A stretch of DNA of 64,000 bases from an uncultured Bacteroidia bacterium. Lineage in GTDB: Bacteria > Bacteroidota > Bacteroidia > Bacteroidales > UBA932. The translations under genes were made by a program, and so were the position numbers. How positions within the stretch are numbered: the first letter of the stretch is position 1; each line of letters opens with the position of its first letter. Shown piece after piece: positions 1-64,000 of the stretch. The notes under the pieces were generated by a model, which saw only the letters and a list, made by a program, of their open reading frames with translations, did not search any database and was not told where the DNA came from. The stretch covers positions 42,840 to 106,839 of the forward strand of contig CADBFO010000006.1 of the NCBI GenBank assembly GCA_902794005.1, read 5' to 3'.

Positions 1-109
1 CGAAAACACGCTGAGTATTGAGTCCCGCGCTCAGTTTCATGGACTTGATGAATTCTTCCACCACCTTGTCCATGCCGATGGCCTCTTTCCTGTGAATCTG
101 AACCGCCAT
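1..109 (-). CDS. DUF721 (DciA-like) protein, N-terminal part only
   Basis: The first 36 residues of a minus-strand gene are visible (MAVQIHRKEAIGMDK...); the rest lies outside the window. The start codon is 3 bases beyond the recF stop, so the two are co-transcribed. The order recF then DUF721 is common in Bacteroidota, and DUF721 proteins include the helicase loader DciA, so a role at the replication fork is likely. With only the N-terminus present, the family call rests mainly on position and on the short basic helix-like start. Confidence 0.6.
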   Translation of the reverse strand, partial: MAVQIHRKEAIGMDKVVEEFIKSMKLSAGLNTQRVF

Positions 110-112
110 GCC

Positions 113-1207
113 CTACATCTTCGTAAATTCACCGGCCGAAGCCTTGAAATAGGCCCGGTCGTCCGTCATGCGGTCCACAATGCCCGACAGGCGGGCCGAG
201 TCCGTATCCGTGATGAAAATCTGCCCGAAGTCCGCTCCGGCCACCATGCCGATGAGATTGGAAATACGGTCCAAGTCCAGTTTGTCAAAAACATCGTCCA
301 GCAGCAGCATGGGGGCAAAACCGTAAGAGCGCTTCATGATTTCATACTGCGCAAACTTGAGGGCCACCAGGAAAGACTTCTGCTGTCCCTGGGAACCGGC
401 GCGTCGGATGGGATGGCCGTTCATCGCGAAGAGGAAATCGTCCCTCTGGACGCCGGAGGAAGTATAACGCAACCTGAAGTCTTGCTCCCGGTGAGCTGCA
501 AAAACATCTATCAACGAAGCGTTTGACAAATCAGACTTATACTCTATTGACACCTCTTCCCCACCTCCTGAAATGAGCCGGTAGTAGTCTGCCACCACAG
601 GCCTGAGTTCCTCTGCAAGCCGGGCGCGGGCCTCATGGATGGAGGCAGCCGGGGCAAGCATGCGCTCGTCGATGACAGCCAGAAGGGCCTGATCAGGAGC
701 GGCCTCTTTAAGCATCCGGTTGCGCTGCGCCAGAAGACGGTTGTAGCACTGGACGGCGGCAAGATACTCGCGGTCCATCTGCGAAAGAACGGCATTGGAC
801 AGGCGGCGACGCTCCTCGCCAGACTCGCTCACAAGGGCGATATCCCCCGGAGAAACCATTACGACGGGCAGCGTGCCGATATGTTCTCCCATGCGGGTAT
901 AAGGCTTCTCGTCCCTTACCAGTTTCTTGCCCTCCCGGGAGACCTTCAAGGCGAAACGGGACTCCAGTCCGTTCTCCATCAAGTAGTTGCCGCCCAGGGT
1001 GAAGCCGTCCGTCCCATAGCGGAAATTGACGGCATCCGGGGCCGGAAAAGCGCTTTTGGTCATGGAAAGATAGTAGATGGCGTCCAGCAGATTGGTCTTC
1101 CCTTCCCCGTTGTTTCCACTGATACAGTTTACGTTGGGACTGAAGCCAAGTTCCTGAAAAGAGATGTTCCGGAAGTCCTGTACTACTATTTTCTTCAAAG
1201 AAGGCAT
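113..1207 (-). CDS. recF: DNA replication and repair protein RecF
   Basis: SMC-like ABC-type ATPase of 364 aa that binds single-strand gaps and helps load RecA. The Walker A loop GNNGEGKT is at about residues 31-38. The extended Walker B region LLLDDVFDKLD, at about 301-311, is diagnostic of RecF. Length matches the family. It is followed at 3 bp by a DUF721 gene and is divergent from the TPR gene. A TAnnTTTG box on the minus strand (1230-1237) lies 22 bases before the start. The assignment is secure. Confidence 0.96.
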   Translation of the reverse strand: MPSLKKIVVQDFRNISFQELGFSPNVNCISGNNGEGKTNLLDAIYYLSMTKSAFPAPDAVNFRYGTDGFTLGGNYLMENGLESRFALKVSREGKKLVRDEKPYTRMGEHIGTLPVVMVSPGDIALVSESGEERRRLSNAVLSQMDREYLAAVQCYNRLLAQRNRMLKEAAPDQALLAVIDERMLAPAASIHEARARLAEELRPVVADYYRLISGGGEEVSIEYKSDLSNASLIDVFAAHREQDFRLRYTSSGVQRDDFLFAMNGHPIRRAGSQGQQKSFLVALKFAQYEIMKRSYGFAPMLLLDDVFDKLDLDRISNLIGMVAGADFGQIFITDTDSARLSGIVDRMTDDRAYFKASAGEFTKM

Positions 1208-1226
1208 GAGAGAAGCTTTATATGGA

Positions 1227-1257
1227 TTGCAAATATATAATATTTTTTGTAAATTTG
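1227..1257 (+). promoter_or_regulatory. Promoter of the TPR-YebC-exporter gene string
   Basis: TTG at 1227-1229, 20 bases, then TAAATTTG at 1250-1257, a good Bacteroidota -33/-7 pair. The start codon is 34 bases after the -7 box. It overlaps the recF -7 box on the other strand, so the two divergent units share about 80 bp. It is the only clear promoter seen before the nine-gene plus-strand string. Confidence 0.65.
1230..1237 (-). promoter_or_regulatory. -7 box for recF
   Basis: Reads TATATTTG on the minus strand, matching the Bacteroidota -7 consensus TAnnTTTG. It lies 22 bases upstream of the recF start. No good -33 TTTG is found at the expected 19-21 base spacing. Confidence 0.5.
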
Positions 1258-1291
1258 CAGGCTCAAAAGCTAATTAAAATCAACAAATATT

Positions 1292-1972
1292 ATGGCAAAA
1301 GTTACCAAAACCGAGGAAGAGGTGCGTCAGCAGAACATGGCTGAGGCCGTTTCCAAAACAGAAGCTTTTTTCAAGAAGTATGGCAATATCCTCTATGGCT
1401 GCATCATCGCCGTCCTGCTGATTGCCCTGGCCATCCTGGCCTACAACCGTTTCATCCTGCAGCCCAAGAAGCAGCAGGCCATGGACCAGATGGTTCGTGC
1501 GGAACGTTGGTTCGATGCCGGCGAATATGAACTCGCCCTCACCGGAGACAGCAACGACCTGGGTCTCGAAGACATCATCGCCCAGTACGGCTCCAAGGCT
1601 CCCGAGGCCGTTTATATGTATGCCGGTGTCGCAAAACTCCGCACCGGAGCCTATGAGGAGGCCATCAGCTACCTCAAGAAATACAACGGTAAGGATCCCA
1701 TGATGCTGGCCCGCGCACAGGCCTGTATCGGAGACTGCTACGTGGAGCTCCAGGACTACGCTTCCGCCATCGACTATTTCACCAAGGCCGCCAAGACCAC
1801 GGACAATGCATTTGCCGCCGCTTATCTCCTGAAGGCCGGTACCGCCGCCGAAGCCGCCGGCAACAAGCAGCAGGCCCTTTCCTTCTACAAGGAAATCAAG
1901 GACAAGTGGGGCGCCGCTCCGGAGGCCATGGAAATTGACAAGTACATCAACCGTATCGAAATCGCCGAATAA
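1292..1972 (+). CDS. Tetratricopeptide-repeat protein with N-terminal membrane anchor
   Basis: A 226-aa protein with a basic cytoplasmic N-terminus, one transmembrane helix at about residues 33-51, and an extracytoplasmic region of TPR-type helical pairs (for example AYEEAISYLKKY and DYASAIDYFTKAAK). The layout resembles YfgM-like ancillary proteins of the Sec translocon or periplasmic chaperone network, but many TPR proteins look like this and the partner is unknown. The yebC start is 2 bases after its stop. Confidence 0.75.
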   Translation: MAKVTKTEEEVRQQNMAEAVSKTEAFFKKYGNILYGCIIAVLLIALAILAYNRFILQPKKQQAMDQMVRAERWFDAGEYELALTGDSNDLGLEDIIAQYGSKAPEAVYMYAGVAKLRTGAYEEAISYLKKYNGKDPMMLARAQACIGDCYVELQDYASAIDYFTKAAKTTDNAFAAAYLLKAGTAAEAAGNKQQALSFYKEIKDKWGAAPEAMEIDKYINRIEIAE

Positions 1973-1974
1973 TT

Positions 1975-2730
1975 ATGGGAAGAGCGTTTGAATTCCGCAA
2001 GGAGCGCAAGATGAAGCGCTGGGGCCACATGGCCAAGACCTTTACCAAACTGGGCAAGGAAATCACCATCGCCGTCAAACAGGGCGGTGCGGAAGTCACC
2101 GGCAATCCCCGCCTCCGCGCCCTCATCGCCGAGGCCAAGGCCGAGCAGATGCCCAAGGAAAATATCGAGCGCGCCATCAAAAAAGCCACCGAGGCCAAGA
2201 CCGGAGATTTCAAGGAAATCATCTACGAAGGCTTCGGGCCCTTCGGTATCGCCTGCCTGGTAGAGGCCGCCACGGACAACAACACCCGTACCGTGGCCAA
2301 TGTCCGCAGCTATTTCACCAAATGCGGCGGTTCTCTCCAGACCAGCGGCAGCGTGGCTTTCATGTTCGACCACAAATGCGTGTTCCGCATCAAGGAAGAT
2401 CCTGCCAAACCCATCGACGTGGATGAATTGGAACTTGAGCTCATCGACTTCGGTGCAGAAGAAGTTTTCAAGCAGGAAGTGGAAGACGAGAACGAGAATG
2501 TGACGGTGGAAATCTCCATTTATGGAGACTACTCCGCCTACGGCCAAATCCAGAAATTCATTGAGGAGAAAGGCTTTGAACTCGTTTCCGGCGGTTTCGA
2601 ACAGATACCAAACGTTGAACTGAAGGAAGTGAACGCCGAACAGCGTGCCACCCTCGAAAAACTCATCGGCCTTTTGGAGGATGACGATGACGTTACCAAC
2701 GTCTACACCACCATGGCTCCCGAGGCCTGA
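1975..2730 (+). CDS. YebC/PmpR family DNA- or ribosome-associated protein
   Basis: Typical YebC protein of 251 aa. The N-terminus (MGRAFEFRKERKMKRWGHMA) followed by FTKLGKEITIAVKQGG and NPRLRALIAEAKAEQMPKENI is the family signature in a Bacteroidota form. Family members have been described as transcription regulators and, more recently, as factors acting on ribosomes stalled at proline stretches. It is tightly packed with the TPR gene before it and the esterase after it (2 bases each side), which suggests one transcript. Confidence 0.9.
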   Translation: MGRAFEFRKERKMKRWGHMAKTFTKLGKEITIAVKQGGAEVTGNPRLRALIAEAKAEQMPKENIERAIKKATEAKTGDFKEIIYEGFGPFGIACLVEAATDNNTRTVANVRSYFTKCGGSLQTSGSVAFMFDHKCVFRIKEDPAKPIDVDELELELIDFGAEEVFKQEVEDENENVTVEISIYGDYSAYGQIQKFIEEKGFELVSGGFEQIPNVELKEVNAEQRATLEKLIGLLEDDDDVTNVYTTMAPEA

Positions 2731-2732
2731 AA

Positions 2733-3644
2733 ATGCGACGAAGTCAGTTAATTGTTCCATTACTTATGATTCTCACTGTGTCGTCCTGCGGCATAGTGAG
2801 ATTTCGTAATGCTCCCACTTATCATGCGGGTCCTCCCTATCAGAAGGGCTACGAGCAAAAAGGATTCGTGGAAGAGATTGTTTACGACTGCAGCGTTCCC
2901 GGACCGTCGCAACGGCGCATGATTGTCTATCTCCCCCACGACTACTATCAGACGTCGAAAAGGTATCCGGTTTTCTACCTGCTTCATGGAGCCCGCGGTT
3001 ATGAAACCTCGTGGATCAGGAAGGGACGCGTGTATGAATCCACGGACAGCCTGGTGGCTGCCGGCCTGGCCGTTCCCTGCATCGTGGTAATGCCCAACGT
3101 GAACCAGTACAACGATGATGAGGATTTTGAAAACAGCCGGTTCAAGGATGCGTTCGAATCCATCTTCGAAGTGGACGGGACGGTGGAATACGCATTTGTC
3201 AAAGATGTGGTAATGCGGGTGGACAGCCTGTACCGGACCATACCGGACCGGAAACACAGAGCCATTGCAGGCCTCTCTATCGGCGGATACCAGAGCATCT
3301 ATTTCGGAGCCAACCATCCGGACGTATTCGGCTTTATCGGCGCGTTTTCTCCGTATATGTGGAGCATCGGCAAAGCCACCCCCTATCGCAGGGAGTTCTA
3401 CGGAAAGCTTCACGAAAGGATGGGGCTTCAATACGGGAACCTCCCCCCGGAAGGCTATTATCTCTATGCCGGCAAGTGGGACATCATGCGTCCTTCCACC
3501 CTCAAACTGCATTACTACATGACCCGCAAAGGGTATCGGCACGAATATACCCGCTTTCCGGGCTCGCACGACTGGAAGAACGGATGGATAGAGGAATACC
3601 AGGATATGCTGCAACGTGTTTTCAAACCCCAGGATCGACAATGA
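2733..3644 (+). CDS. Esterase D-type alpha/beta hydrolase lipoprotein
   Basis: A 303-aa protein with a lipoprotein signal: hydrophobic stretch, then LTVSSC with Cys at residue 19. The hydrolase core shows the early loop FYLLHGARG, the nucleophile elbow GLSIGG (Ser about 182) and a C-terminal GSHDW that supplies the histidine. This is the putative-esterase (Fes/esterase D/mycolyltransferase-like) family, often acting on acylated sugars or feruloyl groups. The substrate cannot be read. The stop overlaps the start of the next glycosyltransferase (ATGA), so the two are translationally coupled. Confidence 0.85.
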   Translation: MRRSQLIVPLLMILTVSSCGIVRFRNAPTYHAGPPYQKGYEQKGFVEEIVYDCSVPGPSQRRMIVYLPHDYYQTSKRYPVFYLLHGARGYETSWIRKGRVYESTDSLVAAGLAVPCIVVMPNVNQYNDDEDFENSRFKDAFESIFEVDGTVEYAFVKDVVMRVDSLYRTIPDRKHRAIAGLSIGGYQSIYFGANHPDVFGFIGAFSPYMWSIGKATPYRREFYGKLHERMGLQYGNLPPEGYYLYAGKWDIMRPSTLKLHYYMTRKGYRHEYTRFPGSHDWKNGWIEEYQDMLQRVFKPQDRQ

Positions 3645-4825
3645 AAATATTATTTGTACTCAATAGTTTTTTCGCAAGCGGAAATGGACTGTCCTCCTCG
3701 GCAAGAAGGACGGTGGCCTATCTCAAGCAGGCCGGGCACGATGTCCGTGTCATGTCCGGTCCCCATCCGAATGACCCGAAAACAGAGCCGGATTATCTCC
3801 TGAAAGAATACATCTTCCCCATTGTTCATCCCATCATCAAGGCCCAGGGCTATCATTTTGCCCAAAGCAATCTTCCCCTGATGGAAGAGGCCGCCCGCTG
3901 GGCCGATATCGTCCATCTTGAAGAGCCGTTCGTGATTGAGGACCGGATGCTGCACATCTGTGAGAGACTGGGAAAACCCGTCACGGCCACTTATCACCTG
4001 CATCCGGAAAACATCACCCATTCCCTGGGACCGCTGCGTCACTGGAAAGGCCTCAACCGGATCATTCTCCGTGCCTGGAGAAACCACACGTTCAACCACT
4101 GTGAATACGTACAGTGTCCCTCGGAGAATGTTCTGGACCGTCTGCGCCGCTATCATATCCATGCCAAACTGGAGCTTATCTCCAACGGGATCGTCCCGGA
4201 CAAGTGCATCCGGGAAGAGAATCCTCCCGAGGATTATGAAAAACCGGACCGTCCGCTGAAGCTGGTCTATATCGGCCGGCTCTCCAAGGAAAAAGATCAG
4301 ACGACGCTGCTGGAAGCCATGCGGCACAGCCATTTTGCAAAACGTATCCAGCTGCATTTTGCGGGCAAGGGCCCCTCGGAAAAAGCCCTCCGTCGCAAAG
4401 CCCGCAGGCTCGTCGAAGACGGTGTTCTCACCTACGAACCGGTCTTCACTTTCGAAAACAGCGACGGGCTGCGCGAACTGGCCGCCGGTGCCGACCTCTG
4501 CATCCACTGCGCCACTATCGAAGTGGAAGGGCTGTCCATCATGGAAGCCATGCAGCAGGGTGCCGTTCCCATCATCGCCCAAGGCCGATACAGCGGCACC
4601 GCACAGTTTGCCATCGACCGCCACTGTGTTTTCCCGGAAAGAAATCCGGAGGCGCTTGCCCACCGCATCGACTACTGGCTGTCCCATCCCGGCAAACGCT
4701 GGAAAACGGGCTGGGAATACGTCGAACACATGGAGAACTACGACATCCGGAAATCCGTCGAAAAACTGGTACAAATGTTCCGGAAGGCCATTGAACAGAA
4801 AAAAGGAAGCCAAGCAAGCATATAA
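3641..4825 (+). CDS. Glycosyltransferase family 4 (GT-B fold)
   Basis: A 394-aa protein starting MKILFVLNSFFASGNG. I chose the ATG at 3641 because it overlaps the previous stop (ATGA) and begins the Rossmann beta strand; the frame stays open upstream. The GT-B features are the N-terminal glycine-rich loop, the donor-domain strand LKLVYIGRLSKEKDQ, and a family-4 Ex7E motif near EVEGLSIMEAM. It transfers a sugar from an activated donor to an unknown acceptor. Two bases separate it from the HprK-like gene, tying it to the peptide-maturation-like block that follows. Confidence 0.88.
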   Translation: MKILFVLNSFFASGNGLSSSARRTVAYLKQAGHDVRVMSGPHPNDPKTEPDYLLKEYIFPIVHPIIKAQGYHFAQSNLPLMEEAARWADIVHLEEPFVIEDRMLHICERLGKPVTATYHLHPENITHSLGPLRHWKGLNRIILRAWRNHTFNHCEYVQCPSENVLDRLRRYHIHAKLELISNGIVPDKCIREENPPEDYEKPDRPLKLVYIGRLSKEKDQTTLLEAMRHSHFAKRIQLHFAGKGPSEKALRRKARRLVEDGVLTYEPVFTFENSDGLRELAAGADLCIHCATIEVEGLSIMEAMQQGAVPIIAQGRYSGTAQFAIDRHCVFPERNPEALAHRIDYWLSHPGKRWKTGWEYVEHMENYDIRKSVEKLVQMFRKAIEQKKGSQASI

Positions 4826-4827
4826 TC

Positions 4828-5688
4828 ATGCACGACATTCACTCATATCAAGTGGCCGGGTTCCGCTTCACCATAGAGGGGCCCCTGCCCTCCGTACCCA
4901 ACCTGACGCCGTTCCTGTCCGAAGAGGGGGAAAACCTCTTCCGTCTGGAACTGGTTTCCAGCATGGCCCCCGCCGTTTCCTCGCCCGTTTTCAAGACGGA
5001 AGACGGCCCCGGTTTCCCCGAGATTGCCATCGACACGCTGGAGGAAGGAGGATACCGCTTCCGCATGCGTCCCCTCCCCGGGAAACCCCTGGCGGCGGAA
5101 CTCCGCACCAGCCCCGATTTCACCCGGGCGCAGCTGCTCTTTCTGGGAGAAGACCATTCCTTCGCCCTGAATAATTCGCTCATGCTGCTGTTCGCTTTTG
5201 CATCGGCCTGTCACGGAGCGCTGGAAATGCATTCTTCCGTTGTCATGAACGAGGGAAAGGGATACCTTTTCCTGGGCAAGAGCGGAACCGGAAAGAGTAC
5301 CCACAGCAGCCTCTGGCTCAAGCACATCCCGGGAACGGAACTCCTGAACGACGACAATCCCATCCTCCGTCTGATGCCGGACGGGACCGCCCGCGTTTAC
5401 GGCTCTCCCTGGAGCGGAAAAACGCCCTGCTACAAAAATATGGAGGTTCCTGCGGGAGCCGTCGTGCGCATCCGCCAGGCTCCTTACAACAAAATAGAGC
5501 GTCTTTCCGGTATCCAGGCATACGCCTCCCTGATGGCGTCGGCCTCCTCCTTCCGCCCGTTCAAAGAACTGGCCGAAGGCTGGCACCGGACACTGGAGGG
5601 ACTGGTTGCGGTCCTCCCCTGCTATGTATTGGATTGCCTGCCCGATCAGGCCGCCGCAGAACTTTGTTACAAAACGGTCCATGGATAA
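4828..5688 (+). CDS. HprK-like serine kinase (HPr kinase C-terminal fold)
   Basis: A 286-aa protein. Residues 1-120 resemble the N-terminal part of the small HprK-related proteins found with PqqD proteins. Residues 130-200 carry the kinase core: EMHSS, Walker A GKSGTGKS at 150-157, an NDDNPI acidic segment at about 174-179, then GSPWSGKT. It lacks the full HPr kinase/phosphorylase layout, so HPr is not the likely target. Relatives in some lasso-peptide clusters phosphorylate the peptide. The next gene starts inside its last codons (8-base overlap). Family confidence is good; substrate is unknown. Confidence 0.82.
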   Translation: MHDIHSYQVAGFRFTIEGPLPSVPNLTPFLSEEGENLFRLELVSSMAPAVSSPVFKTEDGPGFPEIAIDTLEEGGYRFRMRPLPGKPLAAELRTSPDFTRAQLLFLGEDHSFALNNSLMLLFAFASACHGALEMHSSVVMNEGKGYLFLGKSGTGKSTHSSLWLKHIPGTELLNDDNPILRLMPDGTARVYGSPWSGKTPCYKNMEVPAGAVVRIRQAPYNKIERLSGIQAYASLMASASSFRPFKELAEGWHRTLEGLVAVLPCYVLDCLPDQAAAELCYKTVHG

Positions 5689-6100
5689 ACGAACCATCGC
5701 CAACGAGGTGTTGCTGGAAGACGCCGCAACCCTGATGAATGAAGGACGCGAGATTACGCTCACGCCCCTTGGCAACAGCATGCTTCCCTTTATCCGTGGC
5801 GGCAAGGATGCCGTGCGCCTGCGCAAGAACCCTTCCGTCTCCGTCGGAGACATCATCCTGGTCCGCCTCCCGGGCCGATATGTCCTGCACCGGCTCATCC
5901 GCATGGAAGGAGACCGTCTTACCCTCATGGGAGACGGGAACATCGCAGGAACGGAATCCTGCACGTCGGAAGACGTCCTGGGCACGGTGACGGCCATCCT
6001 GCGGGGAGGAAAAGAAATCAAGCCCGGGGACGGACGCCTATGGCGACGCCTCCTGCCTGTCAGAAGATATATTTTAGCCATTTACAGAAGACTGATATGA
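5681..6100 (+). CDS. S24/S26-type signal-peptidase-like protein with Ser/His residues
   Basis: A 139-aa protein beginning MDKRTIANEV. This start is preferred because it overlaps the kinase stop. The S26 core is visible: nucleophile motif GNSMLPF (Ser about 33), then GDIILVRLP, GRYVLHRLI (His about 70) and MGDGN. A histidine where bacterial type I signal peptidases have lysine is the SipW/Sec11 (ER-type) arrangement. There is no clear N-terminal membrane anchor, so it may act in the cytoplasm or at the membrane face on a leader peptide. It overlaps the PqqD gene by ATGA. Confidence 0.78.
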   Translation: MDKRTIANEVLLEDAATLMNEGREITLTPLGNSMLPFIRGGKDAVRLRKNPSVSVGDIILVRLPGRYVLHRLIRMEGDRLTLMGDGNIAGTESCTSEDVLGTVTAILRGGKEIKPGDGRLWRRLLPVRRYILAIYRRLI

Positions 6101-6366
6101 AAATCAAAGAAGGTTTTATTCTGCGCACCATCTGCGGAGAACATGTAGTTGTGGGCGAAGGCATCGCCCAGGTGAATTTCAACAAGATGCTGTCCCTGAA
6201 CGAATCCGCCGCCTATCTCTGGAAAGAGGCGGAGGGAAAGGAATTTACCCGCGAAACGCTTATCACGCTCCTGCTGGACAAGTATGACGTATCCCGGGAG
6301 CAAGCCGCCGAGGACGTAGATAAACTGGTCTGCACCTGGATTAAGGAAGGCGTAGTCTGCGAGTAA
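6097..6366 (+). CDS. PqqD-like peptide chaperone (RiPP recognition element)
   Basis: An 89-aa protein starting MKIKEGFILRTICGEHVVV. It has the PqqD fold pattern: N-terminal beta strands, a central VNFNKMLSLNESAAYLWK segment, and a C-terminal winged-helix-like part (LLDKYDVSREQAAEDVDKLV). PqqD proteins bind leader peptides of ribosomally made peptides and present them to modifying enzymes. The upstream in-frame extension is ignored because this ATG overlaps the previous stop. No precursor peptide gene fits in the gaps around it. Confidence 0.85.
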   Translation: MKIKEGFILRTICGEHVVVGEGIAQVNFNKMLSLNESAAYLWKEAEGKEFTRETLITLLLDKYDVSREQAAEDVDKLVCTWIKEGVVCE

Positions 6367-6368
6367 AC

Positions 6369-7988
6369 ATGAAGAGTTTCAAGGCATGCGTCAGGACCGT
6401 CTGGTCCCTTTCCCGCCCCGTGAGGTGGCGGGTGGCCGTCACCATCCTGGTGGGGGTGGTCCGCATCGCCGTATCCCTGAGTTTCGTCTGGGCGAGCAAA
6501 TACCTGGTCGATATCGCCACGCACGTCAAAACCGATCCGCTGGGTCCGGCCATCGGCCTTTTTATCGGAATCCTTGCCACCCAGCTGGCCGCCATCATCT
6601 TCGCCGGCTGGTGGGACAGTTACAACCAGGTGAAGGCACAGAATCTCTTCCGGAAAAGCCTCTTCGGCCATGTGCTCAAGAGCCGCTGGGACGGACGGGA
6701 GCGCTTCCTTTCCGGAGACACCGTCAACCGGCTGGAGGAAGACATCCGCGTGGTATCGGACCTTATCTGCGAACGCATCCCCGGGCTGGCCATCACCGTC
6801 GTGCAGCTGCTGGCCGCATCGGCCTACTTGCTGGTGCTGGCACCCAATCTGCTGTGGGTGCTCGTCATCCTGATGGGCGCCGCCGTCCTCGGATCCAAGA
6901 TGTTCTTTCGCCAGATTCGGAAACTCATGTCCCACATCCGCGCCCGGGAGAGTGAAATGCAGCAGCTCATGCAGGAAAGCCTGCAGCACCGGGTACTGGT
7001 CCTTACGCTCACCCATGTCGATCGCGTCCTGGAGAAATTCGGCTGGTTACAGGCCGATGTCGAGGGGAACACCCGCAAACGGCTCAACTACAACGCCGTC
7101 GCCCGCGGGCTCATGTTCCTCGGCTTCCAGGCAGGCCATGCCGCCGCCTTCCTATGGGGCATTTTCGGCATCCTGCACGGAACCGTCACCTACGGAACCA
7201 TGACGGCCTTCCTGCAGCTGGTTTCCCAGGTGCAGCGGCCCATTGCGGAATTCGGCCGGCAGATTCCGGCCTTCATCACAGCCCTCACCTCGGTGGAAAG
7301 GCTCATGGAACTGCTGGAACTGGAAGAGGAGCCCGTTTCTGACGCCATCCGGCTCAGCGGCGCCCCGGAAGTGACGGTCAGCCACCTTTCCTACCGCTAT
7401 CCGGACACTTCGGAGGAGGTGATCAAGGACTTCTCCTGCACCTTCCCCGCCGGCAGCCTCACTGCCATCGCCGGGCCTACCGGTATCGGGAAAAGCACCC
7501 TCATCCGCTTGGTTCTGGGTCTGCTGAAACCCTCGGAAGGCAGTGTCACCATTGGTGGGATTCCCGCTGGAAGCGCCCTGAGGGGCAATTTCATGTATAT
7601 TCCGCAAGGCAACTCTCTCCTGAGCGGCACCATCCGGAGCAATCTTCAGCTGGCAGCCCCGCAGGCCACCGAGCAGCAGATGTACGAAGCCCTCGAAACC
7701 GCCATGGCCGGCTTTGTACGTGATCTCCCCTCCGCTTTGGACACCCCCTGCGGAGAAATCGGAAGCGGACTCAGCGAGGGGCAGGCACAGCGCATCGCCA
7801 TCGCCCGGGCCCTCCTCCGCCCCGGCGGCATCCTCATCCTGGATGAAAGCACGTCGGCCCTGGACCCGTCCACCGAGCAAAGCCTGCTGGAGAACCTCCA
7901 CAGCCGTTATCACGGAAAGAAAACCATCCTCTTCATCTCCCACAGGGAGGCCGTGACAAAATATGCCGATCATATCGTCAACTTATAA
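6369..7988 (+). CDS. ABC transporter with fused permease and ATPase (peptide/lipid exporter type)
   Basis: A 539-aa half-transporter with six-helix membrane part in residues 1-310 and nucleotide-binding domain after about 335. Walker A is GPTGIGKST near 369-377, the signature LSEGQ near 468-472, and Walker B ILILDE near 488. It lacks an N-terminal C39 peptidase domain, so leader removal would have to come from another protein, such as the peptidase-like protein two genes upstream. It sits 2 bases after the PqqD gene. Such exporters act as homodimers; cargo is inferred from context only. Confidence 0.88.
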   Translation: MKSFKACVRTVWSLSRPVRWRVAVTILVGVVRIAVSLSFVWASKYLVDIATHVKTDPLGPAIGLFIGILATQLAAIIFAGWWDSYNQVKAQNLFRKSLFGHVLKSRWDGRERFLSGDTVNRLEEDIRVVSDLICERIPGLAITVVQLLAASAYLLVLAPNLLWVLVILMGAAVLGSKMFFRQIRKLMSHIRARESEMQQLMQESLQHRVLVLTLTHVDRVLEKFGWLQADVEGNTRKRLNYNAVARGLMFLGFQAGHAAAFLWGIFGILHGTVTYGTMTAFLQLVSQVQRPIAEFGRQIPAFITALTSVERLMELLELEEEPVSDAIRLSGAPEVTVSHLSYRYPDTSEEVIKDFSCTFPAGSLTAIAGPTGIGKSTLIRLVLGLLKPSEGSVTIGGIPAGSALRGNFMYIPQGNSLLSGTIRSNLQLAAPQATEQQMYEALETAMAGFVRDLPSALDTPCGEIGSGLSEGQAQRIAIARALLRPGGILILDESTSALDPSTEQSLLENLHSRYHGKKTILFISHREAVTKYADHIVNL

Positions 7989-8002
7989 CCAAACGTCTCA
8001 TT

Positions 8003-9010
8003 ATGAATCTAAAAGACAACAAGTACGCACAGTATCACCTCTGCCGCGAGATGATGGACACCGTGGAAGTAATCCGCAAGTTCAATCCCGCCACGGCCGA
8101 TTTTATCGTGGATTCTGCCCGCAAGACCGGCCACATCATGTTCTCCGGCGAAGGCTCCAGCCGCATCATGCCGGCCAAGAACGCCATTCGCAAGGCGCTG
8201 CGCTTCGGCATTCCTACCGTCGTGCACACCGAAGGCTCTCACCAGGCCGCCGAGTATAAGCTGGACGGCTACACCGTTCTTCTGGATTCCAACTCCGGCC
8301 GCACCAAGGAAACACTCATGCTGGCGGGCCAGCTCAAGGCTGCCGGCCATCAGGGTTTCTTCGGTGTCACCGCCAATGCCGGCACCCCCCTCGAGGAAGT
8401 CTGCAAGAAAACCGTCGTATTGAGTTGCGGATGGGAAAACGCCGTCGCCGCTACCAAGAGCGTCGTAGAGCAGACCCTTCTGTTCGAGTCCCTCATCTGG
8501 AAACTGGCCGGAAAAGACATCGCCAAGGAACTGGACTCCCTGGCCGACAAGGTGGAGAAGGCCCTCACCCTGGACATTCCTTCCGAAATCGTGGACTGGG
8601 TGCGCAGCGCCAAGACCATCTACTTCGCCGGCATGAACGACGGCGTCACCGAGGAACTTACCCTCAAGACCAACGAAATCACCCGCCGCAAAAGCGACTT
8701 CCTGGAGGGCACATACGCCCTGCACGGTCCCGAAGAAGTGATGGAAGACGGTGATATCGTGTTCGTTGTAAACCCTATCGAGAGCGAGTATGAGAAGTAT
8801 CAGACCGTCTTCGGCGGCGCCAACGTGCACGTAGTGGCCATCGACACCAAAAAGACCCCCTTCACCACCATCGTTGTGCCCGAAGCCGGAGATCTGCAGG
8901 CCTATGTCTATCTCGCCGCCGGCTGGAACGCCCTGGTAGAAATTGCCCAGGCCGACGGAATCAACCTGGACAAACCCAAACGTGCCCGCAAGGTGGGCAA
9001 CGAGATGTAA
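8003..9010 (+). CDS. SIS-domain sugar isomerase/deaminase-like protein
   Basis: A 335-aa protein with two SIS domains, similar in layout to the isomerase half of GlmS and to AgaS/FrlB. Visible motifs are FSGEGSS, DSNSGRTKET and ENAVAATKSVVEQ, the last close to the GlmS-type EVAVAxTKS sequence. It probably acts on a phosphorylated amino or keto sugar, but it lacks a glutaminase domain. It starts 14 bases after the exporter gene and converges on the rhamnose operon, whose last stop is 10 bases away. Linkage to either side is uncertain. Confidence 0.75.
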   Translation: MNLKDNKYAQYHLCREMMDTVEVIRKFNPATADFIVDSARKTGHIMFSGEGSSRIMPAKNAIRKALRFGIPTVVHTEGSHQAAEYKLDGYTVLLDSNSGRTKETLMLAGQLKAAGHQGFFGVTANAGTPLEEVCKKTVVLSCGWENAVAATKSVVEQTLLFESLIWKLAGKDIAKELDSLADKVEKALTLDIPSEIVDWVRSAKTIYFAGMNDGVTEELTLKTNEITRRKSDFLEGTYALHGPEEVMEDGDIVFVVNPIESEYEKYQTVFGGANVHVVAIDTKKTPFTTIVVPEAGDLQAYVYLAAGWNALVEIAQADGINLDKPKRARKVGNEM

Positions 9011-9019
9011 GGAAAACGC

Positions 9020-10324
9020 TTACTTGCCCACGTGGAAAGCCACGCGGAGATCTTCAATTTCAGCGTCTGTGATCGGATTCAGCTTGCCCACCGGGGCGGC
9101 CATAATCAGAGAGCGGGCGCTGAAATCTGCTACCTCCAGCTTGTCGAAGGTATTGATGAGCTTGTCGCCCGTCACCAGGATGGAATCGTTGGACAGCAGC
9201 GCACAAGGCAGTTTCCGGAAGCCCTCGGCCATCTTTTCGATGTCATGGTACTGGCTGCCGAAGGGATACTGCGGCACGTCCTGCAGGAAAATCCAGCTCT
9301 CGGGAATGGTACGTACGTCAAACTTGACACCCGTAGTGGCATATCCCATCAGATAGGGCGTCTGCGTGAGGATGATGCTGTTGATTTTGGGATTTCGCTT
9401 GTAAATTTCATAATGCAGGGCCACCGAGCGGCTGGCATTCTTGCCCGCTTCCACCCGGCCGTCTTTCACCTGTACGATGTCGTGCGGCTCAAGGTCCCAG
9501 CGCTGCTTGTCGGAGGGCGTAATGAGGAAATCGCTCCCTCTCCAGCGGACCGAAGCGGTGCCATACGAACTGCACATCAGTCCCTGGGCGCAGGCACGGT
9601 GCACAATCTCACAGATCTCCGTACGGATGGCGCGCTCGTCAGAAGGGTGTTCCACATTCATGAAATGCTCAAAATCGATGTGAATAGCCTTCTCGTGCCG
9701 AAGAATCTGCTCTTCGGTGAGATAGACCGGCTTTCCAAGCGTCCGGGCATTCAGGATGGTACGGGCGCACAGTTCCAGGGTTTCCAGGCGCTGATAGGCG
9801 TCGGCAATATCATCGCCCATGAGCACCACGCCGTGATTTTCCATAATCACGGCCTTGTATTCGGGATTCGTGGCGAATTCCGCCGCGATCTTCTCTCCCA
9901 GGAGTTCACTGCCGGGAAGGGCATACGGGGCGAAACCGACCGGCCCGCACACCCCGCGGGCCTGCGGGATGATGCTGGTGTCGGGCACCTGGTGCACGAT
10001 GGAGAAGGTCACCAGCCCCGGAGGATGCGCATGAATGACGCTCTTCATCTTGGGGCGCATCTTGTACAGCGCCCGGTGGAAGGGATATTCCGAAGAAGGC
10101 CTGTGCGGGCCCACGATGGTGCCGTCGGCCTTCACGCACATGATATCGGCCGGGGTAAGGGAACCCTTGTCGATTCCGGCAGGCGTAATCCACATGTCCC
10201 CGTTGTCGTCCATGATGGACAGGTTTCCGCCGGAAGTGGTCGTCATCTTCCGGCGATAGATGCGGCCGATGATAAGGGCAATCTGCTCGGCCGGATGCAT
10301 CAGTGAAGTATCAATTTTTCTCAT
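9020..10324 (-). CDS. Tandem class II aldolase/adducin-domain protein
   Basis: A 434-aa protein made of two class II aldolase domains. I chose the ATG at 10324 (MRKIDTSLMHP), which overlaps the previous gene's end by 14 bases. The first domain has the metal-site set: SSEYPFH, VIHAHPPG and ENHG. In the second, the equivalent positions read IILTQTPY and LLSNDS, so the zinc-binding histidines are gone and this half is probably structural or regulatory. It is the last gene of the rhamnose operon. The reaction could be cleavage of a deoxyketose phosphate, but the substrate is not shown. Confidence 0.82.
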   Translation of the reverse strand: MRKIDTSLMHPAEQIALIIGRIYRRKMTTTSGGNLSIMDDNGDMWITPAGIDKGSLTPADIMCVKADGTIVGPHRPSSEYPFHRALYKMRPKMKSVIHAHPPGLVTFSIVHQVPDTSIIPQARGVCGPVGFAPYALPGSELLGEKIAAEFATNPEYKAVIMENHGVVLMGDDIADAYQRLETLELCARTILNARTLGKPVYLTEEQILRHEKAIHIDFEHFMNVEHPSDERAIRTEICEIVHRACAQGLMCSSYGTASVRWRGSDFLITPSDKQRWDLEPHDIVQVKDGRVEAGKNASRSVALHYEIYKRNPKINSIILTQTPYLMGYATTGVKFDVRTIPESWIFLQDVPQYPFGSQYHDIEKMAEGFRKLPCALLSNDSILVTGDKLINTFDKLEVADFSARSLIMAAPVGKLNPITDAEIEDLRVAFHVGK

Positions 10325-11576
10325 AGTGCTCCAATAAATATTTTTCCGCCTCCACATTCCATAAACCCTTGTGCGCCTGACAGATACGGTCCAGTTCATC
10401 GAACAGCGGCGTGCCGATGGTGCCGAAATCGGCAATGGCCGTGAGCGGCATTTCGATGTGCGTGTATATGAGCTTTTTCCCGCCGGGGATGGAGGGCAGG
10501 TTCTTCGTGGTCTCAATCACGGCGTTGAGACCGCCGATATGGGTCACCAGACCGGCCGGGTCCATGCCCTTGCCCATGTAGTGCAGGGCCTCTTTCATGT
10601 CGTCGGTATTGCCGCCGGAAGTGCCTACCACATGCGTGTTGTTGTAATGCACGTTGTAGAAATTGAACGGTGCCTTGAACGGCGCCTTGGAAGGCCCCGC
10701 AAAGAAGTTGAGACAGCCGTCAAAGGCCAGGATATCATCGGCCTGCTCCACTACGGCCGGAACGGGGGCGAAGCAGAACACATCGTCATAGCCGGAGCCG
10801 CCGGAGAGTTCCATCAGGAGCTCCACAGGGTTCTCCACGCCCGTATTCACATACTTCAGAGCGATCCCGCGGGAAGCGGCGAATTCCACCGTGTACAGGG
10901 CGGCGGCGCGGTCCAGCCGCTCCTGGTTGATATCGGTCACGACCAACAGGGACGGCTTGCGGTCTTCGCGATGGAGGACATAGTTGATGGCGGCAAGGCC
11001 CATCGGCCCTACGCTGGCCAGAAGAGCCATCCTTCCGCCCTCTTTGATTTCCATGGTATGGACGTACTTGCCCGGCGTTCCGTGGTAATTGGCATGCATG
11101 GCGCCGATTACGCAGGAGAGCGGTTCGCTCAGCGAAGCCGGATAAAAGCCATCTCCCTTGAACGGAAGCAGGCAGCCGCACTCCATCACCTCGTTGGGAA
11201 TAATCACGTACGTGGCATCCCCGCCGATATACGGATAGGAGTAACCCGGAGCACTGTAAATACCGACAGGGCCGCCAGGATAGTTCATGGCCGGCTGGAT
11301 GGAGAACTTGTCACCGGGCTTGAACTGCCCCTGCCATTTCTCCCCCACCTGTACAATTTCTCCGGCAAATTCATGACCGATAATGGTAGGATGCTCTGCC
11401 ACGTCATCCGGGACCCGCTTGTGCGCAGACCCCTGATTCACAGCCTTGTACGAAGACATGCAAATGCTGTCACTCACCACCTTCGCCAGAATCTCATCTG
11501 CTTTCAGTGCCGGAAGTTCAAACTCCTCCAGCCGTAAATCGCCTTGTCCATAAAGACGAACTGCTTTTGTTTTCAT
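10311..11576 (-). CDS. Zinc-type dehydrogenase similar to L-sorbose-1-phosphate reductase
   Basis: A 421-aa medium-chain dehydrogenase. The catalytic domain shows a cysteine in DSICMSSYK, GHEFAG and EPLSCVIGAMH; the coenzyme-binding half carries ASVGPMGLAAINYV. Length and the long, insertion-rich catalytic part resemble SorE, which reduces L-sorbose 1-phosphate. In this rhamnose operon it could act on a related ketose 1-phosphate or an aldolase product. That is inference; the family is the firmer part. Confidence 0.78.
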   Translation of the reverse strand: MKTKAVRLYGQGDLRLEEFELPALKADEILAKVVSDSICMSSYKAVNQGSAHKRVPDDVAEHPTIIGHEFAGEIVQVGEKWQGQFKPGDKFSIQPAMNYPGGPVGIYSAPGYSYPYIGGDATYVIIPNEVMECGCLLPFKGDGFYPASLSEPLSCVIGAMHANYHGTPGKYVHTMEIKEGGRMALLASVGPMGLAAINYVLHREDRKPSLLVVTDINQERLDRAAALYTVEFAASRGIALKYVNTGVENPVELLMELSGGSGYDDVFCFAPVPAVVEQADDILAFDGCLNFFAGPSKAPFKAPFNFYNVHYNNTHVVGTSGGNTDDMKEALHYMGKGMDPAGLVTHIGGLNAVIETTKNLPSIPGGKKLIYTHIEMPLTAIADFGTIGTPLFDELDRICQAHKGLWNVEAEKYLLEHYEKN

Positions 11577-11616
11577 GCTATTTTGTATTTATAATCCTTC
11601 AAGAGATGTCCTCCGG

Positions 11617-13551
11617 TCACGCCAGCATGACCTGTCCGCCCGTTACCGGGATGGCCTGTCCGGTCTCGCCGGTCTGCTCGATGGCATAGAGGATGGCTTT
11701 GGTGACATCGGCCGGGTTGCAGCCCTTGCGCATGGGCACCTGCGCCAGATAATAGTCCTTCACATCCTGAACCGTCTTGGCACCGGGCACCTTTCCCGCG
11801 GCCAGATACTGTACGAACAGGCCGTTCTCGGGATTGCTCCACAGCGGCCCGTCGTAGAAGTTGCCCGGACAGATGCTGTTCACCTTCACCCGGAACGGAG
11901 CCAGTTCCAGGGCAAAGCTCTGCGTGAGGCCAATTCCGCCGAACTTGCCGCCGGCATAAGCAAAATTGGCCTTGGAGCCGCGCAGGCCGCTCTTGGAATT
12001 CACCTGAACGATATCGGCAAAATAGTCCGGATCCATCTGCGTCTCCACCTTCATGATATGGCTGGCCACCTTGGCACAGAAGAAATAGGCCTTGTAATTG
12101 ATGTTCGTGACAAACTCGAAGTTCTCCGGTGTCATGGCTTCCAGACCGCCGGCACGGAGCACGCCCGCGTTGGAGACAAACACATCCAGCGCGCCGAAGC
12201 GGCACACCGTCTCCTTCATCAGGTTCTGAAGGCTCTTCATATCGGCCACGTTGGTCTTCACGAAGATGGAACGATTATTCTTTCCGATGGAATTGAGGTT
12301 CTCCGCCGTGGCGGCGCCCACCAGGTCGTTCAGGTCGGCGACGACGATGTTGGCCCCCTGGCCCATGAGTTCGCGGGCAATGCCCTCGCCGAAGCCCTGA
12401 GCAGCCCCCGTGACAATGATGGTCTTGCCCTCTACCCTGCCCTGCGACGCGCCGGAAGCCACCTTGCGGCGGTAATTTTCCACCTCCCAGTTGTCGATGA
12501 AATCGATCCAGGCAGGCTCCATTCCATGCTCGCCGCCGAAAGACTGGGCATAGAAAGCCACCTTTGCGGCATCCAGAAACACCTCGCTGATGATATCGGC
12601 ATTTTTTGCGTGGTCTCCCACCGCCACCAGGCCCACTCCCTTGATGAGCAGCACCTTGGGCGTATAGCCGCGACGGGCGGTGAACGCCTCGATTTTCTCC
12701 TCGGCCTCCTGCACATCGGCATTCAGGACCAGGTATTCGCTCTTGCAATAGACGATGATGTCGGGCGTGAAAGGGCGTTTCACTTTGTCGGCATTCTCCA
12801 GAACCCAGTCAACGAGGGCATTGGAGGTAATCTTCAGGGTCTTGAGGCCGCGCCCGCCACGGGAAAGGATCTGCCGGATGGCGGGAATCAGCTCTGTCAC
12901 ACAGTCACATACGGGGCTCTCCCCTTCCGGGAGCGGCTTCACGCAGGCTTCGAGTTTTTCCATCATCCCCGCATAGATGGCATCGATTTCCTCCGTCGTG
13001 CCGGCCCCTACGAAAACGCCGTGATTCTGCAGGAAAATCACCTGAGGCTGACGTCCCGTGGCCTTCTTGCACTCCTGAAGCCGGTCATATACTTTTCTGA
13101 ACAGCGTGTATCCGGGGTCGGTGTACTCGATGTACAGGGCATCCGGGAACAGTTCCCGGCAGCATTCCTGCGCCTTATTCGAACACATCAGGGCATTCAC
13201 CAGCGTAGGATGGAGGTGCACCACATAGGCATAGTCCATGCAGTCGTGGAGCGACGTTTCAACCGACGGCCTGCGGTCGCGGGTCAGGTTGGCCAGTGCC
13301 AGGTCTTCCTTCACCCGGGCCTCCCGTTCATTCACATCGGCGCTGTACTGCCGGGTGCCCATGGGGGCAAGAAGGCTGCGGTCCAACACGGCGAAGCCAT
13401 TTTCGTCGATGGTGGCCAGCGCATGACCGCTGGCTTTCACCCACAGATGTTTCTCATCTTTATAGGATGTATTGCCGCCGCCGGCGATGACAAAGCGGCT
13501 GTCGGCCCCGTACTTGCGTGAGACGGCTACGAGATTTTCAAGTTCCTTCAT
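11617..13551 (-). CDS. rhaE: Bifunctional L-rhamnulose-1-phosphate aldolase / short-chain dehydrogenase (RhaE-RhaW type)
   Basis: A 644-aa fusion. The N-terminal class II aldolase domain (to about 370) keeps its metal site: VVHLHPTLV and FLQNHGVFV. The C-terminal SDR domain has the nucleotide loop TGAAQGFGEG and the catalytic YAGGK. Such fusions are known from several bacterial rhamnose pathways, where they split rhamnulose 1-phosphate into DHAP and L-lactaldehyde and then oxidise the aldehyde. No stand-alone rhaD is seen, so this is the likely main aldolase. It overlaps the PHP gene by 4 bases. Confidence 0.88.
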   Translation of the reverse strand: MKELENLVAVSRKYGADSRFVIAGGGNTSYKDEKHLWVKASGHALATIDENGFAVLDRSLLAPMGTRQYSADVNEREARVKEDLALANLTRDRRPSVETSLHDCMDYAYVVHLHPTLVNALMCSNKAQECCRELFPDALYIEYTDPGYTLFRKVYDRLQECKKATGRQPQVIFLQNHGVFVGAGTTEEIDAIYAGMMEKLEACVKPLPEGESPVCDCVTELIPAIRQILSRGGRGLKTLKITSNALVDWVLENADKVKRPFTPDIIVYCKSEYLVLNADVQEAEEKIEAFTARRGYTPKVLLIKGVGLVAVGDHAKNADIISEVFLDAAKVAFYAQSFGGEHGMEPAWIDFIDNWEVENYRRKVASGASQGRVEGKTIIVTGAAQGFGEGIARELMGQGANIVVADLNDLVGAATAENLNSIGKNNRSIFVKTNVADMKSLQNLMKETVCRFGALDVFVSNAGVLRAGGLEAMTPENFEFVTNINYKAYFFCAKVASHIMKVETQMDPDYFADIVQVNSKSGLRGSKANFAYAGGKFGGIGLTQSFALELAPFRVKVNSICPGNFYDGPLWSNPENGLFVQYLAAGKVPGAKTVQDVKDYYLAQVPMRKGCNPADVTKAILYAIEQTGETGQAIPVTGGQVMLA

Positions 13552-14576
13552 GATTGTAACGTTTTCTGTATCAATTCATCCCCGGCGGCGATGCTGTCCA
13601 GGCCCGCCTGATGGGCCGCCACGGCGCAGGCGCCCCGGTAGTTGATGGCCTTGAGTTTGTCCGACAGTTCCGATGCATCGCGGGTGCGAAGCCGCACCGG
13701 CTCCATGGCCGGGGTATTGTGCTCGGAACCGAAGGTTACGATAAAGCCCTCGTCCTCCAGGTAAGCGGCATACTGCTCCAGCACGGCCGTGGTGTTGCGC
13801 GTCGTGATGAACTCCACGCTGCGGAAACCGCGCTTCGCCAGTGTATCGGCCGCCTTCTGCAAGTCGCCCTCAAAGTCCGTGAAATGGCCCTTGGCGTCAT
13901 CGCCGAGGAAGGGATAGGTGGGAATGCCGCCCGCCGCCTCGATGATGCGCCGGACCGTCTCCATGGGCAGGAAGGCCTCCGGAGATTCCGGGACAAAAGC
14001 TGCACCGCCGGCCTTCAGAAGTTTTGAACGAAGGTCGTTCTCCACCTTGGCCGGCTCCGGCGTATCCGGGTACAGGGCCAGGCGAAGCGCCTTGGCCAGA
14101 TGGCGTTCCCGCACCAGGCCGCAGGTAAGGCGGGACTTGATCTCCTCGAAATCCAGGACGATGTCACGGCCTTCGGCCTTCAGCCACTCGTTGAGTTTGG
14201 CGCACATCTCCCGGCACTGGTCATTGGAGTAGGCCCTCACGGAGGCCAGCATTCCGGCCTCTTTCCCTGCGAGTCTCACGGGATAGGCCAGCCCCTTGCC
14301 GCTGATATAGGTGCGGCCGGGGTTGTTGGGGTCGTTCACCCGCAGTCCGGCCGCCTGATCCTCGGCGTTCAGGGAAATAAATTCGATGCCGAGAAGCGGA
14401 AACAGGCCCCGGGCGGCACAGCCGTCCTTCCAGGCGCCATATCCGTCCATGGAGTAGAAATCATTGATTCCCACCACTTTCACGCCCTCGGCCGACGCCC
14501 TGTCCAGCGCCTCGCCTATACTGGAGAAGGCGCTGAACGAATACGGCGTATGTAAATGCGCATTGACGTCTATCAT
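13548..14576 (-). CDS. PHP-domain phosphoesterase-like protein
   Basis: A 342-aa protein starting MIDVNAHLHTPYSFSAF, with the PHP metal-binding HxH near its N-terminus. Later matches are VVGINDFYS, LLGIEF and VTFGSEHNTP, consistent with further metal ligands. PHP proteins are metal-dependent phosphoesterases or hydrolases. None of the characterised rhamnose pathways I know requires one, so its role is open: it might dephosphorylate a dead-end sugar phosphate. The gene overlaps the aldolase-SDR gene by 4 bases and starts 1 base after the E1 stop. Confidence 0.78.
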   Translation of the reverse strand: MIDVNAHLHTPYSFSAFSSIGEALDRASAEGVKVVGINDFYSMDGYGAWKDGCAARGLFPLLGIEFISLNAEDQAAGLRVNDPNNPGRTYISGKGLAYPVRLAGKEAGMLASVRAYSNDQCREMCAKLNEWLKAEGRDIVLDFEEIKSRLTCGLVRERHLAKALRLALYPDTPEPAKVENDLRSKLLKAGGAAFVPESPEAFLPMETVRRIIEAAGGIPTYPFLGDDAKGHFTDFEGDLQKAADTLAKRGFRSVEFITTRNTTAVLEQYAAYLEDEGFIVTFGSEHNTPAMEPVRLRTRDASELSDKLKAINYRGACAVAAHQAGLDSIAAGDELIQKTLQS

Positions 14577-14577
14577 A

Positions 14578-17061
14578 TTATATACCTTTCTTGGCCCTGA
14601 GAATCTGCTGCGCCGCAGTCTGGTTGCTTACGGGAACATAGCCCGGAAGCGGCATCATCTTCTCGTGGATGGCATCCAGAAACCAGCCGGGCTGCGGGAA
14701 GAAGGCTTCCTCCAGCTCGTGGCTCGGGGTAATCCAGTTGCGGGAACCCAGCACCGCCGGAGCGGCATCCAGATAATCGAAACACAGTTCGGTGATATTA
14801 GCGGCAAGGTCGTTGAGATAGCTTCCGCGGGCCGATGCATCGCCGGCGATGATGATGCGTCCGGTTTTCTTCACGGAAGCGATTACCTTCTCGTAATTGA
14901 ACGGCACCAGCGTACGGGCGTCAATGACTTCGGCCTCCAGGCCATACTTCTCCTTGAGTTCATCGGCCGCCTTGAGGGCACGGTACAACGTTGCGCCGAT
15001 GGTGAGGAACGTGACATCCTTGCCTTCACGCTTGACGTCCGGCTCCCCGAGCGGAATCTCGTAATAGCCTTCGGGAACGCCGCCCTCGTGGAACTGCTCG
15101 CCCACGCCGTACAGACGCTGGCTCTCGAAGAAAATCACCGGATCCGTCCCCTGCAGGGCGCTGTTCATGAGGCCCTTGGCATCGTAAGGCGTTACCGGGA
15201 ACACCACCTTGAGACCCGGGATATGCGTGCACAGGGACGTCCAGTCCTGGCTGTGCTGGGCACCGTACTTGGACCCCACGGAAACGCGCACCACCACCGG
15301 CATCTTGAGGATGTTTCCGCTCATGGCCTGCCACTTGGGCAGTTGGTTGAAAATCTCGTCGCCGCAGCATCCCAGGAAGTCGCAGTACATGATTTCCGGA
15401 ATCACTCGGCCGCCGCACATGGCATAACCGATGGCCGTGCCGATGATGGCCGCCTCCGCGATGGGACTGTTGAACAGGCGATGGTACGGAAGCGCCTCCG
15501 TGAGACCGCGGTACACGGCGAAAGCGCCGCCCCATTCGCGATTCTCCTCACCATAGGCAACCAGGGTGGAATCCTTGTAGAAACGGTCCACGATGGCCTC
15601 GAACACACCGTCCCTGAAATTATACATCTTCATGGAACTCACGGGTTTGCCGTCCTTGTCCAGGTAGAAGCGCGTCTTGCCGGCAATCTGCTTCACCCGC
15701 GGGTTCTCCTCCATGGGATGGTTCACCTCCGGCTTGGCATCACCGAGGGAGTCCACGCTGCTGTTGGAGAACATCATCTCACCCAGCAGTTCGTTGTCCT
15801 TCACGAGGTCCATGCGGGGAGAAAGCGTTTCGTCGATGGCCAGTTTGTACATCTCGAAGATGACATCCTTCACATAGGCCTGGATAGCGTCCAGTTCCTC
15901 CTGGGTGGCGACGCCGGCTTCCACCAGTTTGCGGCCATATCCGAGGATGCAGTCTTCGGCCTGCCAGGCTTCCATTTCCTCCTTGGTGCGGTAGCTGGAC
16001 TGGTCGGACGGCGAGTGGCCGCTGTAGCGATAAGTGACCACATCGATGAGGGCCGGACCCTCCTTCTTCTCCAGAAGGGCCTTCTTGCGGCGGAACGCAT
16101 CAATCACGGCCAGCGGATTGTAGCCATCCACGCGCTCCGCGTGCCAGGCTTCCGGGTTGAATCCGGCGCCCAGGCGGGCGGGATAGGTGTAGCCCATCGT
16201 CTCGCCTCGGGTCTGTCCGCCCATGGCGTACTGGTTGTCCATGACGCTGATCAGGATGGGGAGCCCACCTTTCATGTCGCCCTCCCAAAGAGTCTTGTAC
16301 TGGTCCATGGAAGCGAAGGTCATACCTTCCAGCACCGGTCCGCGGGCCATGGCACCGTCGCCAAGGTTGGCCACCACGATACCCTTCTTGCGGTTCACCT
16401 TCTTGTAGAGGGCGGCCCCCACGGCGATGGAGCCGGAACCGCCCACGATGGCGTTGTTGGGATAAATGCCGAAGGGCGTGAAGAAGGTATGCATACTGCC
16501 GCCAAGGCCCTTGTTGAAACCCGTCGTACGGGCAAAAATCTCCGCAATGGCGCCGTACACCAGGAAGCGGATGCCCAGTTCCTTGGTGTTGCCGCCCTTG
16601 TAGTCCTTACCGGCGACGGCCAGGGTGGCACCGCCCCAGAACTCCTCCATCACCTTCTTCAGTTCGGCCTCGGGAAGAATCTCGATGGAACGCAGGCCCT
16701 TGGCCAGGATTTCGCCATGCGAGCGGTGGCTGCCGAAGATGAAGTCATCCGTGGTAAGGTTATAGGCCATGCCGACAGCGGCCGCCTCCTGACCGGCGCT
16801 CAAGTGGGCCGGACCGGGATTGTTGTATGCCACACCGTTGTAAGCGCCCGTGGTCTTCACCAGATTGAGCATGGTTTCGAATTCGCGGATGACAGCCATG
16901 TCCCGGTAGATATGCTTGAGGTCTTCCGGGGTAAAATTCCCTTCCTTGAGCTCCTCTTTCACCGTCTTGGCATACTGCATGACAGGAATCTCAGGGAACT
17001 TGATTTCGTGCTCCTTGGGACGGAGCACCTCGTTGGGGTCGATATATAATGATTTAGGCAT
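14578..17061 (-). CDS. 2-oxoacid dehydrogenase E1, fused alpha and beta subunits
   Basis: An 827-aa thiamine-diphosphate enzyme. The alpha part (to about 440) has FGSHRSHGE, the TPP-binding ANLGDGAMARGPVLEG motif and ISVMDNQYAMGG. The beta part (from about 480) has VAYGEENREWGGAFAVYRGL and the subunit interface and TPP residues typical of transketolase-like beta chains. Fused E1 proteins of this kind occur in Bacteroidota for branched-chain 2-oxoacids, acetoin or pyruvate. E3 and E2 lie directly upstream at 3-bp gaps, giving a full complex. Substrate cannot be decided from sequence. Confidence 0.88.
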   Translation of the reverse strand: MPKSLYIDPNEVLRPKEHEIKFPEIPVMQYAKTVKEELKEGNFTPEDLKHIYRDMAVIREFETMLNLVKTTGAYNGVAYNNPGPAHLSAGQEAAAVGMAYNLTTDDFIFGSHRSHGEILAKGLRSIEILPEAELKKVMEEFWGGATLAVAGKDYKGGNTKELGIRFLVYGAIAEIFARTTGFNKGLGGSMHTFFTPFGIYPNNAIVGGSGSIAVGAALYKKVNRKKGIVVANLGDGAMARGPVLEGMTFASMDQYKTLWEGDMKGGLPILISVMDNQYAMGGQTRGETMGYTYPARLGAGFNPEAWHAERVDGYNPLAVIDAFRRKKALLEKKEGPALIDVVTYRYSGHSPSDQSSYRTKEEMEAWQAEDCILGYGRKLVEAGVATQEELDAIQAYVKDVIFEMYKLAIDETLSPRMDLVKDNELLGEMMFSNSSVDSLGDAKPEVNHPMEENPRVKQIAGKTRFYLDKDGKPVSSMKMYNFRDGVFEAIVDRFYKDSTLVAYGEENREWGGAFAVYRGLTEALPYHRLFNSPIAEAAIIGTAIGYAMCGGRVIPEIMYCDFLGCCGDEIFNQLPKWQAMSGNILKMPVVVRVSVGSKYGAQHSQDWTSLCTHIPGLKVVFPVTPYDAKGLMNSALQGTDPVIFFESQRLYGVGEQFHEGGVPEGYYEIPLGEPDVKREGKDVTFLTIGATLYRALKAADELKEKYGLEAEVIDARTLVPFNYEKVIASVKKTGRIIIAGDASARGSYLNDLAANITELCFDYLDAAPAVLGSRNWITPSHELEEAFFPQPGWFLDAIHEKMMPLPGYVPVSNQTAAQQILRAKKGI

Positions 17062-17064
17062 GGT

Positions 17065-18447
17065 TTATTTCAAGGTAAAAACGGTTTCTTTCAGAATTTC
17101 GGATACGGTCGGATGCGGGAACACCACTTCCTTGAGCTGCTCCACGGTCATTTCCTGTTCAATGGCCATGCAGGCACTGTGAATCATCTCGGAGCAGGGG
17201 TTGCCCAGCATGTGGACACCCAGCACCTCGTGGTACTGCCTGCCCACGATCACTTTGCAGAGGCCCTCTCCCCGCTCGTTCTCAGCCACGAAGCGGCCCG
17301 AATAGGCCATGGGAAGCTTGAGGACGGTGTAGTCCAGTCCTCTCTGGGCGGCCTCGGCCTCGGTGACACCGACACCCGCCACCTCCGGATTGGTGTAAAC
17401 CACACCCGGAATGGCATTGTAGCGCATGTGGTCTTCGTGTCCCAGAATGGTATTCACGGCCACTTCTCCCTCGCGGCTGGCAGTATGGGCCAGCATGGAG
17501 AAACCCGTCACATCACCCGCGGCATAGACGCCCGGGATATTGGTGCGCATCTTTTCGTCCACCTTGATGCCGCAGGGACGTCCGGCGGGATTCAGGGCCA
17601 GTTCCACGCCGATATTCTCCAGGCCGATGCCCTGGAAGGAGGCCCGGCGGCCCACGGAGACCAGGATCTTGTCTCCATAGGCCCGGCAGGTCTTGCCTTC
17701 CGGATCTTCATAAACCACCTCATTCCCTTCCACGGCCACCACCTTGCAGCTGAGGTGGAATTCCACCCCCTTCTTGGCGTACTGGGCCTGCAGCATGGCC
17801 GAAATCTCGTCGTCCAGGGGACCCAGAATCTTGGGCAGCATCTCCACCACCGTCACCTTGGTGCCGATGGAATGGAAGAAACTGGCGAACTCCATGCCGA
17901 TGACGCCGCCGCCGATCACCACCAATTCCTTGGGCTGCTCGGAGAGCGAAAGAATCTCGCGGTTGGTAACAACCACGCCGCCCAATCCTTCGCGAAGACC
18001 GGGAATAGGAGGAACTGCGGCCTCGGAACCCGTACAAATGAGGAGATTGCGGGCGCTATAGGAAGCATCGCCGCAAGTGATGGAGATGCCTTCAGCACCC
18101 CGGCCGGTAATGACGGCCTCGCCTTTCACCACTTCCACCTTGGCGCCCTTCATCTGGGCCTTCACGCCACCCACGAGTTTCTTGACCACCTTCTCCTTGC
18201 GCTTGAAGACAGCCCCGAAATCAACGGCGGAACCTTCCACCTCCACGCCATACTGGTCTGCGTGCTTGGTGTAGTCGTAAACCTTGGCGCTGTACAGCAG
18301 CGTCTTGGTGGGGACGCAGCCCTCGTTGAGGCATACGCCGCCCAATTCCCTTTTCTCGAACAGGACCACGGAGAGTCCTGCCGCGCCGGCGCGTCCCGCA
18401 GCCACGTAGCCGCCGGGACCTCCGCCCAATATTGCAAGATCGTACAT
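17065..18447 (-). CDS. lpdA: Dihydrolipoyl dehydrogenase (E3)
   Basis: A 460-aa flavoprotein. The FAD loop is GGGPGG at residues 8-13, the redox disulfide CLNEGC at 39-44, the NAD-binding loop IGGGVIGMEFA sits mid-protein, and the C-terminal active-site HPTVSE is present. It reoxidises lipoamide on E2. It lies between E1 and E2 with 3-base gaps, so it is dedicated to this complex. The call is secure. Confidence 0.95.
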   Translation of the reverse strand: MYDLAILGGGPGGYVAAGRAGAAGLSVVLFEKRELGGVCLNEGCVPTKTLLYSAKVYDYTKHADQYGVEVEGSAVDFGAVFKRKEKVVKKLVGGVKAQMKGAKVEVVKGEAVITGRGAEGISITCGDASYSARNLLICTGSEAAVPPIPGLREGLGGVVVTNREILSLSEQPKELVVIGGGVIGMEFASFFHSIGTKVTVVEMLPKILGPLDDEISAMLQAQYAKKGVEFHLSCKVVAVEGNEVVYEDPEGKTCRAYGDKILVSVGRRASFQGIGLENIGVELALNPAGRPCGIKVDEKMRTNIPGVYAAGDVTGFSMLAHTASREGEVAVNTILGHEDHMRYNAIPGVVYTNPEVAGVGVTEAEAAQRGLDYTVLKLPMAYSGRFVAENERGEGLCKVIVGRQYHEVLGVHMLGNPCSEMIHSACMAIEQEMTVEQLKEVVFPHPTVSEILKETVFTLK

Positions 18448-18450
18448 ATT

Positions 18451-19824
18451 TTAAAAGTCTAAATCCAAATTTTCAATTTCCTCGGCCACTTTTTTCAGGA
18501 AGCGGGTGGCCTCTCCGCCGTCAATGGACCTGTGGTCATAGGTGAAACTCAGCGCCATATAAGGCACGAACTTGTATTCCCCGTCCACCAGTTTGGGACG
18601 CGGGACAATGGTGCCGACGCCCAGAATGCCGCTCTGCGGCAGGTTGATGATGGGCGTGAACCATTCCACCCCGAAACCACCCAGGTTGGAGACCGTGAAG
18701 GATGCGGCTTCCGGAGACAGAAGGTCAGGATTGATGCTGCCCTTCTTGCTGTCGTCGGCCACCTTCTTCAGGCTGCGGGAGAGGGTCACGATGTCCATCT
18801 GGTCGGCATGAGCCACGGCGGGAACCATCAGACCGCGCTCCGTATCCACGGCAAGTCCCAGGTTCACGCAGCTGAACAGGCGCATGGCGTCTCCCAGGCA
18901 GTGCGAGTTCACGTTGGGGAATGCCTGCAGGGCCTTGATTACCGCGAAGCACACGAAATCGTTGATGGTGATGTTCACATCCAGCCGGCCCTCTTCCAGG
19001 GCCTTCTTGGCCTTTTTGCGGAGTGCCTGCACCTGGCGGGCATCGGCCCCCAGCATGTGGGTGAGCTGGGCCGAATTCTGCAGGGAGTTGTACATGCTCC
19101 TGGCAATGAGCTTGCGCATGTTGGAGAGTTTGACCAGCTCATAGTCTGTTCCTTCGCCGGGGAGGCCATCGGTATGGGCCGGTTCCCAGACTTTGAGGTC
19201 GGAGCCCTTCACGGCGCCCGCCAGGCCCGAACCGAAGCCCGGAGATACCACGCCGCCCTCTGCCATGCGGGCCTTCGCCAGACCCGTGAGAGGGCCCTGC
19301 GCGGCTGCGGCCGCCAGCACATCCCTTTCAATGATGCGTCCACCGGGGCCGCTTCCCGCCACCTGCTCCGGATTCACCCCTTTCTGAACCGCCAGCCGGC
19401 GAGCGCGGGGAGAGACTGGAGCGCCTTTATTCTCGACGGCCGCAAAGGGAACACCTTCCGCATCGCGACCCGTCCCGCCGACTCCGCCGGCGGCTCCCTC
19501 CTGATCCGAAGTGCCGGAAGCTTCAGAGGGCCCTGCAGCGGCATCGGACGCCGCCTTGGAAGGAGCGAATTCCGCGAAGGATTCGCCCGGCTCGCCAATC
19601 ACCATCACATTCTGAAGGACGGGGATCTCGTCGCCATCGGCCCAGAAAATGGCCAGGACGGTGCCTTCCACCTGGGACTCTTCTTCGAAGGTAGCCTTGT
19701 CGGTTTCGTAACCGAACAGGACATCGCCCACCTTGACGCTGTCCCCCACCTTCTTCTTGAATTCGGAGACTATGCAGCTCTCCACGGACTGGCCCTGTTT
19801 GGGCATGATGATTACATGTGCCAT
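18451..19824 (-). CDS. Dihydrolipoamide acyltransferase (E2)
   Basis: A 457-aa E2 with one lipoyl domain (attachment Lys about 43 in YETDKATFE), an Ala/Pro/Gly-rich linker, a peripheral-subunit-binding domain (SPRARRLAVQKGV) and a catalytic domain ending in DHRSIDG at 430-436. Acyl specificity is unknown. A lipoate ligase is not in this cluster, so lipoylation must come from elsewhere in the genome. It is 15 bases downstream of rhaT. Confidence 0.92.
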   Translation of the reverse strand: MAHVIIMPKQGQSVESCIVSEFKKKVGDSVKVGDVLFGYETDKATFEEESQVEGTVLAIFWADGDEIPVLQNVMVIGEPGESFAEFAPSKAASDAAAGPSEASGTSDQEGAAGGVGGTGRDAEGVPFAAVENKGAPVSPRARRLAVQKGVNPEQVAGSGPGGRIIERDVLAAAAAQGPLTGLAKARMAEGGVVSPGFGSGLAGAVKGSDLKVWEPAHTDGLPGEGTDYELVKLSNMRKLIARSMYNSLQNSAQLTHMLGADARQVQALRKKAKKALEEGRLDVNITINDFVCFAVIKALQAFPNVNSHCLGDAMRLFSCVNLGLAVDTERGLMVPAVAHADQMDIVTLSRSLKKVADDSKKGSINPDLLSPEAASFTVSNLGGFGVEWFTPIINLPQSGILGVGTIVPRPKLVDGEYKFVPYMALSFTYDHRSIDGGEATRFLKKVAEEIENLDLDF

Positions 19825-19839
19825 GTAACTACTACGATT

Positions 19840-20862
19840 TTATGCCAGCAACTGCGGCAGGAATGTACTGATAATCAGAACGACGATTCCCACGACAAGG
19901 ACCGAGAGGGTCTTGCGGGATACGCCTTTCCACTCTTTGAGGATAATGCCCCAGACATTGGAGAACACCACGTTCAGGCTCATCAGGATGCACCAGCTGA
20001 AGGTAATGAGCACAGGATACTCCGTGAGGAAACCTTTTCCCAGGGACAGGCCGAAGAACTGGCTGTACCAAAGAAGGCCTGCCAGGCAGCAGAACACGAT
20101 GTTGTTGCCCCACAGGCGGCCTTTTCCATAGTCTCCCCACGTCTTGTTCCTGCTGTTCTGGAAGAAGCAGTAGCAGGCATTGGTGAGAAAACCGCCGAAG
20201 GTGACCAGCATGGTGGCGGGAAGTGTCTGGAAAATGGGCTTGGTGCCCTCCAGATACAGATCCTGCCCGAAGTTGAGGCCGATATTGAAGCAGGCGCTCA
20301 TGAAACCGGCCAGGACGGCCACGAAGATGCCCTTCCCGAAGTTGAAGTCCTTGACGGCCTTCTTTTTCTCTTCTTCCGGGAGGGCGCTGGACTTCATGGC
20401 ACCGGCGACACCGATGATGGCGATGCCCGCGAGGGTGACCACCACGCCGATGATCACGGCGCTGGTGAGGTCATGGGCATGTCCGGTAAAAACCGGGCCC
20501 AGGATGGCTCCGAGAGCCGAGCAGGTACCCAGGGCTATGCTCTGGCCAAGGGCCACTCCCAGATAGCGCATGCTGAGGCCGAAGGTAAGGCCACCGACGC
20601 CCCACAGGACGCCGAACAGGATGGTGAGCCAGGTGGCCTTGGGATTCGCCTGCATCAGGGCAAGCAGGTCTCCGAAGCCGCCGCCGGTACCGGACACCGA
20701 CAGAAGGGCGCCCAGAAGCGGAAAAAGCAGCCACGCGAAGCCCCCCTGCACGATCCAGTAACTCTCCCAGCTCCAATCCTTGATCTTGTTGATGGGAACA
20801 TAGCTGCTGGACTGGCAGAAGGCTCCGATGGCTATGATGAGTAAACCGATGACCAGATTCAT
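19840..20862 (-). CDS. rhaT: L-rhamnose/proton symporter RhaT
   Basis: A 340-aa membrane protein with about ten hydrophobic segments. The start MNLVIGLLIIAIGAFCQSSS followed by YVPINKIKDWSWESYWIVQG is a RhaT signature. It imports L-rhamnose across the inner membrane. It is placed 6 bases after rhaI. No matching outer-membrane SusC/D pair is present in the window. Confidence 0.93.
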   Translation of the reverse strand: MNLVIGLLIIAIGAFCQSSSYVPINKIKDWSWESYWIVQGGFAWLLFPLLGALLSVSGTGGGFGDLLALMQANPKATWLTILFGVLWGVGGLTFGLSMRYLGVALGQSIALGTCSALGAILGPVFTGHAHDLTSAVIIGVVVTLAGIAIIGVAGAMKSSALPEEEKKKAVKDFNFGKGIFVAVLAGFMSACFNIGLNFGQDLYLEGTKPIFQTLPATMLVTFGGFLTNACYCFFQNSRNKTWGDYGKGRLWGNNIVFCCLAGLLWYSQFFGLSLGKGFLTEYPVLITFSWCILMSLNVVFSNVWGIILKEWKGVSRKTLSVLVVGIVVLIISTFLPQLLA

Positions 20863-20868
20863 AAGGCC

Positions 20869-22170
20869 TTATCTCTTGGACGTCACTTCCTGTTCGTATT
20901 TTTCGATGGCCGGAATGAAAGCGGCGCCTACGGGAACGTTGTTCTTGTAGTTGAAGTAATCGAACACGGCGCCGAACGGGAGCGTCTTGGCCTCTTCGAG
21001 GAGGGCGAGGCGTTGGAAGCCCTTGCCGGCATCCTCGTACTCGCGCAGTTTGCCCAGCGGCTCCAGAAGGGCGCTCAGGAGGCATTTCTGCGTAGCACGG
21101 GTACCGATTACATAGGCACCGATACGGTTGATGGCGGCGTCAAAGTAATCCAGGCCGATATGGGCGCGGCCCAGGGCATCGGCACGGACGATTTCCTTGA
21201 ACAGGTCCAGGGTCTGATCGTTCATGATGGTCACATGGTCGGAATCCCAGCGGATGGGACGGGACACGTGCAGCATCAGTTCGGGAACGAACAGCAGCAG
21301 CGAGGCCACCATGTCGGCCACGTTCTCCGTCATTTCATAGTGACCGGTATCCAGGGTGTACATGAGTTTCCGGGTGGCGCAATAGCCGGCCACGAAATCA
21401 TGGGAGCCCACGGTATAGCTTTCCAGGCCGATGCCGAACAGCTTGGCCTCCAGGCAGGTCTTCATGCCGGGAAGGTCTTCTTTCAGGATTTCGTCCAGGC
21501 TTTCGGCGAAAATCTCGCGGTAACGCTTGCGCTCCACCGTCTGGTCCTTGGAGCCGTCATGGACCCAGATATTCATGATGCAAGGGTCTCCCTGGGCCTT
21601 TCCCATGGCGTCTGCAATCCGGCGGCAGCGTTTGGTGTGCTCGATCCAGAATTCGCGGATGGCGGGATCCGGATTGGCAAGGGAAAGGTCTCCGCTCTTG
21701 GGATGGCCGAAGGAAGTGGAGTTGAAGTCCAGCTTCATGTTGTTTTCCTTCGCCCACTGAATCCAGCTCTCAAAGTGCTTGGGCTCGCACTGGTCGCGAT
21801 CCACGAACTTGCCGCCGAAGTCTCCGTAAATTTCATGCAGGTTGAGGCGGTGGTTGCCGGCGATGAGGCTCTTGGCGAACTTGATGTCGTTTCTCACCTC
21901 GTCGATGTTCCGGGCGCGGCCGGGATAGTTGCCGGTGGTCTGGATACCGCCGGAAAGGCCGGCTGTGCTCTCGAAGCCGATTACGTCGTCGGTTTGCCAG
22001 CAGTGAAGGGAGATCGGGGTCTTTTCCAGGGTCTCGATGGCCTTGTCCGTATCTACGCCGATTTCCGCGTAGCGATCTTTGGCAATTTCATAGGCGCCCA
22101 GGATGGAAGCTTCCTTGGCAATGCGGTCCGTGGTCTCGCTGATGGACTTGATGATGCTGTCGATGTTCAT
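20869..22170 (-). CDS. rhaI: L-rhamnose isomerase
   Basis: A 433-aa TIM-barrel isomerase that converts L-rhamnose to L-rhamnulose. Recognisable family segments are SLHCWQTDDV, TTGNYPGRARN, NLHEIYGDFGGK and NSTSFGHPKSG, plus metal-ligand acidic and histidine residues. The form is the RhaI type, similar to the enzymes of Pseudomonas and Bacteroides. It starts 18 bases after rhaB. Confidence 0.93.
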   Translation of the reverse strand: MNIDSIIKSISETTDRIAKEASILGAYEIAKDRYAEIGVDTDKAIETLEKTPISLHCWQTDDVIGFESTAGLSGGIQTTGNYPGRARNIDEVRNDIKFAKSLIAGNHRLNLHEIYGDFGGKFVDRDQCEPKHFESWIQWAKENNMKLDFNSTSFGHPKSGDLSLANPDPAIREFWIEHTKRCRRIADAMGKAQGDPCIMNIWVHDGSKDQTVERKRYREIFAESLDEILKEDLPGMKTCLEAKLFGIGLESYTVGSHDFVAGYCATRKLMYTLDTGHYEMTENVADMVASLLLFVPELMLHVSRPIRWDSDHVTIMNDQTLDLFKEIVRADALGRAHIGLDYFDAAINRIGAYVIGTRATQKCLLSALLEPLGKLREYEDAGKGFQRLALLEEAKTLPFGAVFDYFNYKNNVPVGAAFIPAIEKYEQEVTSKR

Positions 22171-22188
22171 ATAATACGTGTTTTTGTG

Positions 22189-23616
22189 TTAATTGTTCGG
22201 ATTGAATGTCTTGACGGAGAAAGTCCTGGCAATGAGGGCCCGCATGTCCCGGCGGTCTTTCACCAGACCGGCCGTACGGGCCTGAAGCATCACATTGCCG
22301 ATGGCGGTAGCCTCCATGGGACCGGCCACCACGGGCCGGCCGATGGCGTCGGCCGTCCACTGGCTCATGGTGTCGTTGGCGCTGCCGCCGCCGATCACGT
22401 GCAGTTTCTCGATGGGGAACGGGGCGAAGCCCTGGAGCATCTCCACGACCTCCTTGTAACGGGCGACCAGGCTGTGGTAGATGCAACTGATATACTGCGC
22501 ATCGTTTTTGGGCAGCGGCTGGCCGGTATCCTTGAGGTAGGCGTCGATGGCTTCCACCATGTTGGCGGGCGCGGCGAAGCGGGGGTCGTCCGGGTTGACG
22601 ACGGACGGGAAATCCTTCTCCGAGCGGGCCATGGCCTCCATCTCGCTATATTTATAGGTACGTCCTTCGGCCTCCCAGACTTTGCGGCTCTGTTCCAGCA
22701 GCCACATGCCGGTGATGTTCTTCAGGAACCGGGTGGTTCCGTCGATGCCGCCCTCGTTGGTGAAATTCAGGCGGGTCGAAGCCTCGTTGATGACGGGAGC
22801 GGGCGCCTCGATACCCATCAGGCTCCAGGTGCCGCTGCTCAGATAGGCGAACTTCTCGTCGGAGGCGGGGACGGCGGCGATGGCCGATGCCGTGTCATGT
22901 CCGGCCACGGCGACCACGGGAATCTCCGGCAGACCGCAGGAAAGGGCGATCTCTTTCCTGAGCGTGCCGATGACTTCTCCGGGCTGGACGATGGGCAGAA
23001 GAATGTCCGTACGGATACCCAGTTTTTCCAGCAGGGGCTTGTTGAACTGGCGGGTTTCCTGGTCCATCATGCCGGAAGTGGAAGCGATGGTATATTCGCA
23101 AACCTGCTTCCCGGTGAGCATATAGGAAAGAAGATCCGGCATGAAAAGGATGTGGCTGGCATAGCGGAGCGGCGCAAAGCCTTCCCCGGTCTGGGCATAC
23201 AGCTGGAAAATGGAATTGAAATTCATGATCTGGATGCCCGTGGCACCGTAGAGCTGCTCGCGGGGAACGGTTTCGAACACCTTCTCCGGAATGCCTTCCG
23301 TGTAAGGGTCCCTGTAGGCGCGGGGGTTCCCCAGGAGCGAACCGTCATCGGCCACGAAGCCAAAGTCCACGCCCCAGGTGTCGATGCCGATGGAATCGGG
23401 GACGATGCCCTGGCGGCCCAGGTCCTTGAGACAATTCAGGAAATGCTGGTAGATGGCCAGTACATCCCAGTAATACTTGCCGTCCAGACAGATGATTCCG
23501 CTGGGAAAACGATAGACCTCCTTCATATCGAAGGAATCGCCGCAAAAAGTGGCCAGGACCGCACGCCCCGATGTGGCGCCACAGTCAAAGGCCAGAAAAG
23601 AGTGTTTATCTGCCAT
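22189..23616 (-). CDS. rhaB: Rhamnulokinase
   Basis: A 475-aa FGGY-family kinase that phosphorylates L-rhamnulose. I set the start at MADKHSFLAFDCGATSGRA because this places the phosphate-1 loop at its usual position; the upstream in-frame extension would run through the promoter box. Other kinase motifs are GIDTWGVDFG, AGHDTASA and VIGGGSAND. It is the first gene of the ten-gene rhamnose operon. A minus-strand TAACTTTG box lies 25 bases upstream. Confidence 0.94.
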   Translation of the reverse strand: MADKHSFLAFDCGATSGRAVLATFCGDSFDMKEVYRFPSGIICLDGKYYWDVLAIYQHFLNCLKDLGRQGIVPDSIGIDTWGVDFGFVADDGSLLGNPRAYRDPYTEGIPEKVFETVPREQLYGATGIQIMNFNSIFQLYAQTGEGFAPLRYASHILFMPDLLSYMLTGKQVCEYTIASTSGMMDQETRQFNKPLLEKLGIRTDILLPIVQPGEVIGTLRKEIALSCGLPEIPVVAVAGHDTASAIAAVPASDEKFAYLSSGTWSLMGIEAPAPVINEASTRLNFTNEGGIDGTTRFLKNITGMWLLEQSRKVWEAEGRTYKYSEMEAMARSEKDFPSVVNPDDPRFAAPANMVEAIDAYLKDTGQPLPKNDAQYISCIYHSLVARYKEVVEMLQGFAPFPIEKLHVIGGGSANDTMSQWTADAIGRPVVAGPMEATAIGNVMLQARTAGLVKDRRDMRALIARTFSVKTFNPNN

Positions 23617-23640
23617 GCGTGTTATTCTTATGTTTCTTTG

Positions 23641-23648
23641 CAAAGTTA
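23641..23648 (-). promoter_or_regulatory. -7 box of the rhamnose operon
   Basis: Reads TAACTTTG on the minus strand, 25 bases before the rhaB start. There is no clean TTTG at the normal -33 distance, which fits an activator-dependent promoter; the nearby AraC-type protein is the obvious candidate. Confidence 0.55.
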
Positions 23649-23715
23649 GCATTCTGCCATCGTTGCCCATTGCAGAGAATGCGATAAAAACTTTTATTTT
23701 TGACAATTATTTTCT

Positions 23716-23723
23716 TACCTTTG
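23716..23723 (+). promoter_or_regulatory. -7 box for the YqiA-like/AraC operon
   Basis: TACCTTTG, 16 bases before the start at 23740. The region 20 bases upstream is T-rich but not TTTG. The divergent rhaB box is less than 80 bp away, so one regulator could control both directions. Confidence 0.5.
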
Positions 23724-23739
23724 CGAAAAGCTTGCATCC

Positions 23740-24318
23740 ATGGAAAAAATCCTCTTTGTCCACGGCTTGGCGTCCTCGGGGGCCTACAAGCTCTCTGACA
23801 CGCTTCGGATTCTGCTGAAAGGAACCACGGTCCTGGCACCGGACGTGCCCATCGAACCCGGAGAAGCGCTCGCCCTTTTGCGCGAAATCTGCACCCGGGA
23901 GCGGCCCGAGCTTGTTGTCGGGCTTTCCTGGGGCGGTTTCCTGACGCAGCAGCTCCGCGGAGTCCGGAAAGCCCTCATCAATCCCGATTTCACCGTCTCC
24001 CGCTTGCTGCAGGAAATGACGGGAGAAGTGAAGTACCTCTCACCCCGAAAGGACGGAGCCTTGTCCTTCACCGTCTCTCCGGAACTGTGCCGGCGCTATG
24101 AAGAGATGGAAACTTTGCAGTTTGACGGGATCGGCCCGGCCGAACAGGAACGCACCCTGGCTTTCTTTGCCGAAGAGGACGAACTTGTGCGCTGCCAGCC
24201 CCTTTTCGAAGCGCATTACCCCGGACGCAGCATCTCCTATCCCGGCGGGCACCTGCCCACGTTCCCGGAAATGAAAAAATCCATCCTCCCCCACCTGCTT
24301 TCCTTCTGCCATGAATGA
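23740..24318 (+). CDS. YqiA/YcfP-type alpha/beta hydrolase
   Basis: A 192-aa small hydrolase. It has FVHGLASSG near the N-terminus, the nucleophile elbow VGLSWGG and a C-terminal YPGGHLPTF histidine segment, the pattern of the YqiA/YcfP esterase family. Substrate is unknown. Its end overlaps the AraC regulator start by 8 bases, so the pair is coupled. Association with rhamnose genes may be only positional. Confidence 0.8.
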   Translation: MEKILFVHGLASSGAYKLSDTLRILLKGTTVLAPDVPIEPGEALALLREICTRERPELVVGLSWGGFLTQQLRGVRKALINPDFTVSRLLQEMTGEVKYLSPRKDGALSFTVSPELCRRYEEMETLQFDGIGPAEQERTLAFFAEEDELVRCQPLFEAHYPGRSISYPGGHLPTFPEMKKSILPHLLSFCHE

Positions 24319-25192
24319 CGCCATCCACCTGAAGTATCTCGCCGTAAGCCCGGAAGACCTGCGCTGGGGCATCGCCGTCAACTCCGTCGGATTCCAGGAG
24401 GTGGGCCCGGGAGAGCCATACCCGCCCTCCGAACATCCCTCCCGCTATCTGTTTTCCACGGAACGCGGACGCACCCTGGCGGAGTATCAGCTCCTGTACA
24501 TCACCCGCGGCCACGGACGCTTCCGCAGCACCCATGTCCCCGACGGAACCCTGATCCGTCCCGGATATCTCTTCCTCCTCTTTCCCGGAGAATGGCACAC
24601 CTACAGGCCGGAACCGTCCACCGGCTGGAAGGAATTCTGGATTGGCTTCAACGGAGCCATGGTGGAGGAATGGGTGAAAAGCGGTTTCTTCTCCCGTGAG
24701 AAACCCGTGCTGCATGTGGGGCTCCACAGTGACATCGTGAATCTCTATAACGATGCCATCCACACGGCCGCCTTCCAACAGTCGGGCTTCCAGCAGTGCC
24801 TGGGCGGCATCGTCGCCCATCTGATGGGCCTCGCCCGCCTGTACCAGCGGCAGGAGACCTTCTCGGAAGTGAGGGACAAGATCAACCAGGCCAAAATCAT
24901 CATCGGCGAGCAGTATCGCACCATCCGACCCGAAGAAGTGGCCTCCCAGCTGTATATGGGCTATTCCAATTTCCGGCGCATCTTCAAGGAATACACCGGA
25001 TTTGCGCCGGCGCAGTACATCCAGGAAGTGCGGCTGAACCGCATCAAGGAACTTCTCACCAACACCACCCTCCCCATCAAGGAGATTGCCGATGAATGCG
25101 GCCTGGAGAATTACGACTATTTCTTTACGCTGTTCCGGCGCCTCACAGGGATGACCCCGTCAGACTACCGGAACAATACGCAAGGGAAATAA
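24311..25192 (+). CDS. AraC-family regulator, probable RhaR
   Basis: A 293-aa protein with an N-terminal cupin-like ligand domain (LAEYQLLYITRGHGRF, LIRPGYLFLLFPGEWHTY) and a C-terminal double helix-turn-helix: IRPEEVASQLYMGYSNFRR, then IKEIADECGLENYDYFFTLF with RRLTGMTPSDYR. In Bacteroides an AraC-type RhaR activates rhamnose genes, and this gene lies divergently next to rhaB, so it is the likely activator. Binding site not identified. Confidence 0.88.
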   Translation: MNDAIHLKYLAVSPEDLRWGIAVNSVGFQEVGPGEPYPPSEHPSRYLFSTERGRTLAEYQLLYITRGHGRFRSTHVPDGTLIRPGYLFLLFPGEWHTYRPEPSTGWKEFWIGFNGAMVEEWVKSGFFSREKPVLHVGLHSDIVNLYNDAIHTAAFQQSGFQQCLGGIVAHLMGLARLYQRQETFSEVRDKINQAKIIIGEQYRTIRPEEVASQLYMGYSNFRRIFKEYTGFAPAQYIQEVRLNRIKELLTNTTLPIKEIADECGLENYDYFFTLFRRLTGMTPSDYRNNTQGK

Positions 25193-25206
25193 TTAAGGTT
25201 TACCCG

Positions 25207-25986
25207 TTATTTCGAGGGGCGCTTGTAGCCGTCGGTATTGCAGCGCTCCGTCATTCTCTTGATACGGGTGGCCGTATCCGGATGGGAAGAGAAGATATTG
25301 CTCACCGGGCCGGACTGACCGCCTCCGGAGAGTGCCTGAAGCTTTTCGAAGGACATCACGATGGCCCAAGGGTTCTTGCCGGCCTTCACCAGGAAGTTGT
25401 AACCGTAGTCGTCGGCCTCGCTTTCCTGGTCGCGGGAGAACTTGGCGTCCAGGATGGCGCTGCCGATGGCGCCCAGCTGGGAATCCGTAAGGGCGGCGAC
25501 CGTGGCGCTCGTAGAGGCGAGGCCTTCCAGGGCGGCGCTGGTGAGGATGGCGTTGCGCATCTGGCGGCGGGTATGGTTCAGGGCCACGTGACCGATTTCA
25601 TGGCCGATGACACCCAGCAGTTCGTTGTCCGACATGGCATCCATGATGCCCGTGTACACGCGCACGCTTCCATCGGCACAGGCGAAGGCGTTCACTTCAT
25701 TCTCCTTGTAAACCTTGAAATTGAGCGGAACCTCGTTCACGCCGTCCAGACCCGCGGTGAGTTTGCGCAGTCGCTTGGTATAGGCGTTGCTCTCCGGCAG
25801 AACGGTGCTCTGGGCATCCAGTTGGGTAATATACTGATGGACGTATGCCCGCACCTGGTCATCACTGAGCGACAGGGCCTGAGCGGCATAGATGCCGCTT
25901 TGCATCAGACGGGCCGTATCCAGGTTGAGGGTACCGCAGGAGACCAGCATGAGACCGGTCACGACAAGGCTAATAACTCGTTTCAT
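25207..25986 (-). CDS. M48-family metallopeptidase lipoprotein
   Basis: A 259-aa zinc peptidase anchored as a lipoprotein (LMLVSC, Cys 17). The metal motif is HEIGH at residues 129-133 and the third ligand is in ESEADDYG (Glu about 190). It resembles BepA/LoiP-type envelope quality-control proteases that act on outer-membrane proteins. It has its own -7 box and lies 45 bases after the GH3 stop on the same strand. Confidence 0.9.
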   Translation of the reverse strand: MKRVISLVVTGLMLVSCGTLNLDTARLMQSGIYAAQALSLSDDQVRAYVHQYITQLDAQSTVLPESNAYTKRLRKLTAGLDGVNEVPLNFKVYKENEVNAFACADGSVRVYTGIMDAMSDNELLGVIGHEIGHVALNHTRRQMRNAILTSAALEGLASTSATVAALTDSQLGAIGSAILDAKFSRDQESEADDYGYNFLVKAGKNPWAIVMSFEKLQALSGGGQSGPVSNIFSSHPDTATRIKRMTERCNTDGYKRPSK

Positions 25987-26003
25987 AGTCGGATAAATTT
26001 TCT

Positions 26004-26011
26004 CAAAGGTA
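26004..26011 (-). promoter_or_regulatory. -7 box for the M48 peptidase gene
   Basis: TACCTTTG on the minus strand, 17 bases before the start. It lies in the gap behind the GH3 gene, so the peptidase can be transcribed alone. Confidence 0.5.
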
Positions 26012-26031
26012 CAAATTTTTGTTCAAGTTTG

Positions 26032-28227
26032 CTACTTTCTGGTATAATCCAGTTTGAGAAGGTCGGCGGAATTTCCTCCATAGAGGAGTTCCCACTCCCC
26101 GGCCGTGGGGACCATGTCCTTCTTCTGGGCGTTCCAGCTGAGGAATACCTCGTCCGTGAGCGGGAAGCTCGCCTCCACCGTCTTTCCGGCAGGGACGCTC
26201 ACGCGGGAAAAGCCGCGCAGGCTCTTGAGCGGGCCTTCGGTGTCGGACTTGAGGCGGACATAGAGCTGGACCACCTCCTGGGCGTCCACGCTGCCCGTAT
26301 TGGTAACGGGGACAATCAACTTGCCGTCCTTGACGGATGCCTCGCCGTATGCGAAGGTCGTATAACTGAGGCCGAAGCCGAAGGGGAACAGCGGTTCGCC
26401 CCGGAAATAGCGGTAGGTGCGGTTCTGCATGGAATAGTCGTCGAAGTCCGGCAGCTGGTCCAAGCTCTTGTAGAAGGTAAGCGGCAGTTTTCCGGAAGGT
26501 GCGGTTTCTCCCAGGAGCATCTCGGCAATGGCGGAGCCGCCTTCCTGACCGGGATACCAGACCTGCAGGATGGCTTCGCAGTTTTCGGTCTCCGGCACAA
26601 GACCGAGGGCCGATCCGGAGAAGTTCACAAGGATGACCTTCTTGCCGGCCCGGCGGAGGGCGGCGATCAGGTCGCGCTGGACCTGCGGAAGTTCGATGCT
26701 GATCCGGTCCCCGCCCTTGAATCCGGGAAGCGGAACATTCATCTCCTCGCCTTCCAGTTCGGGAGAAATACCACCGGCAAACACCACGATATCAATCCCT
26801 TTCAGCTCATTCAGGACCGCCGGCACATTGAGTTCGGGATGGACCATCTTCTGAAGGGCAAGGATGTTCCGGACATACCCCTGGTCATCGGCCCTGGCGG
26901 GATCGACGACAATGGGATTGTCCGTTTTCACCAGTCCGCAGCCGCGGATGACCTTGATGTCCGGGAACCTCGCCCTGAGGCCGTCGGCCAGGGTGACGGT
27001 GGCATCGGGAATGCCGTTGTAGTTCCCCCACATCATTTCGCGGTCGTCGGCATTGGGGCCCACGAGGGCAATCTTGGCATCGGCCTTCAGCGGGAGGATG
27101 TTGTTCCGGTTCTGAAGGAGCACGAAGGTCTCCAGGGCCATCTTGCGGGACAGGGCCAGGTGTTCCTCCCCTTCCACAATCTCATCGGAAAGACCGTCCC
27201 AAGGGGCGATGTTGCCGTCGAGTTCGCCCAGACGGATACGGGCCGACAGGAGGCGGAGCAGGCTGCGGTCCACTTCGGCCTCATCCAGAAGGCCCTGACG
27301 GACGGCCTCGGGAATAAAACGATAGACGTCCCCGCAGTTCAGGTCTGTTCCGGCATGAATGGCGGCGGCCACCGCATGAGGGGCATCCTCGCTATAACCA
27401 TGACGGCCGGGCTCATAGAAATCGGATATGGCGTGACAGTCGGAAACAACCAGCCCCTTATACCCCCACTCCCCGCGGAGAATGGTATTGAGCAGATAGT
27501 CGCTGGCTCCGCAGGGTTCGCCGCGGAAGCGGTTGTAGGCAATCATCACTTCCTGGACATCGGCCTTGGTGACCAGGTCCTTGAAGGCGGGCAGGTAGGT
27601 TTCGCGAAGATCCCTTTCACTGACTTCCGCATTGAAGGAATGGCGGGAGGGTTCGGGACCGGAATGCACGGCGTAATGCTTGGCACAGGCATGCGCCTTC
27701 AGAACGGGGGCATCCGAAGGGCCCTGCAGGCCGCGGACGACGGCCATGCCCAAAGTGCCGGTCAGATACGGGTCTTCCCCATACGTTTCCATGCCGCGGC
27801 CCCAGCGCGGATCACGGAAGATGTTGATATTGGGCGTCCAGAAAGTCAGCCCCTGGTACTGCCCCACATGGCCGGACTGATAGGCCTGGCGCTCCTTCAC
27901 ACGGGCTTCGTCGCTCACGGCGGTAAACACCCGGTTTACCAGGGCCTCGTCAAAAGAAGCGGCCATTCCGATGGGCATGGGAAAGACTGTTGCCTTCCCG
28001 TTTCTGGCCACCCCGTGAAGGGCTTCGTTCCACCAGTTGTAAGACGGGATGTCCAAAGCCTCCACCGGAGAGGAAGCATTCATCATCAGGGAGGCTTTCT
28101 CCTCGATGGTCATTTTGGCAATAAGTTCCCTGGCCCGTTTCTCGGCCGGATTCTCCGCTTGGTTTGCACAGGAGGCAAGCCAAAGAGCAGACAAGCTAAG
28201 AAATAAAAGTTTACGCATATCGGTCAT
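26032..28227 (-). CDS. Glycoside hydrolase family 3 lipoprotein (beta-glucosidase/beta-xylosidase type)
   Basis: A 731-aa protein with lipoprotein signal (LWLASC, Cys 20 counting from the first ATG; a second ATG at 28218 is also possible). The GH3 N-terminal barrel has NWWNEALHGVAR, a segment typical of xylosidase-like members, and the nucleophile region GLVVSDCHA. The C-terminal part ends in a fibronectin-III-like domain (VVQLYVR, LRGFSRV). It would remove terminal beta-linked glucose or xylose at the cell surface or in the periplasm. Confidence 0.92.
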   Translation of the reverse strand: MTDMRKLLFLSLSALWLASCANQAENPAEKRARELIAKMTIEEKASLMMNASSPVEALDIPSYNWWNEALHGVARNGKATVFPMPIGMAASFDEALVNRVFTAVSDEARVKERQAYQSGHVGQYQGLTFWTPNINIFRDPRWGRGMETYGEDPYLTGTLGMAVVRGLQGPSDAPVLKAHACAKHYAVHSGPEPSRHSFNAEVSERDLRETYLPAFKDLVTKADVQEVMIAYNRFRGEPCGASDYLLNTILRGEWGYKGLVVSDCHAISDFYEPGRHGYSEDAPHAVAAAIHAGTDLNCGDVYRFIPEAVRQGLLDEAEVDRSLLRLLSARIRLGELDGNIAPWDGLSDEIVEGEEHLALSRKMALETFVLLQNRNNILPLKADAKIALVGPNADDREMMWGNYNGIPDATVTLADGLRARFPDIKVIRGCGLVKTDNPIVVDPARADDQGYVRNILALQKMVHPELNVPAVLNELKGIDIVVFAGGISPELEGEEMNVPLPGFKGGDRISIELPQVQRDLIAALRRAGKKVILVNFSGSALGLVPETENCEAILQVWYPGQEGGSAIAEMLLGETAPSGKLPLTFYKSLDQLPDFDDYSMQNRTYRYFRGEPLFPFGFGLSYTTFAYGEASVKDGKLIVPVTNTGSVDAQEVVQLYVRLKSDTEGPLKSLRGFSRVSVPAGKTVEASFPLTDEVFLSWNAQKKDMVPTAGEWELLYGGNSADLLKLDYTRK

Positions 28228-28236
28228 TTATTTATG

Positions 28237-28244
28237 CAAACTTA
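28237..28244 (-). promoter_or_regulatory. -7 box for the GH3 gene
   Basis: TAAGTTTG on the minus strand, 9 bases before the first ATG (28227) and 18 before the second (28218). It supports a very short leader. The divergent DUF1538 box is 24 bases away. Confidence 0.5.
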
Positions 28245-28267
28245 ATCAAAAAACGCGAAATAATGAC

Positions 28268-28275
28268 TATTTTTG
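28268..28275 (+). promoter_or_regulatory. -7 box placed 4 bases before the DUF1538 start
   Basis: TATTTTTG followed by TCCC and the ATG at 28280. Because transcription normally starts a few bases after this box, the message would have almost no leader. No strong -33 element is seen at the usual distance. Confidence 0.5.
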
Positions 28276-28279
28276 TCCC

Positions 28280-29836
28280 ATGAAAGAAAAATCTTCCATT
28301 CGGCAAGAATTAAAAATATCCCTGGGGGCAAAACTCAAGGAATCCCTCATCTCGGTTTTTCCCGTGACGCTTCTGGTTTTTCTCCTTGCCGTCACTCCGT
28401 GGGTTGACATCACGCCCCGTGAACTGACGGTGTTCGGACTTTCGGCCCTGTTCCTGATTCTGGGCATCAGCTTTTTCAACCTGGGGGCCGACATGGCCAT
28501 GACCCCGATGGGCCAATACATCGGCGAAGGGCTCACCCTGTCCAAAAAACTGGGAATTCTGCTGTCTGTCAGTTTCGTGATGGGCCTTTTCATCACCGTC
28601 GCAGAACCGGACCTCACCGTCCTCGCTTCCCAGGTATCGGCCGTCATGAACGGAACGGTGCTTATCTATACCGTGGGCGTAGGCGTAGGAATCATGCTCC
28701 TGCTGGGCGTCGTGAAAATCCTTTTTCACCTGGACCTTTCCAGCATCCTGATGTTCGGGTATATGCTGCTGTTCTGCCTCGCCGCCATCCTGATCGACCG
28801 TGGCAAGGGCTCGTTCATGGCCATGTCCTTCGACTCCGGCGGCGTCACGACCGGCCCTATCACGGTTCCCTTCATCATGGCGCTCGGCGTCGGTATCGCT
28901 CTCACGGTGGGCGGCCGCAATGCCTCCGAGAACAGTTTCGGCCTGATCGCCCTCTGCTCGCTGGGGCCCATCGTCGCCGTGCTTGCCCTTTCCCTGTTCT
29001 CCCGCGGAAACCTGGACTACAGCGTTCCGGACTATTCCATGGACACCGTCCTGAACGCAGGCCTGTGGCACCATCTGCTGGACACCATGGGGGAAGTGGG
29101 CAAATCCCTCATCCTCATCGTGGTCTTTTTCTTCATCCTTCAGTTTACCGTTCTCAAGCTGCCCATGACCAAGATCGGACAGATTCTGTTCGGCATCCTG
29201 TACACCTTCCTCGGACTGGTCCTTTTCCTGGCCGCCGTGGAGATGTCCTTCATGCCCATCGGCTATAAGATCGGTGTCCAACTGTCCCAGGCCAGTCCGC
29301 TGCTCATCATCGGCTTCGCCTTCATCATCGGCATGGTGGTGGTTCTCGCCGAACCGGCCGTACACGTACTCAATGCACAGGTGAACGACATCACCGGCGG
29401 AGAAGTATCCCGCACCCAGATGATGACGGCCCTTTCCGTGGGTGTCGGCCTGTCCATCGGCCTGTCCGTCATCCGTGTCTATTTCGGATTCTCCATCCTG
29501 TACTACCTGGTGCCCGGTTACCTGCTCTCCCTGGGACTCTCGTTCTTCGTGCCCAAGCTCTACACGGCCATCGCCTTCGATTCCGGCGGCGTGGCCAGCG
29601 GCCCGCTCACTTCCAGTTTCATCCTTCCGCTGGTCGTGGGAGCCTGCGTCAGCATGCAGGGCGAGTCGGCCGTATTGGATTTCGCCTTCGGTGTAGTGGC
29701 CATGGTGGCCATGACCCCTCTCATCACCATCCAGAGCCTCGGCTTCAAGTCCGTCATGACCGTGCGCCGGCGCGAAACGGCAGCCATGCGCCGCATCCTG
29801 GCCGCTGCAGACGACCAAATCATCTATTTCGAGTAG
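28280..29836 (+). CDS. DUF1538 integral membrane protein (duplicated domain)
   Basis: A 518-aa, very hydrophobic protein with two homologous halves. FDSGGVTTGPITVPF in the first and FDSGGVASGPLTSSF in the second mark the DUF1538 repeat, and each half also has an AEPDLTVLASQV/AEPAVHVLNAQV segment. The inverted or repeated transporter-like layout suggests a secondary transporter; the substrate is unknown. I use MKEKSSIRQE as the start since it follows the -7 box; the frame is open further upstream. Two P-II-like genes follow at 2-base and 1-base gaps. Confidence 0.85.
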   Translation: MKEKSSIRQELKISLGAKLKESLISVFPVTLLVFLLAVTPWVDITPRELTVFGLSALFLILGISFFNLGADMAMTPMGQYIGEGLTLSKKLGILLSVSFVMGLFITVAEPDLTVLASQVSAVMNGTVLIYTVGVGVGIMLLLGVVKILFHLDLSSILMFGYMLLFCLAAILIDRGKGSFMAMSFDSGGVTTGPITVPFIMALGVGIALTVGGRNASENSFGLIALCSLGPIVAVLALSLFSRGNLDYSVPDYSMDTVLNAGLWHHLLDTMGEVGKSLILIVVFFFILQFTVLKLPMTKIGQILFGILYTFLGLVLFLAAVEMSFMPIGYKIGVQLSQASPLLIIGFAFIIGMVVVLAEPAVHVLNAQVNDITGGEVSRTQMMTALSVGVGLSIGLSVIRVYFGFSILYYLVPGYLLSLGLSFFVPKLYTAIAFDSGGVASGPLTSSFILPLVVGACVSMQGESAVLDFAFGVVAMVAMTPLITIQSLGFKSVMTVRRRETAAMRRILAAADDQIIYFE

Positions 29837-29838
29837 CT

Positions 29839-30207
29839 ATGCAAGAAAACAGAAATATCGCTCCGATGAAACTGGAAATGCTGTTTGCCATCGTCCACAA
29901 CAACAAGGCAGCCTACTATTCCAGCATCATCCAGTCGCATCAGGCCAACCTTCAGTTCACGATGCCGGCCAAGGGAACCACCCACCTCATCCTGAATTAT
30001 CTGGGTCTGGCAGACCGTCCCAAGTCGCTCCTGATAAGCGTCGTCCGTTCCGACCAGATCGGAAACCTGATCAACCGGCTGGACGAAATGTTCAAAAAAG
30101 GCGGAGACTACAAGGGAGTGGCCTTCACGGTGCGTCTCACCAGCACCATCGGCACTCTGGCCTATGGTTTTTTAAGCAACGACAAGCGCGTCAAGGAGGA
30201 AGCATAA
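29839..30207 (+). CDS. Divergent P-II-like protein 1
   Basis: A 122-aa ferredoxin-fold-like protein. The core MKLEMLFAIVHNNKAAYYSSII and the C-terminal GVAFTVRLTSTIGTLAYGF follow the beta-alpha-beta plan of P-II/GlnK-like regulators, but the classical T-loop tyrosine and nucleotide-binding signatures are not evident. It lies between DUF1538 and a clearer P-II gene, so it probably forms part of a gating complex. The family call depends partly on that context. Confidence 0.6.
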   Translation: MQENRNIAPMKLEMLFAIVHNNKAAYYSSIIQSHQANLQFTMPAKGTTHLILNYLGLADRPKSLLISVVRSDQIGNLINRLDEMFKKGGDYKGVAFTVRLTSTIGTLAYGFLSNDKRVKEEA

Positions 30208-30208
30208 T

Positions 30209-30544
30209 ATGAAAAAATTCGAACTCATCCTCTGCATCGTCAATGCAGGATTCTCGCAGAATGTCATGGAAGCGGCACGCGCTGCCGGAGCCCGTGGCGG
30301 CACCATCATTCGCGGACGCGGATCGGCCAATCCGGAGGCCGAGGAGTTTTTCAGCATCACCATCCAGCCGGACAAAGAACTGATTCTGATCCTGGTTCCC
30401 TTAAACATCAAGGATGCGGTCCTGAAAGCCGTTTACAAGAACTCCGGCCTTTCTACGGAAGGCCAGGGCATCGCTTTCACCCTGCCGGTAGAGCGCACCA
30501 CGCTCATCAAGCAGGACATGGAGGATCCTACTGAAGAGGAATAG
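30209..30544 (+). CDS. P-II family regulator-like protein 2
   Basis: A 111-aa protein starting MKKFELILCIVNAGFSQNVM. The segment AARAAGARGGTIIRGRG corresponds to the P-II strand leading to the T-loop, and GQGIAFTLPVERTTLI to the later nucleotide-contact strand. The T-loop region (GSANPEAEEFFSITIQ) is short and lacks the uridylylated tyrosine pattern. By analogy with GlnK-AmtB and SbtB-SbtA, it may bind nucleotides and regulate the DUF1538 protein. Its end overlaps the convergent esterase gene by 17 bases. Confidence 0.75.
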   Translation: MKKFELILCIVNAGFSQNVMEAARAAGARGGTIIRGRGSANPEAEEFFSITIQPDKELILILVPLNIKDAVLKAVYKNSGLSTEGQGIAFTLPVERTTLIKQDMEDPTEEE

Positions 30545-31607
30545 CCGGCAGCTCCCAGCCCGTCAGCGTTGCGATATAAGGGGCCATGCAGGCCGCTACT
30601 TTCCGCATTCCCCAATAGTTGGGATGACCGATGGCTCCCATGTCGGATTGATCATTATGGGCTCCTTTGCTGATCGCCGCCCAATAAACCCCGGGCAGGC
30701 CGCAGTGAAGGGCCGCTTCTTTTACATAATCGCCCAACAGCGCATTGATACTGGAGGCCACGCAGAGAATGGGGACCTCATCCCCATGAAAGGCCCTGAT
30801 TTCCTCCAGGAGAAGCTGATAACTCCGGCGCCACGTCTCCAGATACGGCTGTTTCCGGACAGAAAAATCATTGGTTCCCAAATAGATGACAACGATATCG
30901 GGGTGATAAGAAGGCTCCCATACGGGGTTTTCCTTCTCGTCCAGCGCACGAAGATACCTTACCGGCATCGTCCCGGCGGGATCCCCGTCGTTATAATTGC
31001 GCACAATGCCGCGGCCGGAATGCGAGATGCGCACCACATCGGCGTCAAAAAACCGGCCCAGAATACCGGAATAACTCTTGTTGCAGTTTTCCTCCTCAGC
31101 ACGGGCAGGGCTGGACGAGTCCGGCGCTTCCACGCCCAATCCGCAGGTATAAGAATCTCCGACAATCTCAATAATGCGCTTTTTCCAGGGCCTGGACGGC
31201 AGAAGCACACCATCTGTGTCGAAACTCCGGAAAGTGATGCAGCCCGTCTCCCCTTCCGTACGCTTCTGGATATACACCGTATGGGTCCCTTTTTTCTTAA
31301 AATTGCAGAGTTCGACGGCATGGGCGCCCGTCTCCAGCTTCAAGACGGCATCGGCCTCTACGTCAGGCTCCCTGTCAATCCAGATGTTCACGTAATCCAC
31401 CCGTGCCTCGTCATAATTCATCGTCAGAGTCCTGCCCTGGAAAGTGACGACGGCGGTGGTGCCGGACCAGTCGGCCGTGACGGTACCGTCGGCCCTGACA
31501 ACCCGGCCGATATAGGTGATTTCTTTGCTGTCAGCCCGGAAGCTGTTCTGCGCCGGCGCCTGCACTCCGGCAAGCAACACGACAAAAAGGAGAAAAAACT
31601 GTTTCAT
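30528..31607 (-). CDS. SGNH/GDSL hydrolase resembling carbohydrate esterase family 2
   Basis: A 359-aa secreted protein: signal peptide MKQFFLLFVVLLAGVQAPAQ, a beta-rich N-terminal domain (residues 25-140), then a GDSL domain with EIVGDSYTCGLG, VVIYLGTNDFS and AIGHPNYWGM supplying Ser, Asn and His. The two-domain build fits CE2 deacetylases, which remove acetyl groups from polysaccharides such as xylan or glucomannan. I place the start at 31607, next to a textbook promoter. It converges on the P-II gene with a 17-base overlap. Confidence 0.85.
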   Translation of the reverse strand: MKQFFLLFVVLLAGVQAPAQNSFRADSKEITYIGRVVRADGTVTADWSGTTAVVTFQGRTLTMNYDEARVDYVNIWIDREPDVEADAVLKLETGAHAVELCNFKKKGTHTVYIQKRTEGETGCITFRSFDTDGVLLPSRPWKKRIIEIVGDSYTCGLGVEAPDSSSPARAEEENCNKSYSGILGRFFDADVVRISHSGRGIVRNYNDGDPAGTMPVRYLRALDEKENPVWEPSYHPDIVVIYLGTNDFSVRKQPYLETWRRSYQLLLEEIRAFHGDEVPILCVASSINALLGDYVKEAALHCGLPGVYWAAISKGAHNDQSDMGAIGHPNYWGMRKVAACMAPYIATLTGWELPAIPLQ

Positions 31608-31613
31608 TTCGGA

Positions 31614-31645
31614 CAAAGCTACAGATTTTCTCATGAATCTCCAAA
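31614..31645 (-). promoter_or_regulatory. Consensus promoter for the CE2-like esterase
   Basis: On the minus strand: TTTG (31642-31645), 20 bases, TAGCTTTG (31614-31621), then only 6 bases to the ATG at 31607. It matches the Bacteroidota consensus and implies a nearly leaderless message. Confidence 0.75.
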
Positions 31646-31692
31646 GCCTGACGGGTGGCAAGCAAACATCTCTCCCACAATACTTTACGCAA

Positions 31693-31721
31693 AATCCTCT
31701 GCGCAAAAAGCGCAGAGGATT
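31693..31721 (-). terminator. Hairpin after the AzgA-like permease gene
   Basis: A perfect 12-bp stem (arms AATCCTCTGCGC and GCGCAGAGGATT) around a 5-base loop, 39 bases past the permease stop. On the minus strand it is followed by a short T run (TTTTG), so it is a fair rho-independent terminator. Confidence 0.65.
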
Positions 31722-31759
31722 ACATGCAACCAACTGGAAATCAGCTTGTTACGAGCCAG

Positions 31760-33103
31760 CTATATAAAGATATACTTGCAAATGAACAGCACGGCAAGTA
31801 TCCACATCGTGATACTGATATCTTTGAAGCGGCCGGCAACGGCATGGCAGGCGACATAGGTGATGACGCCGATGAGAATACCGTCGGAGATGCTGTAGGC
31901 CAGCGGCATGAGGATGATGGTCATGAAAGCCGGAATGGCCTTGCAATAGTCGTCCCAGTGGATACGGGTCACGGAATGCATCATCATTACGCCCACGATG
32001 ATGAGGGCGGGAGCCGTGGCGGCGCCGGGGATGGCAAGGAACAGCGGGCTGAAGAACAGGGCCAGGGCGAAACAGATGGCCGTGGAGAAAGCCGTAAGAC
32101 CGGTGCGGCCGCCCTCACCCACGCCGGAAGCGCTCTCCACATACGTGGTGGTGGTGGAAGTGCCCACGCAGGCACCGAAAACGGTGGCGATGGAATCGGC
32201 CAGGAACATCTTTTCCATACCGGGGATATCATCCCTTCGGTTGCCTTCGGGGACAAGACCGGCCCCGTGGTGCACGCCGATGATGGTACCCATGGTGTCG
32301 AACATATCAATGAACAGGAAGGTGAAAACGACCACCAGCATATCCAGAGAAAGGATGTTGTGCCACTCGAACTGGAAAGCGATGGGCTTCACGCTGTCGG
32401 GAAGGGAGACCACACCGTTGAGTTTGGTAATGGCTTCACCGGTCGCAGGATCCTTGATGACCAGGCCCAGGAGGGTGGTGGCCAGGATGCCCCAAAGCAT
32501 GCCTCCGCGAATCTTGGCCATCACGAGACCGGCCGTGATAAAGAGGCCGATCATGCCCAACAAGGCCTTCCCTTCCGTAATTTGGCCCAGGGAAACCAGT
32601 GTCGCGTCATTGTTGACGATAATACCGGCGTTCTGCATGCCGATAAAAGCGATGAACAGGCCGATACCGGAACCGATGGCTTTCTTCAGCGTGCCGGGAA
32701 TGGCATTCAGCAGCCAGCTGCGCACCTTGGTGACGGTGAGGATGATAAAGAGGATACCTTCCAGCAGAACAGCCGTGAGGGCGAACTGCCAGGTGTAACC
32801 CATGCCGAGACAGACAGTATAGACGAAGAAGGCATTCAAGCCCATACCGGGAGCCAGGGCGAAAGGCTTCTTGGCATAAAAAGCCATGACCAGGGTGCCG
32901 ACGACGGCTGCCAGGGCGGTAGCGGTGAACACGGCGCCGCCGGGCATGCCTTCAAGGGCACTGAAAATACCGGGATTCACGGCCAGGATATAGGCCATCG
33001 TAAGGAAAGTGGTAATGCCCGCCAGAATTTCTGTGCGGACATTATTCACTTTCGAATCAAACCCAAAAAGTTTTTCGAAAGCTGGTTTCATCTCATGAAA
33101 CAT
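31760..33103 (-). CDS. NCS2-type purine permease (AzgA-like)
   Basis: A 447-aa membrane protein with about 12-14 helices. TEILAGITTFLTMAYILAVN and ALAPGMGLNAFFVYTV are AzgA/PbuG hallmarks; these import guanine, hypoxanthine or adenine with protons. An internal ATG at 33091 (MKPAFEKLFGF) is an alternative start. Its neighbours include a second permease of the UraA branch and a Tsx-like channel, making this a nucleobase uptake region. Confidence 0.9.
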   Translation of the reverse strand: MFHEMKPAFEKLFGFDSKVNNVRTEILAGITTFLTMAYILAVNPGIFSALEGMPGGAVFTATALAAVVGTLVMAFYAKKPFALAPGMGLNAFFVYTVCLGMGYTWQFALTAVLLEGILFIILTVTKVRSWLLNAIPGTLKKAIGSGIGLFIAFIGMQNAGIIVNNDATLVSLGQITEGKALLGMIGLFITAGLVMAKIRGGMLWGILATTLLGLVIKDPATGEAITKLNGVVSLPDSVKPIAFQFEWHNILSLDMLVVVFTFLFIDMFDTMGTIIGVHHGAGLVPEGNRRDDIPGMEKMFLADSIATVFGACVGTSTTTTYVESASGVGEGGRTGLTAFSTAICFALALFFSPLFLAIPGAATAPALIIVGVMMMHSVTRIHWDDYCKAIPAFMTIILMPLAYSISDGILIGVITYVACHAVAGRFKDISITMWILAVLFICKYIFI

Positions 33104-33134
33104 TAAATGTTAAACGTTACCCCCTCCGAAACGG

Positions 33135-33237
33135 GACCGAAAAGAATCTTCACTTCGCCCTTCGGCAAGCCCTGGGCAAGTTTCAGAATGATAATTCCAT
33201 GTCATTCTGAGGCAGGTTCACCTGCCGAAGAATCTAC
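33135..33237. repeat. REP-like doublet, left copy of an inverted pair
   Basis: About 103 bases that match, in reverse complement, the copy at 35527-35628 with only scattered differences. Each copy is made of two head-to-head units, ending in CAGAATGAC-like cores, one with the hairpin GGCAGGT/ACCTGCC. It lies 36 bases past the stop of the Tsx-like gene, so it can also end transcription. Confidence 0.8.
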
Positions 33238-33272
33238 GTTCTGACCGGCCTCACGTTGGAAGGCACCAGGAT

Positions 33273-34004
33273 CTAGAAGACCCACTTGAAACCGGCGCAA
33301 GGACGGACATGAAAACCGTTGTAACCGGCAAAATTGTAGGACAGTTCCACCTCGCCGCCAATATTGAGATTCGAGCAGCCAAAATGCTGGCCGATGTTGT
33401 ACCAGATCTGAGGCTCGGAAAGGAATACAAACTTTCCTTGTTTGTCCAGTCCTTCCATAAAGTTCACGACATTCTCACCCCAGATATCGGCGAATCCGCT
33501 GAAACGAAGGCCCTTGACACCGAACAGGTCCTGCATGCCCCACACGAAAGTGAACTGCATGGGAAGCTTGCTCGTGGCGCCATTGTTGAAAGTTTTATAC
33601 AGCAACTTGAAATTGAATGTGTTGCGGAAATCCTTGCTGTGAAGGAAGTAATCCAGGCCAAAGAGGAAGTTTTGGTTGCCAAATCCAACACCGCCATTGT
33701 ATTCTACATGGAGGCTGAGCGGAGAAAGGGCTGTCCCCTGCCAGAAATTCAGGCAACGGGCAATTTCCATGTAACTACCACTGACACCCTGGTTGACTTT
33801 CTTTTCATTCTTGGCATTGAAATCATAGTCGATGAAGAAGAAAGTATTTCCCCAATTGTCATTGTAGAATCCCTCTAAGGTCATGGTCACATGCTGACGG
33901 TCGCCGGCAAAATCGTAGAAGGTCTGAAGATTGGTCTGGGCTTTGGACACCTGGGTCACTGCCAGCGTTGCAATGGCAACGGCGAGAATAGTTTTTTTGA
34001 GCAT
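33273..34004 (-). CDS. DUF5020/Tsx-like outer-membrane channel
   Basis: A 243-aa beta-barrel-like protein with signal peptide (MLKKTILAVAIATLAVTQVS...AQ), alternating amphipathic strands and a C-terminal aromatic ending (GFKWVF), as in outer-membrane proteins. It resembles the DUF5020 family related to nucleoside-specific Tsx channels. It is 31 bases downstream of uraA, which supports a role in letting nucleobases or nucleosides cross the outer membrane. Confidence 0.8.
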   Translation of the reverse strand: MLKKTILAVAIATLAVTQVSKAQTNLQTFYDFAGDRQHVTMTLEGFYNDNWGNTFFFIDYDFNAKNEKKVNQGVSGSYMEIARCLNFWQGTALSPLSLHVEYNGGVGFGNQNFLFGLDYFLHSKDFRNTFNFKLLYKTFNNGATSKLPMQFTFVWGMQDLFGVKGLRFSGFADIWGENVVNFMEGLDKQGKFVFLSEPQIWYNIGQHFGCSNLNIGGEVELSYNFAGYNGFHVRPCAGFKWVF

Positions 34005-34035
34005 AAAACGTAGTTTATGGAGTTAATATATAATG

Positions 34036-35388
34036 TTACTTTCTAAGAGACGGATTGATTTCAAAGTCCACCGCCTTGTCTCCCTGGGGATTGGCACCGA
34101 ACTCATAGTCCATTCCCGGCAGGACGGCATTGAGAATCACGCCCACGAGGGCCGCGACAGCCAGGCCGCTCAGCGAGGTGAAGCCCAGGTTGATGGCGTC
34201 TCCGGCACCGTACTTGATACCGATGGCCAGGACCAGAATCAGGGCGGCCACAATTACGTTGCGGCTCTTGGTGAAGTCCACCTGGTTCTCCACGATGTTA
34301 CGCACACCCACGGCGGAAATCATACCGTACAGCACCAGGGACACACCACCGATGGTAGAGGCTGGCATGCAGGCGATCAGGGCACTGAACTTGGGGCAGA
34401 AACTGAGGACGATGGCGAAGACGGCAGCGATGCGGATGACGCTGGGGTCATATACCTTGGTGAGATTCAGGACGCCGGTGTTTTCTCCGTAAGTGGTATT
34501 GGCCGGGGCTCCGAACAGGGAAGCCAGCATGGTGGCCAGGCCGTCGCCCATGAGGGTGCGGTGCAGACCGGGGTTCTCCAGGAAATTCTTCCCTACTGTA
34601 GAGGAGATGGCGCACATGTCGCCGATATGCTCCATCATGGTGGCCAGGGAAATGGGAACAATCGCGATGATGGCGCTCAGGATGAGCCCCCACTTGGGAT
34701 TGGCGAGCACATGGAAAGCCGTATTCTCCCAGTGGAAGGGAACGCCCACCCAGGCAGCTTCCTTCACGGCCGAGAAATCACACAGGCCGAAGCAGGCTGC
34801 CACGATGTAGGAGCCGAGCACGCCCAGAAGGATCGGGATAATCCTTATCATGCCTTTTCCCCAGATGTTGCACACGACGATGATGACAATGGCAAGCAAG
34901 GCAATCCACCAGTTCGTATTGCAGTTCTGGATGGCGCTGCCGGACAAAGTAAGGCCGATGGCAATGATGATGGGGCCCGTCACGATGGGCGGGAAGAAGC
35001 GCATGACCTTCTTGGCACCGAATGCGGCGATGAATCCCGCCAGGATGAAATAAATAATGCCTGCCGAGAAAACTCCGATGCAGGCATAAGGCAATGATTC
35101 CGTGGCGCTGAGTCCTTGCTGGGCTCCCATTGAGACTACGGCTGCGTAGCCACCGAGGAAAGCGAAGGACGAGCCGAGGAAAGCCGGTACCCGCATTTTT
35201 GTGAGAAGGTGAAAAATAAGAGTGCCCAAACCTGCGAACAACAAGGTGGCACTCATCGAAAGACCCGTAATCACGGGAACCAGAACTGTGGCTCCGAACA
35301 TGGCGAACATGTGCTGGAGGCCGAGGGTAAGCATCTTGCCCTTCCCCAAAGGACGGGCGTCGTAGATGGCTTGCGCTTGTTTTGTCAT
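34036..35388 (-). CDS. uraA: Uracil-xanthine permease (NCS2, UraA-like)
   Basis: A 450-aa membrane protein. The N-terminal LGLQHMFAMFGATVLVP is the QH motif of the NAT branch, and further signature segments follow (ILTL-type helices, NTTYGENTGVLNLTKV, the conserved Asn-Thr/Glu region of substrate binding). It imports uracil or xanthine with protons. It heads a two-gene operon with the Tsx-like channel and has a good promoter. Confidence 0.92.
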   Translation of the reverse strand: MTKQAQAIYDARPLGKGKMLTLGLQHMFAMFGATVLVPVITGLSMSATLLFAGLGTLIFHLLTKMRVPAFLGSSFAFLGGYAAVVSMGAQQGLSATESLPYACIGVFSAGIIYFILAGFIAAFGAKKVMRFFPPIVTGPIIIAIGLTLSGSAIQNCNTNWWIALLAIVIIVVCNIWGKGMIRIIPILLGVLGSYIVAACFGLCDFSAVKEAAWVGVPFHWENTAFHVLANPKWGLILSAIIAIVPISLATMMEHIGDMCAISSTVGKNFLENPGLHRTLMGDGLATMLASLFGAPANTTYGENTGVLNLTKVYDPSVIRIAAVFAIVLSFCPKFSALIACMPASTIGGVSLVLYGMISAVGVRNIVENQVDFTKSRNVIVAALILVLAIGIKYGAGDAINLGFTSLSGLAVAALVGVILNAVLPGMDYEFGANPQGDKAVDFEINPSLRK

Positions 35389-35443
35389 AAGTATTAAAGG
35401 TTTTGTGAAATGGTTTCCTTTCCCTTGGGCCTTTATGACCGGA

Positions 35444-35475
35444 CAAAATTAATTAATAAAAAAATTTAAAACAAA
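35444..35475 (-). promoter_or_regulatory. Promoter of uraA and the Tsx-like gene
   Basis: On the minus strand: TTTG (35472-35475), 20 bases, TAATTTTG (35444-35451). The leader of roughly 50 bases before the 35388 start is long compared with others here and could hold a control element, though no clear hairpin is evident in it. Confidence 0.7.
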
Positions 35476-35526
35476 TTTCTTTCCGAAAGTTTTCAACAAA
35501 AGTTATCAACAACAAGGCCGGCCAAA

Positions 35527-35628
35527 GTAGATTCTTCGGCAGGTGAACCTGCCTCAGAATGACATCTGACTGTCATTCTGAAACTTGCCCTGAGCTTGGC
35601 GAAGGGCAAATGAGGAATCTTTTCGGTC
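35527..35628. repeat. REP-like doublet, right copy of the inverted pair
   Basis: Reverse-complement partner of 33135-33237. It contains the hairpin GGCAGGT-GA-ACCTGCC and a second unit with TTGCCC/GGGCAA arms. It lies 25 bases beyond the bactofilin 1 stop, the same kind of position as the other copy has behind the Tsx-like gene. Confidence 0.8.
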
Positions 35629-35652
35629 GGCCTCAAAAATCTTCAAGGGAAG

Positions 35653-36225
35653 CTATTGCGAACGCTTCTTGCTCCAGCCCAGCCAGGATTCCGACATGGA
35701 ATCCACATGGGATCTGTCTTCCGTGGAGGCAGCCGGAGCGGGTTCAATCACCGGCTCTTCGTCGGAAGCTGCAGGTGCCGGAGTCGCCGGTTCTGCGGCA
35801 GGAGCCTCCAATTGCGGTTCTGCGGGAGCGGAGGCGCCGGCATCCGGCAGCATCGACTCAAACGGAGCGGCCGCCTTTGCATACTTGTCCTCGTCCAGGA
35901 TCTTGCTGGTACCCACGAAACGGGCGCCGAGATCCACCTGCAGACGACGGGTAAAAATGTCTCCGTCCACGGAACTTCCATCCTTGAGGGACAAGGTGTC
36001 CTTCACAAAGAAAGTACCGCCCGACATGGTTCCGGAAAAATCGATGACATTGCCGATGACGGTTCCCTTCACAACACCTTTTTCACCAATGACCAGGCGT
36101 CCGGCGCAGTAGAGTTTGCCTTCAAAAACACCGTCGATTCTAAGGTCGGACCGGGTTGCAAAATTACCAGTAAACTGGGTGCCGGAGGCAATACGGCTCA
36201 TTTCGTTCTTGATGAAATTCTCCAT
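35653..36225 (-). CDS. Bactofilin 1, with Pro/Ala/Glu-rich tail
   Basis: A 190-aa polymer-forming cytoskeletal protein. The bactofilin beta-helix core covers about residues 10-115 (GNFATRSDLRIDGVFEGKLY, GKLVIGEKGVVKGTV-type repeats). The tail to residue 190 is rich in Ala, Pro and Glu and likely disordered. Bactofilins assemble filaments that position cell-wall or other machinery. A second bactofilin gene is 12 bases upstream on the same strand. Confidence 0.92.
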   Translation of the reverse strand: MENFIKNEMSRIASGTQFTGNFATRSDLRIDGVFEGKLYCAGRLVIGEKGVVKGTVIGNVIDFSGTMSGGTFFVKDTLSLKDGSSVDGDIFTRRLQVDLGARFVGTSKILDEDKYAKAAAPFESMLPDAGASAPAEPQLEAPAAEPATPAPAASDEEPVIEPAPAASTEDRSHVDSMSESWLGWSKKRSQ

Positions 36226-36237
36226 GATGCGATACTC

Positions 36238-36630
36238 TTAGGATTTGCTGCTTGAAGTTTTAACGCTCTCCTTTCTTTGCTCGAATTCTCCTTCGGCCAG
36301 ATAACGACAGGTGCCGCCCAGACGGGCGTCCAGTTCAACCTGAAGCCGGCCATAGGAAAGATCGCCCTCCCTGATGGCACTTCCGGAACGAAGGGAAAGC
36401 GTGTCTTCCACCAAGAAAGTGCCGTTTTCCATGGTACCCCCGAAGTCAATGTCGCGGCAGATGAATTCGCCCTTGACCCGGGCTTCCTTTCCCACCATAA
36501 GCCTGCCGGCAGATTTCAGTTGGCCGTCGAATTCCCCGTCAATGCGGATATCGCCCGGAGAAGTGATTTCTCCCTTGAACACGGTTCCTGCGGAAATCCT
36601 GTTCATGTCATTATCATTCATGTTATCCAT
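36238..36630 (-). CDS. Bactofilin 2, short form
   Basis: A 130-aa bactofilin starting MDNMNDNDMNRISAG. The core repeats DIRIDGEFDGQLKSAGRL and KGEFICRDIDFGGTMENG are clear. It lacks the long tail of its neighbour. The start at 36630 is chosen because the family core begins just after it; the open frame further upstream runs into secA. The two bactofilins probably co-polymerise. Confidence 0.9.
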   Translation of the reverse strand: MDNMNDNDMNRISAGTVFKGEITSPGDIRIDGEFDGQLKSAGRLMVGKEARVKGEFICRDIDFGGTMENGTFLVEDTLSLRSGSAIREGDLSYGRLQVELDARLGGTCRYLAEGEFEQRKESVKTSSSKS

Positions 36631-36652
36631 ATAATATGATTTGTGATTATTC

Positions 36653-39600
36653 TCAAGCAATTCCCTTTCCGTGACAATTCTTGTATTTGAGTCCGCTGCC
36701 GCAGGGACAGGGGTCGTTCCGGCCCACCTGCTTGTCCACACGGACAGGCATGCGGCTCTTCTGCTCTCCGTTGGTCGTGAGCTGAGAAGGATCGTTCGTG
36801 CGCATCTGCTGCATGTTCCGGTTGGGATGGGCGGCAGGACGGGCCTCGCGGGCGTCTTCCGCATCCCGGAGCGGGATGAAAGCGCGCAGCAGGAAAGTGA
36901 GGACCTCTTCGTTGAGCTTTTCCAGCATGTCGGTGAAAAGGTTGTAGCTCTCCAGCTTGTACACCACCAGCGGGTCTTTCTGTTCGTAGGCGGCATTCTG
37001 CACGCTCTGACGGAGGTCGTCCATATCGCGCAGATGCTGTTTCCAGTAATCGTCGATATAATAGAGGATAATGCTGCGGCTCAAGGCCTTGGCAATCTCC
37101 CGGCTTTCGGTCTCATAAGCCTTCTTGAGGTTCACCGAGAGGGTAAGCTGACGCTTGCCGTTGGTGATGGGGATGGCTATGTTCTCATACATGCTCCCCT
37201 GCTTTTCATAAACCGTCTTGATCACCGGGTTCACCTTCTCGATCATGGTGTTCATGCGACGTTCATACACCTCGTCCAGGTGAGCGGCCAGTTTTTCCGC
37301 CACCTCTTCTTTCTTCGCGTGCGCGAAGAAATCGGCATCAAAGCCCAGGTCGATGGACAGTTTGCCGATGACATATTCCTCAAAAGCCTCATAGCTCATC
37401 CCCTCGCTTTCCTGGACCAGGAGATTCGCGGTGTCCGTCATCATGTTCTGGACATCAATCTCGATGCGGTCTCCGGAAAGGGCGTTGCGCCGGCGGGAAT
37501 ACACGGCTTCGCGCTGATAGTTCATCACGTCGTCGTACTCGAGGGTTCTCTTACGCCAGCCAAAATGGTTTTCCTCCACTTTTTTCTGGGCGTTCTCGAT
37601 GGCGCTGGACAGCATACCGGAAACCAGGGCCTCATCGTCGGCCATACCCAGCTTATCCACCACGCCGGCAATCCGTTCGGAGCCGAATTTTCGCATCAGG
37701 TCGTCTTCCAGGGAAATGTAGAAGCAGGAGCTGCCCGGATCTCCCTGACGGCCGGCACGACCGCGGAGCTGGCGGTCCACACGGCGGCTGTCGTGACGGG
37801 TGGTGCCGATGATGGCCAGACCGCCCGCATCCTTCACCTCCTGGGATAGCTTGATATCGGTACCACGGCCGGCCATGTTGGTGGCAATGGTCACCTTTCC
37901 CTTCTGGCCTGCCTGAGCGACGATTTCGGCCTCCCGGGCATGTTCCTTGGCGTTGAGCACATTGGCCGATATGCCACGGATGCGCATCATGCGGGCCAGG
38001 AGTTCGGACGTTTCCACGTCCGTGGTACCCACCAGCACGGGACGACCGGCCTCGGACAGTTCCACCACCTTGTCGATGACGGCATTGAACTTGGCTTTCT
38101 TGGTCTTGTAGATGATGTCGTTCTGGTCGTCACGGATGACGGGACGGTTGGTGGGAATCACCACCACGTCCAGCTTATAGATATCCCAGAACTCCCCTGC
38201 CTCGGTTTCGGCCGTACCGGTCATGCCGGCCAGCTTGTGGTACATGCGGAAATAGTTCTGCAACGTAATGGTGGCAAAGGTCTGGGTGGCGGCCTCCACT
38301 TTCACGTTCTCCTTGGCTTCCACGGCCTGGTGCAGGCCGTCGCTCCAACGCCGGCCTTCCATGATACGGCCCGTGGATTCGTCCACGATTTTCACCTTGT
38401 TGTCCACAATCACATAGTCCACGTCCTTGGTGAACATGGCGTATGCCTTCAGGAGCTGGATGACGGTATGGACGCGTTCGCTCTTGAGGGAGAAATCCTC
38501 CATGAGGGCGTCTTTCTTCTCGGCCTTCTGGGCGGGGGTGAGGCTTTCGTCATGGGTGATTTCGGCAATGGCCGATCCCATGTCGGGCAGGACGAAGAAA
38601 TTGGTGTCGCTTACGCTGCCGGCCAGGGAATCATGCCCCTTGTCCGTCATATCCACGGTATTGAGCACTTCGTTGATCACAAAGTACAGTTCGTCCGTGA
38701 CGGTAGGCATCTCCCGCTCGTTGTCCTGCATGTAATAGGCCTCCGTCTTCTGCATGAGCTGCTTCATGCCGGGCTCCGAAAGGAACTTAATGAGCGGCTG
38801 GTACTTGGGAAGCCCCTTGAAACAGCGGTACAGCAGCAGGCCGCCGTCTTTCTCATTACCGGCCGCGATGAGTTTCTTGGCTTCGTTGAGGGTATTGGTG
38901 ACCAGCGAACGCTGTTTGTTGTACAACGTCTCCACGTATGGCCGATATTCCATGAACTGCTCATCGCCGGAAGCCTTCTCCATGGGGCCGGAGATGATGA
39001 GGGGCGTACGGGCGTCGTCAATGAGGACGGAGTCCACCTCGTCCACGATGGCATAATGGTGCTTGCGCTGAACGAGGTCCGTCATCCGGGAGCACATGTT
39101 GTCCCTCAGGTAGTCGAAGCCGAATTCGTTGTTGGTGCCGAAAGTAATGTCACAGTCATAGGCCGCCTTGCGGGCGGATGAATTGGGCTGGTGCTTGTCG
39201 ATGCAGTCCACGCTGAGGCCGTGGAACATGTAGAGGGGGCCCATCCACTCGGAGTCTCGTTTGGACAGATAGTCGTTCACCGTCACCACGTGCACGCCTT
39301 TGCCGGCAAGCGCGTTCAGGAACACCGGAAGCGTGGCCACGAGGGTCTTTCCTTCACCGGTGGCCATTTCCGCAATCATGCCGCGCTGCTCCTTGTTGAT
39401 CTTGACACCGCCGTTGAGGACGATACCGCCGATGAGCTGGACATCGTAGTGGACCATGTCCCAGGTAATTTCGTTGCCGCCGGCCATCCAATGGTTCTTC
39501 CAAAGGGCCTTGTCCCCCTGGATTTCCACGAAATCACGGCCCTGGGCGGCCAGAAGCCGGTCGAAATCCGTCGCCGTCACCTCAACGGTCTCCTGCTGGG

Positions 39601-39967
39601 CAAAACGGCGGGCGGTGGACTTGACAATGGCGAAAGCCTCCGGAAGAAGTTCGTTAAGCGTCTCCTCGATGGCGTCGTCCTCCTCTTTCACCAGACGGTC
39701 GCTCTCGGAGGCAAGAGCCTCTTTCTGCTCCACGGGAATATCCTTGTCCAGTTCCGCCTTAATCTCCGCAATGCGGTCCTCGAAGGGCTTTTCCACCGCA
39801 AAAATCTTCTCCCGAAGGGAGCGGCTGCGAGCGCGGAGCTCGTCGTTGCTAAGCTTGTCTATATCGGGATATACTTTCAGAATCTGGTCCAAGACAGGGC
39901 GGATAGCCTTCATGTCACGGTCGCTCTTGGATCCGAAAATTTTCTTTAATACATCAGCAATGGCCAT
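36653..39967 (-). CDS. secA: Preprotein translocase ATPase SecA
   Basis: A 1104-aa motor that pushes preproteins through SecYEG. Walker A is in [12 protein letters not shown], the DEAD-like box in [14 protein letters not shown], and the C-terminal zinc site [14 protein letters not shown] is intact. Length is typical for Bacteroidota, which carry insertions relative to E. coli. It may be followed by the bactofilin genes on one transcript (22-base gap). Promoter is clear. Confidence 0.97.
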
Positions 39968-39991
39968 ATGGCGTTCTCTTTAAAAATCTTA

Positions 39992-40022
39992 CAAATTTAC
40001 AAACTTTGCCGATATTATCAAA
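39992..40022 (-). promoter_or_regulatory. Promoter of secA
   Basis: On the minus strand: TTTG (40019-40022), 19 bases, TAAATTTG (39992-39999), 24 bases before the start. Full match to the Bacteroidota consensus. Confidence 0.75.
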
Positions 40023-40058
40023 TATCGTTCCCTGGCAACGGGCTGACAACATGGCAGG

Positions 40059-40997
40059 CTAACGGACGCTGCGCCGATGCTCGCGCACAGCCGGAAGCTG
40101 CCGGCAAATCTTTCGGAAGTAGCTGAAAACAAGCATTTTCCTATATTTCACAGCCTTCACCAGCGTAAAAAGCATGACGTAGCAGAAGCGGTCCCACAGC
40201 GGACGGTTTATGTCGCAGAGCCGGACCAGCGAGCCGGTATAATAATTCCGGAAAATAACTTTTTCCACGGATTCCTCGCGATAAAACCGGTCATGGACGG
40301 CCCTGGCCTCCGGCAGCACGCCCACTTTTTTCCCGTGATAATGTACCCGGTGGCACCAGTCATCGTCCTGCCCGTAAAAGCCGAACAGCGTTTCGTCAAA
40401 CGGGCCGATTTCCTCCAGCGCCGACACCGGCACCAGCCAATGTGCCGCCATGATGCGCTTGACGCTCAATACAGGGGGCGCTGCCCCCTCAAACACCCCC
40501 GCGGCCTTTTCGCCTTTCCGTATTTGCCTGTCGGCATATACCCGGCCCGGCCGGGCGTCTGCCGACGCCTTGTCTCTCCGACTCAACGGGAGAGTTGTCC
40601 CGGAATATAGTTTGGCGAACTGGCAGTCAAGGGCTTGGTAGCCGTCCTGGAACTGGAGCGGGCTCAGAACGGCATATTCCGGGGATTCCCGGGCGGCGGC
40701 GACCAATTTTTCCAGAGCTCCTTCCTCCAGCCAGGCATCCTGATTCAGCAGGTACACGTAATCGTACCCCTTTTCCATGGCCCATTTGAAGCCCAGGTTG
40801 TTGGCCTTTGAAAAGCCCAGGTTTTCGGCACTGCGGAGCAGCTTCACTTTCGGGAAATGCGTCTGTATCCAGTCTGCGCTGCCATCCGTGGAGTCGTTGT
40901 CCACCGCAAACACATCCGTCCCTTCCACGGAAGAAAGGCAACGTTCCAGCCAGCGGAGGCCGTTATGGACAACGACAATGACAAGGACTTTTTTCAT
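40059..40997 (-). CDS. Glycosyltransferase family 2, rhamnosyltransferase-like
   Basis: A 312-aa GT-A enzyme starting MKKVLVIVVVHNGLRWLERC; this ATG overlaps the previous stop. AVDNDSTDGS, SAENLGFSKANN and the metal motif YLLNQDAW are typical of the WbbL-like group that adds rhamnose or similar sugars to surface glycans. Later FGQDDDWCHR fits the acceptor side. It is the last of three overlapping glycosyltransferase genes. Confidence 0.88.
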   Translation of the reverse strand: MKKVLVIVVVHNGLRWLERCLSSVEGTDVFAVDNDSTDGSADWIQTHFPKVKLLRSAENLGFSKANNLGFKWAMEKGYDYVYLLNQDAWLEEGALEKLVAAARESPEYAVLSPLQFQDGYQALDCQFAKLYSGTTLPLSRRDKASADARPGRVYADRQIRKGEKAAGVFEGAAPPVLSVKRIMAAHWLVPVSALEEIGPFDETLFGFYGQDDDWCHRVHYHGKKVGVLPEARAVHDRFYREESVEKVIFRNYYTGSLVRLCDINRPLWDRFCYVMLFTLVKAVKYRKMLVFSYFRKICRQLPAVREHRRSVR

Positions 40998-41944
40998 GAG
41001 CGGGAAAAACGGATAAAAAGTTCTTTGGGCGTGTCCTTGGAAAAGGCCGTCCGCATCACGTTCCGGGCTGTGCGGAACATGACCTCGTTCCGGCTTCCGG
41101 CCGGTCTTGAGGCGAAGAGATATTTGCAAACCCGAAGCAATTCATAGCTCCAGATAAAGGCACTTAACGCAAAGGTTTTCAAAAATTTACCATCTCCATA
41201 ATAAATGAGCGCTCCCCTTACCCGCGCCGGTTTGATGGCCGGTTCCATCCGCGAGACGGAACCGCCGGCCAGGTGGGTGATGGAGAGGTCGGCATCGGCC
41301 CAGACCGTATGGCCCGCGGCGTTGAAAAGCTGGCCCAGGGCAATGTCTTCGGGCGTAAAGAAAAAGCGCTCGTCAAACCAGCCGGCCTCGCGGAAAAAAG
41401 CGGTCCTCGCGAGGAAACAGGCGCCGTTGAGCGTCCAGGTACGGAAAAGGCCCTCCTGCATGCTCCAGGGCGTTGGCACCGTCTCGTCCACCCGGTGCAG
41501 ATAATGCTTCACATAGCGCCAGGGCGTCCAGGGAGCCCGGCCGCAGGTCTGAACCTTTCCGGAAGCAAAACGGATGCAGGGAGAGACGGCCGCCGCATCC
41601 GGAGGCAGTTTTCCGAAATCCTCCAACAGGCCGGAAATCAGCCCCGGAGGCAAAACCGTGTCATCGTTCACGATGAAACAATACTCTCCCCGCACCTTCC
41701 TCAGGGCCAGGTTGTTGTTCTCGGAAAAGCCCCTCACCTGATCGGACAAGACAAGCGTCACCCAGGGATACTTTTCCTGGAGCAGGGCAAGGTTCTGCTC
41801 CGAAAAGCGACAAGCCACCACAAAAGTCTCCAGAACGGCATCCGCATTCCCTTCCCGGATGCTGTCCAGGCAGGGAAACAGGATGTCGGGCCTGTTCATG
41901 CACACGATGACTACGCTGACTACTTGAGCCATAGAAGCATCCAT
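40994..41944 (-). CDS. Glycosyltransferase family 2
   Basis: A 316-aa GT-A protein with VSVVIVCMNRPDIL at the N-terminus, VRGFSENNN, the metal-binding YCFIVNDDTVLP and FTPEDIALG. A C-terminal hydrophobic stretch (TFALSAFIWSYELLRVC) may associate with the membrane. It overlaps its downstream neighbour by 4 bases and its upstream neighbour by 25, so the three enzymes are made in a coupled way, probably for one glycan. Confidence 0.86.
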   Translation of the reverse strand: MDASMAQVVSVVIVCMNRPDILFPCLDSIREGNADAVLETFVVACRFSEQNLALLQEKYPWVTLVLSDQVRGFSENNNLALRKVRGEYCFIVNDDTVLPPGLISGLLEDFGKLPPDAAAVSPCIRFASGKVQTCGRAPWTPWRYVKHYLHRVDETVPTPWSMQEGLFRTWTLNGACFLARTAFFREAGWFDERFFFTPEDIALGQLFNAAGHTVWADADLSITHLAGGSVSRMEPAIKPARVRGALIYYGDGKFLKTFALSAFIWSYELLRVCKYLFASRPAGSRNEVMFRTARNVMRTAFSKDTPKELFIRFSRS

Positions 41945-42672
41945 TTGCGCCAGAGGAGGCGGAGATTATACAGAAGATTGGCACCGTTGACTTTCCCCGG
42001 AACCCGTTCCTTCCCCGTTGCGGGATGAGGGGTGTAGCGGATGTACGGAACGTTGCGGGCATTGAGGCCGGGGCCCAGCAGCAACGATGGATGCCCCTGC
42101 TCCAGAAACAGCGCCGGGGTAAGGCAAAGCTGGTCCCGCGTGGAAGCCGACTTCCGCAGCAGGTCCCACCAGCGTTCATCCAGGGCCACCGTCTCCGGAA
42201 GCATGTGCCGGCGAAGGAGGACGTTGGTCTCGTACAGCCCGGCATGCCGGGGCATCCCCATGGCCTTCAGGCGCTTCAGATGGGCGAAAGCGGCCCGTGT
42301 CCCGATCTTTTCCTTCAGGTAACAGTAGCGAAGTTCCTCGTACACGCAGTCCCGCTCCGGATGCTCGAGAAAGGCCAGGGAGTCGCTGCAGGCCGATATC
42401 TTGTCGTAGAAATCCGGCCCTTCGATGCAAAGGTTGGCGTCCATGAACACCGAAAGCTCGTATTCCGGCAGGAGCAGATGCGGATGCAGCTTGGCATAGC
42501 GGGCCCTGAGAATCGGGTTTTCAGACCGGTAGGGTATCTCCCGCAGCTCCCACACGCCGTCCTTGCCGGACCGGTCCGTAAAACAGACATAGTCGAAGGA
42601 GGAATCCACGGCTTCGGGGCTGGTCAGCCGGTCGTAATTCCCGGTAAGGACGGTATAGATGACTTTTTTCAT
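41920..42672 (-). CDS. DUF616-type glycosyltransferase-like protein
   Basis: A 250-aa protein with IYTVLTGNYDRLTSPE, FDYVCFTDR, the acidic VFMDANLCIEG and a basic/aromatic end. These are features of the DUF616 (TOD1/MUCI70-like) glycosyltransferase domain, which is less studied than GT2. It heads the three-gene unit, with a promoter only 7 bases before the start. Donor and acceptor are unknown. Confidence 0.75.
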   Translation of the reverse strand: MKKVIYTVLTGNYDRLTSPEAVDSSFDYVCFTDRSGKDGVWELREIPYRSENPILRARYAKLHPHLLLPEYELSVFMDANLCIEGPDFYDKISACSDSLAFLEHPERDCVYEELRYCYLKEKIGTRAAFAHLKRLKAMGMPRHAGLYETNVLLRRHMLPETVALDERWWDLLRKSASTRDQLCLTPALFLEQGHPSLLLGPGLNARNVPYIRYTPHPATGKERVPGKVNGANLLYNLRLLWRKWMLLWLK

Positions 42673-42679
42673 TTCACTG

Positions 42680-42710
42680 CAAAAATAATGTTTTGGAAGG
42701 ATAAGACAAA
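42680..42710 (-). promoter_or_regulatory. Promoter of the DUF616-GT2-GT2 operon
   Basis: On the minus strand: TTTG (42707-42710), 19 bases, TATTTTTG (42680-42687), then 7 bases to the ATG. It interleaves with the opposite-strand promoter at 42692-42723. Confidence 0.7.
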
Positions 42711-42723
42711 ATCATTATATTTG
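42692..42723 (+). promoter_or_regulatory. Promoter of the small membrane protein/ApbE operon
   Basis: TTTG (42692-42695), 20 bases, TATATTTG (42716-42723), then only 4 bases to the ATG at 42728. A near-perfect consensus whose position implies a leaderless or almost leaderless message. Confidence 0.75.
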
Positions 42724-42727
42724 TTAC

Positions 42728-42952
42728 ATGAAAGATACCCTCATCACGGCCCGGAGAAAAAGGCAGGAAATCTTATGCTTCGGCATCTGTTTCGCCGCAG
42801 CGGTCCTTGTCAACCTGGGCGCCATCATCTTTTTCCGAACACCCTGGTACGAGCTCTTCACCCAAATCGGCTATACCCTGCTCATCGCCATCGTGTTTTA
42901 TTTCGTGGCAGCCCTCTTCCGCCTTGTCATTCATTTATTCCGGAAAGCATGA
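42728..42952 (+). CDS. Small membrane protein with two transmembrane helices
   Basis: A 74-aa protein with a basic start (MKDTLITARRKRQE), a helix at about 17-37, a short FRTPWYELFTQ turn and a second helix at about 48-68 ending in FRKA. I do not recognise the family. A strong promoter sits just before it and its stop overlaps the ApbE start (ATGA), so it is probably real and linked to the ApbE and oxidoreductase genes. Confidence 0.7.
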   Translation: MKDTLITARRKRQEILCFGICFAAAVLVNLGAIIFFRTPWYELFTQIGYTLLIAIVFYFVAALFRLVIHLFRKA

Positions 42953-43812
42953 TGGAGTTCGTTTACAGTACCGGGAACCCGGATTGCCCGCTCTCATACG
43001 CCCGGTTCGGCGGCATGCACACGGAGTGTGAACTGCTGCTCGCACACTGCGGCGAGCGGGAAGCCCGCTTCTGGAGCGAAAGCGTGGAAGACATGGTCCG
43101 CAGGGCCGAAGGGCGATACAACCGCTTCAGCCCCGAAAGCCTCCTGTCCCGGATCAACCGGGAGGCTCCCCTGAGGGAAACTCCGTGCGATGAGGAACTG
43201 TTCCTCATCCTTCAGCTCTGCCTGGCTTTCCGCAAGGCCACGCGGGGCTGGTTCGACATATCGGCCAATCCCTCTTCCCGCTCGGCAGAGACGGGAACAT
43301 GGGAATTGGACAAGCGGAAAAAGACCGTACGGTTCACCCGGGAGAACATGAGGCTGGACCTGGGCGGTTTTCTCAAAGGCTTCGTGCTGGAGCAGATCAT
43401 CAAAAACCTGCCGCCCCCCTCCGGGCAGGCCCTCCTTAGCCTGGGAAGCAGTTCTTCCTATGCCCGGGGCCATCATCCCCTGGGGGAGAACTGGCCGGTT
43501 TCGCTCCCCCATACCTATTATCCCGGGCGCAACGCCTGCACCTTCCGGCTGCGGGACCAGGCCCTCTCCGTTTCCGGAAAAGACCGCCAGGGAAAAGGGC
43601 ACATCATCAACCCGCGCAGCGGAAACTGCGAGGAAAAGGAAGAAATCGTGGCCGTCACCGGTCCCTCTCCCCTGGTCTGCGAAGTGCTTTCCACCGCGCT
43701 ATGGGTTTGCGACGACACGGAGCGCCGCCCCCTTCTGGCCGATTTCGAAGGCTATCAGGCAAGCCTCATAACTCCGCTCCCGGACGGGAGCAGCATCAAC
43801 CGAAGGATATGA
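42949..43812 (+). CDS. ApbE-family FAD:protein FMN transferase, divergent
   Basis: A 287-aa protein. Family segments are RYNRFSPESLLSRINRE, FDISANP, DLGGFLKGFVLEQ and GHIINPRSG. ApbE enzymes attach FMN to Thr/Ser of target flavoproteins in the periplasm. This copy has no signal peptide and reads VCEVLSTAL where an Asp is usual near the metal site, so it may be cytoplasmic or altered. The ATG at 42949 overlaps the preceding stop; a second ATG follows directly. Its end overlaps the next gene by ATGA. Confidence 0.8.
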   Translation: MMEFVYSTGNPDCPLSYARFGGMHTECELLLAHCGEREARFWSESVEDMVRRAEGRYNRFSPESLLSRINREAPLRETPCDEELFLILQLCLAFRKATRGWFDISANPSSRSAETGTWELDKRKKTVRFTRENMRLDLGGFLKGFVLEQIIKNLPPPSGQALLSLGSSSSYARGHHPLGENWPVSLPHTYYPGRNACTFRLRDQALSVSGKDRQGKGHIINPRSGNCEEKEEIVAVTGPSPLVCEVLSTALWVCDDTERRPLLADFEGYQASLITPLPDGSSINRRI

Positions 43813-45089
43813 AACAGAGCGAACAGATGAGCCGGAAGGACTTCTTCCACAGACTGGGGGACCTCACCGCAGGAGCCGCCGCACTGTCCCTGTTCCCCTG
43901 GCTGGAAGGCTGCTCCTCCGAGAAGGAGCGGATGGCCCGGGGCGAGAAGGCCCGGCTGGGCGTCGTCGGCACCGGTTCGCGCGGCCTGTTCCACCTGGCC
44001 CATCTCATCGAAGACCCGTCGGCCCGGATCGTGGCCCTCTGCGACGACTACGCCCCGCATCTGGAAGAAGCCGCAGCCCTGTTTCCCGAAGCGCGCCGGT
44101 ACTCGGACTACCGCCAGCTTCTGGAGGACAAGGAAGTGGAAGGGGTCATTATCTGCACGCCCCTTTCCCTGCATGCGTCCATGACCATCGACGCCATACA
44201 CGCCGGCAAGCACGTCTTCTGTGAAAAGGCCATGGCCCATACGCAGGAAAGCCTGGATCAGATGTACCATTGCTGGAAAGAAAGCGACCGGGTGCTGATG
44301 GTCGGCCAGCAGCGCCACTACGACCCCAAATACATCAAAGCCATGGAACTGGTCCACGGCGGGGCTGTCGGCCAGGTGGTGGGCATCCGCAACTACTGGT
44401 ACCGCAACAACGACTGGCGCCGGCCCGTCCCTTCACCGGAGCTGGAGCACCGCATCAACTGGAGGCTTTATCATGCGTATTCCCGCGGCCTGATGACGGA
44501 ACTGGCCTGCCACCAGCTGGCCAACGGCTCCTGGGCCATGGACGGCCTGCAGCCGGAGGCGGTCTGCGGAACGGGCAGCATCCAATACTGGAAAGACGGC
44601 CGGGAAGTGTTCGACAACGTCTCCGTCGTCTATCAATACCCCAACGGGGTCCACATGACCTTCGACTCCATCCTCTCCAACAAGCATTTCGGCATGGGAG
44701 AGCAAATTCTGGGCACGGAAGGGACCATCGACCTGGTCCGGGGCATCCTGTATTATGAGAACCCTCCCGCCAAGTCCGGCATCCGGCAGCTCCTGGAGCA
44801 GATTGAACAGGGTGTGCTTTCCAACGCGGTCTTTGCCGGCACCTCCTGGGCCCCGGAAGATGCCTCCGGCAATGCCGGCATCCGTTTTGCGGAGAATGTG
44901 ACCATCAACGACGGCGCCAGTTCAGTGGGCGCGGCCGGCGACGGATCCCGGGAACTGATGCATGCCTTCTGCCTGGCCGTCATCAGCGGAAAGCAACCCG
45001 AAAAGCTTGTGGATGAAGCCTACTGGGCCACGCGGCTGGCACTCCGCGGAGACCAGGCCAGCCGGGAGAGAAAATACCTGACCATTTAA
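43809..45089 (+). CDS. Gfo/Idh/MocA-family oxidoreductase, probably exported
   Basis: A 426-aa NAD(P)-dependent-type sugar oxidoreductase. The nucleotide loop is LGVVGTGSRG and the conserved EKAMA segment carries the catalytic lysine; HxxN-type sugar-site residues follow. The N-terminus SRKDFFHRLGDLTAGAAALS then LFPWLEGC resembles a Tat signal with a lipobox, though the pair is RK rather than RR. It is coupled to apbE and is followed after 11 bases by a second family member. Confidence 0.85.
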   Translation: MKQSEQMSRKDFFHRLGDLTAGAAALSLFPWLEGCSSEKERMARGEKARLGVVGTGSRGLFHLAHLIEDPSARIVALCDDYAPHLEEAAALFPEARRYSDYRQLLEDKEVEGVIICTPLSLHASMTIDAIHAGKHVFCEKAMAHTQESLDQMYHCWKESDRVLMVGQQRHYDPKYIKAMELVHGGAVGQVVGIRNYWYRNNDWRRPVPSPELEHRINWRLYHAYSRGLMTELACHQLANGSWAMDGLQPEAVCGTGSIQYWKDGREVFDNVSVVYQYPNGVHMTFDSILSNKHFGMGEQILGTEGTIDLVRGILYYENPPAKSGIRQLLEQIEQGVLSNAVFAGTSWAPEDASGNAGIRFAENVTINDGASSVGAAGDGSRELMHAFCLAVISGKQPEKLVDEAYWATRLALRGDQASRERKYLTI

Positions 45090-45100
45090 CATTCCGCCAT

Positions 45101-46534
45101 ATGAGCACGATTTCAAGACGCCATTTCATGAAGACCGCCGGCCTGGGAACAGCCGGAGTCATTCTGGGCATGCAGGGCGCAGGCGCCGCCCCGGCCTCAT
45201 CCCGCGAAAAAGAAAAGAAAAAGGACAAGGTACGGTTGGCCTGCGTGGGCATCGCCAACCGAGGCGCCCAGATTATCCGGGATTTCCAGAACACCGGGCT
45301 CTGCGAGATCGTCGCCCTCTGCGATGTGGATCTCCGCAGCCAGGGAGCGCAGGAAACCATCGCCCAATATCCCGGCGCCCGTCTATTCACCGATTTCCGC
45401 AATCTTTTCGAAAAATACAACCAGCATTTCGATGCCGTCTGCATCGCCATTCCCGATTTCGCCCACTTCCCCGTGTGCATGCTGGCCCTCTCCTACGGGA
45501 AACACGTCTATGTGGAGAAACCCATGGCACGCACCTTCTACGAGTGCGAACTGCTCATGGACATGGCCCGCCGTCACCCGGAACTGGCCACACAGGTAGG
45601 CAACCAGGGCCACTCGGAAGAGAACTACTTCCAGTTCAAGGCCTGGTTGGAAGCCGGCATCATCAAGGATGTCTATGCCATCGTGGCGCATCACAACGAC
45701 TGGCGCCGTTGGCACCCTTACGACCCCGCCATCATCAAATATCCCGAGGCCGAGCCTCTGCCGGAAGGCATGAACTGGGATGCATGGCTCAATACGGCCG
45801 CCTACCACGAGTACACGGAGAAATACCACAACGGCAACTGGCGCGGCTGGTTCGACTTCGGCATGGGGGCCATCGGAGACTGGGCCGCCCACCTCATTGA
45901 CAGCTGCCACGAGTTCCTGCAGCTGGGTCTCCCCTACGAGGTGGAGCCGCTGAAACTCACAGACCCCAACGATTTCTTTTTCCCCAAGGAAACCACCCTC
46001 TCCTTCAAGTTCCCCAGCCGCGGCAGCATGCCTCCCGTGGAACTCACCTGGTACGACGGGCAGAAGAACTTCCCGCCGCTCCCCGCCGGCTACGGTCCCA
46101 CCACCAAAAATACGGCCGACGTTCCCGTCACCAACATGGACGGCACCTTCACCCCATCGGCCCTCAGTCCCGGCAAAATCATCTATTCCAAGGAACTCAC
46201 CTTCCGGGGGGGCAGCCATGGTTCTCCCCTGAAGATCATTCCGGAAGAAAAGGCCCGTGAAATGGCCTCCCGACTGCCTGTCGTCCCGGAAAGCCCGTCC
46301 AACCACTTCGAGAACTTCCTCCTCGCCTGCAAGGGAGAGGAAAAGACTCGCTCGCCCTTCGAAATCTTCGGTCCCATGTGCCAATGCTTCGCCCTGGGGG
46401 TAGTAGCCATCCGTACCGGTCGCAAGCTCTCCTTCGACCGGGGAAGCAAGACCATCGTGAACGATCCCTTCGCCAACGCGCTCCTCACCGGCATCCCGCC
46501 GCGCCGGGGCTGGGAAGAATTTTATAAACTGTAA
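45101..46534 (+). CDS. Gfo/Idh/MocA-family oxidoreductase with Tat signal
   Basis: A 477-aa protein with a clear Tat motif (SRRHFMKTAGLGTAG). The nucleotide loop is ACVGIANRGAQ, the catalytic region VYVEKPMA, and HHNDWRRWHP/GNWRGWFDFGMGAIGDW shape the sugar pocket. Bacteroidota use such exported enzymes to oxidise the C3 hydroxyl of glycosides. A DUF1080 hydrolase starts 6 bases after its end, matching that pathway. Confidence 0.9.
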   Translation: MSTISRRHFMKTAGLGTAGVILGMQGAGAAPASSREKEKKKDKVRLACVGIANRGAQIIRDFQNTGLCEIVALCDVDLRSQGAQETIAQYPGARLFTDFRNLFEKYNQHFDAVCIAIPDFAHFPVCMLALSYGKHVYVEKPMARTFYECELLMDMARRHPELATQVGNQGHSEENYFQFKAWLEAGIIKDVYAIVAHHNDWRRWHPYDPAIIKYPEAEPLPEGMNWDAWLNTAAYHEYTEKYHNGNWRGWFDFGMGAIGDWAAHLIDSCHEFLQLGLPYEVEPLKLTDPNDFFFPKETTLSFKFPSRGSMPPVELTWYDGQKNFPPLPAGYGPTTKNTADVPVTNMDGTFTPSALSPGKIIYSKELTFRGGSHGSPLKIIPEEKAREMASRLPVVPESPSNHFENFLLACKGEEKTRSPFEIFGPMCQCFALGVVAIRTGRKLSFDRGSKTIVNDPFANALLTGIPPRRGWEEFYKL

Positions 46535-46540
46535 TCCGAC

Positions 46541-47881
46541 ATGAAAAAAACGCTTATCCTTTTCACCGGCATTCTCCTGATCGCCACCCAAAACGCCGGT
46601 GCCCAGGAGTGGGAGAACCTCTTCAACGGCAAAAACCTCAAAGGCTGGAAACAGATGGCCGGAAACGCCAAATACAAAGTGGAGAACGGTATTATCGTGG
46701 GAACGGCTACCGACACCAAGTTCAATTCTTTCCTGGCCACCACAAAAAATTACGGAGACTTCATCCTGGAATTCGACTTCCTCACCGAGGGCATCAATTC
46801 CGGCGTGCAAATCCGCAGCCACAAGGACAACGAGCGCGGCCTGGTGTATGGTTATCAGTTCGAGATTGACCCGGCTCCCCGGGCATGGAGCGGCGGCATC
46901 TACGACGAAGCCCGCCGCATGTGGCTGTACCGCATGACGGAGAACGAGCCCGCCAGAAAAGCCTATCACGACGGCTGGAACAATGCCCGCATCGAGGCTG
47001 TCGGCAACAGCATCCGCACCTGGGTGAACGGGATTCCCTGCTCCAACCTCCTGGACGGGGCCGACAAGGACGGTTTCATCGCCCTGCAGGTTCATCTCGT
47101 AAAAAAAGAGGATGAAGGCGCCCGAATCATGTGGAGAAACATCCGCATCCTCACCAAGGACGTGGAGAAATACTGCACCCCCTCGGATGCCCCGGTGGTG
47201 AACAATCTCAACAACGTCCTCACGGAAAAAGAAATTGCACAGGGCTGGAAACTGCTTTTCAACGGAGAGAACGCCGAAGGCTGGCAGAGTGCCAAAAACC
47301 TCGGAACCTTCCCCGCACAGGGCTGGACCATCCGGGACGGCATCCTTTCCGTCAACAAGGGTGACGGCGGAGAGAGCACCGGAGGCGGAGACATCATCAC
47401 CACCCGCCGATATGGAAACTTCATCCTCAAAGCCGAATTCAAGCTCACCCCCGGGGCCAACAGCGGCATCAAGTATTTTGTGGATCCCGAGACCAACAAG
47501 GGCGCCGGGTCGGCCATCGGCTGTGAATTCCAGGTCCTTGACGACAAACTGCACCCGGATGCCAAGCTGGGCGTGAAGGGCAATCGCACCATGGGATCCC
47601 TCTACGACCTCATTCCCGCGCCCAAGGGAGAATGGGAAAGCTACACCATCGATGGCTGGCAGAGGGCCATGATCATTGTGAACGGCAAGCACGTGGAACA
47701 CTGGCTCAACGGCCACAAACTGCTTGAATACGAACGCGACAACCAAATGTGGAACGCCCTCGTGGCCTATAGCAAATACAAGGACTGGCCCGACTTCGGC
47801 AACGCCCGGGAAGGATATATCCTTCTCCAGGACCACGGTGACAACGTTTCCTACCGCAACATCAAAATTCTGGAGCTGTAG
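46541..47881 (+). CDS. Tandem DUF1080 (3-keto-glycoside hydrolase-like) protein
   Basis: A 446-aa secreted protein (signal peptide [22 protein letters not shown]) with two DUF1080 concanavalin-like domains: one from about 25 to 205 ([22 protein letters not shown]), the other from about 235 to 446 ([28 protein letters not shown]). Characterised DUF1080 proteins cleave 3-keto sugars produced by Gfo/Idh partners. The two domains may act on different sides of the glycosidic bond or on different linkages. Confidence 0.88.
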
Positions 47882-47883
47882 CG

Positions 47884-48732
47884 ATGGTATTCGGATTCGT
47901 TGTCCTGCATTATCTGGCCGAAGAAATGACGATCCGGTGCACGGAAACCCTGCTGGCGCTTCCGGGACCGGTGCGTGTGGTCATCGTGGACAACGCATCC
48001 CCCAACGGCTCCGGCAAGCGGCTCCAGGAACACTTCTCCGGCCACGAGGCCGTTACGGTGCTCCTGCATGCACGCAACGAAGGCTTTGCGCGGGGGAACA
48101 ACACCGGGTACCAATTCCTGCGTGAGCATTTCTCCTGCTCCTTCATTGCCGTCATCAACAACGACGTCCTCATCCCGGACAGGGACTTCCCCGCCAAGGT
48201 GGAAGCCATCTACAAGGAAACCCCCTTTGCCGTCCTGGGCCCGGACATTCTGAATCCCGACACGGGCATTCACCAGAATCCCGCTCACCTTCAAGGTTTT
48301 ACTCGAAAAGAGGTACAGGAGCGGTTGGAGCGCTATGAAAAGAACCTCCGGCATTTCCGCTGGAACCGCTTCAAATGGAAGCTCAAGCAGGCTCTCCGCC
48401 CCGCTCCCCGGAAGCCGCTCCCGGACTTCATTGACGAGCCCATGGAGAATGTCGTCCTTCATGGCGCCTGCTACGTTTTCTCGAAGGATTTCATCAACCG
48501 CAGGGAACGTTGTTTCAATCCGGACACCTTCCTGTATTTTGAAGAGGATATCCTGCACTGCGAATGCCTGCAGGAGGGCCTTGTCCTCCGCTACGACCCT
48601 TCCCTCCAGGTGGAGCACCTGGAAGACGCAGCCACCGACAGGGCTTTCCGCACCCCTGCCCGCAAAGAGGAGATGAAACTCCGGGAGAGCATCCGTTCCA
48701 TGAAAGTATTCCTGCATGTTTTGAAAGACTGA
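47884..48732 (+). CDS. Glycosyltransferase family 2
   Basis: A 282-aa GT-A protein: VLHYLAEEMTIRC, VIVDNASPNGSG, LHARNEGFARGNNTG, the metal-site AVINNDVLIP and the C-terminal FYLYFEEDIL-like region (TFLYFEEDILHCE). It resembles the rhamnosyltransferase-like group. It follows the DUF1080 gene by 2 bases and precedes the flippase by 3, so it may belong to a surface-glycan unit sharing the same transcript. Confidence 0.87.
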   Translation: MVFGFVVLHYLAEEMTIRCTETLLALPGPVRVVIVDNASPNGSGKRLQEHFSGHEAVTVLLHARNEGFARGNNTGYQFLREHFSCSFIAVINNDVLIPDRDFPAKVEAIYKETPFAVLGPDILNPDTGIHQNPAHLQGFTRKEVQERLERYEKNLRHFRWNRFKWKLKQALRPAPRKPLPDFIDEPMENVVLHGACYVFSKDFINRRERCFNPDTFLYFEEDILHCECLQEGLVLRYDPSLQVEHLEDAATDRAFRTPARKEEMKLRESIRSMKVFLHVLKD

Positions 48733-48735
48733 TAT

Positions 48736-50202
48736 ATGGCCACTTCCTCCATCAAACAGGCGGCCTATATCAATGCCGCGGCACGTTATTCCACGCTACT
48801 GCTGGGAATGCTTTTCAATGCCATTCTCGCACGCATCCTCTCGCCGGAAGATTTCGGCATCGTGGCCATCACCTTCGTCTTTACCACCTTCTTCACCCTC
48901 CTGGCCGACATGGGCCTCGGAGCCGGCATCATCCAGAACAAGGACCTCACCCGGGAAGATATCGGCAGCCTCTTCGCCTTCTCCCTGCGCCTGGGTCTCG
49001 TTCTTACCGCCGCCTTCGCCCTTTTTGCCTACCCGATGTCCCTCTTCTACGGCAAGAGGGAACTGCTTCCGGTGGGCCTGCTGGTGTCGGTGCAGCTGTT
49101 TTTCACCACGCTCAACGTCGTGCCCAACGCGCTGCTCCTCAGGCGCAAGGAATTCAAGAAAGTGGCCATCCGCATTCTTCTGGCCTGTATCCTGTCGGGG
49201 GCCGTGGGTATCGGCCTGGCCCTGCTGGGGCTCAGATACTATGCGCTGGCCATCCAGGCCATCCTCAATGCCGCTTTCATCTTCGGCTGGAACTATTTCT
49301 CCACCCGGCCATCGATGAGCCGGAAGGTAAACAGCGCCAGCCTTGCGAAAATCCGCCGTTATTCCGGCTTCCTCTTCGGGTTCAATCTCATCAACTACTT
49401 CGCCCGCAACACGGACAACCTCCTCATCGGCAAGGTGATGGGAGCCGCTCCGCTGGGCCATTACGACAAAGCCTACAAACTGATGCTCTATCCGGTGAAC
49501 AACCTCACGCACGTGATAACGCCGGTGCTGCATCCCATCCTGTCGGAACACCAGGATGACAAACCCTATATTTATGGCAAATACCGGCAGGTCGTGAAGG
49601 TCCTTTCCCTGCTGGGAGCCTTCATCACGCCGTTTGTCTGGTTCTCCAGCGAGGAGATCATCCGCATCCTGTACGGCAGCCAGTGGGAGGCCGCCATCCC
49701 CTGCCTCCGCTGGATGGCACTGGCCATGTGGGCGCAGATGATTCTTTCTTCCGCCGGCACCATTTTCCAAAGCCTGGGAGACACCCGGCGGCTGCTCTGG
49801 AGCGGCAGTATGAATGCCGCCCTGGTGGTGGCCTCCATCATCGCCGGTCTCCTCGAAGGAAGCATCGTCGCCGTGGCAAGGAACGTGTCCATTGCCTATA
49901 ACCTGCAATTCGTGGCCACCTTCTATATTCTGGTACACCTCTCCTTCGGTTTCCGGACACGGGACTTCCTGAAAGGCCTGCTCCCGGACCTGGCCGTCAT
50001 GGCGGCCGTGGCTCTCGCCGGATTCGCCTGCACCTTCCTCCCCGAGTTGCCGGTCCTGGCTTCCCTCCTCGCAAAAGGCGCCATCATGGGCGGCACCTAT
50101 CTGTCGGCCCTCGCCTGCACCGGGCAGTTCAAACCCCTCGTGGCCCTTCTATTCAAGAAAACCATTAACCAAAACACTGATCATAATGAACAAATTTCCT
50201 AA
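48736..50202 (+). CDS. Oligosaccharide flippase (Wzx/PST-type, MOP superfamily)
   Basis: A 488-aa integral membrane protein with about 12-14 helices. The N-terminal [20 protein letters not shown] and [16 protein letters not shown] segments are those of the polysaccharide export flippases (MviN/Wzx superfamily). It moves lipid-linked glycans to the periplasmic side. The fucI start lies 17 bases before its stop, so the flippase and fucI are overlapping genes. Confidence 0.88.
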
Positions 50203-51958
50203 AATCGGCATCAGGCCGACCATCGACGGACGCATGAACGGTGTCCGCGAATCTCTCGAAGACCAGACCATGGGCATGGCGAAAGCCGTGGCCAAGCTCA
50301 TCAGCAGCATACTCCGTTATGTGGACGGGACGCCCGTAGAGTGCGTCATTGCCGACACCACCATCGGCCGCGTGGCCGAAACGGCCGCCTGTGCCGAGAA
50401 ATTCGCCCGCGAAGGCGTGGCCGTCACCATTACCGTTACCCCCTGCTGGTGCTACGGCAGCGAGACCATGGACATGGACCCGCATACCATCAAGGCTGTC
50501 TGGGGTTTCAACGGAACCGAGCGTCCCGGCGCCGTGTATCTGGCCGCCGTCCTCGCCGCCCACGCCCAGAAGGGCCTTCCCGCCTTCGGCATTTACGGAC
50601 ACGACGTCCAGGATGCTGACAACCAGGAGATTCCGGCCGATGTGGAGGATAAACTCCTCCGCTTCGCCCGCACGGCCATCGCCGCCGCCTCGATGCGCGG
50701 AAAGTCTTATCTGTCCATCGGCGCCGTGTGCATGGGCATTGCCGGCTCCATCGTGAATCCCGACTTTTTCGAGGACTATCTGGGCATGCGCTGCGAAGGC
50801 ATTGACGAGGTGGAAATCATCCGCCGCATGGAACGCGGCATCTACGATCATGAGGAGTTCGAAAAAGCCCTCGCCTGGGCCAAGAAGAACTGCAAGGAGT
50901 ACGAAGACATCTGCAACCGTCCCGACCTCAAGAAAACCCGCGAGGAAAAGGACAAGGACTGGGAGTTCGTCGTGAAGATGGCCATCATCATCCGGGACCT
51001 CCTCCAGGGCAATCCCAAGCTCAAGGAAATGGGATTCGGAGAGGAAGCCCTGGGCCACAATGCCCTCCTGGGCGGCTTCCAGGGCCAGCGCCAGTGGACC
51101 GACTTCTATCCCAACGGTGACTTTGCCGAGGCCATCCTCAACTCTTCCTTCGACTGGAACGGAATCCGGAAGCCTTTTGTCCTGGCTACCGAAAACGACT
51201 CGCTCAACGGTGTGTCCATGCTGCTGGGCCACCTGGTCACCCAAGGTCCCGCCATCTTTGCCGACGTGCGCACCTACTGGAGCCCCGAGGCCGTGGAGCG
51301 CGTGACCGGCGAGAAACTGGAAGGCCAGGCCGCTAACGGCATCATCCACCTGATCAACTCCGGCGCAGCCTCCCTGGACGGCAGCGGACGCTGCACGAAA
51401 GACGGAAAACCCGCCATGAAGCCTTTCTGGGAAATCACCGAAAAAGAGGCCCAGGACTGCCTGGACAGCACGGTCTGGGTGCCGGCCAACCGCGAATACT
51501 TCCGGGGCGGCGGTTTCTCTTCCAAGTTCCTCTCCCGCGGCGGCATGCCTTGTACCATGATCCGCATGAACATCGTCAAAAACCTGGGACCGGTCCTGCA
51601 GCTGGCCGAAGGCTGGACGGTGAACGTGAGCGAGAAACAGTTCAAGATTCTGGACGAGCGCACGGACAAGGGCTGGCCCACCACCTGGTTTGCCCCGCGC
51701 CTGGATGCCGCCAAGGCTCCGTTCAAGGATGTGTACAGCGTGATGAACAACTGGGGCGCCAATCACGGAGCCATCGTTTTTGGACACGTCGGAGCCGACC
51801 TGATAACCCTCTGCTCCATGCTCCGCATCCCCGTATGCATGCACAATGTTCCCGAGGAACAAATCTTCCGCCCGTCCACCTGGCGTGCCTTCGGCATGGA
51901 TGCCGAAGGGGCCGACTACCGCGCCTGCGCCGCCTATGGTCCGCTGTTTAAAAAGTAG
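50186..51958 (+). CDS. fucI: L-fucose isomerase
   Basis: A 590-aa manganese-dependent isomerase converting L-fucose to L-fuculose. Family landmarks are [20 protein letters not shown] near the N-terminus, [29 protein letters not shown] and the acidic residues of the barrel ([18 protein letters not shown]). Length is typical. fucP follows 3 bases later, but no fuculokinase or fuculose-phosphate aldolase is present here. Confidence 0.95.
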
Positions 51959-51961
51959 AAA

Positions 51962-53266
51962 ATGGACAAGAAACAATCGATTCTCAAATACAACGGAGTC
52001 AACTATCTGATTCCGTTCATATTGATAACGGCTTGCTTTGCACTGTGGGGTTTTGCAAACGACATCACCAACCCCATGGTGAAAGCGTTCTCAAAGATTT
52101 TCCGGATGAGCGTGACGGAAGGGGCCCTCACGCAGGTGGCGTTCTATGGCGGTTACTTCGCCATGGCGCTTCCCGCAGCCATGTTCATCCGCAAATTCAA
52201 CTACAAGACAGGCATCCTGATGGGGCTGGGACTGTACGCCGCCGGAGCGTTCCTCTTTATCGGGGCACGCTCCATCGGCGCGTACTGGCCGTTCCTGTGC
52301 GCCTATTTCATCCTTACCTGCGGGCTCAGTTTCCTGGAGACCAGTGCCAACCCCTACATCCTGGCCATGGGCTCTCCCGAGACAGCCACACGAAGGCTGA
52401 ACTTCGCACAGTCCTTCAATCCCATCGGCTCGCTTTGCGGCATGTTCGTGGCGATGAACTTCATCCAGGCCCGGCTCAATCCGCTCAGCAGCGCGGAAAG
52501 AACCTCTTTGTCGGACGCCGAGTTCGAAGCCATCAAGCAGAGCGACCTTGGTATCCTCATCGCGCCGTACGTCATCATCGGACTGGTGATTGTGGTAATG
52601 TTCCTCCTGATTCTCCTGGTGAAAATGCCGCGTGTAAAGGAAGAGAACAAAGGCAGCATCCGCGAAACGCTGAGCGATCTCATCGGCAAGAAGCGCTACC
52701 GTGAAGGTGTCCTCACGCAATTCTTCTATGTGGGTGTGCAAATCATGTGCTGGACGTTCATCATCCAGTATGGTACGCGCATCTTCATGGAACGAGGCAT
52801 GAGCGAGATTGATGCCGAAGTCCTTTCCCAGCGCTACAACATCGCCGCCATGATCATCTTCTGCGGCAGCCGTTTCATCTGCACCTGGCTCATGAAATAT
52901 CTCCAGCCCGGCAAGATGCTCCACATCTTCGCCCTGGCCGGCATCGCATGCACCCTGGGTGTCATTTTCATCCAGGGAATCGCCGGACTGTACTGCCTGG
53001 TCGCGGTCAGCGCCTGCATGTCCCTGATGTTCCCCACCATCTACGGCATTGCCCTGGACGGCCTTGGGGAGGATGCCAAGTTCGGGGCCGCCGGCCTCAT
53101 CATGGCCATCCTGGGCGGCTCCGTGCTCCCTCCCCTACAGGCACTCATCATTGACCGCGGAACACTCCTGGGAATGCCCGCGGTCAACGTATCGTTTGTA
53201 CTGCCGATGTTCTGCTTCGTGGTAATCGCCATTTACGGCTACCGCGTTTTCAAACAGAAAATCTGA
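51962..53266 (+). CDS. fucP: L-fucose/proton symporter FucP
   Basis: A 434-aa MFS transporter. NYLIPFILITACFALWGFAND and ITNPMVKAFSKIF open the protein, and FLETSANPYIL is a conserved FucP motif near the sugar site. It imports L-fucose, and sometimes related sugars, with protons. It converges on glnS with a 2-base gap. Confidence 0.93.
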   Translation: MDKKQSILKYNGVNYLIPFILITACFALWGFANDITNPMVKAFSKIFRMSVTEGALTQVAFYGGYFAMALPAAMFIRKFNYKTGILMGLGLYAAGAFLFIGARSIGAYWPFLCAYFILTCGLSFLETSANPYILAMGSPETATRRLNFAQSFNPIGSLCGMFVAMNFIQARLNPLSSAERTSLSDAEFEAIKQSDLGILIAPYVIIGLVIVVMFLLILLVKMPRVKEENKGSIRETLSDLIGKKRYREGVLTQFFYVGVQIMCWTFIIQYGTRIFMERGMSEIDAEVLSQRYNIAAMIIFCGSRFICTWLMKYLQPGKMLHIFALAGIACTLGVIFIQGIAGLYCLVAVSACMSLMFPTIYGIALDGLGEDAKFGAAGLIMAILGGSVLPPLQALIIDRGTLLGMPAVNVSFVLPMFCFVVIAIYGYRVFKQKI

Positions 53267-53268
53267 GA

Positions 53269-54918
<1,650 letters not shown>

Positions 54919-54937
54919 ATTCTATTAAATAATCCCT

Positions 54938-54945
54938 CAAAGTTA
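54938..54945 (-). promoter_or_regulatory. -7 box for glnS
   Basis: TAACTTTG on the minus strand, 19 bases before the glnS start. Confidence 0.55.
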
Positions 54946-54986
54946 CGAAAAAATCCCTATAATCTTAAATATAAAAATATTTTTCG

Positions 54987-54994
54987 TAATTTTG
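54987..54994 (+). promoter_or_regulatory. -7 box for the serine palmitoyltransferase gene
   Basis: TAATTTTG, 32 bases before the start at 55027. No clear -33 TTTG at the standard distance. Confidence 0.5.
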
Positions 54995-55026
54995 CATGAT
55001 TAAACAGCGTACTAATATCTTACCAT

Positions 55027-56220
55027 ATGGGACTATTACACGCCAGACTGGCCAAATATGACCTTCCCCAGAAAATGATGGAGAAGGGTCTTTATCCCTA
55101 TTTCCGCCAGATTACCAGCAAGCAGGGCACCGAAGTGACCATGGACGGCAAGCAGATTCTCATGTTCGGCTCCAACGCCTATACCGGCCTCACCGGAGAC
55201 GAGCGTGTAATCAATGCCGGCATTGAAGCCCTCAAGAAATATGGTTCCGGCTGTGCCGGTTCCCGCTTCCTCAACGGAACCCTGGACCTGCATGTCCAAC
55301 TGGAGAAAGAGCTTTCCCAGTTTGTTGGAAAAGACGAGGCCCTGGTGTTCTCCACCGGGTTCACCGTCAACAGCGGCGTCATCCCCCAGCTTCTCACCAA
55401 AGACGATTTCATCATCTGCGATGACCGGGACCACGCTTCCATCGTGGACGGCCGCCGTCTCTCCTTCGCCAAGAGCATGCACTACAAGCACAACGACATG
55501 AAGGACCTGGAACGCTGCCTGCGCCGCTGTCCCAAGAATTCCGTGAAGCTCATCGTCGTGGACGGCGTGTTCTCCATGGAAGGAGACCTGGCCAAACTCC
55601 CCGACATCGTGGAGCTCAAACACAAATACGACAATGTGGTGATTATGGTGGACGAGGCCCACGGCATCGGTGTATTCGGCAAGCAGGGACGTGGAGTCTG
55701 CAACCATTTCGGGCTCACGAAAGAAGTTGATCTCATCATGGGCACTTTCTCCAAGAGCCTGGCCGCCATCGGCGGTTTTATCGCGGCCGACAGCGTCATC
55801 ATCAACTACCTCCGCCACACCGCCCGTACCTATATCTTCCAGGCCTCGGATACGCCGGCCGCCACGGCCAGTGCCCTGGAAGCCCTCCACATCATTCAGA
55901 AAGAGCCCAAGCGCATCACCAACCTCTGGGATGTAACCAATTATGCCCTGCGGCGTTTCAAGGAAGAAGGCTTCGAAATCGGAGACACCGAAAGCCCGAT
56001 CATCCCCCTCTATGTCCGCGATCTGGAAAAAACGTTCTTGGTTACCAAACGCGCATTCGAGGAAGGCGGCGTCTTCATCAACTCCGTGGTTCCGCCGGCA
56101 TGCGCCCCGCAGGACACGCTCATCCGCTTCTCCCTGATGGCCACCCACACACGCGAGCAGGTGGACCGCGCCGTAGATGCGCTCACCAAGATTTTCAAGG
56201 AAGAAGGAATTATCAAGTAA
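55027..56220 (+). CDS. spt: Serine palmitoyltransferase (alpha-oxoamine synthase family)
   Basis: A 397-aa PLP enzyme. The PLP lysine is Lys243 in GTFSKSLAAIGG, and VDEAHG (Asp209, His212) binds the cofactor ring. The N-terminal LYPYFRQITSKQGTEV and SNAYTGLTG segments resemble the Bacteroidota enzyme that condenses serine with palmitoyl-CoA to begin sphingolipid synthesis, rather than KBL or BioF. The cytoplasmic enzyme stands alone here, with a terminator after it. Confidence 0.88.
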   Translation: MGLLHARLAKYDLPQKMMEKGLYPYFRQITSKQGTEVTMDGKQILMFGSNAYTGLTGDERVINAGIEALKKYGSGCAGSRFLNGTLDLHVQLEKELSQFVGKDEALVFSTGFTVNSGVIPQLLTKDDFIICDDRDHASIVDGRRLSFAKSMHYKHNDMKDLERCLRRCPKNSVKLIVVDGVFSMEGDLAKLPDIVELKHKYDNVVIMVDEAHGIGVFGKQGRGVCNHFGLTKEVDLIMGTFSKSLAAIGGFIAADSVIINYLRHTARTYIFQASDTPAATASALEALHIIQKEPKRITNLWDVTNYALRRFKEEGFEIGDTESPIIPLYVRDLEKTFLVTKRAFEEGGVFINSVVPPACAPQDTLIRFSLMATHTREQVDRAVDALTKIFKEEGIIK

Positions 56221-56225
56221 AGATA

Positions 56226-56261
56226 AACGGAGGCTCTATTTCAGAACCTCCGTTGCTTTTT
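56226..56261 (+). terminator. Terminator of spt, overlapping the aspartokinase 3-prime end
   Basis: Arms AACGGAGG (56226-56233) and CCTCCGTT (56247-56254), then a T run (56257-56261). The stop codon of the convergent aspartokinase gene (56236-56238) lies in the loop, so the stem is partly made of that gene's last codons. Confidence 0.7.
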
Positions 56262-57480
56262 CAAGATCGGCCGCGTCCACCACGAGGGAAATACTCAGCT
56301 CTTCCCCGCCCTGGGCGCTGGCGATGATGTTGATTCCCGCCTGCCCCATCTTTCCAAAGACGGCGGCAGAAGTGCCGGGAAGGTTTTTCATCTGGCTGCC
56401 GAACACCGTTATGATGCCCACGGAGCGGTTGAGCACGACGACATCGTCCAGCGGAAGGAGCGGATTGTCGCGGAACACGCCGCGGATGGCCTCCAGCGCA
56501 GTATCCTTTTCATCGCTGCGGATGGCAAAGCTGATGCTGTACTCGGAAGAGGTCTGGGCAATGAAGCGGACATTTACCCCTTTGGCGGCCAGAGAAGAGA
56601 AAATGGCGCCGGACATGCCCACACGCCCCAGAAGGCCCGTTCCGTAAACCGTGATGAGGTCCAGGTCAGCGTCGGCAATCACGGCCGTCTTGTGCGCCGA
56701 GCCCGTGGAAATAAGCGTTCCCTCGAAAGATTCATCCCCGACATCCTTCACCAGAATGGGAATGCCCGCATTCTTGGCCGGCCAGATGGCCGATGACGAG
56801 AAAGGCGCCTTGGCCGATGCGCAGTAGTGGGCGGCCTCATCGTAGGTCATGGCCTCCATACCGTCCACCCCATGGGCTTCGATATGGAACTCGATGCTCC
56901 GGGCCTTGAGGACCGAAGCGATGAGGGCGGCCATCAGATGGGCACCGTCCTTCCCTACCCGCACCACATAGCCGGAGGTGAGGCGGCCATATCCGCCGGA
57001 GATGACCAGATTGCCGGTAGCCGGGCAGCGGGCGACAATCTGCTGCCTGGACGCCGCCCAGTCAAAATGATCGGCGCTGGCGCAAATCATCAGTTCCGTC
57101 CCGTCAATAAGGGTTCCCTTGACGTGCTGGTTCACCGCCTCGGCGCACAGGCGCGCGCACTTGGCCATCACATAATCCTCGATGGCCGTAGGGGGCGTTT
57201 GCACATACATGGCCTCCCGCAGATAGGTGGCGATGGTTTCGACAGTCTTCTCCACGCCGGCTTTATAGGCCAGGTCCCCGTCCATCGACTGGAAATACTC
57301 CCGGATGCGGGCCATTTCCCCATCGGCCGATTTCTTCTCCACCAGGGTCTTGAAAACAGCCTCACGGAAAACAGCCTCGATTTTCTTCTGAGGACGGATT
57401 ACGGCAATGGTGCCCTCTCCGCACAACTGCGAAATGGCACCGATGGAAGACTTCTTGAGAACGAAAGCTTTGACAATCAT
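56236..57480 (-). CDS. Aspartokinase-like protein with tandem ACT domains, kinase motifs degenerate
   Basis: A 414-aa protein. The C-terminal third has two ACT-type segments (ITVYGTGLLGRVGMSGAIFS, VGIITVFGSQMKNLPGTSAA) as in ThrA/LysC. The preceding region keeps ASAKAPFSSSAIWPAKNAGI, like the usual end of the kinase domain. But the N-terminal KFGGTS-type loop reads VLKKSSIGA, and the usual LGRGGSD loop reads VRVGKDGAHL. The lineage is aspartokinase, but catalysis is doubtful; it may be a lysine- or threonine-sensing regulator. A strong Shine-Dalgarno precedes it. Confidence 0.75.
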   Translation of the reverse strand: MIVKAFVLKKSSIGAISQLCGEGTIAVIRPQKKIEAVFREAVFKTLVEKKSADGEMARIREYFQSMDGDLAYKAGVEKTVETIATYLREAMYVQTPPTAIEDYVMAKCARLCAEAVNQHVKGTLIDGTELMICASADHFDWAASRQQIVARCPATGNLVISGGYGRLTSGYVVRVGKDGAHLMAALIASVLKARSIEFHIEAHGVDGMEAMTYDEAAHYCASAKAPFSSSAIWPAKNAGIPILVKDVGDESFEGTLISTGSAHKTAVIADADLDLITVYGTGLLGRVGMSGAIFSSLAAKGVNVRFIAQTSSEYSISFAIRSDEKDTALEAIRGVFRDNPLLPLDDVVVLNRSVGIITVFGSQMKNLPGTSAAVFGKMGQAGINIIASAQGGEELSISLVVDAADLEKATEVLK

Positions 57481-57486
57481 GGTTTA

Positions 57487-57492
57487 CCTCCT
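57487..57492 (-). promoter_or_regulatory. Strong Shine-Dalgarno before the aspartokinase-like gene
   Basis: AGGAGG on the minus strand, 6 bases before the ATG. Most genes in this window lack such a site, as usual for Bacteroidota, so this one stands out and confirms the start. Confidence 0.7.
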
Positions 57493-57510
57493 TTTGAAAC
57501 TACGCAAGGA

Positions 57511-57518
57511 CAAATTTA
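57511..57518 (-). promoter_or_regulatory. -7 box for the aspartokinase-like gene
   Basis: TAAATTTG on the minus strand, 30 bases before the start. Confidence 0.55.
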
Positions 57519-57582
57519 ACGATTCAGGCGCGATTGAGCAAATCTTTGAACGAAAAAGTCAGATAAATTCTCAAAGCTCCGG

Positions 57583-57634
57583 TTCCTGGAAGGACTGCTA
57601 AAATCCAGCGATTAATAGATGCTTTACAGATTAT
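57583..57634 (+). repeat. Diverged direct repeat, copy A
   Basis: Shares about 80 percent of its first 40 bases with copy B at 59001-59055, including the run AAATCCAGCGATT. Copy B reads as a peptide MEGLLEIQRFIDQYFPI in frame; copy A has the same text with one base missing (LEGLL then IQRLID after a shift), so both look like remnants of one gene's end. Confidence 0.55.
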
Positions 57635-57894
57635 ACTTTTCGCTTTGGGCTTCGGAAGCGGAAGCGCGGGAAGTGCGGCCTTCTGATGTAGAAATAGTCC
57701 CTAGCTCCGCCAAAGCACCGGTTTACAATGAATTGCACATAATCAGCGTTGAAGCCATACACGAAATCCTCTTTATTCTTTATACATAATCATATCGGCC
57801 AGTTGCAGAAAGGAGTCATTTGACCAGATATCCAACGAATCATGTTCAAAGAGCCACATTTTGGACATCTTTGACGACGCCTTATTTTTGACAT
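57631..57894 (-). pseudogene. Small zinc-ribbon-like gene interrupted by UGA
   Basis: Reads 88 codons from ATG at 57894 to TAA at 57631 with one in-frame TGA at codon 35. Before it: MSKIRRRQRCPKCGSLNMI and a further cysteine; after it: a cysteine, then EDFVYGFNADYVQFIV and a basic, aromatic tail (YFYIRRPHFPRFRFR). Protein-like composition on both sides of the stop in one frame argues for a nonsense mutation in a former gene. A TAAAGTTG box lies 4 bases before the ATG. I do not recognise the family. Confidence 0.4.
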
Positions 57895-57902
57895 ATCACA
57901 AC

Positions 57903-57926
57903 TTTATTGAAACGCGTTTCAATAAA
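57903..57926. promoter_or_regulatory. Perfect 24-bp palindrome, operator-like
   Basis: Left half TTTATTGAAACG, right half its exact reverse complement, no spacer. It lies 8 bases upstream of the broken small gene's ATG and overlaps its possible -7 box, a position expected of a repressor-binding site. A hairpin with a CGCG loop is also possible. Confidence 0.5.
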
Positions 57927-58186
57927 ATATGCATAAATGTAAATATATCAAATGGTTATATGGTGTTTCACCAACCGAAAATGTCAATTATACCAGAAAA
58001 TGCAAAACAAGCGGGTTTTTACATTGAGCCGGAAATTGACTGGTCAGGCAAATGCTTTTCCTGCATGGGCATATCGCAGATGGCCTTAGCGAGTTCTCGA
58101 ACTCACGAGTGTGCCGGGTAGTTACAGAAGTTACGGTCTCGAACTTTTTGGAGGACCTCCGGAAACTGGAGAAGACCGTTGAAAAA

Positions 58187-58834
58187 CTAGTATGGAATAG
58201 CCGGATGTTTGTGCCCATACTTTTGGCACAACGATTTCCCCTCCTTCATTGACAGGGTTTCTGTCTCTTTTTCCCTGCACCATCGGGCGTGTTCATCAAG
58301 GATCTTGTCAAATTTAGCCCAGTCTCCATTCATCGCCCAAAACCTCATATAGGTTGATTCCCAGATGGGCTTACTCCCGTAGCTTTTGGAGAGCAACGGA
58401 TAGAGGTCTTCGATGCATTGGATTTGGTTGAATTGTTCATCGACCAGGATGATGTCTGAGAGGCATTGGTCGGCGTTTTCGGTTTCGCTAATCGTGTAGG
58501 ATTTGTTTTTAATAGGGACGAGTTCCTCCGCCCTAAGACTGACCTGGGAGTATAGAAGCTTTGACGTGCTGGTTTCTTTGATTGAGCAAGCGTGGCCGAC
58601 TGCATTTTCTACCGCTGTCGATACAATCCCGACATTGACATAAAAAGTTTCATTTCCTTCCCAATTCCAACTGCTTCCCTGAATGTTGATAATATAGATG
58701 ATATCACCGCTTTGGCGCAAGAAGGAATTACCCTTCTTCACATACCCGCGAAGTTTCAAAACCGGTCTCAGTTTATTGGACAAGAAGTCCTTGATCAATG
58801 CTCCCATATTGTTGTTTTCAGATTTAAAAAGCAT
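58187..58834 (-). CDS. DUF4304-domain protein
   Basis: A 215-aa protein (starting MLFKSENNNMGALIKDF; an ATG at 58807 giving 206 aa is equally possible). The opening IKDFLSNKLRPVLKLRGYVKKGNSFLRQ and the following NIQGSSWNWEGNETFYVNVGI fit DUF4304, a family of unknown function often found as scattered accessory genes. No signal peptide or membrane segment. Codon and base composition are AT-rich compared with housekeeping neighbours, suggesting recent acquisition. Confidence 0.75.
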   Translation of the reverse strand: MLFKSENNNMGALIKDFLSNKLRPVLKLRGYVKKGNSFLRQSGDIIYIINIQGSSWNWEGNETFYVNVGIVSTAVENAVGHACSIKETSTSKLLYSQVSLRAEELVPIKNKSYTISETENADQCLSDIILVDEQFNQIQCIEDLYPLLSKSYGSKPIWESTYMRFWAMNGDWAKFDKILDEHARWCREKETETLSMKEGKSLCQKYGHKHPAIPY

Positions 58835-58941
58835 AGATATGTAAAGATAGACACATTTATCCATATCTCCAAAGGAGGATTCTTTATTTCATCCACAAAT
58901 AACGCCTTCTTTGAGGACGAGCAAGGGCCCATAAAAACGAA

Positions 58942-58965
58942 AAGCCAGCCCCGAAAGGCTGGCTT
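58942..58965 (-). terminator. Terminator-like hairpin upstream of the DUF4304 gene
   Basis: Arms AAGCCAGCC and GGCTGGCTT around CCGAAA. On the minus strand it is followed by TTCGTTTTT, so it could end transcripts coming from the PadR-DUF2812 operon before DUF4304. Confidence 0.6.
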
Positions 58966-59000
58966 GTTTAGTAGACCAAACACTCCGAATCTCGAACCTC

Positions 59001-59055
59001 TTCATGGAAGGGCTACTGGAAATCCAGCGATTCATTGATCAATACTTTCCGATAT
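59001..59055 (+). repeat. Diverged direct repeat, copy B
   Basis: Partner of copy A at 57583-57634, about 1.4 kb apart, with the DUF4304 gene between them. In one plus-strand frame it reads as a leucine-rich peptide end (MEGLLEIQRFIDQYFPI then stop). Confidence 0.5.
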
Positions 59056-59218
59056 AATTGCCGAACCTGTTCCAGCCTGTTGCATTGCGATAATCGCCCA
59101 CATTTGCCATCGGGACGGCCACGGGAATGTCAGCAGGTATCCCGTCAAAGGTGTTCGCGGAGCACACGGGTGGCGTGGCCGTCATACAGGATGTCGAATG
59201 TGGCATGCACCCACAGCC
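59039..59218 (-). pseudogene. C-terminal relic of a BspA-type leucine-rich-repeat protein
   Basis: About 59 codons without a start, ending at a TGA (59039-59041). The text ATPPVCSANTFDGIPADIPV, then PMANVGDYRNATGWNRFGN, matches the typical end of BspA-like LRR surface proteins, where each repeat ends in a CNxF-type motif and a final ATGWNxF segment. The N-terminal part is gone, cut where the DUF2812 gene ends. Confidence 0.6.
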
Positions 59219-59221
59219 GTT

Positions 59222-59791
59222 TTAGAAAATCTGCCCGATCAGATCGTTGCTCTTTTTGTGAAGCTTCTTCAATGCCGGAAGTAATAGGACCAGTTCTGCC
59301 AGGAGTATGCCGTACGTCAAGCCGGAACTGAAGTCGGTCAGCCAGTGGGAGAAAGCATTTTCAGGGAGGTGTTTGCCCAGCGGCATCAAGACTAGGAATG
59401 CAAAAGCCGCGATGAGCGTGAGGCCGATGAAACTGTTCAAGTGATAGTTGAAGGCCTTGTTAGTCAAGCGTAATTTTGCTGCGACGTTATTCTCTGCTTC
59501 GAACGGCCCGGATGCTGTTTCCCTCTTCCAGTAGATTTTTCTTTTCCACTGGTGAACGAACTGGTCTCCACAGGAACTGCGGAACACCACATAGTCACCT
59601 GCGCCTTCCTGTGATTTCTTTTCGTCGAAGTCAATCTGATAGATGAACTCTTCGGGCTTGCATGGCTTGAACCGATAAATGACTCCGTTTGTATGCCAGA
59701 AGGCCCAGCCTTTTGTAGCCATATCGTTAAGCCACTGTTCCTCTTTGTCGAAATCGACGAACCAATTGATGGTGATCTTGCTTGTTTTCAT
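59222..59791 (-). CDS. DUF2812-domain membrane protein
   Basis: A 189-aa protein. The N-terminal DUF2812 segment reads FVDFDKEEQWLNDMATKGW and YRFKPCKPEEFIYQIDFDE; two helices follow (about residues 120-140 and 158-175). These proteins are usually encoded beside PadR regulators, as here (5-base gap), and are thought to be part of an envelope or stress response, but no function is proved. Confidence 0.85.
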   Translation of the reverse strand: MKTSKITINWFVDFDKEEQWLNDMATKGWAFWHTNGVIYRFKPCKPEEFIYQIDFDEKKSQEGAGDYVVFRSSCGDQFVHQWKRKIYWKRETASGPFEAENNVAAKLRLTNKAFNYHLNSFIGLTLIAAFAFLVLMPLGKHLPENAFSHWLTDFSSGLTYGILLAELVLLLPALKKLHKKSNDLIGQIF

Positions 59792-59796
59792 ATAAT

Positions 59797-60117
59797 TTAC
59801 CTTTTAATAATTGTTTTGCCGTTCTCCACGAGCTCTTCCAGGCGTTCGAGTTCGGCCAGGAGGATCTCCTGCCCCTTGTCTGTAATCTGATACATCTTTC
59901 TTCTGCCGTCCGTGTCGGAGGATTCCCCGCAGGGAAGAATCCATCCTTTGTCCAAAAGGTTCGAGATTGCACCGTACAAGGTGCCTGCCGACAGGATCAA
60001 ACGTCCATTACTCATCGTGGATGTCTTCTGCATGATACCATACCCGTGCATGGGCTCCTGCAGGGCAAGAAGGACGTAATAGATCGCTTCTGTCAATGCT
60101 GCTGACGTGTTTTTCAT
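59797..60117 (-). CDS. PadR-family transcriptional regulator
   Basis: A 106-aa winged-helix protein: ALTEAIYYVLLALQEPMHGYGI, ILSAGTLYGAISNLLDKGWI (recognition helix region), then GRRKMYQITDKGQEIL and a C-terminal dimerisation helix. It heads a two-gene operon with DUF2812. The promoter has a palindrome just downstream of the -7 box that is a natural site for self-repression. Confidence 0.9.
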   Translation of the reverse strand: MKNTSAALTEAIYYVLLALQEPMHGYGIMQKTSTMSNGRLILSAGTLYGAISNLLDKGWILPCGESSDTDGRRKMYQITDKGQEILLAELERLEELVENGKTIIKR

Positions 60118-60132
60118 ATGCTATATTGTTTA

Positions 60133-60144
60133 CCGATATATCGG
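60133..60144. promoter_or_regulatory. Probable PadR operator
   Basis: Perfect palindrome CCGATATATCGG placed about 10 bases downstream of the -7 box of padR. A further CGATATAT lies at 60164-60171 between the promoter elements. Occupancy would block transcription start. Confidence 0.6.
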
Positions 60145-60153
60145 AATCCGATA

Positions 60154-60184
60154 CAAAGATAAGCGATATATTTTAGATTGCAAA
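60154..60184 (-). promoter_or_regulatory. Promoter of the PadR-DUF2812 operon
   Basis: On the minus strand: TTTG (60181-60184), 19 bases, TATCTTTG (60154-60161). Full consensus. Confidence 0.75.
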
Positions 60185-60296
60185 ACTTTTTTGAGAAAAG
60201 TTGGAGAAACCGCAGTCAAGTGGATTTTACAATAATCAACAAAAAGAAGAAACCATTAGTCTCTTCTTTCTTCTCAATCAAGAGCTTACAAAGACA

Positions 60297-60331
60297 ATAA
60301 AAAAGCCGGAAAATCTTTCGACTTTCCGGCT
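60297..60331 (-). terminator. Terminator of the initiator tRNA
   Basis: Stem AGCCGGAAA (60304-60312) with TTTCCGGCT (60323-60331); on the minus strand a T-rich run (60297-60303) follows. It sits 5 bases after the tRNA 3-prime end. Confidence 0.8.
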
Positions 60332-60335
60332 GTAG

Positions 60336-60408
<73 letters not shown>

Positions 60409-60418
60409 ATGTGGATTG

Positions 60419-60450
60419 CAAAGGTATGAACTTTTTCAGAAAAAACCAAA
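60419..60450 (-). promoter_or_regulatory. Promoter of the initiator tRNA
   Basis: On the minus strand: TTTG (60447-60450), 20 bases, TACCTTTG (60419-60426), 10 bases before the tRNA. It fits in the 45-base gap behind hisS, so the tRNA is independent of it. Confidence 0.7.
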
Positions 60451-60452
60451 TC

Positions 60453-61826
60453 CTATGCAATGAAATTGAGAATTCCTTCCATGTCGGACAAACTAAACGA
60501 CTGCTGCTGACCGCTTTCCAAGTTTTTCAAATTGACGGTCCCGGAGGCGGTTTCATTGGAGCCGTTGATGGAGATGAAGGGGATGCCTTTGCGCTCGGCG
60601 TATTCGAACTGTTTTTTGAGTTTGGCGGCCTCCGGGTAGATTTCCACGGAGACACCGGCCTCGCGAAGAGCTTTGGCGAGCGGAAGCACGTACTTCATCT
60701 CGGCTTCGCCCATGACGGCAAACAGCAGGCGCGTAGAGGATTCCAGCGAAGCCGGGAACAGGTCCAGGCCGGTGAGCACGTCGTAAATACGGTCTGCGCC
60801 GAAGGAAATGCCCACGCCGGAGAGGTCCGGAAGGCCGAAGATGCCGGTGAGGTTGTCGTATCGGCCTCCGCCGCAGATGCTGCCGATCTCCCAGTCCAGC
60901 GCCTTCACTTCAAAAATGGCACCGGTATAATAATTAAGGCCACGGGCCAGCGAGAGGTCCATCTCCACGGGAGCGGAGACGCAGGCTGCCCCGATGAGGC
61001 CGAAAAGCTCGGCCAGTTCGTCGAGACCGCGGAGGCCCGTTTCCGAAACGATGCCGGAGGCGCTTCCGCCTTCGAACAGCTTTTTCATGGCAGACTGCTT
61101 CTCCTCAAATGAGCCATGCAGCGACAGGATCTGCTCAATGACAGTAATTCCGGCGGCTTCCAGGCCCTTGTCGGCCATCTCCTCCTTTACTTTCTCCAGG
61201 CCGATCTTGTCCAGTTTGTCAATGGCCACGGTGATATCCACCACTTTGTCCGGCGCACCGGCAATCTCGGCGAAACCGGTCAGAAGCTTTCGGTTGTTGA
61301 TGTGGATGCCCACACGGACATTCAGTTTGCCGAACACGGCGTCCACCATCTGAACCAGCTCCAGTTCATTAAGCTGGGAACGGGAGCCGATCACGTCAAC
61401 ATCGCACTGATAGAACTCACGATATCGGCCCTTCTGGGGGCGGTCGGCCCTCCAGACCGGCTGAATCTGGAACCGTTTGAACGGAAAGGAAATCTCATTC
61501 TGATGCTGCACCACATAGCGGGCGAAAGGCACCGTGAGGTCATATCTGAGGCCCTTCTCGCACACCTGCGGGGTTAACGGTTTTTCAAAGTCCGCGCCGG
61601 CGAAGGCATCACCGGAATTGAGAATACGGAAAAGAAGTTTGTCACCTTCTTCCCCGTACTTGCCCAGCAGCGTGGAGAGGTTTTCCATGGCCGGAGTCTC
61701 GATCTGCTGGTATCCGTAGGTGCGGAAAACGCTTCGGATGGTGTCGAATATGTAATTGCGGCGGGCCATTTCTTTCTGGCCGAAATCACGCGTGCCTTTC
61801 GGGATTGAGGGCTTCTGAATTGACAT
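60453..61826 (-). CDS. hisS: Histidine--tRNA ligase
   Basis: A 457-aa class II synthetase. Motif 2 is in [26 protein letters not shown], the histidine-specific [13 protein letters not shown] segment is intact, and [10 protein letters not shown] opens the protein. It charges tRNA-His. It is divergent from tRNA-Gly, with a TATTTTTG box 15 bases before its start. Confidence 0.97.
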
Positions 61827-61841
61827 CGTTGAATTTTTTTA

Positions 61842-61849
61842 CAAAAATA
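61842..61849 (-). promoter_or_regulatory. -7 box for hisS
   Basis: TATTTTTG on the minus strand, 15 bases upstream of the start; no clear -33 element. Confidence 0.5.
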
Positions 61850-61861
61850 ATAAAAAATGTG

Positions 61862-61869
61862 TATATTTG
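61862..61869 (+). promoter_or_regulatory. -7 box for tRNA-Gly
   Basis: TATATTTG, 11 bases before the tRNA; a T-rich block lies about 21 bases upstream in place of TTTG. Confidence 0.55.
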
Positions 61870-61880
61870 TAGTCGCGTAA

Positions 61881-61956
61881 GCGAGATTAGCTCAGTTGGT
61901 AGAGCGTTGGCTTCCCAAGCCGAAGGTCGCGAGTTCGAGCCTCGTATCTCGCTCCA
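61881..61956 (+). tRNA. tRNA-Gly (CCC)
   Basis: Complete 76-base cloverleaf including an encoded CCA end. Acceptor GCGAGAT pairs with ATCTCGC; anticodon loop TTCCCAA gives CCC, reading GGG glycine codons; T loop TTCGAGC is standard. Confidence 0.94.
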
Positions 61957-61962
61957 GAGAGG

Positions 61963-61995
61963 AGTTGCCCCGGGTCATTTTGACTTGGGGCAACT
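61963..61995 (+). terminator. Terminator of tRNA-Gly
   Basis: Arms AGTTGCCCC and GGGGCAACT, 6 bases after the CCA end, followed by a pyrimidine-rich TCTGTTTCCCC rather than a pure T run. Confidence 0.6.
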
Positions 61996-62034
61996 TCTGT
62001 TTCCCCGTTTTTCGGCCCCTCGCCCCGCCCCGAG

Positions 62035-62081
62035 TGCTGTTATGGGTCCAAATAATGGGACGATGGCAGCAAAATCGGCCC
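62035..62081. repeat. RAYT-associated repeat, copy 1
   Basis: A 47-base imperfect palindrome (outer arms TGCTG/CAGCA, inner arms GTCC/GGAC) ending in AAAATCGGCCC. Nearly the same sequence returns at 62086-62122 and 63860-63906. Confidence 0.75.
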
Positions 62082-62085
62082 AAAA

Positions 62086-62122
62086 TGCTGTTAACGGTCC
62101 AAATGATGGGACGATGGCAGCA
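62086..62122. repeat. RAYT-associated repeat, copy 2
   Basis: Same palindromic core as copy 1 but lacking the AAAATCGGCCC end; it directly abuts the transposase stop codon. Confidence 0.7.
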
Positions 62123-62124
62123 TT

Positions 62125-62997
62125 TCAGGCTCGATCCAGCAGCTTGGCAGCATCGGCATAGCTGATCCCCACCACACGGGCAATCTGTTTGGGGTCGGCA
62201 CTGAATCGGAAACGGATTTGCCGCAGACATTCCGCCTGCTCATGGGGATGGAGGTCTCCGAAATGCTTTTTTCCGAACAATGTCCTGTAAAGGTCCGGCA
62301 GGGCCGCCAGAATAATCTGGTCTTTGAAGGACGGCAGATTCCGGGAGATACCCTCCAGGCGCTTTTGTGCTTTGGAAGAAGTGTTCAGGAAATATTGCAT
62401 CCGGCTGGGCGCACCGAATAAGGATTCCACGTATCTGACATTCACGTAACACTGCGGCAGGATATACCCTTCCGGTCCGATGACCCAGTCTGCGGGGAGC
62501 GTACCCGCCTCGTTGCTGTGCATCAGTTTGATCAGTCTCCGCCGGGACAGTTGATCGATACGGATACCCGCCTTGCGGGCAGGGTTGAAGAAGAGGCATC
62601 CCGTCCCCCAGGGATACATGTCGGGAGTCAGGCAGATATTGGCCGCCACACAGTTCATCTGCACATAAGCGATGACGCGTCGGACAGCATCTTCCATGCC
62701 TTCCACCTCCTGGAGGTCCACATGGTTGCGCCGAAGGAACTCCTTCTCACCATATTTTCTATGCAGATAGCGCGAATACCGCCCCTTGAGCGTGTCGATA
62801 AAATCCCTTACGTCCTCCCGTCGTCCGTTCAAGACAAAATGCAGATGGTTGGACATCAGAATGAAAGCCAGAACAGTGACTCTTCCCTTGGCGGCCTGAA
62901 TGGCGACATAGTTCATTCCGGTGATAAAGTCTTCGTCGTCCCGAAACCACAATCCCTCTTCCAGATGGTCTGTTGTGACCAGATAACACTTTTTCAT
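62125..62997 (-). CDS. REP-associated tyrosine transposase (RAYT, Y1 HUH family)
   Basis: A 290-aa protein. The HUH motif is SNHLHFVL (His51, His53) and the catalytic tyrosine is probably Tyr111 in VIAYVQMNCVAANI. A C-terminal part from about 245 carries a helix-turn-helix-like end (IARVVGISYADAAKLLD). RAYTs process single-stranded DNA at REP palindromes and are usually single-copy. The repeats at 62035-62122 and 63860-63906 are the likely substrate. Confidence 0.88.
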   Translation of the reverse strand: MKKCYLVTTDHLEEGLWFRDDEDFITGMNYVAIQAAKGRVTVLAFILMSNHLHFVLNGRREDVRDFIDTLKGRYSRYLHRKYGEKEFLRRNHVDLQEVEGMEDAVRRVIAYVQMNCVAANICLTPDMYPWGTGCLFFNPARKAGIRIDQLSRRRLIKLMHSNEAGTLPADWVIGPEGYILPQCYVNVRYVESLFGAPSRMQYFLNTSSKAQKRLEGISRNLPSFKDQIILAALPDLYRTLFGKKHFGDLHPHEQAECLRQIRFRFSADPKQIARVVGISYADAAKLLDRA

Positions 62998-63053
62998 AGC
63001 AGCACAAATCTCTCATTTTATCCGGTTTCGGGCTGCAATTATCCTGCCACTTT

Positions 63054-63818
63054 CTACCTTTTCAAGTAGTCGGCACGCTCTTCCTGCGGAAATTTTTCTA
63101 TAGCGTATCGCAGCATCGTGCGGGGCATGACCGGGGCACGGGAGTCGAGGAACGCAGTGAGCGCATCCCGGTCTCGCTTCCCGGCCTCACGCAGAAGCCA
63201 GCCCACGGCCTTGTGAATCAGGTCGTGGGGATGGTCCAGAAGGATGTCAGAGATGGCAAATGTATCGTCCAGCTGTCCGCGACGGACAAATGCCATCGTA
63301 CTGACAATCCCTATCCGTTGCTCCCACAGGGTACGCCCATTCCGTGCCAGACGGTAAAGGAGACTGCGGTCTTTCCGGGGAAGAAGCCACTGTCCCAGCA
63401 ACTGATAGCAGGACAGGTCCACCAAGTCCCAGTTGTTGATCCGGTCTGTGTGGGAGAGATAAAAATCTATGCAGTACTGCTGTGCCCGGGTTGCTGCGGG
63501 CAATTGTTTTTGGGGGTAACTCTCCGAAATACAATCTTCTGCAGCGTTCCACTTCCCCGGACGGGAATAGATTTCGATCAGGGTCAGGAGCGCCGCCAGC
63601 CGAACCTCATGGTAATCGCTGGCCATGCATTCTTCCAGCTGCTCCGGCCGAATATCCCGCCAGCATGCTTTCACCACCTCACGGGTAACCGGGACCTTGA
63701 TGCCCAAAAACATGTCTCCTTCCCCGTACTGTCCGGGGCCGGTTTTGAAGAATCGGGACAGTGCCGGAACCTGGGAAGGGTCGGCACGGTGCAGGAGGGT
63801 TTGAAGCAGCATATTCAT
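63054..63818 (-). CDS. AlkD-type DNA alkylation repair protein
   Basis: A 254-aa all-helical HEAT-like glycosylase that excises alkylated bases. FFKTGPGQYGEGDMFLGIKVP at the N-terminus and the catalytic region NNWDLVDLS (Trp and Asp) define AlkD. It is 56 bases upstream of the RAYT gene on the same strand. Confidence 0.92.
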   Translation of the reverse strand: MNMLLQTLLHRADPSQVPALSRFFKTGPGQYGEGDMFLGIKVPVTREVVKACWRDIRPEQLEECMASDYHEVRLAALLTLIEIYSRPGKWNAAEDCISESYPQKQLPAATRAQQYCIDFYLSHTDRINNWDLVDLSCYQLLGQWLLPRKDRSLLYRLARNGRTLWEQRIGIVSTMAFVRRGQLDDTFAISDILLDHPHDLIHKAVGWLLREAGKRDRDALTAFLDSRAPVMPRTMLRYAIEKFPQEERADYLKR

Positions 63819-63859
63819 ATTCCGTTTCCAAAGTTACGCTTTTCGGAGAAAAAATCAAG

Positions 63860-63906
63860 TGCTGCCAACGGTCCAAAGAATGGGACGATGACGGCAAAAT
63901 CGGCCC
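63860..63906. repeat. RAYT-associated repeat, copy 3
   Basis: Same 47-base unit as copy 1 with few changes, including the AAAATCGGCCC end. It lies before the alkD start, so the repeats enclose both alkD and the transposase gene. Confidence 0.75.
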
Positions 63907-63943
63907 GGTAGTTTGACAGCATAATTTTACGTTTTTTTGATAT

Positions 63944-63968
63944 AAGACCTTCAAAGGTCTTTTTTTTG
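63944..63968 (+). terminator. Hairpin with T run near the window end
   Basis: Arms AAGACCTT and AAGGTCTT with a 2-base loop, then seven or more T on the plus strand. No plus-strand gene ends just before it, so it may serve as an attenuator or a barrier between units. Confidence 0.55.
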
Positions 63969-63982
63969 TCAAATATATTTTC

Positions 63983-63990
63983 TATATTTG
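63983..63990 (+). promoter_or_regulatory. -7 box of a gene beyond the window
   Basis: TATATTTG on the plus strand, 10 bases from the window end; the controlled gene is not visible and the -33 spacing is not met. Confidence 0.35.
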
Positions 63991-64000
63991 TAACACTTAG

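Follow-up and report, generated by a model that had tools for sequence, protein, structure and literature searches.

Gene block and its relatives

The window, the whole stretch of DNA analyzed, comprises 64 kb from an uncultured Bacteroidia bacterium (Bacteroidales, UBA932; contig CADBFO010000006.1 of assembly GCA_902794005.1, positions 42,840-106,839, forward). The genes of interest, in window coordinates, are as follows:

2733..3644, + strand: PF00756-type esterase with a lipoprotein-like N terminus, upstream of the block
3641..4825, + strand: GT4-type glycosyltransferase, a possible accessory gene, 2 nt 5' of the kinase gene
4828..5688, + strand: HprK/PEPCK-like peptide kinase (LppK-like), 286 aa, with P-loop GKSGTGKSTH, LLNDD and GSPWSGKTPC
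5681..6100, + strand: predicted Ser/His leader peptidase of the S24/S26 (SipW/archaeal signal peptidase) type, LppS-like, 139 aa
6097..6366, + strand: PqqD-type discrete RiPP recognition element (LppB/lasso-B1-like), 89 aa
6369..7988, + strand: MsbA-like ABC exporter without a C39 peptidase (LppD-like), 539 aa

The Lpp names refer to the linear polyphosphorylated peptide (LPP) system (LppA/K/B/S/D/N; Popov et al. 2026), which is said in that account to be restricted to Bacillota (PMC13381572). A preliminary description of the window had spoken of four overlapping genes. All the open reading frames were found where it had placed them, and three do overlap, the kinase and peptidase genes by 8 nt and the peptidase and PqqD genes by 4 nt; the exporter gene instead nearly touches its neighbor, with a 2-nt gap after the PqqD gene. 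Since the genes touch or overlap, there is no room for a precursor within the block, as had been noted.

The four-gene grouping exceeds chance across the kinase relatives. Among 43 kinase loci (the window and 42 relatives), 28 carry the kinase, PqqD, peptidase and exporter together. Counted on the same strand near the kinase, PqqD was found in 38 loci, the peptidase in 34 and the exporter in 28, with several of these stretches stopping close to the kinase gene. The GT4 family occurs in 12 of the 43 loci and the esterase family in 21, at varying positions; therefore, neither was retained as a defining partner. Two kinase relatives, L140 and L141, look like a different paralogue, and no PqqD was found within the stretches read.

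The glycosyltransferase directly 5' of the kinase gene (2 nt) is consistent with another reading, in which the substrate is a surface polymer other than a peptide and the kinase and PqqD protein take part in polysaccharide assembly. Four kinase relatives (L146, L149, L072, L073) sit in capsule-type loci that also contain genes for a sugar transferase or a NusG-like protein and neighbors that we take, from their sequences, to be Wza- and Wzc-like; this counts against an LPP-like reading. We nevertheless consider the polymer reading improbable. GT4 is present in only 12 of the 43 loci, the PqqD protein shares its fold with proteins that bind leaders, and candidate peptides co-occur with PqqD (below). 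LPP clusters, too, often lie inside capsule loci (PMC13381572), and so a peptide substrate is compatible with a capsule context. Polysaccharide loci house some of the kinase relatives, but relatives of the block were not always found with a non-peptide substrate.

Properties of the encoded proteins

The kinase matches the Pfam families PEPCK_ATP and Hpr_kinase_C weakly, below both cut-offs. Foldseek matched its AF2 model (pLDDT 93.5) best to structures of PEPCK and HprK, at low TM-scores of ~0.25-0.5, and the residues of the P-loop, NDD and GxPWSGKTxCY motifs are invariant in an alignment of 12 sequences. By these weak matches, conserved motifs and fold, the enzyme is HprK-like, as in LPP. The NCBIfam families HprK-related kinase A and SynChlorMet ScmC and ScmD resemble the block in weak profile matches and in the pairing of kinase and PqqD, but the matches are far under the curated cut-offs.

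The peptidase belongs to PF00717 (Peptidase_S24; E 5.1e-6, above cut-off) and matches archaeal-type signal peptidase I weakly, under the cut-off; phmmer against PDB sequences gave no match. Ser33, Met34, His70, Arg71 and Asp85 are invariant in 14 of 14 sequences. The retention of Ser33 and His70 agrees with the earlier suggestion of a SipW-like candidate leader peptidase, and this predicted Ser/His enzyme corresponds to the SipW-like peptidase of LPP. Domain searches of the exporter returned ABC_membrane and ABC_tran and no C39 domain, bearing out the proposal that it lacks a peptidase of its own; it corresponds to the MsbA-like exporter of LPP. One relative (L154) has the peptidase joined to the N terminus of the exporter, a fusion that differs from LPP and recalls PCAT (C39) exporters, where leader removal is likewise probably coupled to export. 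Unlike PCATs, the domain here is of the serine S24/S26 type rather than a C39 cysteine protease, and in the window it is a separate gene.

The recognition protein matches PF05402 (PqqD) at E 2.8e-15. Its AF2 model (pLDDT 87.2) has TbiB1 and TfuB1, both structures with bound leaders, as top Foldseek matches, which suggests that the peptide-binding groove expected of such a protein would be present. Profile matches included 6jx3, 9x90 and 5v1u, and 9x8z weakly; phmmer of the PqqD protein of relative L070 against PDB sequences gave none. Asn35 is kept in 14 of 14 sequences and Asp73 in 13 of 14; their correspondence to N33 and D70 of LppB derives from spacing and profile offsets rather than from alignment with the LppB sequence. 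This discrete PqqD protein thus has the lasso-B1 fold and conserved residues, and it is predicted to bind YxxP, the motif to which the PqqD-type proteins of lasso and LPP systems bind (PMC13381572, PMC12710340). The block as a whole matches the LppK/LppS/LppB/LppD gene set and is best read as LPP-like.

Candidate precursor peptides

The first precursor regex returned mostly antisense or internal ORFs, and profiles were therefore used. These defined a likely precursor family of ~40-60 aa peptides with a YxxP leader and a Ser usually 19 residues past the Tyr. The source genome has six members, all outside the window; regex and profile scans of the 64 kb found none inside it. Together with the gene overlaps, these scans rule out a precursor adjoining the block. 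YxxP with Ser at Tyr+19 was present in 51 of 68 non-redundant peptides, a conservation that is partly built in because the peptides of the search profile mostly have that Ser. The ORFs look protein-coding, with dN < dS in all 4 diverged pairs in which both were estimable.

In two diverged relatives, L070 and L147, the peptide lies directly 5' of the kinase in an operon ordered peptide-kinase-peptidase-PqqD-nucleotidyltransferase-exporter. The L070 peptide carries AQS, with which the LppA core begins (PMC13381572). Peptides are seldom near the kinase: a set of 87 kinase loci, partly redundant, gave 16 matches in 12 loci, and in 2 of these 12 the kinase has no PqqD. Of 16 weaker-kinase loci, 7 belong to a second class, in which a small YxxP peptide stands beside the kinase, and 6 of these 7 also have PqqD; the 17 weaker-kinase genomes showed no enrichment for the YxxP/Ser family (1/17, p 0.56).

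Across 198 Bacteroidales genomes, the peptides occurred in 8 of 12 with a strong PqqD match versus 1 of 186 without (Fisher 9e-11). For a strong kinase match the figures were 7 of 11 with it versus 2 of 187 without (Fisher 5e-9). The cut-offs for "strong" were chosen after a gap in the scores was seen. The test was repeated leaving out G000 and G078, which had contributed peptides to the search profile, and gave 6/10 versus 1/186 for PqqD (2e-8) and 5/9 versus 2/187 for the kinase (1e-6). Co-occurrence of peptide and block spans six families (f1, f19, f38, f53, f102, f107). Within the genus, peptides were found in 41 of 49 genomes with the kinase versus 3 of 12 lacking it; one of those three, G032, has 23 peptide matches and an isolated PqqD of this type, with no kinase match. 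Four of the 12 strong-PqqD genomes (G135, G143, G222, G224) had no peptide at E ≤ 0.01. The occurrence of the family elsewhere in the genome, its operonic arrangement in L070 and L147 and its co-occurrence with this PqqD type favor the option, raised earlier, that the precursor is encoded away from the block.

Peptides paired with lipoproteins

Most peptide copies sit closely 5' of a predicted lipoprotein gene. A fimbrillin-like domain (Mfa_like_1) is common to 51 of 52 peptide-paired lipoproteins versus 0 of 67 controls. It was revealed by a shared-domain profile only; Pfam scans of single lipoproteins mostly gave no match.

This pairing, and the scarcity of peptides near the kinase (12/87 loci), could also mean that the peptides are real but are not substrates. 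They would then be leader or regulatory ORFs that belong to the fimbrillin-like lipoprotein genes, and they would co-occur with the block only because the same lineages commonly have both. One genome, G210, has a good-looking peptide yet no PqqD at E ≤ 0.1. We regard this explanation as unlikely, though less so than the polymer reading above. The peptide is the first gene of the operon in two diverged lineages, the co-occurrence extends over six families, and YxxP is the motif that PqqD-type proteins of LPP and lasso systems bind (PMC13381572, PMC12710340).

Comparison with LPP and lasso peptide systems

The system resembles LPP in its HprK-like kinase, discrete PqqD-type RRE, SipW-like Ser/His peptidase and MsbA-like exporter, in the YxxP leader with a Ser shortly past it, in a block without a cyclase, in the variable C-terminal core, and in the location of some members in polysaccharide loci. 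It differs in its host (Bacteroidales versus Bacillota) and in its precursors, which are scattered and in most cases accompany a fimbrillin-like lipoprotein. The LPP leader is given as YxxPxVLxHQxIxFETxxS, with Ser at Tyr+18 (PMC13381572); the Bacteroidales leaders share YxxP and Ser but are without HQxIxFET, and their Ser is usually at Tyr+19. The core LPP cluster includes an NTP transferase, and the precursor lies in the cluster or within 5 kb (PMC13381572). The block in the window has no nucleotidyltransferase, whereas relatives L070 and L146 have Pfam NTP_transf_5, and similar proteins were recognized by eye in L147, L134 and L257. No precursor lies within that distance of the window's copy; L070 and L147 do have one. 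The absence of a nucleotidyltransferase and of a nearby precursor in the window, and the leaders without HQxIxFET, count against the LPP-like reading.

Paeninodin-type (phosphorylated) lasso peptides share with the block an HprK-like kinase, PqqD/B1, a Y/WxxP leader and an ABC exporter, and the lasso trait of a Y/WxxP leader with a discrete B1-type PqqD is present in the Bacteroidales system. The block could therefore belong to a lasso system with its cyclase and B2 peptidase genes at other loci, and the peptides would be lasso precursors. The L070 peptide matches NCBIfam lasso_PadeA_fam very weakly (E 0.12), and one Asn_synthase match in the source genome is just over the family cut-off. Of 354 positions, however, that match covers only 37 and a second one 60; a full cyclase domain was not found in this 89% complete genome. 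Nor did it contain a B2 protein (PF13471) over cut-off, the one match at E 0.06 having internal stops. An S26-type peptidase fills the place of the leader peptidase, as in LPP. A lasso system is thus very unlikely, the least probable of the explanations considered.

Proposed pathway and implications

The explanation that we favor, and hold to be probable, is that the four genes form a shared, LPP-like maturation and export unit for ribosomal peptides whose precursors are encoded in trans. Sequence data establish the gene set, the peptide family, the operons of two relatives, the co-occurrence across genomes and the predicted cassettes of peptide and fimbrillin-like lipoprotein. The window's own proteins would act on YxxP peptides in four steps. 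The PqqD protein would bind the YxxP leader of a ~40-60 aa precursor, as its fold, conserved residues and co-occurrence suggest. By analogy with LppK, the kinase would add one or more phosphates to the conserved Ser that lies 19-20 residues beyond the Tyr. The Ser/His peptidase would then cleave at a presumed site a few residues before the Ser, with the leader presented by PqqD, and the ABC exporter may carry the linear core across the inner membrane.

We infer that the product most likely acts together with the fimbrillin-like lipoproteins at the cell surface. Tentatively, and with more doubt than assurance, we propose that one phosphopeptide-maturation unit serves cassettes dispersed throughout the genome, each with a precursor and an Mfa_like_1 lipoprotein with variable C-terminal modules, and that the exported phosphopeptides are dedicated partners of these lipoproteins (ligand, cap, donor strand or linker).

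A literature search, conducted largely at the level of records, yielded no recognizable account of this gene set in Bacteroidota. LPP-type peptides would extend from Bacillota to a major gut phylum, as a new branch of the peptide family. The findings suggest where an orphan RiPP block may have its precursors, and mining limited to the immediate few-kilobase surroundings of the enzymes would overlook dispersed precursors of this kind. One enzyme set would serve many scattered precursors, mostly linked to lipoproteins, and this link points to a role for peptides that have no known function in the published LPP system. If the cassette proposal is true, a RiPP pathway would serve surface-adhesin biology in Bacteroidales rather than make a free natural product.

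The four-gene block and its relatives

The preliminary description placed four touching or overlapping ORFs in the window, and the ORF positions agree with it exactly:

4828-5688, forward strand, HprK-like kinase
5681-6100, forward strand, peptidase
6097-6366, forward strand, PqqD protein
6369-7988, forward strand, ABC exporter

A domain scan gave weak PEPCK/HprK matches for the kinase, Peptidase_S24 for the peptidase and PqqD for the third ORF. The fourth was an ABC exporter with no C39 domain, which confirmed the earlier claim that it lacks its own C39 peptidase. On the upstream side, and running in the same direction, lie a GT4 glycosyltransferase and an esterase whose start is lipoprotein-like, together with what we take from the sequence to be a TPR-like gene and YebC. 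The gene downstream of the block is presumably a SIS-domain gene.

A kinase scan of relatives yielded 42 loci (43 with the window). The relatives are Bacteroidales, and the record titles of many mention rumen or forestomach. Nearby on the kinase strand, PqqD was found in 38/43 loci, the peptidase in 34/43 and the exporter in 28/43, and the complete four-gene set was present in 28/43. The flanking genes differ from one group of loci to another. PF00756-type esterase-family genes occur near the block in 21/43 loci (2733-3644 in the window), in variable position and orientation. The P-loop, NDD and GxPWSGKTxCY motifs of the kinase were kept across 12 aligned sequences, and peptidase Ser33 and His70 in 14/14.

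Some kinase relatives (L146, L149, L072 and L073) sit within polysaccharide loci. In L146 and L149, PqqD and a nucleotidyltransferase-like gene adjoin what we presume to be Wza/Wzc-like genes; in L072 and L073, the kinase follows a NusG-like gene. In L059 (6696-8867) and L063 (6687-8873), the kinase and an upstream domain, GcpE/IspG in L059, form one ORF (724 and 729 codons including the stop), a possible gene fusion. L139 carries an additional PqqD gene, a radical-SAM gene and a similar-looking neighbor immediately 5' of the kinase (9667-12539).

A dispersed family of YxxP peptides

In L070, a diverged Dysgonamonadaceae locus, a 49-aa ORF lies 12 nt 5' of the kinase. As a query, it gave a single match (E 0.47) in the window's genome (2.06 Mb, 57 contigs, 89% complete), at a 46-aa ORF that in turn retrieved two further members. 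With a profile of four sequences, six copies were located in this genome, on contigs C12, C7, C27, C31, C33 and C47, all at E 1.1e-4 or better with a 37-row profile. These putative precursors share a YxxP motif, an acidic/hydrophobic segment and a Ser, whereas their C-terminal parts vary. The Ser lies at Tyr+19 in 51 and at Tyr+20 in 16 of 68 non-redundant peptides, some having both. Nine hand-picked ORF pairs were compared. In each of the four diverged pairs for which dN and dS could both be estimated, dN was the lower rate; two of these pairs share one member (dN/dS 0.27/0.60, 0.41/0.96, 0.10/0.55 and 0.43/1.18). Two more diverged pairs gave no dS estimate, and three near-identical pairs, with 1-2 base differences, were little informative (0/0.03, 0.008/0.03 and 0.008/0).

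Co-occurrence was examined in 198 Bacteroidales genomes, with strong PqqD (E<1e-20) and strong kinase (E<1e-60) cut-offs chosen once the score gap had been seen. The peptide family was found in 9/198. Peptides occurred in 8/12 strong-PqqD genomes versus 1/186 others (Fisher 9e-11), and in 7/11 strong-kinase genomes versus 2/187 others (5e-9), genomes of the same family not being independent; the eight strong-PqqD genomes with a peptide span six families. The search profile contained peptides from two sampled genomes (G000 and G078), and without these the comparisons were 6/10 versus 1/186 (2e-8) and 5/9 versus 2/187 (1e-6). No enrichment was seen in the 17 weaker-kinase genomes of the sample (1/17, p 0.56), and the peptide search found none in four strong-PqqD genomes (G135, G143, G222 and G224). 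Within the genus, 41/49 kinase-positive versus 3/12 kinase-negative genomes had a peptide at E<=0.01 (p 2e-4). One of the latter, G032, with 23 peptide matches, encodes this PqqD type away from kinase genes (E 7e-32). Its PqqD gene (L254:7956-8222) is isolated, and the genome has no kinase match. In the other two, G007 and G010, PqqD was not found; their assemblies are 61-63% complete. G210 is an exception: it carries a good-looking peptide, and the PqqD search found none at E<=0.1.

Peptides beside the enzymes

L070 and L147, the latter from G078 and of a different family, share the single-strand order peptide, kinase, peptidase, PqqD, nucleotidyltransferase, exporter, the nucleotidyltransferase being identified by Pfam in L070 and by eye in L147. 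L129, L146 and L149 have peptides close to kinase/PqqD genes. Overall, 16 peptide matches lay in 12/87 partly overlapping kinase loci, some farther off within the stretch. L140 and L141, among these 12, have the kinase and no PqqD.

In a second class of Bacteroidales loci, with a weaker-scoring kinase, a different small peptide (YxKP...ID..ISLIMMS) adjoins the kinase in 7/16 loci, by reading and regex:

L207, L209, L210, L211, L212, L216, L218

PqqD lies in the stretch in 6/7 of these, none being seen in L209. The relative L157, with the gene order PqqD, peptide, kinase, peptidase, exporter, also falls in this class. These loci come from other Bacteroidales families, mostly with PqqD and the peptidase.

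Predicted leader binding and export

The AF2 model of PqqD (pLDDT 87.2) best matched TbiB1 and TfuB1 (TM ~0.73), crystal structures with leaders. Profile searches of PDB sequences returned TfuB1, PbaB1, TbiB1 and, weakly, LppB of the linear polyphosphorylated peptide (LPP) system, with a few chance matches besides. Asn35 is kept in 14/14 and Asp73 in 13/14 sequences, and by spacing they would sit where LppB N33 and D70 should be, the residues described as holding the leader Pro kink and Tyr (PMC13381572).

In L154, one ORF (1716-3953) fuses the peptidase to the exporter N terminus:

13-108, Peptidase_S24
177-450, ABC_membrane
519-672, ABC_tran

The arrangement parallels that of PCAT exporters, with a serine S24/S26-type domain in place of C39. 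Gene calls point to like fusions in L213 and L217. The L154 fusion supports the idea that cleavage and export may be coupled.

Predicted fimbrillin-like lipoproteins follow most peptides

In the available sequence, a same-strand gene lies downstream of 64/68 non-redundant peptides, within 150 nt for 60. A lipobox regex was passed by 46/60 of these close genes versus 60/599 control genes, and a wider regex gave 52 lipoproteins for domain comparison. An N-terminal domain was common to 51/52, partly by construction since these same 52 were the source of the iterative profile, versus 0/67 control lipoproteins. The profile consensus matched Mfa_like_1, fimbrillin-like (E 4.8e-11). The C-terminal modules vary (e.g. 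Lcl_C, BspA-type LRR), and a Pfam scan of eight such lipoproteins gave no informative match in 6/8. In the window's genome, the next gene has a lipoprotein-like start for 5/5 copies with downstream sequence, judged by reading only for C33; on C47 the contig stops at the peptide copy.

Comparison with linear polyphosphorylated peptides

LPP systems comprise the kinase LppK, the RRE LppB, the SipW-like peptidase LppS (S29, H68, D93), the exporter LppD and the nucleotidyltransferase LppN, and the precursor LppA has the leader YxxPxVLxHQxIxFETxxS, is cut after T-1 and carries phosphates on S3 (PMC13381572). Counterparts of K, S, B and D are present in the block, and by this analogy it appears to work like an LPP system. 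The L070 peptide has AQS at the position where the LppA core likewise has it, and, assuming a cut placed as in LppA, three residues ahead of the Ser, most cores would start with C-x-S or A-x-S. Strictly, the block is not counted as an LPP member, since the window lacks a nucleotidyltransferase and a nearby precursor and the Bacteroidales leaders lack the HQxIxFET stretch.

The discussion of PMC13381572 (Nat Commun 2026) describes LPPs as restricted to Bacillota, another part describes the main peptidase cluster as predominantly Bacillota, and its main text nowhere contains 'bacteroid'. This gene set is not among the Bacteroidales RiPPs mined in the available part of PMC10352776. Of the putative lasso clusters of rumen bacteria that were complete, 85% were reported to have kinases, all in Firmicutes (PMC7533575), and YxxP is a listed lasso recognition motif (PMC12710340). 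Relative to LPP, what is new here is the dispersal of the putative precursors and their fimbrillin-like partners.
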